Below are positions 1-64,000 of a stretch of DNA of 64,000 nucleotides, in pieces. The stretch comes from Vandiemenella viatica (Eukaryota > Arthropoda > Insecta > Orthoptera > Morabidae). The translations under genes and the position numbers were made by a program. The notes under the pieces are model-generated. The model did not search any database and was not told where the DNA came from. It saw only the letters and a program-made list of their open reading frames with translations. Numbering within the stretch: position 1 is the first letter of the stretch; each line of letters begins with the position of its first letter. The stretch is from positions 271,375,930-271,439,929 of the forward strand of contig JARYHS010008074.1 in the NCBI GenBank assembly GCA_031002005.1, read 5' to 3'.

Positions 1-2624
1 TAGTGACAGGATTATTTTGATGAGGTTAGAAACTAAGCCCGTCCCAACCACATTAGTACAAGTGTATATGCCAACGTCGCAGGAAGATGACGAAGAAATA
101 GAAAAAATATACGCTGAAATTGAAGAATTAATCCAATATGTGAAAGGGGAGGAAAATCTAATAATCATGGGTGATTGGAATGCAATAGTGGGCGAAGGAA
201 AAGAGGGGAATACTGTAGGAAGTTTTGGTCTAGGAGAAAGAAATGAGCGAGGAAGCAGGTTGCTAGAATTTTGTGAAAGATATAAGCTAGTAGTGGCGAA
301 CACACTGTTTAAGAACCATGCAAGAAGAATATACACCTGGAAACGTCCTGGGGATACAGGCAGATATCAGCTAGATTATATCATGGTCAAACAGAGATTC
401 AGGAATCAAGTTCTAGACTGTAAAGCATACCCAGGAGCAGACATAGACTCGGACCATAATTTGATAGTAATGAAGTGCAGGCTGAAATTCAAGCGAATAA
501 GGAAGCAGCATAAGCAGAACAGACTGGAAGTGAATAAACTGAAACAATCTAGCACAAGAGAAAAATTTGCAGAAATGGTAGACTTAGGTCTAAGAATTAA
601 CTGTGAAAGGAGCTCAACCGAGGACGAATGGAATGCATTAAAGACCGAAATAATGAAAGCTGGCAAAGAAACCTTAGGCTTTAGGGAACAAGCTGCCCGA
701 AAACCTTGGATAACAGAAGAAATTTTGCAGCTGATCGATCAGAGGAGAAGGTACAAAAATGCTCAGGATGAAGCAGGAAAAGAGCAGTACAGGCAATTTA
801 GAAATCAAATAAATAGGAAATGCAAAATAGCAAAAGCAAAATGGCTACAAGAAAAGTGTGAAGAAGTAGAAAAGGAAATGGTTGCAGGTAAAGTAGATGT
901 TGCATATAGAAAGATCAAACAGAATTTTGGAGAAATGAAGAAAAGAGGTATGAACATTAAAGCTGCCGATGGGAAACCTCTTTTAAGGTCAGAAGATAGA
1001 GCTAACAGATGGAAGGAATACATTGAGAAAGTGTATGTTGGGGACGACTTGAGCAATAGTGTATTGGAAAAGGAAGGCGATGTCGACATGGATGACTTAG
1101 GAGATCCTGTTTTGAGGACAGAGTTTAATAAAGCTCTGAATGACTTGAAAGCAAATAAGGCAGTTGGAATTGATGAGATCCCTGCAGAATTTCTTAAATC
1201 TCTAGGAGAGGAAGGAATCGAAAGATTATTCAAGCTGATATCAAAAAGTTATGAAACAGGAGAAATTCCAACTGATTTTAATAAAAATATCATCTTCACA
1301 CTTCCAAAGAAAGCACAAGCTGACAAATGTGAGAATTATCGCACAATTAGTCTCACATCACATGCTTCAAAATTGCTGACCAGAATAATATACAGAAGGA
1401 TGGAAAGGGTAGTAGAAGAGATAGTAGGTGAAGATCAGTTTGGGTTTAGGAAAAATCGCGGTACAAGGGAAGCAATTCTGTCTTTAAGATTAATACTTGA
1501 AGGGCGGATCAAGAAAAACAAAGATACTTTTATGGCATTTGTTGATTTAGAAAAAGCTTTTGATAATGTTAGGTGGGACAAGATGTTCAAAATTCTAAAG
1601 AAGTCAGGTCTAAAGTATCGAGATAGAAGAATCCTCTATAAACTATATAAGAATCAAGTGGCCGTGATAAAAGTAGAGAATCACGAGAGACATGCATCAG
1701 TTAAAAAGGGTGTGAGACAAGGTTGTAGTCTATCCCCGTTAATATTCAACTTGTATATAGAAGAAGCAATGAAGAAAGTCAAAGAAAAATTTCCATGTGC
1801 CATAAGTTTTCAGGGAGAAAAAATCAGTATGCTACGATTTGCTGACGACATTGTCTTATTAGCAGAGAGGGCTGAGGATATTGAGAAATTATTGAATGGC
1901 ATGAACAAAATACTGAAGGAAGATTTTGGACTGAATATAAATCAAAGTAAAACAAAAGTGATGAAATGTAGCAGAAATGACACCAATACTAGCAGATTAA
2001 ATATAAAAATAGGATCTGATGCAATAGGAGAAGTGAGTGAGTTCTGTTACTTGGGAAGCAAAATTACAACCGATGGCCGAAGCAGGAATGATGTTAAAAG
2101 CAGAATAGCACTAGCAAAAATAGCCTTCATGAAAAAGAGAAACCTTTTAGTTTCAAATATTGATCTAGGAATTAGAAAGAACTTCTTAAAACTCTATGTG
2201 TGGAGCACAGCACTTTACGGTAGCGAAACATGGACTTTAGGAATACCGGAAAGAAAGAAACTTGAAGCATTTGAAATGTGGTGCTACAGAAGAATGCTGA
2301 AAATTAGGTGGACAGACAAAGTAAGAAATGAACGAGTTTTAGAAATGATGGGTGAGAAAAGAAGTTTATGGAAGAAGCTAACATGAAGAAGAGACAGGCT
2401 GGTAGGTCATATTTTGAGACATGCTGGATTGGTTAATTTGTTAGTGGAGGGAACAGTTGAAGGTAAGAACTGCAGAGGTAGACAGAGATTAGAATATATG
2501 AAGCAGATAATTGAGGATGTGGATTGTAAGGGGTATGGAGAAATGAAGAGGTTAGCACAGGATAGGAAGGGATGGAGGATTGCATCAAACCAGTCTAAAG
2601 ACTGACGACAGCAAAAAAAAAAAA
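1..2624 (+). mobile_element. APE-type LINE, copy 1 (5' end outside window)
   Basis: A non-LTR retrotransposon enters from the left edge and ends in a run of 12 A (2613-2624) after the CGACAGC at 2606-2612. One frame encodes endonuclease then reverse transcriptase; no RNase H is visible. The C-terminal tail resembles insect RTE/L2-like 'endonuclease-reverse transcriptase' proteins, but I cannot settle the clade. Two decayed relatives lie at 16163-16700 and 28900-29530, both on the minus strand. This copy is much better preserved than either, so it is probably the youngest insertion of the family here. No target-site duplication can be scored because the 5' end is missing. Confidence 0.9.
2..2605 (+). 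pseudogene. LINE ORF2: endonuclease-reverse transcriptase with one late in-frame stop
   Basis: The frame is open from the window edge, so the first ATG at 17 is not the real start and the endonuclease N-terminus is missing. Counting from that ATG, endonuclease motifs are GDWNAIVG (about residue 52) and SDHNL (about 145). RT motifs are NKAVGIDEIPAEFL (about 380), VDLEKAFD (motif A, about 508), GVRQGCSLSP (about 565) and FADDIV (motif C, about 608). All catalytic Asp residues are present. A TGA at 2384-2386 stops the frame after residue 789, but the same frame continues to a TGA at 2603-2605. That extension holds the conserved tail motifs GHILRH and GWRIASNQ. The stop could derive from CGA or TGG. 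It removes about 72 residues downstream of the RT, so a truncated but catalytically complete product is conceivable. Confidence 0.9.
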
Positions 2625-3463
2625 GGTGTAAATATTATCTTGTGTAAATTTCAGCGTGCCTCAAATACATTTTTCGAAAATTAAAAAATACAATTTTGAA
2701 ACGGCCTGGCAATATTTTAGGCCCGAACAAATAATCTGGCTTATTTATTTTTATTTTCTTTTACATACCAAATTTGAAGATATTAAAATTTCAAAATGCC
2801 TCAAGGACATTTTTTGTAAATAAAAATTTGCAAGTTTAAAAAATTCAGAGGTGGACTATGCCCCAATTCCCTTCAGCCAGGTCTTCGATTTTGTATTCAG
2901 AAATTACAAAGGAAGTGTTATACAAATTTTGATGGTGTATCAAATACCTACCCTAAATTTTCCACAGCTCTCGGACTATTTCTTCTTGGCAACGGCACTC
3001 ATGACAAACAATTGAAACTAAGTGAATGAAAACAATACAACTGAGTGATATGCGATTCACTCGCGCACGGTTTTTCCCCTTCCACTCCCCTACGTATGTT
3101 ACCGTGCCAACGAGAGGACTTGCGATTAATTACTACGCAGAACCTACTACCGCACAAGTACCTACGTTGCTCTTAAAGTAATAAAAATTTAAACGAATAA
3201 TAAATTGATTTCCGTAAATATATTATACCAAACAATTTTTATACGTTAGAGGTCCATCCTTCGGAGACGATCGGAAATCCCCACCAGAACTCAAAGGGAC
3301 GATTATCCGGACGCCGCTCTGGTAGCTTACGCCCCGGGCGATCGCCCCCTACGCCCTTATGAGAATACGTCCCTGTTCCGAACTGTTGACTATTGTTGAC
3401 ACCGGTTCAATTGTCGTTATTGGAATACCTATAATTTTCCTTTTATCTTTTGTGCGTTTTTCC
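2625..3463. other. Spacer without recognisable gene
   Basis: AT-rich DNA with several short A/T runs. Stop codons occur in all frames. I recognise no coding remnant and no repeat ends. Confidence 0.6.
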
Positions 3464-4492
3464 GGTGTCGCGAAAACTGCGCCCAGTGAAATTTGCGGCC
3501 AGTGAAATCTGCGGCCAGAATTCTCAACAATTCTGTAGCGGTATGTTTATTATAGAATAGGATCAAACTGGTTGTATTGTTAAAAGCCGCCCCGCCGGCG
3601 GATTGCTACGTTTGTAGCCAATGTTTCTAAACAGCAGGTTGACACTACAGATGTTTTATAGTTTATAACTGTTATAAAATACAAGTTTTATTCTTGCTTA
3701 AAAGACGTAGAAAAGAATAGTAATAACGAGGCAGATACTTACAGAATCGTAGTAGATTTCATGCAAAATCTCCCTTTGCCTCACATTACTAGTGCAGGAG
3801 GCCTTGCATTCGGGAGGACGGTGGTTCGAATCCCTGTCCGGGCATCCAGATTTGGGTTTTCCATGGTTTCCCAAATCACTCCAGGCAAATTCCGGGATGC
3901 TTCCTTCAAAAGGCCATGGCCGAATTCCTTACCATTCCTTGCCCCCCATCCTTTTCCGTCTCTAAAGACCTCGCTGTTAGAGAAACGTTAAGCAGATAAG
4001 AAACTAGTGTAGGAAAAAATATTCTACCATCAGCAGTTGTGGGTTAACGTCATCCACATCAAATTTCCCCACAGACGACACGATAATGGAGTGACATCGC
4101 TCCATTTGGACGGATCACTCCGATCTAGTTAGTACCGCACTGGATTTTCCGAACAGTGTTGAAGATCAGCAAAAAATTCAGCTTTCAGTAACGAGTGCGA
4201 AAAAAGTCTAAGAAAGAATACTTAACCTGTGAAACATTTGCGTGTCTATCCAAAAAAAAAAAAAAAAAAAAAAGAAATTAACTTGGCTGTTTCGGACGTG
4301 TAACGTAAAATGATTTGTTCACGTAGTAAAACTTCCAGTCCACGATTTAGTGAGACCAGGTCGGGTCGTCTAAAGGGGCGTTTAGAGTGATTAGTACGGC
4401 GCGGCATGACACAAAGAGAAGAGGTATTGGCCGCAGATTTCGCAGATTTTAGGTTGGCCGCAAATTTCACTGGTCGCAGTTTTCACATATCC
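3464..4492. mobile_element. MULE-like nonautonomous DNA transposon
   Basis: The interval is flanked by a perfect 9-bp direct repeat CGTTTTTCC (3455-3463 and 4493-4501), the duplication length typical of Mutator-like elements. The ends are long imperfect inverted repeats. The left end reads GGTGTCGCGAAAACTG, then CCAGTGAAATTTGCGGCCAG; the complement of the right end reads GGATATGTGAAAACTG, then CCAGTGAAATTTGCGGCCAA. The unit GCGGCCAGTGAAATCT recurs near the ends. No transposase is seen. A SINE (3800-4002) sits inside. The superfamily is inferred from TSD length and TIR style only. Confidence 0.7.
3800..4002 (+). mobile_element. tRNA-derived SINE, 5'-truncated head
   Basis: A pol III B-box GGTTCGAATCC lies at 3823-3833. 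It is followed by a body (TTTGGGTTTTCC, CAAATCACTCCAGGC, GGCCATGGCCG, GACCTCGCTGT) that I recognise from abundant orthopteran SINEs. No A-box is present, so the tRNA head is truncated. Flanking imperfect direct repeats ACTAGTGCAGGA (788-799 of the 3-kb block, i.e. 3788-3799) and ACTAGTGTAGGA (4003-4014) look like the target duplication. It lies inside the MULE-like element and is therefore younger than it. Confidence 0.75.
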
Positions 4493-5212
4493 CGTTTTTC
4501 CAGGGTTTGAGAAAAAAATAAAAATCTGTTTCTCCTGCTGGGACTAATTTTTACCACACAATCCGTCACGCGTCGACATGTAAGACATTTACTGCTGTTT
4601 TATAATTAGGTTAAATTAATACTTGCGAGAATGTGTTCTCTCAAAAGACACAATTCTAAAAGCAGGTAAACTACTTTTCAAAAGGTGAGATGGGAGGCTT
4701 TCACGGCGTATCGATGAAGACTACTTTTCAAAAGTTAGTTGTCACTGTAGGTCGCCGGGTAGCGTACCAAATAAGCCCGACACAAAAGGTTGATAAATAA
4801 TCTTAAAAAAATACGAGATCATAAACATAAGTCCACCACACGTTTATTGCAATAACTCAAAACATCGAACCGGTTGGTCACAACCACATTTTGAACAATA
4901 AGGCTAATCGAAACTTCGTTAACTACCGTATAGATTGCAAGATTCTTCAGTTAAAAGGAAATTAATAATTAAGTCGGCTTTGCACCAAATTACTTTCAGT
5001 GTCACAATTAATGTTCTTCTGTCTTCCTGGACTTTTTAAGCTTTATATAACACACGCACTTTCCCAGCTAAACGCAATTACTATTACTATTACTCCGCGA
5101 TTCACTAAAAGTGTGTGGCGGAGGGTGCATTGCACCTATCCGGGAAGGTTTGGAAGGGATATGGAATTAGTCTTCTTCATAACGCATAATCGGCCGCACT
5201 ATTCCTATAGGG
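4493..5212. other. Spacer without recognisable gene
   Basis: AT-rich. The 15-base string ACTACTTTTCAAAAG occurs at about 4669 and 4728. A GTGTGGCGGAGGGTGCATTG segment near 5112 resembles a common arthropod repeat, but I cannot define its ends. Confidence 0.4.
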
Positions 5213-5321
5213 CAGCGGTCGGCAACCTTTTAGCAGGCAAGGGCCACAAGGTGGCAAAACAAAGTAAAGGCGGGGCCGCACACATTCAGTAAAAATGCGA
5301 AAACTCAGTTTTCAAATTTTA

Positions 5322-6000
5322 TTAACACAAATGAGGAGACAAATGAAGAAAAGTTACAAAATTGATCTTACATACCAAATTCAGAGTGACGTTTGAAGTT
5401 GCATTTGACTGGCCAGCTTTCATGTTAGAAGTTGAAATATGTAATATATCTCTCAAATGCTCCTCTACGAGACGAGAAGCGTATTTACTTTGACGATTGA
5501 AAACGTTTGCTCGCATAAGTAAGTGCTTCCAAAAACTGAAATAAACTGCTGAGAAAACTTTTTCAATTCGACAAAATCAGACGGCAAGCTACCATAAAAT
5601 TTGACCAAATCATTCATCTCGTAAAAGGTGTTTTTTCGACTCTCATTGGGTTGAAGTTCAATCACATTCATTTGTAAATTACTGGGTACATCCTCAACAT
5701 CGCATGAAAAAGGGTTAGCAAAAATCTTCAGTTTGTTCGAAATCTTCTCAAAATTATCAAATCTTACACTGAATTGACCTTGTGACTCCATTAAAATGTC
5801 TTTCATTTCCTCACTATCCCAATTAAAATCAATGCCATCTTCCTCGACAGCCTTTAGACAGTTCGGGAAGTGATATAATTTTTTTTCATCAATATGTTTT
5901 ATGTAGAGCAGGGCGCCTTTACGTCTGTATGCATATCAGATATTAGTTTGTTTTTTCCTTGAAGTTTGACATTCAGCGCATTAAATCTGTCAAAAATACA
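5322..6000 (-). pseudogene. hAT transposase remnant, GTF2IRD2/ZBED5-like
   Basis: On the minus strand the decayed frame holds FDRFNALNVKLQGKNKL near 5945-6000, the LN.LN..LQG motif of GTF2IRD2/ZBED5-like hAT transposases. Between 5465 and 5806 are LKKFSQQF and STYLCEQTFSIVKVN, the hAT C-terminal dimerisation region, followed by EEHLRDILHISTSN near 5420-5470. Stops and frameshifts separate the blocks, including one at about 5465-5516. The catalytic N-terminal half is not recognisable. It is dead, and belongs to the outer hAT. Confidence 0.75.
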
Positions 6001-6047
6001 AGATCTATTAACCATTGAGGGTTTGTTAGCCAAGTAGCTTTCCTTTC

Positions 6048-6200
6048 ATATCATTTTTCACGGTTAAAATGAGGAACAGAACTCACAACAGCATGTGAAT
6101 ATTTATTTCCCCCAGTTAATTATCTCTGTATGTAATTTACAATCGTCTGACAAGAGAAAACAGTACAAAATGTCTTCTGGAATCAAAAGGGAAAAAAGCG
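6048..6200 (+). repeat. 150-bp block shared with 38089-38240
   Basis: The block from TTTCCTTTC to GTCTTCTGGAATCAAAA matches 38089-38240 at close to 90% identity by eye. Here it sits in the outer hAT; the partner sits inside a Harbinger-like MITE. Neither side has visible ends of its own. Confidence 0.8.
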
Positions 6201-6414
6201 AGAGAAGATTATTGTAAAGCTGACCTATTGTTTCAATCATAGGAGAGAGAGAGGAGGAATAGTTGCAGCTCGCACTTGTCCTGCTCTGTTCGCGTAGTTC
6301 ATTCGCTGCGCTGTTAAATCGCTTTCACTCTTTTATGCATTTATATTTTATAATATGGACTTTCGATATGACTTTTATAAGATGGACACGGGCCGCAAAT
6401 AGAGAGGTCACGGG

Positions 6415-7527
6415 TAGTGATGTTCCGATACCATCAAAGTATCGATACCCACCTAAGTGAGTAATACTCAAATTGTCTTACGATACTTACTCATATGAGT
6501 ACTGCAAAAGTATCGATACTTACTCATATCGATAGTTTTTTTTAAAATTAATGTCGAAATATCAAAATACATGTGACATGTTGCTAAATTATTTATTTTA
6601 TTTGCCTAGTGTAATAAAATCAAATAACACTCAGTAAACATTTTTATTTATTTATTAAAATTATAATAAACCTCACATTTAAGCAAACTTTGAAAGTTTT
6701 GCCTTATCTTTAAATATTTATTGAATAAAGTTTTTACACTTTTAAACAACAAATGTCCGCTTTTGGGAGGTTTCCCAAAAAAGCAATTGTTCCAAAATAT
6801 TTTTGGGACAGCTTGTTTCTTTTGTTTGTCATTGTTTCACCCGCAATAGAAAACAAACATTCACTCAATACTGACGTTGCTTCAATAATAAGATACTGTT
6901 GTGCGTATTTATGCAGACAAGGAAACATAAGTTTCATTTCTTCCCATTCTGTAAATGGAATGCTTTTTAGAGACATTGCAATGCTTGACAAATAGAGAGA
7001 GACTTTGTTACTGCGGTGCGTTTTCTTTTTCTTTGTGATGTTTCCAGAAGTGATATTCCTGTGAAACGCTAGCTTAACCATCTTCTTCTTCCAATTCACA
7101 TGGGCTTCTTAGTTGCTTAAGAACCATATCTTTTAGTTTTCGTGTGGGTCTGCGCGGAAGCGACCATTGGCCAGGTATAGCGAAATGAGCGCCAAGTAGG
7201 CCTACAATTTTATTACAATGAAATAGGGACCTAAAACAAACTCTTTGAGGTTAGATTGCCTATTCTAAGACTGATTTTGTTTCATCTTCAATGCTACCAA
7301 CTTGACGTCAGCTGGAAATTAATTTCGCAGGCGTGACTGAGTGGCGCAGCAGGGATGATGATTTAGAATTAACACCGGGTGCGTTTAGATACTATCGATT
7401 CGATACAAGTACTTTTCTTCCGATACCGAGTAAGTATCGAATGAATTAATCCGAATACGAAAAGTACTCGGTATCGAAACAAAGTATCGAGTACTTACTC
7501 GTATTTACTTGTATCGGAACATCACTA
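6415..7527 (-). mobile_element. hAT transposon nested in the outer hAT
   Basis: Perfect 17-bp inverted ends TAGTGATGTTCCGATAC (from 6415) and GTATCGGAACATCACTA (to 7527) are flanked by a perfect 8-bp duplication GTCACGGG (6407-6414 and 7528-7535). Subterminal AGTATCGA / TACTTACTC motifs are repeated at both ends, as is usual for transposase binding sites in hATs. A hATC remnant lies inside. Confidence 0.92.
6734..7099 (-). pseudogene. hAT C-terminal dimerisation domain remnant, ZBED-like
   Basis: A 121-codon minus-strand frame carries the hATC signature: FPCLHKYAQQYLIIEATS, then SECLFSIAGETMTNKRNKLS. This is the conserved end of ZBED1/ZBED4-like transposases. The upstream catalytic part is absent, and the lysine-rich first 40 codons do not look native. 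The element is an internally deleted copy. Confidence 0.8.
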
Positions 7528-7566
7528 GTCACGGGCCGCATGCGGCCCGCGCGTTGCCGACCGCTG

Positions 7567-7929
7567 CGTATAGGGTCTCACACTACGCGACGCGAGCCGT
7601 CTGCTGCCATGGTAAAGTCACGACCAGAGACAATATAACTCACGACTAACTTGAGACAATGTATTCTTCCACTTACCCAGGTACTATTTGCTGGTCGGCA
7701 GTGGCGGATCTAGGATTTTTCCGAACCGGGGCAAAAACTTCACACTGGCGCCGCCCCCCCCCCCCCTCCCTAAAGAAAATACCACACCCAGTTGGGTACA
7801 ATTAAACTAACATGATAAAAAAGACATAATAGAAAATGAGTTCTTTTATTTCTTGCATTGCAGGTACGTCCAGTCTAAGTGATCCCTCAAATTCTCCGTT
7901 TAAAATCGGGTGGACCTAATCCCAGAGTT
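7567..7929. other. Spacer with one possible orphan transposon end
   Basis: CAGTGGCGGATCTAGG begins at 7699 and looks like a DNA-transposon end, but I find no partner. A C-rich homopolymer lies at about 7754-7766. Decay of the LTR element's protease frame begins near 7950. Confidence 0.35.
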
Positions 7930-7949
7930 CCACAATTACTCTTAGACAA

Positions 7950-8188
7950 CTAGATTACTTCTGTACCTGTATCGACTAATAAATCCCACTGTCTTCCACT
8001 TATGCTGACACTTACAACTATATTTTCCACTTGAGGATTTTCTCTAGGAAATACAACAGGTACCCTTTGTACTGGGAGTGCGACATCGCGGCTGTTCATC
8101 CCTGCCTCGTTTAAATTCTTTTGTTCAACCCTTGCTCCACGCCACAACTTATTGCCTCTACCACGATAATTACCCTGAAATCTTGGCT
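7950..8188 (-). pseudogene. Retrotransposon nucleocapsid tail and aspartic protease start
   Basis: On the minus strand a basic RGRGNK-type stretch runs into a frame ending LLVDTGTEVI, with the DTG active-site triad of a retropepsin. It continues the gag frame from 14505 once the hAT and one duplication copy are disregarded. The C-terminal half of the protease, including any flap, is lost to a stop at 7950. Confidence 0.75.
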
Positions 8189-8739
8189 CTCTTGAACAGG
8201 GGCGGCCCTAGGGCGGTGCGAGCGGTGCGACCGCACCGGGCGCCGTCGTATGGGGGGGCGCCGAAACTGCAGTGACAGATCGTCTACTCAAAAAATAAAT
8301 TCTATAATACCCCAATTTGCATATTATTTTAACGCACTAATCATCCAGAAGAGTTTATAAACGCAAGAGCTTCAGCTTAGTGCTCTGTCGTATGTCATCA
8401 TAGAATAGAGCCAACTGGAGTTGCGAGTCGAGTAAGCTCGACTTATTCGAATCAAGAAAATCACAACTCGTCCTATAATTGGCACTCTCTGGGTCCGCGT
8501 CTCCCGCACCTGTTTCCTGTCTTTTGGGCTGTAGTCTTGAGTTCATGGAGCGAGATTCCATCTAGTTATCTATTTATACCACTTCTAGACTTTAGGTGAT
8601 TGCAATTAACGTTGGTATCGTAAATATTTATAAAGCATAATGCTTTTACAGACAAAACATGTGCTGTATACAAAAACAAAACAAAAATAAAAAAATAAAA
8701 ATTAGATTGTTTTTAAAATTGCTTGCAAAATTTTTTGCA

Positions 8740-10227
8740 TTTGAGAAGCCATCTGAATCGTCGTCACCAGAACTAGTTCAAAACGCGGCGGAAGAAAACT
8801 TGTTTAATAGTTCTGCCCTGTAAGAACCCAGAATGAGGGTCGAAACATTGACTACAAGGAACATGACGCGCCACCACGCGGACAACCAAGAATCAACTGA
8901 CTCTGGCCGCGGAAGCCTACAATTATGTTCGTTTGATAGAAGTTCTTCAGGCGAGGCTTACGATAATAAAAAGCAGCATGTACGAGAAGATTTGGCTATG
9001 GCTGGAATGTTGTCTGCAGTTCAAAATATTACAGAATGAGGTATACCAGACATACCATCACCGTCGCATTTTCAAAGTATAAATTATGATGATATTTTAA
9101 AATGGTCGCTCATTGACTCTGCAGCCAGAGATGAAATAATTATTCTAGCAGCAAAAAAATAAAAAAAAATATTCTGTATGTCATTTTTCAAATATGCGTT
9201 TTCAAAGAGTAATGTCAAATAGAGAAATATAAAAAAGATAGCTTGCTTACTCTCAATATTCAGATAAAGTATATTGTTTTTACTGAAGTTTATTCACAGA
9301 AGGTCTCATTCTTAGTAGGGAAAAGAAGGATTTGATGACTGGAGCTACTTATCAGAGAGTCTCAAAACTCACGAATCTTCCTCAAATCACCAATACACCA
9401 TAATCAATTGGATAGAAGTGTTGATCAAATTAAACAATTTTAGTGTCATAGACAAGCATTTGTAAATACAGATTGAAGACGAAACATCAAGGAAAGGATG
9501 ATGTACAAAGTATTCTTTTTAACATGCAGTAAATTCTTGTTCAGAGGGAGCTTTGGATCTAAAACACTAAATACTTCTAATAATTGTAACTTCCTGGTAT
9601 ATTGCAACTGCTAGGAAAATATGAACCTGTAATGACGGAGCATCTCCGGCGTGTTGCTAATAGGGAGACAAATGTCGGATATGTATTCAAAACGAATGAA
9701 ATGTGTAATAAAATACTTTTCCATCACACCTGAATTTAACTCCTGATGTCATTGCTTTCGTTGACACTAATGAAGAAAAAGTCCAAGTGCGTGGATGTTT
9801 CGTTGTTAACAAGCCGGCAGTGACTCTTAGGGGCCTGGAAACCGGACTCACTGGCCTGTTTATCGATGATACTTTTCAACAAGTTCTATTTGGATATCAA
9901 CGATTGTGAGGCCAAAGTTATGACAATGGATTTAATATAATAGGAAGAAACAAAGGTGACCAAAGCAGAATTCTGAACCTAGATCTTCGAGCATTTTTTA
10001 ATCCCTGTAAGCTGTCATTAAAATTTGGTAATAGCAAGTGCTGCCAAAACATCAGTTAAATCAGTTCACTAGTCCGGATTTCTTTAAAAAATAATTTTGT
10101 TCTATTCTTCCGATCAACAAAGCTATGGGAAGTGGTATATTCAAGCACTTAGACGGACTATCACCAAAAAAATTTCGAAACTGTTTTGAACAATAGAGTT
10201 TTTAACCTCACCGCAGTTCGTTATCAC
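8740..10227 (+). pseudogene. hAT transposase, N-terminal/central part (ZMYM1/TTF-type, DUF4371-like)
   Basis: Plus-strand decayed blocks appear in the canonical order for ZMYM1-like hAT proteins. DDWSYLSESLKTHESS lies near 9336, then IDKHLQIQIEDETS near 9450. A GKYEPVMTEHLRRVANRET block follows near 9615. Further on are GLETGLTGLFIDDTF, GQSYDNGFNI (near 9910-9940), GRNKGDQSRILNLDLRAFF near 9960, and finally NRVFNLTAVRYH up to the MITE junction. Frames change repeatedly and stops are frequent. The C-terminal third is not downstream on this strand. Confidence 0.8.
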
Positions 10228-10921
10228 CATGGAGGAAGGAATATATGGAGGAGAAGTGACGTTAAATCGGTGAAGCAGGCTCTAAACTCTCCCGCATGGC
10301 GGCAGCAGCGGTATTGCGCTTCCAAACATTGCGATGTTCCCAGTATATCGCCGAAAACTAAGCAAGATATAGAAAAATTTTTATTCTTTATTTTCGATTT
10401 GTCTCGTCGTGTTACATAAGACTCGATCATTAAATTTGACTTTTGCGAAATTTTTCTTCTCCATTTCAACTCAAGAAACCTCACTTTTTGATACAGTATA
10501 TCTCTAGAACTAGGTGAGATATCGAAAATTTTTATTCTTTATTTTTCATTTGTCTCGTCTTTTTAAATAAGAATCCATCATCACAAATTTGACTTTAACC
10601 AATTTTTTTCTTCTGAATTTCAACCAAAAACCATTTCACATTTGGGACAGAATATCTCGAAAAACTAAGCAGAATATCAAAAAAAATTAATTTTTTATTT
10701 GTCATATCGAGTTACATAATAATCCATCACCAGATATCGGCGTTACCTTTATCCTAGAGTCCCCTGAGGTTTTTGTACTTATTCCCCATGTCTGTATGGA
10801 AGCGGCCATGCCCCCTCCACTCCCACCATGCCCCCCCCCCACTCCTCCTCCCGCCCTGCTTCACTTCAATGCGTGGTGAAGGTCTCCTTGCGTCGTCTCC
10901 ATATATTTCCTTCCTCCAGTG
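10228..10921. mobile_element. hAT-type MITE nested in the ZMYM1-like hAT
   Basis: Ends are CATGGAGGAAGGAATATATG (left) and, as complement of the right, CACTGGAGGAAGGAAATATA. The flanking 8-bp duplication GTTATCAC is perfect (10220-10227 and 10922-10929). The insertion interrupts the host transposase frame right after the block ending TAVRYH. No coding potential; a ~154-bp tandem array fills its centre. Confidence 0.88.
10341..10740. repeat. ~154-bp tandem array inside the MITE (about 2.6 units)
   Basis: Unit starts at 10341, 10494 and 10648 each read CAG.ATATC followed by a TTTTTATTCTTTATTTTC.ATTTGTC block and AATTTGACTTT. The period is 153-154 bp; the third unit is partial. Identity looks like roughly 75-80%. 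Confidence 0.8.
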
Positions 10922-11159
10922 GTTATCACCAGCGGCGATGTTAGCCATTACAAGATTCGGGGCGGCAGATCTTTGCGAGGCCCTTGTGCTTTGTGCAAAG
11001 TATGAGAATCAAAAGAACGTATTTCTGATGATCGACGAGAAATGCAAAAGTCATAAATAAATACATTTTGTGTTTGAAAATATTGTATTAGAGAGTTATT
11101 AAAAGTTATCAAACATAAAGACGACAAATTATTGATGATAAACTAAGGTATATTAAAAG

Positions 11160-12280
11160 ATATACACAAAGATAAAAATGATGTTTGCGGCTTTTTCTGA
11201 GACTAAAATATTAACTAAAGCACAAAAATCTAACGCATGAGCTACTTCATTTTCAATTCAAAGAATTGAAAGGGCTGAAAGTCGAACTTGACACATCGAA
11301 TAATTTTGAACCACAAAAAATTTATTTCTGCGTACGCAACTGTCTCAGGTATGGTGGCAAAAATTCTCAGGACTAATTACTTCGATAGTGGGGTACACTT
11401 CATTTAATGTTTTTTTTTCTATTAGTTATCTCATCACCGAGATAACGCCGTGGATCACTTCTAATACACGGATAAACCTATTGAGTTGTTCATACAATTC
11501 TTGTTCATCTACGGTATATCAGATGTTTCTCCTATTGTTAGAGATATTTGTAAGTCATTGCATTGCTTCACAAGTTTTACAATCACTAGTTTTCTTTAAT
11601 CTTTTTATGTTGTGCATGAAATCAAATGTGTTTTCATCATGTTTAAGTTCCTCAAATCTATGTTGCCAACTTGCGCGCACATTGTCAACAATAACATACT
11701 AATAGTTTATTTTGAAAATCTCCTCCGCATGAAATTCAAGAGCTTCATTTTTTCTCCTACATAATGAAAGTTCGTTCTCTTACGTTTCCTTCTCACTATA
11801 ATGAACTTTGTTAATATCGTTTTAGTCAGCTGTTTCTCTCGCCGTTACCAAGGATAATGACTCGAAACCATATGCAGACAATTTTCAAGCCAATGTGTAA
11901 ATGCATCATGTGTTGTTTAGCCGCACGTAGTTGCATTTTTCGTTTTGCAACATTTTTCTTATTACATTTATCTTTGTAAGAATGTCATACCATGCGACGA
12001 GAGCAACTACAAATTCGTAGGTAGTTATTTCCTTTTTTATAGACTAACCCAATGACAATCTGTTGTATTTTCTGCTAAATCTCTTAAAGCATCACATATA
12101 TTTTTGGTTGTAGTCCAGTCAAATAAGGTGAAAAAAGGGGCAAACCTCGGAATGAAAGATAACAAGTTGAAAATTTGCTCTTGCTCAAACCTTTGTTTCG
12201 ATATTTTACAAGTTGGCTCAAAAGTCTCATAGAATCTCGTGTACGCCAGTCAAGATAATCAAGGTCAAATATCACAAAAA
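11160..12280 (-). pseudogene. hAT transposase, C-terminal part (ZMYM1-like), opposite strand
   Basis: On the minus strand, the block near 11640 reads RFEELKHDENTFDFMHNIKRL. Further along are DEQELYEQLNRF, LNEVYPTIEVISP and, near 11250, LSALSILCIENEVAHALDF. These are the last third of ZMYM1-like hAT transposases, including the hAT dimerisation region. They complement the plus-strand N-terminal part at 8740-10227 but are inverted relative to it. Frameshifts and stops throughout. Confidence 0.75.
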
Positions 12281-14495
12281 AACAGTTTTTATAAATATCT
12301 CGCTTCCTTTACCCTATATGTTATTTTGATTGCAGAGCATAAAATTCTCTACAAATTTCGTCACAGACAATATTTCACAGCTTTAACCCTTCTTGAGATA
12401 GAGCGTGAAGAGTGGGGAGTGCTTAGCCGTATGGTCGACAGCGCTACTTACGGTACTTAAGTGTAGAATCCAATTATTAAAAACTAAGTGAATCTGACCT
12501 TTATGTGATGTGAGCATTTATTTCGCCACAGTGGCTTAAACAAACATTTTCAGACATACAGTATTCCTTGTTACTTCTCTTGTTTCTTATTCATACCGCT
12601 GCTGTCCTATAATAATTTTTCTGAGGTTTGAGTTATCTTCTATATATTAATATGCTAAGCGAAAACTTATGTTACATTTTTAAGAATATTGCGCGCACGG
12701 AGAAGTGTGAGATTTGGCATAGTTAAAGATTATATGGAGAAGAAGTGAAGGAAGCTAAAATCGATATATAATATGCGTTACAAATACATTAAATTAAGTA
12801 AAATAAAAACGCTCGCTCGCCTACGTAGTTCGCTCAGATGGCTGGTAGATGGCGCAGCCAGCGGCCTTACTTTGTCTTCTTTGGTGAAACAAAACAATCG
12901 AAACTAATCTCTGAACTTATATACAAGCAAGAAGCAACATTTCGAGGGCTGGTAGATAGGGCAGCTAGCGGTCAAAATATTGGTCGAACGTAGGAACTTA
13001 AAGAAATACAGAACGCTAAAATTATATATAATATATTTTACAAACCTTGGAATCGATATAAGCAGTCAGAGATAATCGATTGCTTCAGTTGTAAACAAAT
13101 GCGCAGTTTGTCTCCGGTTTGCGACATGGGCTGCGCAAAACGAATTTCCCGTAAACTTTTTACTCTTGGTCCAGGTCGAATTTCAACCTAACCATGACGA
13201 CTATGACAGAACGAACCTATTTAGGTTGATATGATCCCTGTACCGATAATTTTTACAGTGCTTCTAACATTTCGCGGTTGCGGAGCATCCCATATTTCGG
13301 CATTTTAATTTAATTCGTGCCGACTTTTCCGGAAAAGGAGAGTGCTAAACGTGAAGAGGACGCTATAAGGAAACAGTTAATCCAAATTTCAACAGGTCAG
13401 TAACAGTTTTTCACTGGTGGAGAATGCCACCCCACCCAAAAATATAATAAGCATAGTTAATACATGTTACAAGTAGATTATTAAAATAAAAATTTAATTT
13501 GTGAACGTGTGTGTGCGCGTGAAATAGGATCGGAGCCAACGTTCTTACGTGAATTCCCCGCATTGAGACACTCTGTGGTCTTTGGTAAAACGAAAGACTC
13601 GGATAAAGTAGAGATTAATGTTTGAAGTTATGAAAGGAATTCTTTGAAAAGGAATGTAGCGATTCTGCCAGATACTATATGGTCATTTGATATTTAAAAT
13701 GTTAAACTTTGGTTAAGTATCTTTTGATTTTTTAATTTCAGTAATTTCATTAGAGAGAGAGAGAGAGAGAGAGACAAGAAATAAGGAATACTTATTTGCG
13801 TGAAATTCAAAATGATAATAGGCCAAATTTAAATAGCGAACACACAAAATGACGAAATTATTTTGATAGATGCATTTAAATGCGCATGTTTCATAAAGCT
13901 AAAGCAGTTTTCCGGCCTTAAGTCAAAATGAATATTTTGAATTGAAATGAACCATCGATAAATACATTTCATCATTTAATATGGTTAGATTAGAAGCTAA
14001 AATTTAGCATACAGTCACGCGTGGAGTGTATCGTTTTTAATTTTATAGGTAATGCAGAGAATTACTAGATTATTACTCTTTCATGAAAGAAACTAGACAA
14101 CTTAATTAATTACGGTCGAATTTAGATCGCTGGGCAATCACTAGTTATTAATAAATAAAGACTATCTTCTGCCACGGCTTTGCTCGAGTGGAATTTATAA
14201 CGCATTCGTACACGTATTCGTATCTGAATCCCACAGGAACTACTTTATCGATCGGGATAAAAGTAGATAACCAATACATTATTCCAAATTTTATTTTAAG
14301 CCATTTAGACGTGAAACAGTAAAAACTTTCAAGCAAACTAACTTTTGCATTTATAATATGAGTAAAATGTAAAAAAAAAAAAATTGTTATCTTCAATCTG
14401 TCTATAGGGACACCCAAATCACGAATAAGCGATTCCACATTTGGGGCGCCACAATGAGATCTCGCACCACCTAAAAAATTTCTAGGGCCGCCTCT
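12281..14495. other. Right interior of the 6.3-kb hAT, noncoding
   Basis: No coding remnant recognised. Two short motifs each occur twice: GCTGGTAGATGGCGCAGCCA near 12841 with a relative near 12950, and GCTAAAAT.GATATATAATAT near 12755 with a relative near 13014. A GA microsatellite is at 13752-13774. Confidence 0.5.
13752..13774. repeat. (GA)n microsatellite
   Basis: About eleven uninterrupted GA dinucleotides. Confidence 0.97.
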
Positions 14496-14504
14496 GCTCT
14501 TGAA

Positions 14505-15228
14505 CAGTTCACACCTTTGTGCCCAAACTACCACATGCAAAATATTTCAGCCCTCGTTTAGCATTAAATACTCGTCTGGGTGGCTTCTCTTTATAATCAC
14601 CTGTTGACCTGCACTTCGCTTGTTCATACGTCACACTTGCTCAATTGCCTCATTAAATGTCTTGGGTTTCTGTTGGCTTACATATTCTTCAATTTCACCT
14701 CCTAAACCACCTAAGAACGCGTCGAGTGCCCTTTGATCTGCCTCGTGCCTTACAAGATTATTCTTCTTATGGTCTCTCCTCGGCGCCCTTCAATGTGAGT
14801 GTGATATCATTTACTACTTTAATTCTATCACCAAAATGTTGGATGTCCTCCCTATGCTGTCTTCTTAATTTAGATTACTGTTGCCTATAAAATCTCAATG
14901 TCTGCTTCTTAGAAAAACGCTATTTGCAATAATCATCATAAACAACACACTTAAATGCTTCACCGACCAATTTGGTTCTCAGAATCCTCATTTTCTCAAT
15001 ACTTGACAAATCACTAAATGACAAAAAATCTTCAAATTTCAGTAAAAATTCCTGAATTGACTCATTAGATGTTCCACCATATGTTATATTACTTGACATA
15101 ACTGCATTATTAACTTTAGACTTCAATTCAGGATCAGCAGTTATCTGGGGATTTAATTACGCCAATCTTTCACTCTAAATGTTTACTGCGTCTTGCAAAG
15201 GGACTTCTCTATTCTGTAGGACAGACAT
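14505..15228 (-). pseudogene. Retrotransposon gag (capsid region)
   Basis: From an ATG at 15228 on the minus strand, interrupted frames read a gag-like protein. Blocks include SIQEFLLKFEDFLSF and MRILRTKLVGEAF (14920-15126). Further along are HEADQRALDAFLGGLGGEIE (near 14735), KPKTFNEAIEQA and TYEQAKC. A degenerate zinc knuckle at the hAT junction reads CGSLGHKGVNC once one frameshift is allowed; its first Cys codon is TAT. Several stops could derive from CAA. The residue pattern fits Ty3/gypsy-type capsid, though no RT is present to confirm it. Confidence 0.7.
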
Positions 15229-15574
15229 GTTGATTTCCACTCACCTATTAGCCGAATTTCGAAGTTACTGCTCGGTGTGCTCGAATCGCCGTTCACCTAC
15301 TACTAAGCTCCGTCTCTGTAATTCACCGACTGACGCTACTGCCATTGTCTGCAGGCTGCTCCCGCGTTGTTCCTCACCACTGTTGGCTGCACAGGCTGCT
15401 TGTTGGCTCCACAAGTTGCTTGTTGGTTCAACAGGTTCCTGGCTCGAATCGACGATCTCTTTGTGCCAGGTACTGTTGCACAATTTTTTTTGTCTTCCAA
15501 CTATCAACCTACACTTTCTGACATCTTCTGTATCACATAAATCCCACGATCTGGCAACCACTTTGTGATGGCTT
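15229..15574. other. Gag leader region of the LTR element
   Basis: Sequence between the primer-binding site and the first plausible gag ATG. A 98-codon minus-strand frame (15265-15561) has no recognisable motif and lacks an ATG start. Confidence 0.4.
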
Positions 15575-15589
15575 CGTTTTCTGACACCA
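15575..15589 (-). promoter_or_regulatory. Primer-binding site candidate
   Basis: The minus strand reads TGGTGTCAGAAAACG here, nine bases after the LTR end. TGGTGTCAG matches the 3' end of leucine tRNAs used as primers by some insect LTR elements. tRNA identity is inferred from memory. Confidence 0.6.
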
Positions 15590-15598
15590 GGTGATTTT

Positions 15599-16007
15599 TG
15601 TTATGGCAGTGTCACCTAACTGTATAGACTAAAAAAGTATTAGTTATAGTTTATAAAAATAAGAAGGTTGCGTAAAGTTCTTATGGCTTGAGTGGTGGTA
15701 GCGTGATACAGATTTTATAGGTTGCAGCAAAAGTTCAGGTTTATTGCCTTTCTTCAATCATAGATAGTTTTACAAATGTTGAACCCAACTATTGTCCATG
15801 CAAACTGTTAGCCACTATCCATGCCCTACCAAATTTGGAAGTGTTTCTGCCTAAATGGGATAGCAAAACTGATTGTTGGTAGTACGCTGCCTACTTTGAA
15901 TGTTCTTACAAGACCCTTCATCACATACGCACTCACGAGAAAGCACTGACCACTTATCATGTGCGCACGTCGTGTTGCCGGCTACTGGCGTGGCTCTGCC
16001 TCTAACA
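15599..16007 (-). repeat. 5' LTR (409 bp)
   Basis: The minus strand begins TGTTAGAGGC at 16007 and ends CCATAACA at 15599, giving the 5-bp terminal inverted repeat TGTTA..TAACA. An AATAAA lies inside (GGCAATAAACC near 15740), as expected near the R/U5 boundary. The primer-binding site follows after a 9-bp spacer. No second LTR is in the window, so this rests on structure alone. Confidence 0.7.
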
Positions 16008-16162
16008 CTTGGCGTTTGCAGAATATTACGGGAATTTATTTTGTCCTCTTACATTGTTGACAAAAACAATAATAGTTTAGTGAGCCTTATGGCCTTTCTT
16101 TCTGCTCCATTGTTTTTTAGTTTAAAAAACTGCTGATGTAATTCCTGGAGAGTAAGTAAAGG

Positions 16163-16700
16163 TTTTTTTTTTTATTATTATTATTCATTTGATGCAATCC
16201 TATTCATCTTAATTTCAACATAGCCTGTATAACCTACATCCTCAATTTAACTCCTGCATACATTCTTATCCTTAACTGCCTCTATGGCCTCCTCTATTAA
16301 CCAATCCCATGTCTTAAAATGTAGCCGACAATCTGATCTCTCTGTGAGACTATTTCACAAACTTGTTAACTCACCCATGTTCATTATCCAACCATTTGAT
16401 TTCCAGCATCCTGCTACAGCACCACATTTTAGATGCTTCAATTTTTCTACTTTTTTGACAACCATAAAGTTCTGTGCCCCATACCCTATATATACAGTTT
16501 TAAAAAGTTCTGTCTGTGACCCAGATCAATATTTAAAAATTACTCTTTTTCAAGGTTCTTTTCACTAATGCTGTCCTGCTTTTAACATAATTCCTTATTT
16601 TGTAATTTTACTTCTTAAGTAACATAATTCAATTCTGCTATTATACCTGATCCTACTGCTATAATTTAATCTATTACTACTCCTATTGTCTTTAGTACAC
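16163..16700 (-). mobile_element. LINE copy 2 (3' fragment, same family as copy 1)
   Basis: Minus-strand sequence aligns with 2000-2605 of copy 1. Blocks include AFMKKR-like ends, GTELYG, KIEASKMWCCSRMLEIKWLD (compare EAFEMWCYRRMLKIRWTD) and GGATTGCATCA just before the tail. The tail is (ATT)n then a T run on the plus strand at 16163-16173. Many stops and frameshifts: an old, 5'-truncated copy. Confidence 0.85.
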
Positions 16701-16842
16701 TTCGCTCAGAATTTTGTCTGTGACTTTGGACACCGTTGGTCAGCACTACACCTAAACAGAAGGAGAAAGGGAATACTTTCCGATTTTTCAGCTAAGGCTG
16801 TCAGCGAGCTCACTTCCAGTGGCCTTTTTGAGGCTTGAGACT
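16701..16842. other. Short spacer next to the I-clade LINE
   Basis: Nothing recognised. It ends with the GCAGGTAAGGG target duplication (16843-16853). Confidence 0.5.
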
Positions 16843-16876
16843 GCAGGTAAGGGTTGTGGTTGTTGTTGTTTAGGTT

Positions 16877-17239
16877 TTAGGGCGCGTCGACGACGAGGTC
16901 ATTAGCGCCCTAACAAAAACCAGGCGTGACAACATGGCGAAATTGCCGTCTGTGTGGTCGAATGTAAAGGGGTCGGCCACAGAGACAGCACAATAAAATA
17001 CTAACATACTAACTAAAATACCGTCTGCGTGGCCGACTGTAAAGAGATCGGCCACACAGACGGCAACATAAAACTGTGACTAGAATATAAAATTACATAC
17101 ATTAACTGGTTGGCTGTAGAAGGGCCTACCAGGTTAAAAAACAAGTTAGATGGCTGGCTGTAAAAGGGCCAGCCATATAAGCAGTGTCACAAATAAAAAC
17201 AGTACTTGGATTGGTGGTTGTAAACGGCCACCAATCCAA
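16877..17239 (-). other. 3' UTR array of six hairpins
   Basis: Plus-strand stems lie at 16877-16913, 16945-16989, 17021-17063, 17106-17132, 17150-17176 and 17206-17239. The last is a perfect 12-bp stem and the fifth a perfect 9-bp stem. Five of the loops share TGTAAANGG on the plus strand (CCNTTTACA in the transcript). The terminal one, next to the tail, has a different loop. The stems differ in sequence and length, so the array is not a simple tandem duplication. A role in RT recognition or RNA stability is inferred. Confidence 0.85.
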
Positions 17240-17247
17240 TCTGGAAC

Positions 17248-20200
17248 CTAGGCCGATCTGCCCAAAATTTTTGGGACAAGACCGGCCAAGCTGCAAAACA
17301 TTAAAACCTTAGCCACGTATTCACGGACATCGCTTAAAATAAGGGACAGATCATTGGCTAAGCCAACGTCTGACCTTATATCTAAAAACAATACACATTC
17401 GGTTAAAATGTGGCGTACCGTCAAAGGTACGCCACAAGCATCACACTCCGGAGGGTCCTCTCGGCGGAGAAGGAAACCATGTGTCAGAGGACAGTGCCCT
17501 ATTCGGAGGCGAGTAAGGAGAACCTCATCCCCCCTCGCCCGCTGGAAGGAGCTGCTCCACGGCTGAACGGTCGGTTTGACCAGCCGGAGCTTGTTATGCT
17601 CAACTTCCAGCCACTGCCTCTGCCAAACATCAAAAACAAATCACTTCGCCGCCGAGGACTTTGGGACCAGTTCAAAGTCGGTTCTGACCTTGTCGCAGGC
17701 TAACTTGGCAGCTACATAAGCTGCCTCGTTCCCCCTGATTCCCACATGGCCCGGTACCCAGCAGAATAATACCTCCTTTCCACGAGATTGGAGGGAAAGG
17801 AGGGCGTCCTGGATGTCCTGGACTAGACGATCTGCTGGATACATATTTCCTATGGCCTGAATACAGCTGAGGGAATCACAGCATATGATGAAACACTTCT
17901 CGCGATTTACTTTCATATGCTGGAGCGACTTTAGCACGGCGTAGCACTCGGCAGTAAAAACGCTGCACCTGCCATCAAGTTTATATGTGTAAGTCGCTCG
18001 AGGGAACACGACGGAGCAGCCAACTCCTTTAGCCTGCTTAGACCCATCCGTAAATACCGGGGTAAAATTGTGATGCTGGTTTAAGACATCTCTAAAAATT
18101 CTGATAAAACATTATCCGCGGTACACAGCTTGTTGTGCCGGGATAGTTCTAAAATCATTCTGGGCCTCTTTAAAAGCCAGGGAGGAGATTTACTCCAACC
18201 CTGGTGATAAAAAGAAGGAAGCTCGAATCCGTATTGTTCTAAAATGGCCTTTGTACGGTAGCTGAACGGTTTAGTGGCTCTATGCTGGTTGGTATAGAGC
18301 CGCTCGTAGTTGGGGTGTAGAACTACATCGTACACGGGACTGCCAGGTGTAATGGCAATGTGCAGGTAGTGTCGCACCATGAGGAGTTGCCGGCGGATGG
18401 TAAGCGGTGGCTCGCCCGAGTCAGCATAAATACTGACAATAGGACAATAGGGCTGGTGCGATATGCACCCGTGGCGAGCCGAATTCCAGCATGGTGGACA
18501 CTATCCAGTATACGGAGATAGCTGTCCCGTGCCGAACCATACACCATACAACCGTATTCCAGCCGCGACCGTACAAAGGCTCTGTAAAATTGTAACAGGC
18601 AGGAGCGGTCAGCGCCCCATGACCTGCCACACAGACATTTTAAAATATTTAGAGCTTTTGAGGCTCTGGCTTTCACATCTTTGAGATGTGGTAGCCAGGT
18701 TAATCTGTTGTCTAAAATGAGGCCCAGAAACCGAACTGTTTCAGTAAAACGGTATTCTTCAAGGTAAGATGGGGCTCTGGTAAAAGGCTTCTGCTACGAG
18801 TAAAAAGTACACACCGGGTTTTCTCGGCAGAGAAACGAAAGCCGGTGTGCACTGACCATTCATCCAGCCTGTTCAGCGTGAGTTGCAACTGCCGCTCGGC
18901 GCTTCTCAGGCTGGATGATGCTATAAAAATTAAAAAGTCGTCCACATATAAGAAGTACCTTATGGGACTCCTTATAATGGCACCAATGCTATTGATAGCA
19001 ATTGCGAAGAGTGTTATGCTTAAAACTGATCCTTGAGGAAAACCGTTTTCCTGAATAAAAAGATCAGACACTTCACTACCGACTCGGTACCGGAAGCAAC
19101 GCCCAGATAAAAATGATTTTAAAAATAAGGCAGGTTGCCCCTAAAACCCCATTCATGCAACTGTTTTAAAATAACATGCCGCCAGGTAGTATCGTATGCC
19201 TTTTCAAGACCGAAAAAAACACCCACAAGGTGTTGGCTGCGGATAAATGCATCCTGTATTGCCGCCTCCAGGAGGATCAGGTTATCCAAGGTGGAACGTG
19301 ACTTCCTGAATCCACACTGAAAGCGGCTCAGTAGATTACGGGATTCAAGACACCAGACGAGGCGGCGATTCACCATCCTCTCCAGTGTCTTTCCCACGCA
19401 GCTAGTCAAGGCTACGATAACTACCTGGCAACAATTTGTCTTTTCCAGGTTTTAAAATAGGGATGAGCGTTGCTTCTTTCCACGAGTCGGGGAAGTGTCC
19501 TCCGGTCCAAATATCGTTAAAAATATCCAAAAGGTACTCTTTAGCATCTTTACTAAGATGCCTCAGCATCTGGTACTGGATCTGATCTGGCCCTGGAGCC
19601 GTGTCATTTGCGCTGTTTAACGCCGACTCCAGCTCCCAAGATGTAAATGGGCAGTTGTAGGCCTCTGTATTCGACCAATCGAAGCACAGCACGCGCCTCT
19701 CGGCAGCAACTCTTCGTCGCTGGAACCGAGGGTCATAGTTGGCGGACGAAGTGACAGCGGCGAAGTTCTCCGCCATCAGCTGCGCTATGCTTCGTTCGTC
19801 GGTAATTACTCGTCCATGATCCAGTAATCCAGATACTGGTGGGCGGGAGTACCTTCCAGATATACGGCGAATCGACTCCCATACTTTCGACGAAGGTGTG
19901 GAACAATTTATACTTCTCACAAAGTTCTGCCATGACCTCTTCTTGCTCTCCTTAATAACTCGACGCGCCTTAGCTCTGGCAATACGGAACGCTGCTAGGT
20001 TTTCAGATGTTGGGCACAACCTAAAACGACGCAACGCCCGTCGGCGACCCTGGATGGCGGGACGACATTCATCGTTCCACCAGGTGACGGGCGTCCTTCG
20101 CAGCGTTCCGGAGCTCTTCGGCATGGAAACGTCAGCTGCGTGGTGAATCACTTCTGTGAAGTGACTCACCATCTCCTGTATACTGCAGTCGTACAGAACG

Positions 20201-20914
20201 GCAATAGAGCTGCCAATCTGCACGACTGACGTTCCATTTGCGTCGGTTATTTCCTCTTCCTCGTTCACACTCGACGTGCATCCAAATAGGAAAGTGGTCG
20301 CTACCATGTAGGTCGCGATCCACTTCCCATTGCATGGAGTCCGCAATTGAGGGGGAACACAAGGAAAGGTCAATGGCACATGACGTACCGGTAGCAGTGG
20401 TGAAATGAGTCATTTGCCCTGTATTCAGGATACAAATTTCCTCCTGCTCTATCAATCTACCAACCACTCGGCCCCTGGGGCAATCGGTGGTGGAACCCCA
20501 CAACGCACTGTGGGCGTTGAAATCTCCCAAAAGGAGAAAGGGCCGAGCGAGTTGTCGTATAATGCCAACCAGGTCGTCGTAGCTGACTGACACACTGGGT
20601 GGCAGATAGACAGAGCATACGGTCAGTTGGATTGGACCGTGTATTTTCACCGCTACTGCTTGTAGATCAGAGGTGAGAGCAATAGGTTCGGAGTGGACAG
20701 TGTTTCAGACAAACACAGCCACTTCCCCCTTCGCTCGATCACCCTCGGTATCGTCCTTTCTATAGATGTCATACCCTCTTAGCACAGGTTGGTGAAATGG
20801 TCTAAAATGTGTCTCCTGAAGACAGAGACACAATGGATTAGACCGTGCTAAGAGGTGGACTTCCTCTTTGTGAGCCTGAAAGCTGTTTACGTTCCACTGA
20901 AGTATGGGAGCCAT
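17248..20914 (-). pseudogene. I-clade LINE ORF2 (EN-RT-RNase H), inactivated
   Basis: Starts at an ATG (20914) one base after the ORF1 stop and ends at TAG 17250-17248. Endonuclease motifs: LCLQETHF, LLLGDFNAHS, GSDHFPI. RT motifs: APGPDQI, GFRKSRSTLDNL, motif A as VFFGLEKAYD with the catalytic Asp changed to Gly (codon 19209-19211), then YVDD in motif C. RNase H: FTDGSK, TAECYAVL, CCDSLSC, and GHVGIRGNEAAY where the last catalytic Asp is Tyr. The tail C..C....H....C (ECDACGVPLTVRHILTEC) is kept. In-frame TGA stops are at 20705-20707 and 17641-17643. Frameshifts lie near 20180, 19405 (fits a 5-base loss), 19125, 18755, 18440 (8-bp duplication) and 18108. Confidence 0.92.
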
Positions 20915-20915
20915 T

Positions 20916-22235
20916 CTACCTACTTAAACCCCCCCCCGTATCGGGCGGGTCTTCCTTTGTTGACTGCTGAGGAACGGAACAAGGTTCGTCCACCAGCATG
21001 ATATCGTCTTCGGTGTCCGAAGACGATTTTCGTTGTGAGGCCTCGGAGTCTTGCGGACTTTTCTTCCGCCGAGGCCTGTTCCCCTTCTTCCCCTTTCCAG
21101 AGGGGGATCTGGGAGGAGAAGTCGGTGGGGATTTCACAAACATAGTGAGGTCCGTTAGCTTAAATTTCGGACCCCTAACCTTTTGCACTGTTTGCCATCC
21201 GCTACCGGCAGATGGCGTTGCCGTTACCAATTCTCTTGTTTCAGGGGCCGCTTCTGCTGTTGCAGAGGGACCCACTGCTGTAGCGGATGGCAGTGTCTTT
21301 GCTGGTGGACTTGCTGAACCTGCTGTCGTTGTGGTCGATGTTGTCAGAGTATTGTTACCGACGTGCGAGGTCCTAGGTGTAATGACCTTGATGGGTGTGG
21401 CACCACATCTGCACTGACATGAGCACATTGGACTTGTGCCCATGTCCGCAACGGACGTCTGGGTAGCAATGCTTTCTTTCCTGACGGGAGTTGATAACGT
21501 CTTCGTGAAGCTGGTAGCGAAGACTAGTGGAGCCAGAGCCTTATATCGCTTCTTAGCTTTGCCATACGATATTCGCTCTTTCGTTTTCAACTCCTGTATC
21601 TTTTTTTCTTCCAGATACAATCGACACTCTCTGCTCGAGGCTGGATGTGCCCCGGAGCAGTTGACACACACCTGCGGGAGCGTGCAGCTAGTGCCTGGCT
21701 TATGAGCCGCCTTTCCGCACTTCCCACAGGTGGGGTTGCCCTTGCAGGTCGCCGTCGTATGACCGAACCGCTGGCACTTAAAGCAGCGCATTGGGTCCGG
21801 TACATACGGGCGAATATTCAAGTTCAAATATCCTGCCTTGATGTTTTTGGGCAACGTTGGAGTGTCGAACGTCAGGACGAAGGTGGCTGTCTTCTCAAGA
21901 CTGCCGTTAACCCTTCGTTTAATCTGACGAACCTCGACCACATGTTCTGTTGACCACTCCTTAAGGAGTTCCTCGGTCTCTAAATCCATAAGATCCCTGC
22001 TGGTGATGACACCTTTTCTTGAATTTAGAGTTTTATGGAGTTCGCACTTCACTGCGAACTCCCCGAGCTTCTCGCACTTAAGGAGTTGGACAGCCTGCCT
22101 CTGGGTGGATGTTTCCATAAGCAGTGTCCCATTCCTCAGCTTTTTTACAGATTTGAGGGTACCCGCAATACCCTCTAAACCTTTCTGAACATAGAATGGA
22201 GAGACCTTCTCAAAAGATCCCTCCACCCTTGTCAT
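20916..22235 (-). CDS. I-clade LINE ORF1: CCHC nucleic-acid-binding protein, 439 aa
   Basis: Uninterrupted frame from ATG 22235 to TAG 20918-20916. The frame is open upstream for about 27 codons but has no other ATG. The N-terminal half resembles the RNA-binding region of insect I/X-element Gag-like proteins (KKLRNGTLLMET). Three zinc knuckles follow at about residues 154-200: CFKCQRFGHTTATC, CGKCGKAAHKPGTSC and CVNCSGAHPASSREC. The C-terminal half is Ser/Thr/Pro-rich, then basic (KGKKGNRPRRKK), then acidic. It presumably packages the element RNA. A run of nine G lies just before the stop. Intact while ORF2 is not. Confidence 0.92.
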   Translation of the reverse strand: MTRVEGSFEKVSPFYVQKGLEGIAGTLKSVKKLRNGTLLMETSTQRQAVQLLKCEKLGEFAVKCELHKTLNSRKGVITSRDLMDLETEELLKEWSTEHVVEVRQIKRRVNGSLEKTATFVLTFDTPTLPKNIKAGYLNLNIRPYVPDPMRCFKCQRFGHTTATCKGNPTCGKCGKAAHKPGTSCTLPQVCVNCSGAHPASSRECRLYLEEKKIQELKTKERISYGKAKKRYKALAPLVFATSFTKTLSTPVRKESIATQTSVADMGTSPMCSCQCRCGATPIKVITPRTSHVGNNTLTTSTTTTAGSASPPAKTLPSATAVGPSATAEAAPETRELVTATPSAGSGWQTVQKVRGPKFKLTDLTMFVKSPPTSPPRSPSGKGKKGNRPRRKKSPQDSEASQRKSSSDTEDDIMLVDEPCSVPQQSTKEDPPDTGGGLSR

Positions 22236-22738
22236 AATAACGAAGGCACTGTCAATATTACAACCCTTGCTGTTACTGTTTACATCCGGGGGAGGGCTTT
22301 CAACCCTAGCCCGTTTTTAAGAACTGGGTGTGTTTTTATTTACCTGCGACACACCCGGGCCGCAGGGGTTTTTTGGTTTTTTTGTGGAAGGAATTTTTGA
22401 TCCCACGAGAAAAACCAGTATAAGAAGGAATGCTTATACAACAGGGGTGCGCAGGTGCCCCTGAGGTTGCACGTTAGCGAGTGATTTCCCTCATCACCCA
22501 TTTGCCTCCTCGGCACGTGGCTGACCTTGAGGTTGAGGGTTTTTTTTATAGAGGTTTCTGCCATCCTCGCGATGAAGCCAAGATCCCCGTTCTCCTAGGC
22601 ACACAACGTTCCACCGCCACGCCCTACGGTGGTCGTTGAAGCATGGTAGGAGTTTACGGTGTGGGAAACTTGCGGCGCTCGGGCACCGCGGGTTCGCCAA
22701 ACCCATACCTGGCACTTGCGTACCAGGCTCCTGCGGGG
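22236..22738 (-). promoter_or_regulatory. 5' UTR of the I-clade LINE (probable internal promoter region)
   Basis: On the minus strand the first ~75 bases hold small hairpins: CCTGGTAC..GTGCCAGG, GGGTT..AACCC and GCGG..CCGC. It is GC-richer than the surroundings. A 74-codon frame (22564-22340) lacks known motifs. Promoter function is inferred because I-type LINEs carry internal promoters. Confidence 0.5.
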
Positions 22739-22859
22739 GCAGGTAAGGGGATAAAAATAAAAATAGATAATCAAAGGGATTTGTAGATCCGTGATAGGAA
22801 AGTCACTAATGGTTAGGAAATAGATAAAGCTGTTGAAACAAAAAAAGAGACATTGGGAG

Positions 22860-24160
22860 AACTGGGAAGGCAAAGGTTAATGCTGAAAATATCACAAAGC
22901 CACAAGCATTACTGTTGAACTAAATAAGTACAATGAATAAAGTAATGGAATTTGCAAACTTAATAGAGATACAAGAATCACAAGTAATTTTAGGTGTAGA
23001 CTCTTGGTTAAAATGAGTACTAGACAATGAGTTTATCTGCAATAGTTACAGTGTACCACAAAGATAAAGGAGCAATTGCTGGAAAGATATGCATACTGGT
23101 TAGCTAAAACTACTGCAGTTCACTCGGTGTTCATAACCATTAGTTACTTGGGAACTTCAAGGGTAATAAAAAAAATATAAAAAAACCCAGGGTGTTGACT
23201 TCTTAACATAGTGAGAGAGTGAGTGATGATGATGAGGTTCTTGGTTGGAAACTAAATTCATATTCAGTGTTTAGAAGTAAGGATAGAATGAACCTTATTG
23301 GTGGAGATTTAAATTTACCAGGTGTCAATTGGACTGAAAATAAGATTAATAACAAAGCTGAACAGAAACTTGCAAATACCATAGTAAGGTAAGGAAGTGG
23401 TAGAGCAGAATACAAAGGGACAAAATATATTGGCTTTTTTCCTAATAAAGGCCCAACGACAACCTTGAGGCATTTCAAGTAACTGAAGGAATAAGTGATC
23501 GTGAAGCAGAGAGATGGAGATTAGAGGTAAATCAGTGGTTGAAGTTGAAGAGCAAATAGATACAATATTATAAAAAGGCACAAAATTCAGAATTGAAGAC
23601 ATTTCAGCGAAAATGGAAGGATGGTAACAGTCAAAGTGGGAAGAGTTCAAGGTGATAATTAGTTAGGTTTATGAAGAATATTATTGATGCAGGGGGACCA
23701 CTGAAGCATGCATTTAGAAATTCCTATGGCTCTGTTATAAGGGGAAGGGAGGGTGTTGAGAGAATTACAGATAAGTGTTGAGAATAAGTTACTGAAGATT
23801 TGAAAATGACAGAGATATAGAGGTTTAGTGGGACATTTAGGGACTATGAATCAGAAATTGGAGGATGTAAATTGGAAACCGGTTTTTCTGTGCAGTTAGA
23901 AATGAGGAGACTAAAAAATTTGAAATTCATCCTGAGAATATCACAAAGACACTAAGAAAACTAAGAAACGTAAAGGATCTGGTTAGATAATATTACTACA
24001 AGTCTTAAATACATGTATGGACTTTGTAGGATTTTAAGCTTCAAAACCATATCATGTTCAGACGGAGTATTTTTCTCATGCCCTTCAAGGAAGGCAACCT
24101 ATGTATTTTAGACACAACAGGTTTCAAGAGGTACATAATGGGAGAAACCTGTATCCCACT
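22860..24160 (+). pseudogene. CR1-like LINE copy A, endonuclease part
   Basis: Decayed plus-strand blocks: MEFANLIEIQESQVILGVDS (near 22945) and NLIGGDLNLPGVNWTENKIN (near 23290), which are AP-endonuclease motifs. Both match copy B on the minus strand (52.1-51.65 kb). Stops are frequent. The element resumes after the DD82E transposon with its RT at 26640. Downstream of about 23700 the match fades. Confidence 0.75.
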
Positions 24161-24557
24161 CTATCAGCTCTGAAGTACTTACTAAGGCCTAATGAACCAA
24201 TTATGGGCTAAGCACAGGGTTTCCCACACCAGGCCTACAGCCCGGGAGCACAGTTCTGTACAGACACTCTGGGAGTCTCTTAGACGCCGTGACTGCATGA
24301 ACATCCAGACATCATGTACAATTCTCAGGTACAGACTAATGCATTTACTAACCCTCTGCTGGCTTAGGAAAGATACTCCAAGTGACTAGATTTTTATTAG
24401 TGACATTATTGATTGCATTAGAGCTATTTCTATGCATTATTTCCATGAATTTCATGTGTTTGTTAATGTACTCCAATTCAGTGAATCCATTAAAGTAACT
24501 TAATCATTCCCCTGCTATTTCAATTGCTATCACTGAATCCCTCCCTGCTCATTACTA
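24161..24557. other. Weakly recognisable LINE interior or spacer
   Basis: No motif recognised. Ends at the TA (24556-24557) duplicated by the DD82E transposon. Confidence 0.4.
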
Positions 24558-24760
24558 GAGTTCGGAGCAAGTACGAAGGCGGGTCACGGGCGGATGCGCA
24601 GTAGCCTGTGGAGCTGTACCACGTGACTCACAGCCAATCGTGTGTCAGTGCCTTTCCTGTGTTCGTTCTGTGCGCGTCATGCTGTGTTTGTCAAGTTTAC
24701 AGTTTATTTCACTTATAGTGTTCCGTGTTTAGTGATTATTTTGCCCTCATAGTGTTCATT

Positions 24761-26143
24761 ATGAGTGATGGTAAAGAATCACGCCAAGTGTTGCACAAAC
24801 AAGCGAGAGGAATAGTGTTCCGTGTGTATCAGTACTTGAAAAGGCAGTCTTCTCCTGAGTCCGCGCCACCATGTGGTGCGAATCGCGCCGTTGCCAAGTG
24901 CCAGGAGCAGACGGCTGAAGCTTGTGGTGTTGGTTTGAGGATGTTACAGAGGATAGCCAGCGAAGCTAAAGCGTCAGTTGAAGCCTGCGGCTCAGCTGTT
25001 TTCAAATCACCGGGAAAGCATCACAACCGAAAAAAAGAAGTTGGTGCTCTAGACGATTTTTCCAAAAACGTTCTGCGGCGGATAATATTCAGTATGTATG
25101 CTGATGGCAAATATCTGACAGCAGAAAAATTAGTTTCGCGTATGAAAGAAGCCGAAAATTTTAGCAGAAGCAAATGGACCATGTTGAGGATACTGAAAGA
25201 TATGGGATTCAGGTATCAGAAAACGAATGACGGCAGGAAATTACTAATGGAACGTAGTGATATTGTAGCTGCAAGGACTGTGTTTTTAAGAGCAATGCAG
25301 GAAATCAGACAACTTGGAACGTCTAGCATTTATTATGTAGACAAAACTTTCGTAAACCAAAATCATGCAAGGGCTATGTGCTGGAAAATGAGTGATGGTT
25401 CCGGTGGATTAAAAGTTCCCGTTGGCAATGGTAACAGAATAATAGTGCTTCATGCTGGATCAGCAGAAACTGGCTTTATTCCCCAGAGTAAGCTGATTTT
25501 TAAGGCGTCAAAGGCTAAGAATTCTGAAGATTACCGTACTGAGATGACATACTGTGTCTTTAAAAGGCGGTTTAAAGAACAATTGTTGCCGTATATCCCT
25601 CCATGCTCTGTTATTGTCATGGATAATGCAAGCATCCACTCAGTGCAAGTGAATAAAGCTCTAACTACGAATTCCAAAAAGGCAGACATTATAGCCTGGT
25701 TGTCCTCTAATGGAATACCTTATACTTCGTCACACACCAGAGCAGAATTGCTGCTTCTTGTCAATGCCCACAAGCCTGCTTACAGAGTATACGAGATAGA
25801 CGAAATTGCAAAGCAGTATGGACACCGTGTTGTTAGATTACCCCCATACCATTGTCATTACAACCCAATTGAGCTGGTATGGGCTAAGGTGAAAGCAAAT
25901 ATTGCGGAAAAGAACAACACATTTAAAATTGCAGGTGTTGAGAAACTTGCACATGAGGCAATTGACAGCATCACAACATCTGGATGGGCAGCTTGTGTGA
26001 AACACTCAGAAAAATTACAGGATGAAGATTACGACAGAGAAATTGGCAGGGACACGATTATGGAACCTTTCGTCATAAATCTTGCTGAGAGTGAGTCATC
26101 TGCATCGGACAGCGAAGACGATGGCGTGCATTTCTTGCTGTAA
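24761..26143 (+). CDS. DD82E Tc1/mariner-superfamily transposase, 460 aa, intact
   Basis: The first ATG is at 24761 (TCATTATGAGTG); an upstream open stretch to 24725 has no ATG. Residues 1-150 contain two helix-turn-helix-like segments (the second about 97-150: LRRIIFSMYADGKYLTAEKL). A basic KHHNRKK lies near 86-92. Catalytic residues are D194 (YYVDKTF), D288 (VIVMDNASIH) and E371 (YNPIELVWAKVK). Exactly 82 residues separate D288 and E371, matching the DD82E group I recall as 'Sailor' rather than the usual DD34-39. The extra span includes residues 305-334, which resemble a SAP-like helix-turn-helix (KKADIIAWLSSNGI, TRAELLLLV). The C-terminus is acidic and Ser-rich. Confidence 0.93.
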   Translation: MSDGKESRQVLHKQARGIVFRVYQYLKRQSSPESAPPCGANRAVAKCQEQTAEACGVGLRMLQRIASEAKASVEACGSAVFKSPGKHHNRKKEVGALDDFSKNVLRRIIFSMYADGKYLTAEKLVSRMKEAENFSRSKWTMLRILKDMGFRYQKTNDGRKLLMERSDIVAARTVFLRAMQEIRQLGTSSIYYVDKTFVNQNHARAMCWKMSDGSGGLKVPVGNGNRIIVLHAGSAETGFIPQSKLIFKASKAKNSEDYRTEMTYCVFKRRFKEQLLPYIPPCSVIVMDNASIHSVQVNKALTTNSKKADIIAWLSSNGIPYTSSHTRAELLLLVNAHKPAYRVYEIDEIAKQYGHRVVRLPPYHCHYNPIELVWAKVKANIAEKNNTFKIAGVEKLAHEAIDSITTSGWAACVKHSEKLQDEDYDREIGRDTIMEPFVINLAESESSASDSEDDGVHFLL

Positions 26144-26338
26144 TGATGTAAGTTTTAATTACTGGTACTTATGATTTTACGTGACTGTCTGCAGGTGTAT
26201 AGTTTATGTACACATCTTTGGCTTCGTAATAATGTAGTTTTCTCTGTGAAAGGTATTTCGTTCAATTAAATATATTGTAACACTGTAGCAGGTTGTGAAA
26301 TGAAAGAAAATATGAGAGGCTACAATGAATTCTGACAA

Positions 26339-26390
26339 AATTGTGTATGTGTGCGTGCGTGCTTGTGTGTGTGTGTGTGTGCTTGCGCGA
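26339..26390. repeat. GT-rich microsatellite in transposon 3' region
   Basis: Interrupted (GT)n with GC variants, inside the DD82E element downstream of its ORF. Confidence 0.9.
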
Positions 26391-26639
26391 CTAAAAGCTC
26401 GCGTTCCTGCAATTCGCTGAACCTGCTAGCGCGCTGTAAAGTGACAGAAGCAAATTGGCAGCGTCGCAACACATCTCCCCTCTCTCTCTCTGCACAGAAC
26501 GCGAAGCCCACCCGCCTTGGTACGTGCTCCGAACTCTAGCTATAAGTAATAGTAGGACTGAATATCTTTGAACCCATATCTCCGGTAAAATGAACCAGGG
26601 AGTGATTGATCAGAGGGAACCCAAGGTTTTGTGCCATTC

Positions 26640-27450
26640 AACCACTCGGGATGTTATAGATAGCAAGATGTGATATTGTGCATTCTATTGAAATGTTATT
26701 TAAACTGAGTCTGGAAAAGTGCAATAGTATACCAGTTCATAAAGGACAAACACAGTCAAAAATTACAGGCCAATCAATTTGACATCAGTAGTAGGTGAAT
26801 TAATGAAAAGATTGATATGCAACTACATCAGAAATGTTTGTAACATAAGCAGTTTTCAAGTTGACAAAATGGCTTTAGCCAAAGATATTCATGCAAATCT
26901 CAGTTAGTAAGAAGGCTGTAAGCAAGATATTTTTGATGAAATGAGCAATGGAAGCCAAACTGGTAGTGTAGCAATAGATTTTTCAAAGGGTTTTGTTACA
27001 GTGAGCCATAACATGGTGTTAAATAACATTAAAAATTATTGGAGTGGATGAAAAAGTTATTTTCTAGATTGAACATTTTTTAAAAGGAAGAAAGCAAAAG
27101 TTGGTGAAGGAAATGCAGGATCAAAAGAAGTGGAAGTGAAAATGGGAGTCCACGGAGTAGCATATTGGGACCATCTACTATTCTATAGCCAAATAAATTA
27201 TTGTGTTGATTTACTATCACAAGTTATTATAGATGACAATGTTATATAATAGGATCAAAATGCGTGAAGACAGAACAAATGCCAAGTGATCTGGACAAGA
27301 TATATAGCAGGGTAGGTCAACATGGGATGAAGATAAATGCAATGAAGAGTCAGCTTATTAGATTTTAATACAAATAAATTACCAAGAGAAATGATGAATA
27401 ATTTACAAAAAACCCTGAAAGATTTTAAAATTGAAATTCATAGAAGGCAA
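26640..27450 (+). pseudogene. CR1-like LINE copy A, reverse-transcriptase part
   Basis: Plus-strand blocks: NYRPINLTSVVGELMKRLIC (near 26760) and AIDFSKGFVTVSHNMVL (motif A region, near 26965), then a weak IIDDNVI (motif C region). The first block matches RPIILTSVIGKMMERLICNY in copy B. Many stops and shifts. It continues the endonuclease part at 22860-24160 across the DD82E insertion. Confidence 0.8.
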
Positions 27451-27568
27451 AATTTGGCAGGTACAGAAAAGGGGAAAAATAGGTGTGTAGAGAAACTGCT
27501 ACTGGAAATGCGCTCCATGACATTCAGTAAGTTTCCAGTATCCTCACTCTCTTCTAGTAAAGGACATT

Positions 27569-27608
<40 letters not shown>

Positions 27609-27617
27609 AAAAAAAAA
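27569..27617. repeat. (AC)n then poly-A
   Basis: About 17 AC dinucleotides followed by 14 A. Confidence 0.97.
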
Positions 27618-27779
27618 TGCTGCATACAGATTATTTATCCTTGGACATTTATGCCAAATTCATATTTTTCCTTCACTTCTCCTCTTGCTTCTTATACATC
27701 TTGAATATTGATGGGTATAGACTACAATCTTTTCTCTTACACTTCTTAATGGATTTAATAAACCAATTTTAGGATAGGT

Positions 27780-28300
27780 AAAATTGCTGTATTGGTTTGA
27801 GGTGGCAAGGCAGCCGAGCGATAGTTGCCCCGGGCAGAGAATCTAGGCCAGGTGCCGCTCAGCAATTATCCACTGACCTCGGCAGTCAAGCGGAATATAT
27901 TCTGGAACCCCGATAGACACTTCAGGTCATTACTTACCCAGCGCATGCTACATTAAAATGTGACCAGGTCACGTGGAAAAGATTCGAGAACATAATTAGA
28001 ACTCTCGGGTCCTTCTATGCAGTCACACTCTCAATACGCATAACAGGAGTATAAGAGACCGGCTTAGGATCAAGAATGGGATGCGCCATTGCTATGCCAG
28101 TTTGAATATCGAATGGGGGACCACCTGTCGCCAACCCAGTCTACCTCACTGCCCTCAATGCCCAGCTGATTTAGTGAGTGATGAATACTCGATTGATGAA
28201 CTGGGAGCTATGGAGTTACATTGATGGGGAGCTGCTAATACTGTATCCAGGTCACCAGTGTATAATAAACCATAGCTGTGAAGACTTGCTTCTTTTGTGA
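27780..28300 (+). pseudogene. Possible LINE ORF2 3' fragment
   Basis: A plus-strand frame near 28045-28190 reads RDRLRIKNGMRHCYASLNIE then CPQCPADLVSDE. This resembles the Cys-rich tail after the RT in some insect LINEs. No RT motif is visible, so the assignment is weak. Confidence 0.3.
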
Positions 28301-28800
28301 GAACTCCCTCCTCCATCGCAAGAACTTGGGTTGTATCGAGTGATTACACTAATTGTGCCAGATCTACTATCCTGACTGGGAGTGGAGCCTGAGGATCAGC
28401 CTTCAGAAGAATCATAGGACCAATAAGTTTGTCATCCTATTACCCTCTTGGCCTATGACCACCAGTCATTCCTGAAAAACGGCTAGTACTAGAAACCAGT
28501 TGTTACACTGATGCTTGTGTCTTATGATACTCTAATTCTTTTATATCCTCCTGATTCATATAGATTATGAACACTGAGTCCCCTCTGACATTATCAAAAT
28601 TTCAACAAACACCTTAAAGTATCCTTGTTTTTCTTGACCTGCCCTTCCAATATTAAAGCCATAATTTCTTCACTTAAAACCAGTTTTTCCTAAACTCTAA
28701 TTGACCTACATTTAACTATTCTATTATCCTTTCTATTCTTTTGTGTTTTATCCTTGTGGGTAATTCTGAAGTGTCTGTTAGACCTTATTATAATTTTTTC

Positions 28801-28861
28801 TTGTTTGGGCGCTACTGACCCCACCATCGACACGCCCTTAAGCCCCAGTAACAACAACAAT
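28801..28861 (+). mobile_element. 3' tip of an I-clade LINE (second copy)
   Basis: TTTGGGCGCTACTGACC..ATCGACACGCCC followed by AACAACAACAA matches the terminal stem-loop and tail of the element at 16854-16913. The stem GGGCG/CGCCC is preserved. Only this 3' tip is recognisable. Confidence 0.75.
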
Positions 28862-28899
28862 TTTCACTTGTTAACTTGTGATTTCTTCAAGAGTGTGAA

Positions 28900-29530
28900 A
28901 AATATTATAATTGATTGGAATCTCTCCTGTTACGTCCACTTTTTGCTATCAGACTGAATAATTTTTGTATTCCTTCTCCTAGAGAGTTTCAAGCTTCTGC
29001 AAGAATTTCATCAATTCCTACTATCTTATCTGAGCTTCAATCTTTCAAACCTATGTCAGTCATATCCTTAAAACAGCATCTCCTAAATCTTCAGTGTTGA
29101 TATCATCCAACACACTGTTGTTCAAATCGTCCTCTTCTTAGAATTCTCTATATTTTCCTTTCATTCGTTAGCTATATTCTGACCTTACAAGGGGCTTTCC
29201 GCAAGCACCTTTGATTTTTATAAAAAAATTTCTTCATTTGGCAAATTTTTTAGTTCACTACTTTATTAACTAGCATTTCCATTCTACTTCTTCACATTTT
29301 TCTTTTAGCCACTTTACTTTTGCTTTGATTTCTAAATTTTCAGAATTGCTCTCCCCATGCTGCATACACCAGCCATTTTTGTACCTTCACCTCTGATCCA
29401 TCAACTCTAAAATTTATTCAATGATACAAGATTTTTGACCAAGTTCTTTACCAAGTTTTGATTATTCTCTCCATTATTCTTCTGTTAATTCACTTTCAGA
29501 GATATTACTTGTTTCCTGTCTACAATCCCT
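28900..29530 (-). mobile_element. LINE copy 3 (internal fragment, same family as copy 1)
   Basis: Minus-strand sequence aligns to about 690-1220 of copy 1. Shared strings include GGTACAAAAATG, TGTGAAGAAGTAGA, GGTCAGAATATAGCTAACG (copy 1 GGTCAGAAGATAGAGCTAAC), GATTTAGGAGATGCTGTTTT and AGTAGGAATTGATGA. Many indels. It lies between endonuclease and RT; both domains are missing. Confidence 0.85.
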
Positions 29531-30953
29531 GCAGATTCACATCATTTTTATTTTGTCCAAGGCAAACAAATTCCTTTGGTATTTAACACGTAGATGGAGT
29601 ATATTCTGAAGATGGGTGAAAATAACAAGTTTTAATCTTATGATTGTTCCTGGTGGTTGGACAAGGTCAAAACAAGTTTTCTGAGGACATGGAAAAATTG
29701 TCCAGTAATTTCTGTTAAAATTTTTCACAGTGCTTAATCACATTATTTCTTAACTTTTGTATATTTACTTTCACCATCAATAACCTCTTGTATTGGTAGA
29801 GGACTGAAAATTTTGAATCGGTTTAATGGGAATTTTTTAGAAAACTATTAGAAGGAACAGTTTGAAGTATGTTGCAAAAACGTTTGAACATATTCAAAAT
29901 TGCTGCAAAAACTACTTGTATGTTACAAGACTGGTACACTCTGCCCCAAAAAACATTAGAGGAAATGACTGAAAATACACATTTTTTTTTTTAACTTTCT
30001 AGGATATATTAAACAAAAAGTACCACACAGATTCCTTCCATATTTTACACTTAGGTGGGGTATGACCTGAAGTTGAAATGAAAATTATAAGTTTGATCTT
30101 TAAATTGCTTCAAATCAGTGGAAAGGTTCAAATCAAATTTATAGGATATGGAAAAAAGTCGTATAGATGAGTTAAAATTTTGTCCAATGATTATAGATGT
30201 TATTCCTCAAATCTTGGATATTCCTTTTTTACATTGAATGAACTCTGGCACTGACAGAAGTGCATAAATTGTTAAACAAATTTTTTGAAAATGATGAGAG
30301 GGATCATCTCTACATATAGTGCAAAAGCCTTTGAATAGATCCCAAGTTGCTGTGACAAATACTCATATGTTAAAAAATGAACAAGTGTGTTTTACTTGAT
30401 ACAAATTGTTTCAGCTGGTTGACTAAAATCTCTAGTCAATTAATTAACAATTAAGCCAGACACACAGTATCAATTGATCATCCATCACTCAGTAAAAAAT
30501 AAAAAAAAAGAATAAGCAGGAACAATTTTTGAAACAAAAATATAATGGTTTTTAACACTGAAAAATAATAAAAAGCTTTTTAATTATTTTTTTAATTTTG
30601 TTTTCAAGATCGAGACTGAATAAAGGATGGAATAATTTAGTGATGGTCAATTTCATTCTATGTTTGGCTGTGTTGACTGCAAAGCTTGTGCAAGCTCTGC
30701 CACATATTTCTTTCACTTGATAAAAAATATTGTATTTTTGTGTTAGTATATAATTTCGTGTTGCTGCTGCCCTCCTCCCTTCAACTTTGGTGAGTGTTTC
30801 GTATAATTTTCCTTTCCTTTCCACATAAATACTTCTCAGTGAAGTCCAGGTCAGCAGCAATTTGAGATTCTGCAGCAAGGTCATAGTCACATTCCCTCCA
30901 CATATTGCAATGTACAAGCAAATTATGTAGAGCAGATTTTTTACTTTTTTTAA
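29531..30953. other. AT-rich spacer
   Basis: No coding or repeat signature recognised. A 121-codon minus-strand frame at 30552-30917 has no known motif. Confidence 0.5.
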
Positions 30954-31572
30954 CCCTTTCCTACCGGCTATTGGAAAAAAAGGGAAATTTATAATTTCAA
31001 TTATATATTTGTATAAAGGTACTTGAAATTAAACACACGTTTTTTTCAAAATTTTTTTTGAACTCTAAGTGCTAATTACTAAGCCGTTACTTATAAGTAC
31101 CGTCAGGGACTTTGTGTATCACATGATGTACAGAAATAGCAATTGAAATCAATTATGTTCATATTGGTATGAAATATTTGCCCCCGATACTAAAAAAAAA
31201 AAACAATTCTTTTTGCTCATTCAGACACAAAAGACATTGTAGTGCAACATTTGGAATGATGTTTTTACTGTATTTTCTTCGTTCTACATACTTCACATCT
31301 TCATCAGATTTTTAAAATTTAGGGACAGTTTCCAAATCTTACATGGTATTCATTGTAATGTACCACTTGTTTTTTTGGTCTGTATGCTGAAAACTTAGAA
31401 AATTAATTTTTCGGCAATTTCACGCAGAAATTTAAAAATAAATGTTGTCATTGTCTAACTTAATCATACAACAATACATCAACAGGCTTATCAATGCAGT
31501 GGACACTGGTATCGTCGAATTACATGGTGGTAAATACAGTGGTACTTATAAGTACCGTCAGGGAGGAAAGGG
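30954..31572. mobile_element. piggyBac-like MITE (619 bp)
   Basis: Flanked by TTAA on both sides (30950-30953 and 31573-31576). Ends CCCTTTCCTACCGG and, at the right as complement, CCCTTTCCTCCCTGACGG. The CCCTTT terminus and TTAA target fit piggyBac. A 21-base string (ACTTATAAG..CAGGGA) occurs at 31089-31109 and again next to the right end at 31544-31564. No transposase. Confidence 0.75.
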
Positions 31573-34500
31573 TTAAAAGTAACAACTAACAGGTCCAAGA
31601 ATACAGTCAGCGGGAATATACACAAATGCCAGTACTGATAGCCAGAATTCTGTAGACAGCAAAGTAGCTTACTAGAAATAATGTGGAAGTGTTTTTGCCA
31701 ATAGTCTTGATCCTACTCTTTATGCTCTCAATGGATGTCCTGAAAGGCTTGACAAAGAAGAGTTTTGTGAACAGAGCACTTGGAATAGTGTATTGACCAG
31801 GCGATTCACCAAAAAAATTTAAAACAATTAATAATACTGGTTCAGTTTAACAATTACTTCATACTGGCAATCAACGGTTTAGTTCTAGTTCCGCAGGTGG
31901 AAGGAAGCTATATTTATTACTAGTGTAAGCCCATGACCATTTTTTTTTTCTTTTTTGCATATCGTCACTGGTCTAGAATAGTTCCAGTTTTTAGGATGAA
32001 AGATTATGAAAGGGTGACCTGTTTGACCAAATATAAACTTGACCTGTGTTTCAGGGTGAATAAAATCTTTTGACCTTGAAGAACTCAGAAGCATTAATAG
32101 AGGCAGGTATTAAAAACGAACAAGGATTATAGTGCAATTGTGTAATTGCTGAAATACAAACTTGACTTTTATTTGATCCTTAAAGTTCACTTAGCAAAAT
32201 TTTAAAAATTCAGTTTTACATCGAATAAATCACTTTTTTTATTGAGACTGGGCAAACACTCTTAATCAGTGGTCATAGTATCTGTAATGGCCAGAGAACA
32301 TAATACACTTTCCATATTATTTAACAGTTGAGCAACTCCGAAGAAATGAATTGCCAGAATACTTGATTCAGTAACATTCTTGGTCTGATGTCCACTTAAA
32401 ATAACCTAATTACTCATGTACAGTGAACATGAACAATGACCATTAATGAAAGTGGTTAGTAAAATACCTAAAAAGCAAATAAACTTTGGCCAAGCAACAA
32501 CATTAGTGAAAACTTTAATTAAATTGAAATTTATTCTAAGCTGGAATGACAATTGGTATTTGTAGTTACAGCATATACCATGAGTAATTTAATTTTTTTT
32601 AAAGTTGCTTTTATCAGCAACATGTCACTGAAAGCAGATTCATGTTTTTCAGCCGCAAAATTTATAAATATTTTTTTTAAACTATGAAACATTATGAAAA
32701 TCAAACTTAATGACTGTATTATGGCAATTAATTTGGTAGCACTTGCTTAGCTATTAGATTGTGGACATAACCACGAAATTCTTCAAATGGTATCTTTGGT
32801 CGCAAGCGAAGGCTGACATATGACACCATTCTCCACCCAATAGCTATCAAGGTGAGTGAATGAGTGAGTGAGCTTACGAAATTATATAGTAGAAGATTGC
32901 ATAACAGTCATCCATTAGGATACAATTTTCGATTCAAATTGCATTTGTATCCTGCATATACTAGTCTCAAGCATAGACTATGCGTACAGTTATAATTGAT
33001 ATTGGCGAGCATGAATTTATTTAAAAAATCACTCATGTAGCTTCTACAAAATCTCAAACATAGGGAGGAATGTTTTTGTACACAAATCCGTGTAGCTTTT
33101 TCAAGATCTAACACACAGGAAGGAATAGTTTTTGTAAACAAATCTGACACTTGAGAAAATTAATCGGCAAGCCAATTTTGAGTACAAGAGAAATTTTTTG
33201 CTTCCCATACAAGAGATGTATACCTCAACTTCCTTCTGAGTACCAAGCACCATATAAAATTTTGTAATTATATATACATCATAAGAATATTAATATTTCA
33301 GATTTAAATTGCATTTGTCAAAAATACTTTAATAATAACACAATTTTTGGTAAAAAAAAAAAAAAAAAAATCAAAGAAATCTGTAGGATATCATCAAATG
33401 CCACACTTTAGTAAATTAGCAGATTAAAAAAATTCAAAACATTTTTTTCAACTAGTACTTTATTTTTGAATATTTTAGCCATATCCACCTGTTGCTAAGG
33501 TTATTTTAAGTTCTATCAAATTTTTTTTTTGCATATTTGGGAGTTGTAAAATAAACTATAAAGTTTTAGCATAGATGCTCAATTGTGAGGCACAACAGAA
33601 AGCAACCAGAATCATCTACAGACACAGGAGCTTCCCACACTAGGAGTGCATGTTAACTTGCAGCCGTGATAATGCTATCCTTGTACAAGTCTACAGTCCA
33701 TGAAAATCACCGAGATTGCAGAGTCGCCAAGTTTACCTCAGTTGCATGCTAATAAAACTCATCCTCATCTGACAGCCAGCCTTGAGTCAGAATAGATACA
33801 ATCATTCATCAGCAACCTATTATCAGATTAGACTTGCCTACATTTTGTAGAGTTCGAGTTAGATAAAATCACCTACCAGTGATTAGCTTTGCCGAAGTAA
33901 TCCTTCAGCTTGTACATTTATTTTGACTGTTGTTTGCAATGCAGATGTCTTGAGCTAAAAATTTTGGATCTTACCAACATAGCAGCTTTCATTTGTGTAT
34001 AGAGAGGTCATTCTCTAATCTCTTCCTTCAATCAATCAATCCAACTCAAGTAGCACACAATTACGAAGTATTTTTAGGTGTCTGAACACAACAAACAAGA
34101 ACTAGAGTCAAGAATAAGAACAATCGATCAGGCTAGTCACGATAACCATTAGCCATCCAATAACCACTCTAGAAGTTATCATATCTATTATCAGATTAAG
34201 TTCTGGTATAGTGTCAACTTCTTTGTTAGGTACATTCTCAATCATTCTCTAAACAAATATCAAATGCATTTAAAACCATTCTCAATTTTCCCCAGCTCAC
34301 CTCACACATTGTTACCCCCCAATCTTATCAACTGGTACCAAATCAACCAGAGCTGAAAGCCTCTATGTTTGTTTTTAAGTACTTAGTTCTGTCTCTGTCT
34401 CCCCTATCTCATTCTTGACAATTCATGACTTTTTTTTTTTTTTTTTTTACCTTTAGTTAGGCACCTTGAATCTACCAATGCAATTAATAAATTTAATGTA

Positions 34501-35639
34501 TCTTCACTTGTTTGAGACTGTTTGAACTGACCATTAAGTTGGCACTCTTCTGCAAAAATCCCAAAAGAAGAGCTCCATAGAGTATGATATTTTATCTGAG
34601 AAGAATATGGCAAACAAATTTAGCAATTAATCTAGAATAATAACAATACCAGTTCCTTATTTTACAATTTCTCAATAGTAGTGTCATTAGACTTGGAACC
34701 TCATAGGACAATTACACAAAACTAGGAAAGATTTTAGTATAGGTATTTACCTTGGTACTTATTTGTATTGATTACAGAGAAACCAGAATTACTGATGAAT
34801 GGACCATGTTATCTCACAGCTTCCCAAATACAAATCCTATGATAGTGTAAACAGAAATCATTAATTAGAATGTCTTATTAATGAAAAGTTCACTTGTTCA
34901 TTAATAAGGTCAATTATTAAATCCTACAACTGAACATCAAATTTGTCACCACGTAATTTATTCTTTTAATCAAAGCATTCTTCTATATTTCACAAGTTAC
35001 GCTGATATTGCAAAACAATTTCATTACAAATAATAATAATGTACAGCTTCTCATTTATTAAACTGATGAGACATTTGTGTAAACATTTCCCAAATCGCAG
35101 AGATAATAAGTTTGCACACAGGAATGTCATAATTATATCGTAAATGTCAGCTAACAGACTAGTAAACTGGCTTCACAACACACTGTGTGTGAGGCATGCA
35201 AAACACTCTAAAAAACATTCAGTAGGCTTGTCAAAACTAAAAACTACATCATATTTGATTTCCTTATTAATGATCTAGTAATTACAAACAATAATATGAA
35301 GTGATTTTAATTATTACCAGAAATTACTCCAAAGCTAATACCATTACCAAATAAACAACTTGTATTACAGGAAAATAAAATGTGCTTGTGTTAAGTGATC
35401 CTTTTGTAACGGAGTACATAATTTATATATAATGTAGATGGAAAAGTAATACTTATGGAACAACAGATGTTCTTGCTAGATCAGCTTACTTCTATCTCTC
35501 TCTCTCTCTTTGTGAACACTTATTGCAACATAAGTAATTGATGACCACATATCTCTGTGAAATCTTTGACGCTAGAATAGGCTGCACAATACATCCTATC
35601 CAATACCACTAACAAGAGTGAATCCAAAGGAACAAATGG
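31573..35639. other. AT-rich spacer downstream of NMD3
   Basis: About 4 kb in which I recognise no gene. It includes A/T runs at 33352-33370 and 34431-34449, and short GAGT repeats near 32850. Confidence 0.5.
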
Positions 35640-35725
35640 GAAATGACAAATTGTATGGCTTTTTCAAATTTTATTAAGTAAAATTGCAAGGTAAATTAAT
35701 AACAATAAAGCAAATTACCACTCTA
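35640..35725 (-). other. NMD3 3' UTR (start)
   Basis: Sequence downstream of the NMD3 stop on the minus strand, AT-rich, with AATAAA at 35670-35675. The cleavage site is not determined; the left limit given is nominal. Confidence 0.6.
35670..35675 (-). terminator. Poly(A) signal of NMD3
   Basis: AATAAA on the minus strand, about 50 bases after the TAG stop, a normal spacing for a short 3' UTR. Confidence 0.65.
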
Positions 35726-35921
35726 CTAAGAAACCTCTTTCATCTCTTCATCCACAATCTGCAAATCATCTAACATTTCGACAAGTGTGATTCGTGGCAT
35801 GGTTGGATCTTCCATATCACCAGTATCAACAGGAATTTGTTGTGATGAATCTCGAAAAATGTTGACATTCTGCCTATAAGCTGGATCTTCTTCCAAGTCA
35901 TCAAGAAACTCATTATAATCA
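35726..35921 (-). CDS. Nmd3: NMD3, last coding exon
   Basis: NMD3 is the adaptor that binds the 60S ribosomal subunit and links it to the exportin CRM1 for nuclear export. This exon begins after an acceptor TATTTTCAG (AG at 35922-35923) and ends at TAG 35728-35726. It encodes DYNEFLDDLEEDPAYRQNVN, then IFRDSSQQ, then PRITLVEMLDDLQI. This matches the C-terminus of animal NMD3, where an LEEDE..RKNVNIYRD block precedes a leucine-rich nuclear export signal (LAEMLEDLHI in human, from memory). The exon starts in phase 2 and joins the 45954 end to give NNDYNEF. The open frame extends upstream to 35983 but that part is intron. Confidence 0.93.
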
Positions 35922-36636
35922 CTGAAAATAAATTCCCACAGGCTATAAGTAAGGTTAAATAGCCAAAGGTTTAATATTAACACAGTAAATCATAATAGGC
36001 AAATGAAGCATTAATTTATACAATAAATGTACCAAATTGCTAATGAAATGCTTATGTTGGAAATGTGTGTAAACATACAAATCCACACATTTCCTGACTT
36101 TTCAAAGAAGATAATCCAACCTTTGTAATAGTTAACAACAACAGTCACAACCAGTTAGCATGGGGAACAGTGAAGTCTTTTTGAGACCACATTTCATTTA
36201 TGCCTTCAAGAAAGTTTAAATATTTAAGTTTCTAGAAAAGTGACATGAATATGATAACTTACGATTAAAAGAACAGGGTCACAATAAGAATACAACATTA
36301 CAATTCCAGGAAGTTGGGCTGGTCAGCTGGTTGGTGCTAGCAGTATCCTAGGCACACAACCAGGGTAGTACCTTAGTCAGTATCAAACTGAGTGCAACCT
36401 AATATTTTTCAACTAACAAAAGCATGGAGACAAATTCAGCTTACCTTGTCTTGTGTTACACAAAGAGGTATACAATATTCTGGATAACCTGCACCAACAC
36501 TGCTTGAAGATACCAGAACATTTTTCAGATCATTCCTTGACACAGGTGGTTTAGTATGGGTACCATGTTTGGGTATCAAATACAGGAAATTGAGAAGGTG
36601 TAAAAGAGAGTAGCTTGATTAGTTTGTGGAAATTAC

Positions 36637-36661
36637 AACAACACAACACAACACAACACAA
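36637..36661. repeat. (ACAAC)n microsatellite
   Basis: Five ACAAC/CAACA pentamers in a row. Confidence 0.9.
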
Positions 36662-36669
36662 TCAGTAAG

Positions 36670-36890
36670 TGATGAGATTAAGGAGCACTGAAAGAGAGGA
36701 GGTGAATGAAAGGATTATATAAGGCAAATATTGGTGAGAGGCATGGACGGGCAATGATAGAAGAATTATGGAAAGTGCATGGAAGGAAAGAGATGACCGC
36801 AACAAGATTGCACTTGATTTCAAGCGTAAGATAGTGAAAAAAATCCTCATTTGTAAGCAAAGGAGGCGAATAAATTATGGAAGGTAATGT
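36670..36890 (+). pseudogene. CR1-like LINE 3' coding fragment (copy C)
   Basis: Aligns with the minus strand of 47700-47925 (copy B). Shared strings include AGTGCATGGAAGG, AGATTGCACTTGATTTCAAGCG / AGCTTGTGCTTGGTTTCATGCG and TTTGTAAG. Copy B there reads ITNSAWKGKGNHDHKLVLGF, the conserved post-RT tail of many arthropod LINEs. This copy is frameshifted. Confidence 0.6.
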
Positions 36891-37254
36891 TTAACTATTT
36901 GCCAGAAACACTGAAAGAAAATTAATGAAGGGCGAAAGTTGTTGATGAAATTACATAACCAGGACCTCTAAAGACCACTGCAAATGTTAATCAGGAAAAA
37001 TGCTCATAATGATAACTATAAGATCATGGTGAGTTACTTCCAAGTGCCTTCTTAACAGCGAGATTTTCAAAATCTAGAATTGTATTCGAAATAACACAAT
37101 AAACAACCCCATATTCATACCTGCCAAAAAAAGAAGTCTAATAGGTGATCCAACAACACAATAACGAGGCACCAGATAAGGAGTTAATAATCACTCAACT
37201 AAGGAGGGGAACAGATATTCACAATTTAAAAGCCAACTGAAACCATTTGAGATG

Positions 37255-37375
37255 AACAAGGAACACAAACTTCCAAGTTCTTGTCCTCAGCATCCATAAG
37301 AAAGATGACAGAATGCACTTCAACAACCTGGAGAGCTTTAGAGAGATCTTGCAGTTTATTTGGATTAGGTCAGAG
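37255..37375 (+). pseudogene. LINE RT fragment, left part
   Basis: The plus strand reads NFQVLVLSIHKKDDRMHFNN, matching the I.I.KKGDR...NNYR motif (RT block 1-2) of LINEs. It is cut by the hAT at 37376 and resumes at 38882. Confidence 0.6.
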
Positions 37376-37968
37376 TAGTGTTGCAAACTGAAAAAAAACA
37401 AAATGTTTTTTTTCAGCTTTGTGAAAAAAAACTTAGCACCCGTGTTTTTTTTCTAAATTTTGTTTTTTTTCTAATTTTTTTTTCTTTCAGAAAACAATAT
37501 ATTTGATAAATTATAGTTTTATTTAAGGAACTTCCATTTTACAAGTGTGTTTTAAGTCTTACTGAATCATATAATGTCTCACATAATGATTCATAACTGT
37601 ATCTATATAGGTAACATAATTTTATTCATCCTCTATGTCAGTACCATATTCACTAGTATCAGCACTACCAACACTAGTTCGATAGGTGTCGGAATTTTCT
37701 GTCCCTTCTTCTGTCTCCGCTAGATCCATAACTTCAGAAATAGTTAAATTTTCTTTTACTGGTTGTTCTTGTATTGTACGCAAAAGATTTTGAGATTGCA
37801 ATTTTAAATTGTGAGCAAAGTACACACTGTGCATTAAGACTGCGCCGATAGTTCTGTATTACGGTCTTTTAAGTTTGAATTAAAATCTATTATCAAACAA
37901 AATAGTTGCTTTACTTCTTTTCAATCGTTTGTTTACACCAACGGTTGCAAGGAAACGATTCATAATTA

Positions 37969-38358
37969 GGGACCGTGCACAAACTACGTAGGTCGGTCCA
38001 GAGGGAGGAGCGGTTAGCTGGAAGGCTAAACTGGGCTACTTGGGGGGAGGGGGGGGGGGTTCCGAGCCAGGCCACGTAACTTTCCTTTCGTAACATTTTT
38101 CACAGTTAAAATGAGGAACTGAACTCACAACAGCATGTGAGTATTTATTTCCCTCAGTTAATTATATCCGTATGTAATTTACAATAGTTTGACAAGAGAA
38201 AAAAAAAAATGTCTTCTGGAATCAAAACGGAAGAAAGCTACGTGCTACGTGAGCGGGGGGGGGGGGGGGGGGGGAGGCAAAAGCCACGTAGGGCTACGTG
38301 GGGAAGAGGGAGGGTTCACAGGAGGCCAAATGGAGCTATGTGGTTTATGCACGCTCCC
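37969..38358. mobile_element. PIF/Harbinger-like MITE (390 bp)
   Basis: Left end GGGACCGTGCACAAACTACG; complement of the right end GGGAGCGTGCATAAACCACA. The 3-bp target TTA is duplicated (37966-37968 and 38359-38361), as for PIF/Harbinger. The ACGTAG/CTACGTG motif repeats subterminally. It holds two G homopolymers (the longer is 20 G at 38255-38274) and the 150-bp block shared with 6048-6200. Confidence 0.78.
38089..38240 (+). repeat. 150-bp block shared with 6048-6200
   Basis: See 6048-6200. In this copy the block is bordered by ACGTAACTTTCC and GAAAGCTACGTG, so it sits within an ACGT-containing inverted context. That context may be the MITE's own inner repeat. Confidence 0.8.
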
Positions 38359-38881
38359 TTACTGACATTTAATGAGTCAGTACCACTATACTCTGAGAGT
38401 TAACAAGTATACGAATATAAAGAAAGCCCAATAAGTAATAAAAAGAGGCAAAAAACCGTGGATAAATTTTAAATTCCTAATTTTTTAAAAAGATCTGTAG
38501 GTAATTTTGTAGGGCTGGCAGCACTATATCAAATAGCAAGTATCAATCCAAACAATGGGGAATGGGGATTCCTTCTCGCGCAACCTAGTCTCTTCGGGAA
38601 ATCCCCGTTCATAAAGAAAATTTCAGTCAATTTTGCCAATATTTTCGTAATTTTTTTTCCTACTGAACCAGAAAAATATAGTAGATTTTAAACTAAGGTA
38701 AGTACTTAGAATAAACTCTAAAACAGTCATTTTAAACGATAACTGCCTTACAAATTTGAGATTTAGTAGTTGTGAAAAAAACGTGTTCCAGAAAAAAAAC
38801 ATGTTTTTTTTTCAAAGTTTTTTTGTTCATGTTTTTTTTCAAGCCAGAAAAAAACAGTTTTTTTACAACACTAGGTCAGAG

Positions 38882-39640
38882 GAATAACTGCTAAAAAGAG
38901 TATAAGGACAGATTCAGAAAAGAATACTCATCAGATTATAAACTTGTATCTGTCTGAAGCTCTGAACAAAGAATATGTGCTGATCATAATCAACTTTAAG
39001 AAGGTCTATGACTTCACTGAACGTAAAACACTAATCCAAATTCTTAAAGAACACGACATTCACAAAAAAAAAAACACTACAATTATCCAGCAAATTCTTA
39101 CATGCACCACCTCCAAAGTAAAATTCTATGGAAAAATTTCAGATACCTTAGGAATTTGTGCAGGGGTCAATGAAAGATCTGGAGTGTTTGCTCCCACTTC
39201 TCAATAGTTTGGTGGATAATATCAATGAATGACGAAAAAAAAAAAATAAAAAAAAAAAAATAAAGGGTGAAAATCTAGGCATAAGTTACAGGATCTCAAT
39301 TTTAAAGACTTAGTGTCTGGCCTTCACAAATGATTATAACTTTTTCTAATCCATCTGCACAGCTGCAAAATAAATTTATCAACATTGGACACAAATTCAT
39401 ATTTACTATAAAGCGGGCACCCGGAGAATTACAGTAGGAACAGGGAACTCTCAAGTTGGCTGGAAATTGATAGAATCCAGTGTCTATAGGAAAATCTTCA
39501 TGTCATTAATGAATAACCCTCAATACCAAGCTCATATACTATTACAAAGTTATCTGACCAGAGACCTAAAATGCAGTGAGATGCCTCTCACTGAATAGGA
39601 TAGATGTGATAAAGAAAGTATCCTGAAATATGTATTTTGC
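38882..39640 (+). pseudogene. LINE RT fragment, right part
   Basis: A plus-strand frame (38944-39207) reads YVLIIINFKKVYDFTERKTL (motif A, D changed to N), then TTSKVKFYGKIS, as in LINEs whose RT has FKKAYDSIDR and SKVKF.GE. Later decayed blocks follow an A-rich stretch (39230-39262). It joins 37255-37375 once the hAT is removed. Confidence 0.7.
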
Positions 39641-41339
39641 TCAGCCCAAGAAGACAGTGACTAAGGAAGCTTGCACAAGCATGAACAGTACACACTCATT
39701 GTCACATAACCTAAATTTTGTTAAGAAATAATCAAAATTAGTTTAAAGAGTTGTGAGCTAGTATTAATCCAATAGCAAAGCATGTTTAAGACTATTTTCT
39801 TCCAGTTTTCAAGTGATAAGTAGGAGTAAACAGATTCAATAATTACAATTTGTAAACATTGGCCAAATGAAAAAATTTCCTATTTTTGTATAGAAAAATG
39901 TTCAGAAATGAAGAAAGTCATAATGATTAAAATGAGGTGGGACACTTTAGGGTTATAAAATTGTACTGGAGAGATATTTGATTTTGAAGTTGAAATTCAA
40001 GAATAGTTTCAAACATCGGAAAAACACAGTTAAATAATTTTCAAGCTCCGACTATTCACACTACAGAAAAGATTTATAGTTTAAAAGATGTGTCAAATTT
40101 TAGACAACATTATTTAAAAATTTAGAATCAGCTAAAAACTAAAAAACATTTTCTGAAGAAAATTATGATTTTAGTAGGAAAACTTAGTTTTCATGAAGTA
40201 TAATTGAGCTAAATACAGATGGGGAGTATACTTAAAACAAAGTAGAATTCTTTCTAAGCATAGTAAATGAATTTTTGTTAAAATCCATGCAGTATTTTGG
40301 GCAGAATAAGAAAAACTTAATTATAAATATAGAAAAATGATGATATCCGGTCGCAAGATCTAAGAATAGATTTAAACTGGAATTCTGAAACTATATGAAT
40401 GAGATTAGTTAGCAGTTAGATAACTCCATATTATATAGAAAATGATATACAGAGACGTTTAAAACATATTTTAGCTCTGTAGCATCAATACTTTAGGAGA
40501 TATAGGAAATAGTAAGTTAGAACTAATGCACATTTTTTGATTATCCTAAGATGGAAAATTGTAAATAAACCGGTTTATATATCAAAAGATCCAGAAGGAC
40601 GAGTAGATCATTTTAAACTAAGAATCAACACCATAGTTTGCAAACTGAACAAATGAGAAAATTTGAGGGTTTGCCACTTCAATATATTTTTTTTTTTACA
40701 GCCAAACTAATAAAGCTAGAGAAATTTTTATTAGGATTTCTTTTAACATTTATGGAATGGGCAACCTCCCATAAAAATTTCAGAAAGATCAGAGGAAAAA
40801 TAAGGTTTCATGGTCTAAAAATCCCCAAGGATATTGCGAAATCTACCTGGTCCTCTATAAATAGACCGCTGTAAATCGTGGAGGGGGCAGTTGTTAGGGT
40901 GAGTATGTCTAGGTCGCTGCCCATTTGGCGCGATGAGTGAAGAAGACCTGGAAGTATTATGAGTGCGCGAGGCTAACAATTAGGCCGTGTTGGACTGATT
41001 TTAATAGATGGTAGGAAAGTGATTTACTCCGATGTAATTGAACTTTTATTCAGTTAGGGGGTACTACGGAGTTGCTTGTGGCTTGTATCAAGGTTTATTC
41101 CTGAAAAAAAGTCTGATGCTGTAAATTTGGTCACCATATGATATAATTACTTTGGAAGAATATATGGTTTGAATATTCCATTAAAGTCTACAGTGAAAAT
41201 TATTTGAAACATACCTTCACCCACTGAGGTCTTCAGTTGGTTGGCGATCGTAAGACAATATATTCTTAGGCCACAGTGGACGGTAACAGTTTAACGTAAG
41301 CTGTTATGCGCAAACCCCAGCTAGCAACTTATTGTCTGA
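39641..41339. other. Intronic AT-rich sequence
   Basis: Nothing recognised on either strand. Confidence 0.5.
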
Positions 41340-42780
41340 CAACATGGAATGCCGATATCAGGGAAAACCCTCCCATCAATGGCATTAATAGCCCAGATAG
41401 CGTTTCTCTGGACAATACTGACTTTTTTTACCTTCACTCCCGGAGAGGAATTTTTGGGATTGTCAAACAGCTCTCAGCCACATAAAAGCATTGAACAAAC
41501 ACTCTGTACAAGGACATGCACCATCACAGCTTCCACTAATGAGCTGCTTCTCTTATGGATTGCGCAGGTAAAGGACCTAACAGAAACTTTCACTGCACAG
41601 ATCGCACAGATCAAAAACCTAAAAAAGTCAAACTGCACTGATGGCACAGATGAACGACCAGAAAGACAGTCAAACTGCACAGTTAGCTATTCACACCTCA
41701 CAAATTTTGGAATTATAAACCAGTCAAAAGTCACAAATTTTGGATTTACAAAACACCCTTGAGGAAAAAATGAAACAACGTTATACACCTTCTCAAAGTG
41801 TATTACACGTGTTGAAGCTAGATGGTCTCAACATTTATACCATTAATGACAAAGTTACCACAGACATTTCTCAGTGTGATGATACTCATTCAAAACTAAA
41901 ATATGAAATACAGGTTTACAGAAATGCTCTGAAACATACAACCGACAAATTAAGGAATGTCAAGAGACTTTGCAAATACAAATCCAAGAACTTAAGTCTG
42001 AATTTCATAGTTTGCAAACTGAATTAAATGTTACTGTACAAGACATAGGAACAGTAGTGGACAAATTAACACAGGTAACACATAAATAAGACACTATAGT
42101 ACAAGAGACAAGGAATAAGCTTGAAAAAAGTCAAAACCATGGTATTTCTGTTCCACAAGAAAAAATAAAATGTAGCAGCTCTGAAAAGATTTTGTTTCCA
42201 CTTTTAATTGTACTAGTTATGCACATCCAATCATTTTATTAACAACTTGGAGATATACTCCTCCTTTATTTGTATGACTGATAGTGAAAAACTAATTTTG
42301 TATATCAACACCCAAGGGGAACAGAAAAGCATGGGGAGAAAAACAGATCATAAACTGTGCTACCTATGATGAGCTCAAGGAAAATTTCTTTCAAAACTTT
42401 TGATCTACAGACAGACAGTGTGACATAAATTACAATCACAAGATGTGAATCCCCTAGTTACACATTACAAATCAACACAGGAGAGACAGTATAAAGAAAA
42501 AGGAGAATTGTGTAAAGCGAGAAAACTACAGATAGAGGAAGAGATGTCAAACTTTTTGTGGATAAAGCAGAAGAGCTCAATTTCTTCACAAATAAATTTT
42601 CTGAGGAAGAAAGTATAACAGAAAAGAACAATTTTCTTACAAACCTACTACCTGGAGAAGAAGAAAGTGAAGCAGAAAATAAAAAATTTCTCAAAAAACC
42701 CATCACCTGAAGAAGAAAAGAGTGATCTGGAAAAGCCAAAGTTCAGCAAAACAGGCTCTGGAAAGTATCAACAGGTTTAG
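41340..42780 (+). pseudogene. Decayed gag-like coding region
   Basis: Interrupted plus-strand frames give VKDLTETFTAQIAQIKNL (41560) and a coiled-coil-like Lys/Glu-rich part (41900-42030). A TYDELKENFFQNF block lies near 42360, typical of LTR-element capsid ends (W..F...F). A long KE-rich tail follows to 43036. No LTR, protease or RT is seen. An LTR-element gag is my best guess, not certain. Confidence 0.45.
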
Positions 42781-43058
42781 AAATTATATTAAAAGGGTAA
42801 AAGTAGAGAAAGGGGTTAGTAGTGACAAGATATGTATCAATAACAGAAGACATCAAAATGAAGAAGACATTGAGAAAATATTAGCACAGCAGGAAATGGA
42901 ATATTCAAGAATGAAAGGGATGAAGGATGATTCTGACAAAGAAAATGTAGAAATAATGAAAAGGAAAAAAATAAGTAATGAAGTTTGTACCAATACAGAA
43001 AAAGATTTTGCTGCAGGTGACAATGATCATAATGAATAATCAATTGGAATAAGTAAAA

Positions 43059-44409
43059 CTAGACGACCCGTGCGAAAATTTCGCGAATAAAATGCGATGA
43101 ATAGCGAGGTTGAATATAATGTCACCAAGTTCAGTCATTTCTCTTCATACTCCTACTTCATTTATCAATTTTGGTTAAAAATCCAGGGAGATAAATGACT
43201 CGAAACACAAAAAAAGTATTTTAGAAATACTGACATTTTTGCGCTTCATGGGTCGAATTACGAAAAATTCCTTTCTTAGAATATAATGTTACCATGGCGG
43301 AAACCTTAGTCTTTAATACGATATGTCATTTATCTATATCGATTAGATATCAAGGAAAATATAAGGCTCGTGACACAAAAATACTTTGTAGAACAATTTA
43401 TACGTTTTCCCATTAATAGTTGAATTCCAAACACTTCTTTCTTAAAATATGATGTCAGCAAAGCTGAGACATTATTCCTCACAATCGTACTTGATTTATC
43501 GATTTTGGATAGATATCAAGGGAGATAAGTGGCTCGAGACACAAAAAACGCATTTTAGAAAAATTGACTTGTTTGCTTTTTATGGGTCGAATTACGAAAA
43601 ATTCCTTTCTTAAAATATAATGTTACCACGGCGGAGACCTTATTCTTTAATATGATACCTCATTAATCTATATCGGCTAGATATCAAGGGAGATAAATCG
43701 CTCGTGACACAAAAATCGGTTATAGAAAAATTTATACATTTTTCCTGTAACGGTTGAATTGCAAAAACATTTTTTCTTAAAATATGATGTCACAAAGCTG
43801 AGACATCACTCCTCATAATCTTACCTCATTTATCGATTTTGGTTAGATATCCAGGGAGATAAATGGCTCGAAATACAAAAAACGCATTTTAGAAAAAGTG
43901 ACATTTTTGCCCTATAAGGGTCGAATTACGAAAAATTCCTTTCTTAAAATATAATGTTACCATGGCGGCGACCTTATTCTTTAATATGATGCCTCATTTA
44001 TCTATATCGGTTAGATATTAAGGGAGATAAATCGCTCGTGACACAAAAACGCATTGCAAAAATATTGATACTTTTGCCCTTTAAGGGTTGAATTCCGAAA
44101 ACTTTCTGGCTTAATATATGACGTCACTAAACCGGAGATCTTAATCTTTAAAAAGATACTTCATAAAACAGTTTCAGATAGGTATCCAGAGAGATAACTG
44201 ACTCGTAACACAGAAAACAGCATTTTAGAAAAATTCACATTTTTGCCCTTTAAGGGTCGAATTCCTAAAACTTTCTTGCTTAAAATACGATTTAACCGAA
44301 GTGGAAACCATAAGCTTTAAAATGACACCTCATTCGTTGATTTCGGTTTAGTATGAAGGAAGATATAGGCTTGTGACAAAAAAATACCTTATAGAAATAA
44401 TATATATGA
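43059..44409 (-). mobile_element. Helitron-like element built from a satellite array (1,351 bp)
   Basis: On the minus strand it starts TCATATATATTATTTC at 44409 after an A, and ends CGGGTCGTCTAG at 43059 followed by T. TC...CTAG between A and T without duplication is the Helitron signature. A short palindrome GCGAAAATTTCGC (43072-43084) lies 9 bases from the CTAG, like the usual 3' hairpin. The whole interior is a ~168-bp tandem repeat. No Rep/helicase. Confidence 0.65.
43085..44400. repeat. ~168-bp tandem repeat, about 8 units with A/B alternation
   Basis: Homologous points (the GGCGG.GACCTTATTCTTTA or AAGCTGAGACAT..CTC position) fall near 43122, 43293, 43460, 43629, 43794, 43962, 44130 and 44297. 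The period is thus 165-171 bp. Units 1, 3 and 5 resemble each other (AAGCTGAGACAT type), as do units 2, 4 and 6 (GGCGGAGACC type), giving a ~336-bp dimer. The last two units are more diverged. Confidence 0.9.
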
Positions 44410-45953
44410 TTTTGCTAAGCAATGAAAATGAGTGTTTTAGAATTAAAAGTGCTAAAAATAAAGATGAATTAAACAATGTAATAAAATGACAATTATGGAA
44501 ATATTTATGTTAGCTGAGAGAAGCAGACTAACAGATCTTTGATTGTCAAAGAAGATGCCAAAAAAGCAGTGATAAAAAGGAAAGTTGGATGTACTTGTTT
44601 AACTGTAGACAATATTTACCATGAATATTGAGGACTCAAATAATGATTGCCAATTAGTATGAAAGCAAGGTTATATGAACTGTGTGCCATTGAAAAGCAA
44701 GAATAGTAAAGTTAAATAAATATTTGCAAGGATTGTGTAGAGTAATATTTACAATATTTACTGTTAAAACCATTTCTTACAAAAAAAAAAAAAAAAGAAG
44801 TGAAGTATGTCGAGTAGTTTAATACCATATACTTTTCAAGGTCCAGGTACCTTCTCCTTGTGACTATTTACATCATGAACTAATATATTGTTATTTATAT
44901 ACACAAGTGTGATAGAAAGAGGGGGGAGGGGAAGGGGGAAATGCCATTTCAATAGGAAATAATATTTTTTAATTAGACGTATTGCCGGTTTTGTTAGCTG
45001 ATCAGTAATTAAAACATGAAGCTATGTAGGCCAGGAAATACAACTTTGGCTTGAGACGCTTGGGGTTGATAAATTTTATTCTGTAGCCATACTGTAATGT
45101 GATATGAAGCCAGACGTTTGTTCATTATTGTATGTATGTATGCATTATGAAATATTTGAAGACACTACCGCAACAGAACGTGAACTTGTGTATGTTTTTT
45201 TAAAAAATGTTTTTAGTCTTTTAGTTTGTATTAAGAAAAGATGATGCTTTTTGTAAAACTTGTGTAAAACTCCTAGAAGGAATGAGAGAAATAGGTATCA
45301 AAGAATGCAAGGTATTCCACAGAAAAACCACGGTAAACTTGAGGAGGGTTGTGACAAGGGAAATATTTTTTATAAGAGAATAATATTTTGTTCTTTGAGC
45401 ATGAACTAAATTCAATAATGATTGCTCTTAGAGAAAAGGAAAAAAAAGCATAGGTTACTAAGGTGATATATCAAGAGAGAAGCTAATGGAGTTTTTGTAA
45501 GGCACAGATCGGTTGCTAAGAATACTAGTCATTGTGGAAAGAAGAACCATGCCTTTTTTGGTATGAGATACCTACAATGCAGTTCCTTGAGGAGAAAAAG
45601 GAAGTACAGTAACAAAGTTTTAAAATTGTTTTGAAATATAAAGGACTGGATGCTTTATAGTTATAAGACGAACAAACCACACGGTAATGCAACAAGCTCT
45701 CTGCTCTTCCAGTGTAGACACACATGCTATCTTTGCCCAGTATTTCATTCTTATTCCGTTAGAGATACTCCAGATAAAAAACTTCCTACTACAGTGGGAA
45801 CGTCAAATTCTGTGCAAGTTTCACATCTAAGATCACCATACTATCACAGAAAAAAATTGTTGCTCGTTACTTACCGAATCACCCCTGTATTTCTCTACAA
45901 ACTGTTTAAATCAGTCAAGCACATAGTTCAACAGAAATGTTTTAACTACTTAC
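44410..45953. other. Intronic AT-rich sequence
   Basis: No coding remnant recognised. Poly-A at about 44781-44796 and a G-rich patch near 44920. Confidence 0.5.
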
Positions 45954-46133
45954 TTGTTTTCTGTGTTAATGCTAGTATATTCTTCAGCCAAATGCTTCAG
46001 TTTCCAGTTACGTAACCTCCTCCGAGCATTCTTGTCACCATAATACTTCTTTACCAGAATTATATCTGGTATTTTCCCAGCATCTAGTTTTTCTAGATTT
46101 GGATCATTAATATTACTGTCTGCAAGTGCATAT
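45954..46133 (-). CDS. Nmd3: NMD3, penultimate coding exon
   Basis: Exon of 180 nt between an acceptor TTTTACTTACAG (AG at 46134-46135) and the donor GTAAGTAG (from 45953). It encodes YALADSNINDPNLEKLDAGK, then IPDIILVKKYYGDKNARRRL and RNWKLKHLAEEY. These correspond to the NIND.....LN..K.PDV.L.KK and basic RR.NWKLKELA segment of NMD3, which carries the nuclear localisation signal. It begins by completing a Gly codon (GG|A) and ends with AA|T, in phase with both neighbours. No stop or frameshift. Confidence 0.94.
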
Positions 46134-46659
46134 CTGTAAGTAAAACACATGTAGCTTCACTCATTAATAGCTCCTGAATAACAATATTGTAAATCAATAA
46201 TTATACTTCAAAATTTTAGTGACAAATAATCCTAATAAATTGGTTCAATTTTTTCAATTTCTGTTGAATAACTTGAAAAGAAAGTACCTCAAAATCATGT
46301 TTATACATTTTGCACACAACAGATATATCAGTAGACATAAAAAAAAATTACAACAAGCCAGTGTTTTCAAAATCTGACAGACAAATACAATTTTCTTTTA
46401 TCCAATTCCAAACATTTTCTCAAAATAATTCATTTTATGAACAGTTCTATTGGGAAATGTAAATGACTGTTTTTACAGCAACTAAAGATGCTAATTTTCC
46501 CCTAATGTGCATCTACATCAAATGTCTAATGCAGACCAAAGAAATTAAACAAAACATGCCCATTAAGAAATATATATATATCAGCGAACCTACTCCCTGG
46601 CACAATTGAGAATTTGGTTGTTCGGCACAATAACTAAGATGACTTAAAGCTACTACAGC

Positions 46660-47640
46660 TATCCTATTGAACCTCTTTCAGGACCATAGGAAAGAAGTAG
46701 AATCCGTACTGTGCACCTGTTCCAGAAGGTGTACAAAAAAGACTTTCAAGTCAACCAGATGGAAAACAAGTTTCTGACTATTGTCAACGAATACTGTAAA
46801 AGACATAGAAATTAAGACAAATACTGGACAAAACAAGTAATCTGAAGTAACAATGGATTGAAGACCAAACAGTAACTTGTTATTTGTCATATCATCTAGA
46901 CTCCAACACTGTAAGACAAGACGGACAAACTGCAGCCATAAAAATAACACTGCTGGACTGCCATAATATGGACCACAACAGAGAAACCAGAATTACAGCC
47001 TATACAACTTATGCATCTTGACCACAGAAAATATATACAGGCGCCAAACAGGTGGACCACCATTCATAGGACAACAAGTGCATTCAACTCCAGACCACAT
47101 ATTATATAGCAGCAGCCTGACAAACAAAAACTGATTTCAAGCGACCACATCCCATCACATTTAAGACAACAGCTGCCCCCAGACCCTACCCTAGCCCAAA
47201 ACAAAAGACATCAAACTATTAAGAAACGCAGACTGCACAAAATGCAATGACAATTACCAAAGCGTGGCAAGCCTCGCTGACCAATACTTCAACAATGACC
47301 TGGAAAACAAAACTACACTAACAGAAACAACAGTACAAACTCAAATAAATGAAGAAATACAAATGAAAACAGTACACAACTGGAACAAACTAGTATGATA
47401 AGTAGTACGTGACCTCAGATTTCTCACCCTAAAGCAGTTCTGCCTGGTGGGCCTCAGAGAAATAGGGGTTAAAAATTGTGTCAATGTTGTTTACCTGCAG
47501 AGAAAACTATTACTATTATTAATTGCAATGGAGCTAATGCTCCGGAGGCAATTCCCTATGTAATCTAATTACCCCTTTCTATAAATATATGCTTTTAAAT
47601 TTTCTTTTATAGTTGAAATATTAAATTTCTCAATTTACTT
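46660..47640. other. A/C-rich intronic segment, origin unclear
   Basis: The plus strand is unusually rich in A and C (46980-47400) with short interrupted frames. The composition resembles the Jockey-like LINE at 56.5-58.2 kb, so an ORF1 remnant is possible, but no motif supports it. Confidence 0.3.
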
Positions 47641-47689
47641 TTCCAATTTACACTCCTTTAAACTCCTTAAGCGTTTTTCATAAATTATT

Positions 47690-49039
47690 CATCACTTCAC
47701 TTGGTAATTTGTTCCAGTCCCTGACACTTACCAACAAAAGAAAATTTTATCACTCCCTTACGCATGAAACCAAGCACAAGCTTGTGGTCATGGTTGCCTT
47801 TCCCCTTCCATGCACTATTCGTAATTCTTTGACCAATATCTCTCCAAGCCTCATCACCAACATATACCCTATACACTCCCAACACTATCTTCACCCTCCT
47901 CTTTTCCTCCAATATGTTCCAATCCAGCTCCCTTGTCTAATTTATCTGAAATATCTAGCATACAGCCCACCATCTGAGATTCACATGAAAATCTTTGCGT
48001 AAAGCCATGTTGTCGATATGAAAACCAATTTCTTCCTCACAGACGTTTCTGATATAGTTGCATATCAATCTCTCCATCATTTTGCCTATCACTGATGTCA
48101 AAATAATGGGTCTCTAATTTTCAACCCTATTTGTAACCCCTTGTTTATGAATCTGTGCTACTATCACTATTTCCAATTCTCTGGTAAGCAGCAAGACTCC
48201 ATACACATTTAAGTAAAATTTCAAGGTAAGGTACAATATCGTTCATAATTCCCTGAGAATCTATTTGAAATTTTATAGTTTCCTCATTTATACTTTTAGG
48301 GAGACTCTCCTTTGATTCATTCCCTCCCATCACATGATGATAGTTCCTAGTTGTCCCACTAAACCAGTCACTCAATATCACTGCTATTTTAAAATCCTTA
48401 GTGATTTCAACTCCATTCTTATCTAGAATAGTCTGAATATCTTCCCTTTTTCTAATATAGCCATAGAAATTTCTAGTTGCATCCTTCAGTGATCCTCCTG
48501 CCACAATAATATTCATAATAAACCCATCCTTTGATTCTCTCTTTGCTCTTATTAATCGCTTGTTTAGTTGTTTTAAGTATTTCATACTGCCTTCATGTCT
48601 CTAAACTCTGATGTTTTCCTGTCTCACTAGCCTCTTTAACAATCTCATCTCCCTATTGTAGTATGGGGGTCCGTACTTATCTTTATTTTCCGCTTTAGAA
48701 TAAACATTTCCTTGCCTTTTTTTTATTATTATTATTATCTCCTTAAACTCTACACATTCACCTCCATTGTACTTGGGCCATCTTTCCATTTCCTGAGGTT
48801 TTCCCTCAAATATCTCTTCAATTCTAAAATCTATGCCTTTTTATAATTATACCTATTTCCCCTTTCTATTTTGGCCACTCATTTACTGAATCCTCTAATC
48901 CCCCCCTGTGATCATGTATTCCTTCAGTTGACACCCTACAAGATTTTCTCCAGGCTTTATTAGAAATAAATCCAACATGCTTGTCCTCCTCGTATTTTGC
49001 AATACCACTTGTGTAAAACCACCTTCCCTTATTAAGGTA
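47690..49039 (-). pseudogene. CR1-like LINE copy B: endonuclease end, linker, RT start and post-RT tail
   Basis: Minus-strand order: FTQVVLQNTRRTSMLDLFLI (endonuclease end, just inside the Helitron boundary). Next is KYGPPYYNREMRLLKRLVR and a 146-codon frame 48585-48145 with FYGYIRKREDIQTILDKNGV, the linker before the RT. Then RPIILTSVIGKMMERLICNY (RT block 2) near 48110. Last is ITNSAWKGKGNHDHKLVLGF with IKFSFVGK, the post-RT tail. RT blocks between 48000 and 47940 are missing, so an internal deletion removed motifs A and C. Confidence 0.85.
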
Positions 49040-51649
49040 CTAGCTGATACCCGTGACTTCGTTCACTTGAAAGTGTGTTATAATATAAAAGTTTTTATAA
49101 TTATTAAAACTACGACCAGCAGAAAAATTTCACCTTTTGTGTTGAAAATATGGTCAACTGCTTCCTCGACTTTTCAATGAAAAGTGTACATCGAAGCTAG
49201 GACAAAGGTGACAAAGGTATAACGTGCGCTGAAAGATACGGTTAAACATTACTCACTTAGTGGCAATAGACAACTTGAGCAGATTCTGACAATTAGTCAG
49301 AATTCGGCATGGCAGCCACCTTCTTCACTCCAAACCCACTCTACATCATGGAGTATTAGTAGTCATTCTGGTCCAGGCTGTACTTCAACCTTACCACAAC
49401 CTTCGTTAATATAGCTCCTTGGAAATCAGCTTTTTGTTTCAAATTTTGATTTTTCACATACATTGTGACACATATTATGAATGGAATTACTGTCCGCAAA
49501 TGAAGACATCTACTTGTCAACTTACCGACAGTACGACTTCAAAAAATTTTAGGTTTAAGAACAGATTTACATTTCCTGCACCGGAACTATTATCATAAAT
49601 CTTTTGATACAATTTGAGTTCAATGTGATACATGTAACTAAACTGGAGCTCATGAAAGCAACGTAAATTACTAATAATGTTTCAGTTGTCATTCTGGTTA
49701 AGATTGTATTTCAACCTAACCACAAACTCCTCTAACATTGTCACTAGAAAATAAAGGGGTCTATCACTCGTGCATATTGCATGTATGTGCAGGAAAGGGG
49801 GAAGACGGGTGTGTAGGGAGACTACCACTGGAGTGTGCGCTCCATTGCAATTTTAATTACATTAAACTTGACCCATAATTTCCGATTGTTATGTTAAAGA
49901 AACCGCTAAAATCTGGTTGAACATGACCTTTGGAAACTTACAGTCATAAAAACGAAGGAAACAATGAATACATGTGGAACTACATTCAGCTACATGAACT
50001 GTAGTGTCACATCATGACAGTTATTAAAGTAACATAAGTTAAAAATATATACTCAAATGCTGATAGCTGTACAACAGAAAGTCCAGAATTCATTACAACT
50101 CTTAACACACCTTATGTTAATATTGCGGGTCAAATTTACATCGCAATACTGTGATTGTGTTAGTGTGTATGTTTTAGTCCAGTTGCAGTTCATACTGAAG
50201 ATGTATAATGTAATCAATTGTGATAATTAATGCTAATCTAATTGGGAATCCTGACATAGAAAATGTTGCTACTACTCGAAACATAGCTCCGACGCGTTTA
50301 ATGTGTTAAGGTGTGTCTGTATCATTTGATTTTGTAGCGGCAATATTAGCGGAGTTATTGGATGGTTGAATTGTTGCCTGGACCAGAATGTTCTTGCTGC
50401 AGCATAATGCACAAGGAATTTAGTTATTATAAGTAATAAATAAGCTGCTTTCATAAGCGTCATAAGTGACGACGTGTATCGTGATGTTACCTATTCCTAA
50501 AATGGTTTCTCGAAACAAAAAGTTTCTACCTTAGGCTATTGAATACATTCGTTTTAAGTGAAAGATATAATAATGATTGGAAGAATACTGAACAGTAAGT
50601 AAAAAACATTGTTTTGCTTATCATAGGGTACTATTTGTAGTGATATCTACAAAAATTTTGGACAAAAAAAATGTGTATAGTAGCTGAAAAAAAGACACTC
50701 AGGCAGTAAATTGAGAGGTAGAATCAAAACCATTACATATTTGTCATGAACATACAAAAGCTACAGTTCATACCTATTCCTAAAATAGTTTCTCGAAACA
50801 AAAAGTTTCTACCTTAGGCTATTGAATACATTCGTTTTAAGTGAAAGATATAATAATGATTGGAAGAATATTGAAGAGTAAGTAAAAAACATTGTTTTGC
50901 TTATCATAGGGTACTATTTGTAGTGATATCTAAAAAAAATTTGGACAAAAAAAATGTGTATAGTAGGGGAAAAAAAAAGACACACAGACAGTAAATTGAG
51001 AGGCAGAATCAAAACCATTACATATTTGTCATGAACATACAAAAGCTACAGTTCATGCACAGCCATTTTGTCACTTTTAGTGCCCCGACTTTTGTGCTGG
51101 TATACTCTTGGATTTTTACAATCTTTTTTCCACCCAAGCTTTCATTTCTCACGTGTATTATGCCACATATATTACCAATGGAATTATGCTTTGCTTCATA
51201 AGGTGTTACACTATTTCATGTAGGTAACTGATGTCAACTTTTTGTGAACATGCCAGCAGTACAATTTAAAAAAACTTAATGTTGTATACATTTATATTTC
51301 CCACTTCTGAACTATTATTAGTTAAGTGCAATAGTTTTGGTGCTTTTCAACTAAACACACACATGTATATATCAGAAGATTTTTCCTTTTGTTGCTGAAA
51401 AGAAGTGTTTCTGGTGCACAATAAAAGCAAAGAGTAAACATGGCACTGCCATCTATGATTTAGGAAACTCTTTGATGTTTGTGAATTGATAATTGCCTTT
51501 TCTAAAGGGACTATACTATGTCACTACGCACACAATTTACTAACTCCGTGCCAAATTTCATTTGAATCTGTTGAGCAATTTAAAGTCTGATTGAGGCCAT
51601 CAGTATATCCAAACATACATCCAAACTTTCTCATTTATGTAGATATAGA
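49040..51649 (-). mobile_element. Nonautonomous Helitron (2,610 bp) inside the CR1-like LINE
   Basis: Minus strand: 5' TCTATATCTACATAAATGAG at 51649, 3' GGTATCAGCTAG at 49040. A GTGAACGAAGTCAC hairpin lies about 10 bases before the end. It sits between A and T without duplication: flanks GCAAA | TC...CTAG | TACC. Joining the flanks restores the LINE endonuclease frame (FAN, then TLIREGGF), so the boundaries are supported by an empty-site reading. No Rep/helicase is visible. It contains a 284-bp tandem duplication. Confidence 0.9.
50488..51055. repeat. Tandem duplication, two units of 283 and 285 bp
   Basis: Units 50488-50770 and 50771-51055, both from TACCTATTCCTAAAAT to CTACAGTTCA. About ten mismatches plus a small A-run difference, i.e. 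roughly 96% identical. A recent event inside the Helitron. Confidence 0.93.
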
Positions 51650-52640
51650 TTTGCAAATCTCTATTCCGTTGTGTTATTTATCTTATTTCCTACCCAGTTC
51701 ACACCTGGTAAATTTAAATGCCTTCCAATAATAACCATTCTACACACCTCTGAACTGTGAATTTAGTTTCTCTCCAAGAATCTAAACTCCATCATTCATT
51801 TTTCCACCATGGTAAGCAGCCAATACCCTGATTTTTTTCTTTTTTACTGTCCCAAAAATCAACTCTAGTAACTCATGGTCATGATCTATGAACACTAGAG
51901 AACTAGAGTAATCTTTGCTAACCAGTGTGAATACCAACCCACCAATTGCTCCTCTGTCTCTGCAGTACACTTTGTGAGCTTCTGGGAAAACCTCACTGTC
52001 TAGTGCTCCTCCTTTTAGTCAATACTCTCCCCCAATAATCATTTGTGGTTCATGTATCTCTATTAAAATTGCAAATTCTATCACTTTGTTCATTATACTT
52101 CTACAGTTCACCAATGACACCCTCATTTCTGGCTTTATAGTATTTTCAGGATTAACCTTTGTCTTTCCAGTTGCACCCAATTCAGCTATTTCAATAGCTT
52201 CATCTGTTTCTTTAGCATCCCCCTACCCCCATAGTGCATCTTCAGCCAGTATCCCTTTGATCACTTTCTTTAATCCCCTCACCAGCAGCCCCTAACCTAA
52301 AAAAAAAAAAAGGGGGCACAATCCTGACCCCATCATAACGGGAAGTGGGCACCCTTACAGCTTTAGCCAACAACTCAAAGTAATCCCTTCCCCCTTCTGT
52401 TAGGTGTAGGCCATCCCTAGTAAAACCCCACCAACCAATGGTGTTAACAGGCACAACCCCCAAAACAGAAATAATGCCTCTTCCAAGTAGCATCTCTGTT
52501 TCCACATTTACCCGCCTCACAGCATGGTTCAACTGTGGCCGATCATGGCAACACAGAACCTGCACGAGTTCCACCCTTGGTAATGCTGGGCCTCCTTCAC
52601 CACCTTCCTCAGGTCACTTTCTATACTATAACTATTAGCT
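51650..52640 (-). pseudogene. CR1-like LINE copy B: ORF1 esterase end and endonuclease start
   Basis: The minus-strand frame 52574-52242 contains VLCCHDRPQLNHAVRRVN and, later, DGLHLTEGGRDYFELLAKAV. The latter is the C-terminal His block of SGNH/GDSL-type esterases, found in ORF1 of CR1-type LINEs. Downstream are VSLVNCRSIMNKVIEFAILI, YCRDRGAIGGLVFTLVSKDY and HLNLPGVNWVGNKINNTTE, the AP-endonuclease N-terminal half. The last block matches copy A (DLNLPGVNWTENKINNKAE). A poly-A insertion at 52300-52312 and several stops break it. It continues at 49039 beyond the Helitron. Confidence 0.8.
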
Positions 52641-53092
52641 ATAAGTGTCGGTTTAGCCATGCACATTATGGCGGTCTATTCCTGTGCAGATCGTTGTAGG
52701 TTTCGATACCACCGAATAAAATAAATAAATTAGTGAATTTATTTACAAACAAATTTGTAATGCAGCAAAAGTGAACATCAATGAGAAAATAAAAAGAAAT
52801 AAAAGAAGTGGTCAGTGGAATCGAACCAAGTGTCGCAAAATAATCGCGGGAACACTTAGATACGGTAAATTGTGGCAACGTGAGTATAAGGCGTAGGAAA
52901 ACGCCGTAGGGCTATGTGATCGGACAGCGGAGGCTGCCGGTGAAGTAACGCCGAGAAAGTCCACAAAGTATAAACAAGGTCTCGGGCGGAGGTCATCTAT
53001 GAAGCAACAGAGTATAAACATCGGGAGATCACCAGGACAGGGCGTGAAGGCATACGTGACCTAACGCAGTGGAGAAACCCGATGGCGTACGT
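52641..53092. other. Spacer left of the hAT
   Basis: Continuous with 55758 onward once the hAT is removed. No coding motif. Higher GC than its surroundings. Confidence 0.4.
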
Positions 53093-55749
53093 CAGTGATC
53101 CGCAACCGGTGTGACGCGGCACACTGGTGTGCCGCGACAAGGTGAAAGGTGTGCCGCGAAATTTTACTAGTTATAAGGAATTAATTGCCAATTTTTTTTA
53201 TTAATTACGGTATGTTTTAGATTCATGTGCCACGAATTGCTACGTATAGTCGTATTTTAAGAAAGTAAATGTTATTTATTTACTCACACTTGCTATTAGT
53301 TTTGTTTATTCATTTTTTAAATATTTTTATTCCTCGCCTCTACTGCTGCGCTTTGAGGTTCCGTTATATTTAACGCATGTTATGTGTATGTGCATTTCCC
53401 TCAATCTAAACTGCTGGGATTTGCAGAACTTTTCAAGCCTTATTTTATTAAGTTCTCGGTGTTGGTGCTTCTCCAACAATACTACTTTGTTCCTGTACCG
53501 TTGCACCAGCGCATTGTTAGACATCACTGTAAAAACAATCGGCACCATATACGTGACTTCTTTGAAGTATAAGAATCCTGCTTCTTACAATTACTTCAGT
53601 TCTATCATAGCTGTGCTTTGAAGTGGTCTGAAAACTGTGTTAGTAGTTCGTCTTGATATTTTCTATTAAAATTAGCGGACTTTTATTTCTTCAAGATGGA
53701 CAAATTATTTGAACGGAATGTTCCGTCTATGAGTGCAACTGATGAAAGCGTTGAGTCAGAAAGAAAGAAATAAAAGTTAATGCAGCTGAAATATAGTGAT
53801 AATTACTTATCCTATGGGTTTTCTTGGTGTGGTGAAAAAACGTGCCCAATCCCTGAGTGTATCGTTTGTGGTGAAAAACTCAGCAACGCTGCATGGTTCC
53901 CAGTAAATTGAAACGACATTTGTCAACAAAACATTCTTCTCTGTCAAACAAAGATGTCAATTATTTTCGTAGGTTGTTGGAAAATAAGAAAAAACAAAGC
54001 ACTTTCATGACCGCTACAGTACATGTTTCGGAAAAAGTACAGGAAGCTAGTTATAAGGGATCGGAACTTATCGTAAAGGCCAAGAAACCACTTACAATAG
54101 GTGAAACGCTGTTAAAGCCTGTTTGTAAAGAGATGGTGAGAATAGTTCTGGGTTTAGAATCTGCTAGTGAAATTTAAAAAATTCCTCTCTCTGCTGACAC
54201 AATCAGTAGCAGAGTTATTGATATGTCTCCTGATATTGAAGACATTATGAGGAAGAAAATCAACAACAGTCAGAAGTTCTCACTTCAGATCGACGAGTCC
54301 ACAGTTATTAGTCGCCATGCGCAACTTCTGGCTTACATTCGCTACATCGATGGAGATGTAAGTAATTTCTTCTTTTGTAAAGAACTTCCAGAGCATACTA
54401 CCGGTGAAGAAATATTTCGTTTGACTGATAAATATTTGCGCCTTAATGAATTAACATGGAATGATTGCGTTAGTGTTTGTAGAGACGGAGCGGCTGCTAT
54501 GACAGGCCCAGTGAAAGGATTTGCAGCTAAAGTACGCGAAGCAAATCCCAACGTACGATGTGATCATTGTCTCATTCTTCACGAAGCCATTGTTGATAAG
54601 TCTCTGCCACCTTCTCTGTAACATGTGCTGGACGAAGTAGTAAAAGTCGTTAACTTCATAAAATCGCAGCCCCTAAATTCGAGACTATTTTCTGTTTTAT
54701 GTCAGGAAATGGGTTTGGAACACACTACACTCCTGCTACATACAGAAGTACGTTGGCTGTCACGAGAAAACGTGTTAACGCGAGTATTTGAACTTAGAGA
54801 AGAGGCCCAAGCATTTTGACTGTTGAAAGATATAAGTACGCAGATTTATCCGCAGATGGCGAATGGGTATGGAAGTTTGCATATATTTCCGACATTTTCG
54901 TACACATGAATGAGCTGAACATCAAAATACAAGGTAGGAACGAAAATATTCTTTTTAGTATGGATAAGATTAAAGGATTTGAGAACAAGTTGGATTTGTG
55001 GTTACAGAGGATTGAAAATGGGTAATGTGAGATGTTCCCGACAATATGGTCACTTGATGATGGTAATAAAATGGTGATGGACTTAATTAAAGAACATTTA
55101 GGCTTGCAGCAGAGATTCAAAAAGTACTTTGGAGAAAGTGTTGAAGATTTAGACTGGGTTTGTGATCCATTCGTTGCAAATTCGGAACATCTTCCAATAA
55201 ATATTCAAGAAGAACTCACAGATTTAAAAGCTGACAGAACTTCGAAATTAAAGCTTCTCCACGTTCTTTAGATACGTTTTGGCTAACAATAAGGAATGAA
55301 TATCCGGCTTTGTCTGACAAGGCAGTTAATGTTTGATTTCCATTTTCAACTACATATTTATGTGAATTGGGCCTCTCGACGATGACTGAGATTAAAACAT
55401 CCAAGAGGGAAAGACTCAAATCCGTCGATGAAGAAATGAGGCTTGTATTGTCAATTATTTCTCCGCGAATCAGCCACTTGTGTGCAGTTAAGCAGGCACG
55501 GATATCACATTGAAGGTATGTGTACAATTATTTACTTTAATAGTAACATAAAAATGCCTGATTATTAATTTTATGCAATCGCTGTATGTAGCTATAATTT
55601 TTTACGTGTTAGGAGGCTGTATACGCAAAATTAATCTTGTTGTAAGGACGTTTTTCTTTTGCCTCAACCATCCGTCCGGTAAGGTGTGCCGCGAGATTTA
55701 TGGATAACCTTATGGTGTGCCGCGAGATGGAAAAGGTTGCGGACCACTG
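53093..55749 (+). mobile_element. hAT transposon (2,657 bp) with decayed ZBED5-like transposase
   Basis: Ends CAGTGATCCGCAACC and GGTTGCGGACCACTG, flanked by a perfect 8-bp duplication GCGTACGT (53085-53092 and 55750-55757). GTGTGCCGCGA is repeated near both ends. The transposase gene covers most of the interior in the plus orientation. Confidence 0.94.
53695..55515 (+). pseudogene. hAT transposase, ZBED5/SCAND3-like, inactivated
   Basis: The start is probably ATG 53695 (MDKLFERNVPSMSAT). A BED-type finger follows (CIVCGEKL...LKRHLSTKH). Further blocks are MTGPVKGFAAKVREANP near 54505, RCDHCLILHEA, LLHTEVRWLSRENVLTRVFE near 54735 and ISDIFVHMNELNIKIQGRNE near 54885. The C-terminal hATC block near 55340-55500 reads [20 protein letters not shown]. 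In-frame stops at 54175 (TAA), 54619 (TAA) and 55023 (TAA) each fit a Gln codon changed by C to T. Frameshifts lie near 53890, 54815 and 55265. It is dead, but the fold remains easy to read. Confidence 0.9.
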
Positions 55750-55757
55750 GCGTACGT

Positions 55758-56530
55758 GACGGATGCTACAGAAGCATCGAGAAGACAGATTAGGCGTACA
55801 CAAGGACGTCATCAAGAGATATAAAAGAAGGTAGCTTCACTACTGTCATATAGTGTAGAGCAGAGCAGTAACAGAGTAGGACGGAGCAGCAAGAGGGTAG
55901 GCCAGAGTAGACCCGAATAGGGCATGGCATCTGCCATCAGTAGTTCGACTCCTATCTACGACGCTTCGATGTAGAAGCAGGACTTAGACTTTGGGTCGTG
56001 CACCTCCACGGGAACTTAATCGGGCTTCGTGAGCTGAAACATTGTATCATCAATTTCATGCATTTCTACTAACTTTACCTCATCCCTTCCACACCGAGTT
56101 CCCTAGTTTGAAGTTAGATATCCACTTGTATTTGAGAATAATACCTCCAAGTGGACAAACCCATTCAGATTTTAATATCAAGCTCCCATCTTCCCAACCG
56201 CTCGCGGAGGAACTTAGCCAACCGGACGCAACACAAGATCCGTCCCCAAATGAATACATCACCTTAACACGCACAGCTAAACTGATGCTGATAGCTAATA
56301 GTCTTCTCTCTACATCATTCACACAAAGTTTTTCAATTTTTTACCCCCGATTTCTCTTAAGCGGAGGCCCACCAGGCAGAACAGCTTTAGAGCAAGAATT
56401 CTGAGGTGGTGTACTTGATTGTTCTACAATCGTGATTTCCACAATGAAGACCTCTCTTGGTAAGATTATGTGAAAAAGGCCAAACAACCAGGTTAAATGC
56501 ATGATATCAGAACATAAGCAAACACCAACA
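55758..56530. other. Spacer right of the hAT with a TATA-like site
   Basis: ATATAAAAG near 55818 is followed by GC-richer sequence. A 120-codon plus-strand frame (56042-56404) is Pro/Ser-rich without known motifs. Part of an LTR element is possible but I could not find both ends or a primer site. Confidence 0.3.
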
Positions 56531-56539
56531 CCTACAGAG

Positions 56540-58230
56540 GACAAAAATTCTTGAACAAATTCAAGACATTAAAAGGACAAAAACAAACCAAACTGACAAC
56601 CTTAATTACTTTCCCATAAAATGACTTATTTGACAAAAAACTTTTAACAAAAAGTAGAAAGACAACTTCCAAACATACTTCCAAAACCAACAGTAGCCAA
56701 AGAGGGGGAAAAAAAAGCAGAATGAATAAATTAATCACAGAAGTAATGCAAGCCATACACACAGGGAAAAACTCAGCCCCAAGACCAGATGGAACCAACA
56801 AAACATACTTAATAAAAGCTCCCATGAATGTAATTAAACTTATTCTGACTATGCTATACAATTAATGTGTAACAAACGAGACTACACCAAACTCCTGGAA
56901 GAAAGCAAAGACTATAATGATCACAAAACCAAAGAAGCCAGCACTGAACCCAACTCTTACAAACCAATATTACTTCTAAATGAGACCGGGAAAATGTTTG
57001 ACAGAATAAAAGACAAACTAAATACCTACATTGATAAAAAAAAAACTAATACCCAACACTTAAACAGGATTCAGATAAAACCACTTGACAAACAACCCAT
57101 AACTTCAACTGGCACGTGACCCAAAAATTGCACCCTAGTGGTGTTTCTTGATGTTGAACAGGACTGATAAAATCTGGCATAACAGACTAATATATAAACT
57201 AGATAATATGGAATACCACACAAACTAATTAGACTAAGATGCATATACAGACAAGATAATGCACAGTATACTGTAACAATGCAACATTAAACATATTCAT
57301 ACCCAAGTCAGGCGTGCCGCAGGGGTAAATCACTCCCCAGGCATTATGACTTAACAAACCAAGCAAAGAAGCAGTTCAATATGCTGATACTGGCTACTGG
57401 TGCTCAGCAAACAGCACAGAGGCTGTAAACATATGTTTAACACAATATTTAACAAGACTACAGCACCAGAGAGTAAATGGGGGATTAAAACAAATCCTAC
57501 CGAGACTGACAATTCTCTTTAAACATAGAAACTTAACAAAGAAAAAACAGTGGATAAAACAAGACATACAATTGACTCTATGGAACCAACAGATAAGACC
57601 GACTGTGCAAAATATCTAGGGATTCACAAATACTTAAACTAGAAGATACATACGACACACTAAATAATATCAGAGAAAGACAGAATCTAATTAGTATAAG
57701 GATATTTTTACAGATGCAGTGACCAGACAGTCATAAATACCTACAAATCTTTCATCAGACTGATAATAGAATATGCATCAAATCCACTGACTGTAAATGA
57801 ATGAAGCAGCTGCTAACTAACTACACTCAATAGAAAGACAAATACTTCAAAGCACCATGAGAATGAACAACAGAACACAGTGCACGACCTTGCAAACATA
57901 ACTACCTTGCAGATGAGACTGGGCCTACACAGAGCAAACTTTGGACCAAGACTTATGACTTATGACTTGCAGACAAGGCGGCTACCAAGACCAACATTAA
58001 TGAGAAAATCAAAATACAATTACATCTACCCACAACAGAGAAAAAAAGGCAGAAGACTTACACAATCACCTGACTCAAAGCAAACACTTAGCGCTATACC
58101 TTGATGGAAGACCAAGGTGGATCAAAGCAGACAAGAACGAACAGAAACAACAAAATTTTCGTACAGCTGCCGAACACCTAATCAGTCTTGTATACAAAAC
58201 CACCAAAAATTAGTAATCCAAATAATACAC
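56540..58230 (+). pseudogene. Jockey-like LINE reverse transcriptase, heavily decayed
   Basis: Plus-strand blocks in RT order: GKNSAPRPDGTNKTYLIKAP (near 56765), NSWKKAKTIMITKPKKPA (near 56890), LLNETGKMFDRIKDKLNTYI (near 56972), VVFLDVEQD (motif A, 57138), SGVPQG (57310), a degraded QYADT (motif C, 57378) and AKYLGIH (57610). The post-RT part (58000s) remains alignable in style only. The A/C-rich coding strand is unlike its neighbours. Stops in every block. Confidence 0.8.
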
Positions 58231-59240
58231 TGAACAAAGTGCACCATGCTAATATTAATATAAATAATTAAGACTAGATAAAATTATTATCCTTAACCAT
58301 ATCAACTCAATGCATATAACTTAATCATAGAAAATAATTAATAAAAGTTTTATTGTCAATTTATTAAAATAATTTATAATACATTAAGATAAAGATTAAT
58401 AATATTGTCAAAAAATATGCATCACATAAAATGAGTAAAAAAGTAAATAAATGATAAAAATGCAACAATCTTTGGCTGAAAACAACTAACACTAACAACT
58501 TGCCCCTAGCCTTCAGCCACAGGATTGAAAGATAAAAAAATAAAAATAATCCTCTATGATAGTAGAATCAGTGTTTCACCTATGCGTCTCAGAAAACAAA
58601 ACAAATTATTTCTGTCAAATACAAATGAAAAAGTCGAAATATCCCATTTTAACTTGCCAAACTGAACATTGGCTCCAGCAAAAAGCTGTTGTTTTGTCAC
58701 ATCTGAAATTGATACATGAGGATTCAAGCAAAGCAGCAGTTTGGTAATTTCATTCATAAAATTAGTTGTACAGTTTGTAATTGTGTATAGTTCCTACTCC
58801 AAACAAATTGTTTAGTTACTTGCCAAACAAGGATAAAATGGCTAAAAGTAACATGACTGGACCCACCAAACTTATTCACAAAAACTTCAATGTATTTCTA
58901 TAAAGACCATTTTGATGCAAATTGTTATGTTTAACAAACTGCATACATTAATATTTTTGTGAAAAACTAATCTATCAATAAATAAATTATGACTTTGCAG
59001 GTTAAGCATTGTGAACTCTTATAGAAACAATGTATTCATTACCTGATTGCGAAAACTTCTGCGGTCACTGTACATATTATCTTGGTTCTCTAGGTGGAGC
59101 CACATCAATTTCAGAGGACTGCCATGTCAGTTGCCACTATCGCCTTTATACAGTAACAGAAAGAAAGCACGTGTGCTAACCGTCCGCAATGGTCACAGAT
59201 GTTACCATACCCAGTGTCTTCTTTTTTTTTTGAAGCAGGT
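58231..59240. other. Intronic AT-rich sequence
   Basis: No gene or repeat ends recognised. Confidence 0.5.
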
Positions 59241-59249
59241 ATGATCAAA

Positions 59250-60180
59250 TATAGTCAAGTTGCAACCTGCCATCAGCATTCATGCTGTTCCGCTGTTTCT
59301 ATATTTCTAGCATTTCTTTAAGTGCCTAGGCCACCATCTGATCTCTATGGTTATAAGGTCTCCTCAAATAAAATTGAATACCCACTATCAGCTGATTGTT
59401 AAACTACTGTGGACTTGCTTAAGTAATTTTTTTAAGTGCCTGGCATGCTAATTGAGTCTCTCCTTTATGCTGCATCCTGTTTCACCAATGTTTACTTGGC
59501 CGCAACTACAGGGAATTTCATATATTACTGGCATTTTCAAATTATCACTCTTATCTTTGACACTAGTAAGGATGCTAGATAGCTTTCTGGGAGCCCTTAG
59601 ATGTTCTTTGTAAGTAGGCAACCAATCTTATTTGCCACTCTTCAGATGTACAGCAGAATGACAACTACCTTGTCATGTGGTTTGTTGTTCTCCACCAATG
59701 CTGCTGTAGTGAGAGACAAAGTTGAGTGCTCAAGGGATTCCAAGGCTTTATTACAAGAGTTAGGTTGTTGCCATTGGCTGTAAATGTCTCCTTTAAGTTT
59801 CTCTTTTCCGCGGCCATACTCGTTTCGTCACATACCGTGGAAGCATGGAAGTTGTTGTTGTTGTTTAAATCCACTTTAGATCTCAGGATGATGGTGAGAG
59901 TCAGCATGGAAACGCCGGTTGGTATGTGTTGGTTTTGTGGTACACTCTGTGGCCCAAGAAGCCATCATAATTTCTTTTAACTAATATATCCAGGAGTGGG
60001 AGAAACTTGTCAATTTCAATCTCAATAGTAAAACTGATTTTATCATGGGCTCTGTTTAAATGATTAAAGAACACATGAAGTGACTGTTTTCCATGGGGCC
60101 AGATCACAAAGGTGTCATCCACATATCTCAGCCATAACGACAGTTTCAAGGTGGAGTTGTGGACGACTTCAAACTTTCTA
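59250..60180 (-). pseudogene. Penelope-like element: RT end and GIY-YIG endonuclease
   Basis: On the minus strand, frame 60149-59901 begins SLWLRYVDDTFVIWPHG, RT motif C (YVDD). It continues NHLNRAHDKISFTIEIEIDK, LLDILVKRNYDGFLGHRVYH and KTNTYQPAF, the highly conserved Penelope RT end (the usual YRKPT.T). A linker follows (ICDE-like, AAEKRNLKETFTANG). A GIY-YIG block near 59500 reads VIYEIPCSCGQVNIGETGCS then IKERL. The 5' half of the RT is missing and the rest is interrupted. The order RT then GIY-YIG is that of canonical Penelope-like elements. Confidence 0.88.
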
Positions 60181-60239
60181 AAGGAAAGACAAATAACAGC
60201 TCTATACCAAACAACCAGAGATAATCTGATATGGCAAAG

Positions 60240-60317
60240 TCACAAAGCATTATTCAATTAAAATATTTATTTATTTATTCACAAAGCATTATTCATTTAA
60301 AATATTTATTTATTTTG
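60240..60317. repeat. 39-bp tandem duplication
   Basis: Two units starting TCACAAAGCATTATTCA at 60240 and 60279, differing at a few positions. Confidence 0.9.
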
Positions 60318-60339
60318 AAAAAAGCAGATATGGATAAAT

Positions 60340-60900
60340 GCAACATTTTTTAACCACCTCAATTTTTATTTTTAACTACAGTCTTTTCTTTCACTTTTCA
60401 ACAGCCTCCCCTTTTTTTGCACACATTTTTACCACCGCTCTGCAAGTTTTAAAATACCCTGACGAAAGAATTCAGTTTCAGCTGACTGCAAATACCGACA
60501 CACTGCTTGCCGAATATCAAATCTAGCATCTCATAGTGTTGGCCTTGCATCTGTTCCTAATATTCTCCCTCTATAGTGGCTTGAGCGGTATGCTGATGTG
60601 CATTATCCTGTTGAAGGATGATCTTTCCAAACCTTTAGCTCTGAATTATTTTTTCTTCTCTAATGAACACAAAAACTCTTTCCTTGTTGCATTACGTGCA
60701 GGCAGTTCAAAGGCACCCATTATGAGGCTCATCTTGGATACTCAAGTTTCCATCTTTGAAATGATTCCCCCATTTCCTAATACTTGCAGACATCTCCATA
60801 AGCACATTGAAGTCTAAGGTCAATTTCAGGAGCTGATTTTTCAATTTTAATAAGAGATTCAATGACAGCATGCTGTCGAAATGAAACAATGCTTTCCTCT
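60340..60900 (-). pseudogene. mariner-like transposase remnant
   Basis: The minus strand carries SIRKWGNHFKDGNLSIQDEP (near 60770, N-terminal HTH end), ILQQDNAHQHTAQATIE (second catalytic Asp, near 60605) and FFRQGILKLAERW.KCVQKK (near 60440, the mariner C-terminus). The segment between HTH and DNA.HTA motif, with the first Asp, is deleted. No inverted ends found. Confidence 0.85.
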
Positions 60901-63239
60901 ATTTTTTAAATATTGCATGTGGTCACGTGATAGCAGCAAACGACACATTGACAGACTGATTTACGATCCTGCTGTCATTTAGTTACATTGTTGAAATTTT
61001 CATGGTTTACAATGGGTTGCTCATTACTTTCAGTATGGCCCTCTTAAACTAATAGGACAAGTAAAAATTGAAATGCTTCATACATCAAATTACTTTATAT
61101 GGAATTCCCTTACTAAAAATGTCCCAAAATTAAAATCAGTTTCAACCATATCAGAGAGAATTCAGGTATATTCTGAACACTACTCTAACTATAAGGTACT
61201 TCAATAAAATATGTTGAGCCTGGAGACGGAACGTTACCTTGATAAATAGGAAATCTTCGGCGAATCTGATGGTGCCACCACAATGCAGCTTACATTACCA
61301 AAAAATTTCAGAGGAATAACTGCAGGACTTTATTTGCAATTGCATTGTTAAAAGGAAGTGTCACTGTGATCCCAGCTAAAAGGCAATTGCCCGTTGTGGC
61401 AATAACGGCACAATAATATCAAGGATAGAGATAAAAAATTGTAATGTGAGACTGATTTAAAAATATAGTGTGATGTTTGTTAAAATTTACATCTAGCTTT
61501 TTATTTATTTATAATAACCACATGCAGAAATTCAGGTAAAGAGAAGAGATCCAGAATTTATGCTGTTTTCTTTGTAGCAGTTACTAGAACCATGTCACAT
61601 CACAACCTAAGAATTTTTTTTGACAGAAGATAACAAACGGGGAACTTTATTAAAAACTCAGAGAAAGTTTACATGAACCATCATAAAATAAATTAAACAA
61701 ATCTTTATTGATCTTTCTTTAAAAATTATACTTTACAGAGACTTTTTCATTACAATAAAATTTGTTATCTAAAATCAATTGCTGTTACTAGAAACACCCC
61801 AGCCAAATACTCTGAAAATTTAATCAAAGAAAGTTTACTCACACCACAACAAATAAAAAAAAAAAATATAAGTAACAATGAAAGGAAAGAACTGTCGCCA
61901 GGTAATACTTGTTATTGGTTTTTCCTTAGAAAATTTTTCAGAATAAATAGGAATTTATGACACCCACTATTTTTGATGAGTATTTAAACTAGTACATAAT
62001 AATTGCCAATTGATGAAGTTACATCAAAATTGAATTTACAACCAAAAATTCTAACATCTTTTCCAACACAACCATGGAGCAAATGACAAAATTATAAAGA
62101 TAAATACTTACTCTGTACCAACACAGATTTATGAAGAATCAACTTTGTAAAAATAGCTCATATCTCTTCATGACATCATGAAACACAGTAGCACAGTTCT
62201 CTGGTTATTCTATTTTATGGGATTTATAAGTATTTGATACGGAACCACACAATCATTTCATAGTTCTCAACAGACTTCTGAACCAATACATAAATTCCTA
62301 AGAATAGGAGAAATAAGATTAGAAAATTTAGGTGCCATTCTGATGAATTCTTTCTTCCCTTGTGCACAGAGCTACTTTTTATGCAAATCATCCTGTGCTG
62401 CCCACAACTTTGTGAATTGCGGAGTATAGATGTAAATGTAGAACACAGATACGAATCTTATAATGGAGGTCCAAGTACGTAATAAGTCATACATTGCAAC
62501 TATTTTTCCACTAGTGAGGGGAACATTTTTCTCTGATTTTTTTATAAATGTTGTCAGAAATATTGCTTTAACTTTTTCCCGCTGGCACTATAACTTACCA
62601 GAAAGTAAATTCTGTTGGCAGTTTTAATTATCCATTGCAACTAATGTTATTACATGAAGGTGAGAAGAATCCCTTCAGGTCATAAAAAATGCTATGACAA
62701 AGAAGCCTTTCTCACATAAATGTAAATCAAGCAGTTGGCAGCAATATTCAAGAGTTTAAAAAGGCAGTATAAAAGTGGTATCAGCTAAAGCTTTGGATAC
62801 AAGAAACACTAAAGCTACACTGACTCAAGAGGTTGAATACACGATAGGCATAAGATACGAAACTATTTCACATGTTCACTTGCAGTATTGTAATCCTACA
62901 AAGGGAGTGGTTAAAAGTTCAGAGAAAGTGAAATTAACCAATGCAGCACATACAAGCATGCTATTGACTAGACACAGCAGTTTGACTAAGAGAATTTGGC
63001 ACAATTACTGATTGACATGGGAATAATTTCTATTTCTGGCTGCATTGAAATAGTTTTACGATCAATGAAAATTGGCCAAAATGACAGAGAAGGTAATAAG
63101 AAAGAGCTTATTTCAAAGTATGGATTCTATTGATGCTAATCAAATAATAATTATTCTTTACATATCTGAAAAAATAACACAATTCAAGTTTCCTTTAGTT
63201 TTATACATGTCACAAGCAGTAACAATTTTTAAAACATAC
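60901..63239. other. Intronic AT-rich sequence
   Basis: No coding motif. TTGCGGAGTATAGATGTAAATG near 62435-62456 resembles the (ATGTAG)n-tailed 3' end of an insect LINE/SINE, but only the tip is visible. Confidence 0.4.
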
Positions 63240-63355
63240 CCCAAGACAGAATCTCCAGGTTTCAAAATGTTGCCGAGGTGTGTTCTCGTATGAATAGTGT
63301 TTTCTGTTAATCCAAGTTCTGATGCTCGCACTACCCATGCATCAGCCAAAGTGTG
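63240..63355 (-). CDS. Nmd3: NMD3, third-from-last coding exon
   Basis: Exon of 116 nt after the acceptor TTTTATTTCAG (AG at 63356-63357), before the donor GTATGT (from 63239). It encodes HTLADAWVVRASELGLTENT, then IHTRTHLGNILKPGDSVLG. This matches the KHTL..VWV.K.SE......RTHLGHLLNPGD.VLG segment of NMD3. It starts in phase 0 and ends in GG, which joins ATAT of the next exon to give GYAL. Upstream exons (N-terminal zinc ribbon and eIF5A-like parts) are outside the window. Confidence 0.93.
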
Positions 63356-64000
63356 CTGAAATAAAACAAAAAATTTGAGTATGGCAGCTTAAGAAGTTCA
63401 CAACGCTGTTTAGGATTGCCTTCCCTCAAGTTCTTGGTCCAACCAAGAATACAAAATCATTGTGATAAATGTATATTACTCTTTAGGATTTCACAGAATA
63501 TTGTCCAAAATTTCATCCCAGAATTAAACCCCTACCCTCCTCCCCCTTTTTAGTACAGGTGGTGTAAACAAATGTGACAGTGTTTAAACCGAGATGCAGA
63601 AAAGAATTTATTCTGTGATTAAAATCTGGTGTAAGGAAGAGATGCAACCAAAGAATATAAACAAGGATATGGTGGGAACATTAGAGGATGGTGCAGCTGG
63701 CTATACAATAGTGAATTTATGTGGAGAATCCTAAACAGGAAGGCCAGTGGAGACAATCAGAAAAAATGAGGAAGACATGAGATGGTTATGGCACACAGAA
63801 GTGCAGAAAGAGCAATAGAACAATTGAAAAAAGCTGAGCACAGCTGAAAGAGGCAAAAATCAGGGAAGTACAACATGAACCACACCACCGCCTCCCCCTT
63901 TTTTTACATCTATTATCAAACCTTAAAAAATATCCGGAGTCGAAGGATAATGTGTGTGCTGCCATCTCATTTTTTTTACATCCTTACAAAATTCTTGTAT
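63356..64000 (-). other. Nmd3: NMD3 intron, continuing past the window
   Basis: Acceptor at the left edge. The rest is AT-rich to the window end with no further exon recognised. Confidence 0.6.

Follow-up and report, generated by a model that had tools for sequence, protein, structure and literature searches.

The tandem array and its dimer pattern

The window, by which we mean the whole 64-kb stretch of DNA that was analysed, contains a short tandem array bordered on its left by a non-repeat segment and on its right by a dinucleotide that had been proposed, in an earlier note on this DNA, as the other end of a Helitron. In motifs with a slash, the slash marks the proposed boundary of the element. 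The features are the following:

43113–44400, no strand assigned: tandem array with units of 166–168 bp, seven full and one cut (TRF, BLAST and a phase motif).
43059–43112, minus strand: non-repeat segment of 54 bp, proposed 3′ end of a Helitron-type element; the array begins sharply at 43113.
43072–43084, minus strand: small hairpin with a 5-bp stem and a 3-nt loop, 9 nt ahead of CTAG (scan for a hairpin plus CTRR/T).
43059–43062, minus strand: CTAG, proposed 3′ terminus, followed by T (minus-strand reading).
44408–44409, minus strand: TC, proposed 5′ terminus, preceded by A, within the zone of similarity to units 2, 4, 6 and 7.

TRF made two overlapping calls, the first at 43113–44287 (period 334, score 1491, 3.5 copies) and the second at 43154–44384 (period 167, score 1108, 7.4 copies). 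Self-identity of the array is 66.6% at a lag of 334 and 45% at lags of 167 and 168, and a 29-nt phase motif, counted wherever at least 18 of the 29 nt matched, occurs eight times between 43185 and 44356. The satellite of about eight ∼ 168-bp units described in the earlier note is therefore a real tandem array, with seven full units of 166–168 bp and a cut eighth. Identity is 82–89% among units 1, 3 and 5 (type A), 79–84% among units 2, 4 and 6 (type B) and 62–76% between the two types. The array is thus an A/B dimer pattern of 334 bp, which indicates at least one round of copying of a two-unit block since the divergence of A and B. The alternation claimed earlier is seen in these identities, although its period is 334 rather than ∼ 336 bp and it does not extend to unit 7, which is 66–76% identical to units 1–6, lies about equally near A and B and is clearly of neither type. 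Unit 8, cut at about 119 bp, leans towards B (68–71% identity, versus 62–66% to units 1, 3 and 5). Thus, the units near the right edge took no part in the copying of two-unit blocks.

No second copy of the array was found in the window by self-comparison or BLAST, and the longest frame lying wholly within the array element does not exceed 61 codons. The ratio of observed to expected CpG in the array is 1.26; the 186 overlapping segments taken from the rest of the window have a median of 0.57, and only three of them, all from a single region at 12.6–14.5 kb, reach the array's value. That region (12559–14490, three overlapping segments) has ratios of 1.27–1.29, as high as those of the array. At one site of the array, units 1, 3, 5 and 7 have CG and units 2, 4 and 6 have TG. 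Units that differ by 11–38% and yet have kept their CpG suggest divergence prior to arrival at this site, although a repeat that is simply CpG-rich would look alike. There was no marked 10-bp dinucleotide rhythm in the array (the peak, at 11.1, was equalled in 6 of 85 background segments). A search of Rfam gave no matches; pattern scans of viral contigs gave matches of 17–30 bp at five loci, taken as chance, and none for the 3′ end; and a single exact 26-base pattern, a narrow test in the wrong kind of organism, had no match in prokaryote genomes.

The left edge and the proposed 3′ end

The left edge of the array is sharp, position 43113 being the exact start of two independent BLAST pairings. 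Homology of the adjoining 54 bp to the repeat unit was considered and rejected, since 32 of 300 shuffled sequences were as similar. Canonical Helitrons are described as having a 5′ TC, a 3′ CTRR, a palindrome of 16–20 nt about 11 bp from the 3′ end and insertion between A and T without target duplication (PMC4067079). On the minus strand, the 54-bp segment ends in CTAG, which conforms to CTRR, and carries a palindrome of 13 nt that ends 13 nt from the 3′ end; its position fits that of a canonical Helitron and its length does not. The short hairpin reported in the earlier note is present (5-bp stem, 3-nt loop) but folds no better than shuffled sequence: the 54-nt end has a z score of −0.69 and 47 of 200 shuffles folded as well, so that taken alone it is not above chance. 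A literature search with the hairpin string plus ‘Helitron’ returned no match.

Sites combining a hairpin with CTRR/T, by criteria fixed after the site had been seen, number 15 in the window (both strands, 128 kb of strand). Only one of them, the CTAG/T at 43059–43062, lies between 42500 and 45000, and it is in the right orientation.

The right edge and the proposed 5′ end

The right edge is less well defined. Similarity to units 1, 3 and 5 ends at 44397–44401, whereas similarity to units 2, 4, 6 and 7 runs past the TC at 44409, to 44412–44415. As the unit alignments end on both sides of TC, the edge is placed between about 44397 and 44415 and the TC is not singled out. On their own, the 25 nt past 44409 are not similar to the repeat (215 of 300 shuffles were as good), and the few T-rich letters past TC could match it by chance. 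There is no separate 5′ domain, and the TC is not distinct from the repeat. The TC and CTAG ends with A and T flanks that the earlier note had listed are indeed there, on the minus strand and with this reservation about TC; A and T stand at the proposed ends (A/TC and CTAG/T). An element on the plus strand, from a TC near 43040 to a CTAA near 44415, was also considered and dropped: the letter after CTAA is G, and the scan gave no qualifying hairpin site at that place.

The two ends were also assessed as a pair. A/TC within 60 bp of one edge, together with a hairpin plus CTRR/T near the other, was found for 561 of the 62,512 positions at which a 1288-bp segment was placed in the window, a count in which the right edge was taken as 44400, the thresholds were chosen after the site had been seen and the array's own placements are included. 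This value (0.9%) lends modest support to the end pair, mainly from the 3′ side, an A/TC within 60 bp being easily found.

Origin of the array

The explanation that we favour, at roughly even odds, is that this short satellite-like array derives from a non-autonomous Helitron-type (rolling-circle) element with a recognizable 3′ end and a 5′ end that is uncertain or lost. Several lines of evidence point this way: the sharp edge at 43113, followed by 54 bp that end in a hairpin and CTAG/T; the correct orientation of this site and its being the only one of its kind in 42500–45000; the frequency of the end pair among placements; the absence of any frame above 61 codons, along with the contrast in CpG; and the published precedents of 138–181-bp cores and of one-sided arrays discussed below. 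The weakness and shortness of the hairpin, the position of TC within the repeat similarity and the single copy in the window speak against it. The 5′ end would lie at the TC at 44409, and then have hardly any sequence to itself, or would have been lost, as in the one-sided arrays. Of the earlier proposal of a Helitron-like element consisting almost wholly of satellite, the 3′ side fits a Helitron-type element, but the evidence falls short of a complete TC-to-CTAG element, given the indistinct TC, a hairpin at chance level and the lack of a second copy in the window. Because of the short palindrome and the fold z score of −0.69, we class the locus as Helitron-like rather than as a canonical Helitron; the features tested make it neither a clean canonical Helitron, in view of the palindrome length and the indistinct TC, nor a Helentron, which would have subterminal repeats.

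We infer that such an element was mobile and relied on enzymes supplied in trans. A Rep/helicase encoded elsewhere in the genome would copy one strand, copying would proceed towards the hairpin and CTAG and stop near them, and the array would be carried along into an A/T site, where it could lengthen or shorten through unequal exchange or repeated copying.

The main competitor, to which we give perhaps one chance in three, is a stand-alone short satellite array that arrived through recombination or the reinsertion of an extrachromosomal circle and that happens to adjoin Helitron-like letters. Such an origin would sit well with the shortness of the end motifs, a hairpin that folds no better than shuffles, a right edge that reaches or passes TC, the lack of a second copy in the window and an end-pair frequency that rests mainly on the 3′ side. 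It accounts poorly, however, for a sharp left edge with a correctly oriented hairpin and CTRR/T within 54 bp, when there are only 15 such sites in 128 kb of strand.

It is rather unlikely that the array forms the core of a transposon of a different kind (a Helentron/HINE or an inverted-repeat element) with true ends that are decayed or located elsewhere. The oyster elements with 138–181-bp cores are classed as Helentron-type (PMC7492417), and the present window itself has an element at about 10203–10943 with imperfect inverted ends around a different array of ∼ 153 bp. Inverted repeats linking the ends of 43059–44409 were nevertheless rejected (325 of 500 and 269 of 500 shuffles were as good): the best inverted match between the ends is 6 bp, short of the 12–15-bp subterminal inverted repeats of Helentron/HINE elements. 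Beyond the element ends, the search covered short inverted repeats separated by no more than 60 nt within 42900–44600.

Least probable, and in our estimate improbable, is that the satellite unit itself is the 5′ end of the element, so that rolling-circle copying might begin at any unit and the transposition reaction would determine how long the array is; the idea draws on the repeat similarity running through TC and the missing 5′ domain, but the phase test did not appear to bear it out, TC standing 19–20 nt ahead of the anchor in only four of seven units (1, 3, 5 and 6; absent there in 2, 4 and 7, with alignments that disagree among units) and the 24-nt 5′ end being matched to the units as well by 15 of 300 shuffles.

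Comparison with known Helitron-associated satellites

Helentron/HINE elements have 12–15-bp subterminal inverted repeats and, in some members, central tandem repeats (PMC4067079, PMC7492417); the latter feature is present at this locus. The Cg_HINE elements of Crassostrea gigas have consensus monomers of 138–181 bp, with averages of 2.3 to 5 monomers per array, and monomers of 160–180 bp make up 51% of the total (PMC7492417). The likeness to the locus described here lies in a non-coding core formed by a short satellite-like array and, for the ends proposed here, in sites that are T-rich or A/T, without target duplication. Unlike the present locus, which has CTAG, a proposed A/T site and no inverted complementarity, Cg_HINE has subterminal inverted repeats, a microsatellite on the left and a preferred TT site, and it is found in thousands of arrays as opposed to a single locus (PMC7492417). 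The TRF list has no microsatellite beside our array; an 8-bp TA run is visible by eye at the right edge.

In Drosophila, 154TR is the tandem repeat of the Helitron family DINE-TR1 (PMC6922343). The resemblance to the present array, judged by description, is that of a dispersed tandem repeat linked to a family of Helitrons; the Drosophila copies, unlike our single locus, were placed by FISH and in many genomes. Among the oyster satellites inspected in PMC8268682, 9 of 11 were mainly associated with elements, and arrays in which Helitron parts border just one side have been described in oyster (PMC12628747) and counted (PMC8268682). Our locus likewise has a recognizable Helitron-type end on one side and no clear one on the other, whereas the oyster arrays were counted genome-wide and ours is one array. 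According to PMC12628747, a circular template that has lost its 3′ stop would yield arrays made of repeated 5′ parts and a single 3′ end, and the same source relates that the tandem truncated Helitrons of plants (Xiong et al. 2016) have many 5′ ends and one 3′ end. The array shares with the latter a repeated part on the 5′ side of a single 3′ end but differs in that units beginning with the element's own 5′ end were not borne out by the shuffle and anchor tests described above.

The spread of satellites by Helitron-type elements is already in print for oysters and fruit flies, and this locus is probably a further case. One published explanation for the scattering of satellites along chromosome arms is that they are cores of Helitron-type elements; a case that combines a CTAG end with a clear dimer and lacks a separate 5′ domain would add to the Helentron/HINE cases and would allow one to ask if array length is set by rolling-circle copying. 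Being a single, unreplicated locus, it contributes a probable example and not a principle.

Surroundings and other repeats in the window

A 118-codon frame, which has no Pfam match, stops at 43039, at a distance of 19 bp from CTAG. Further upstream, the frame at 42424–42615 barely reached the curated cut-off for Homez (21.3 versus 21.0 bits), and the other five of the six frames scanned fell below theirs. To the right of the array, AATAAA at 44715–44720 is followed about 60 bp on by a run of 16 A (44781–44796), a possible 3′ end of a retro-inserted sequence, in whose remains the array site may fall. No feature of the surroundings points to an intron.

Transposon domains were found in four of eight frames scanned in the window (RVT_1 with an endonuclease, hAT, RNase H and DDE_3). 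The transposase search listed 120 of its 359 matches; of the 22 listed with an organism name, 12 were from hemipterans, five from decapods, three from ticks and one each from a brittle star and a bacterial symbiont. Among the matches listed, the closest are without an organism name, and the best of those that have one reaches 44% identity. Indirectly, these names hint at a host that is probably an arthropod.

The segment at 10203–10943 has imperfect inverted ends (about 10203–10279 and 10855–10943; alignment score 67, without a shuffle control) and encloses at 10341–10705 a different, degenerate tandem array with a period of ∼ 153 bp, the copies being 77% identical; the segment resembles an inverted-repeat element that has a satellite-like core of its own. 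Kinship between this array and the one at 43113–44400 was rejected, the scores of 68 and 81 being under the best of 100 shuffles per orientation. A dispersed repeat of 171 bp, near the length of the satellite unit, occurs 32 kb apart at 6029–6199 and 38071–38238 (89% identity) and did not match the array in the self-comparison of the window. Finally, a unit of about 283 bp is directly duplicated at 50488–51056, with copies that are 95.8% identical.
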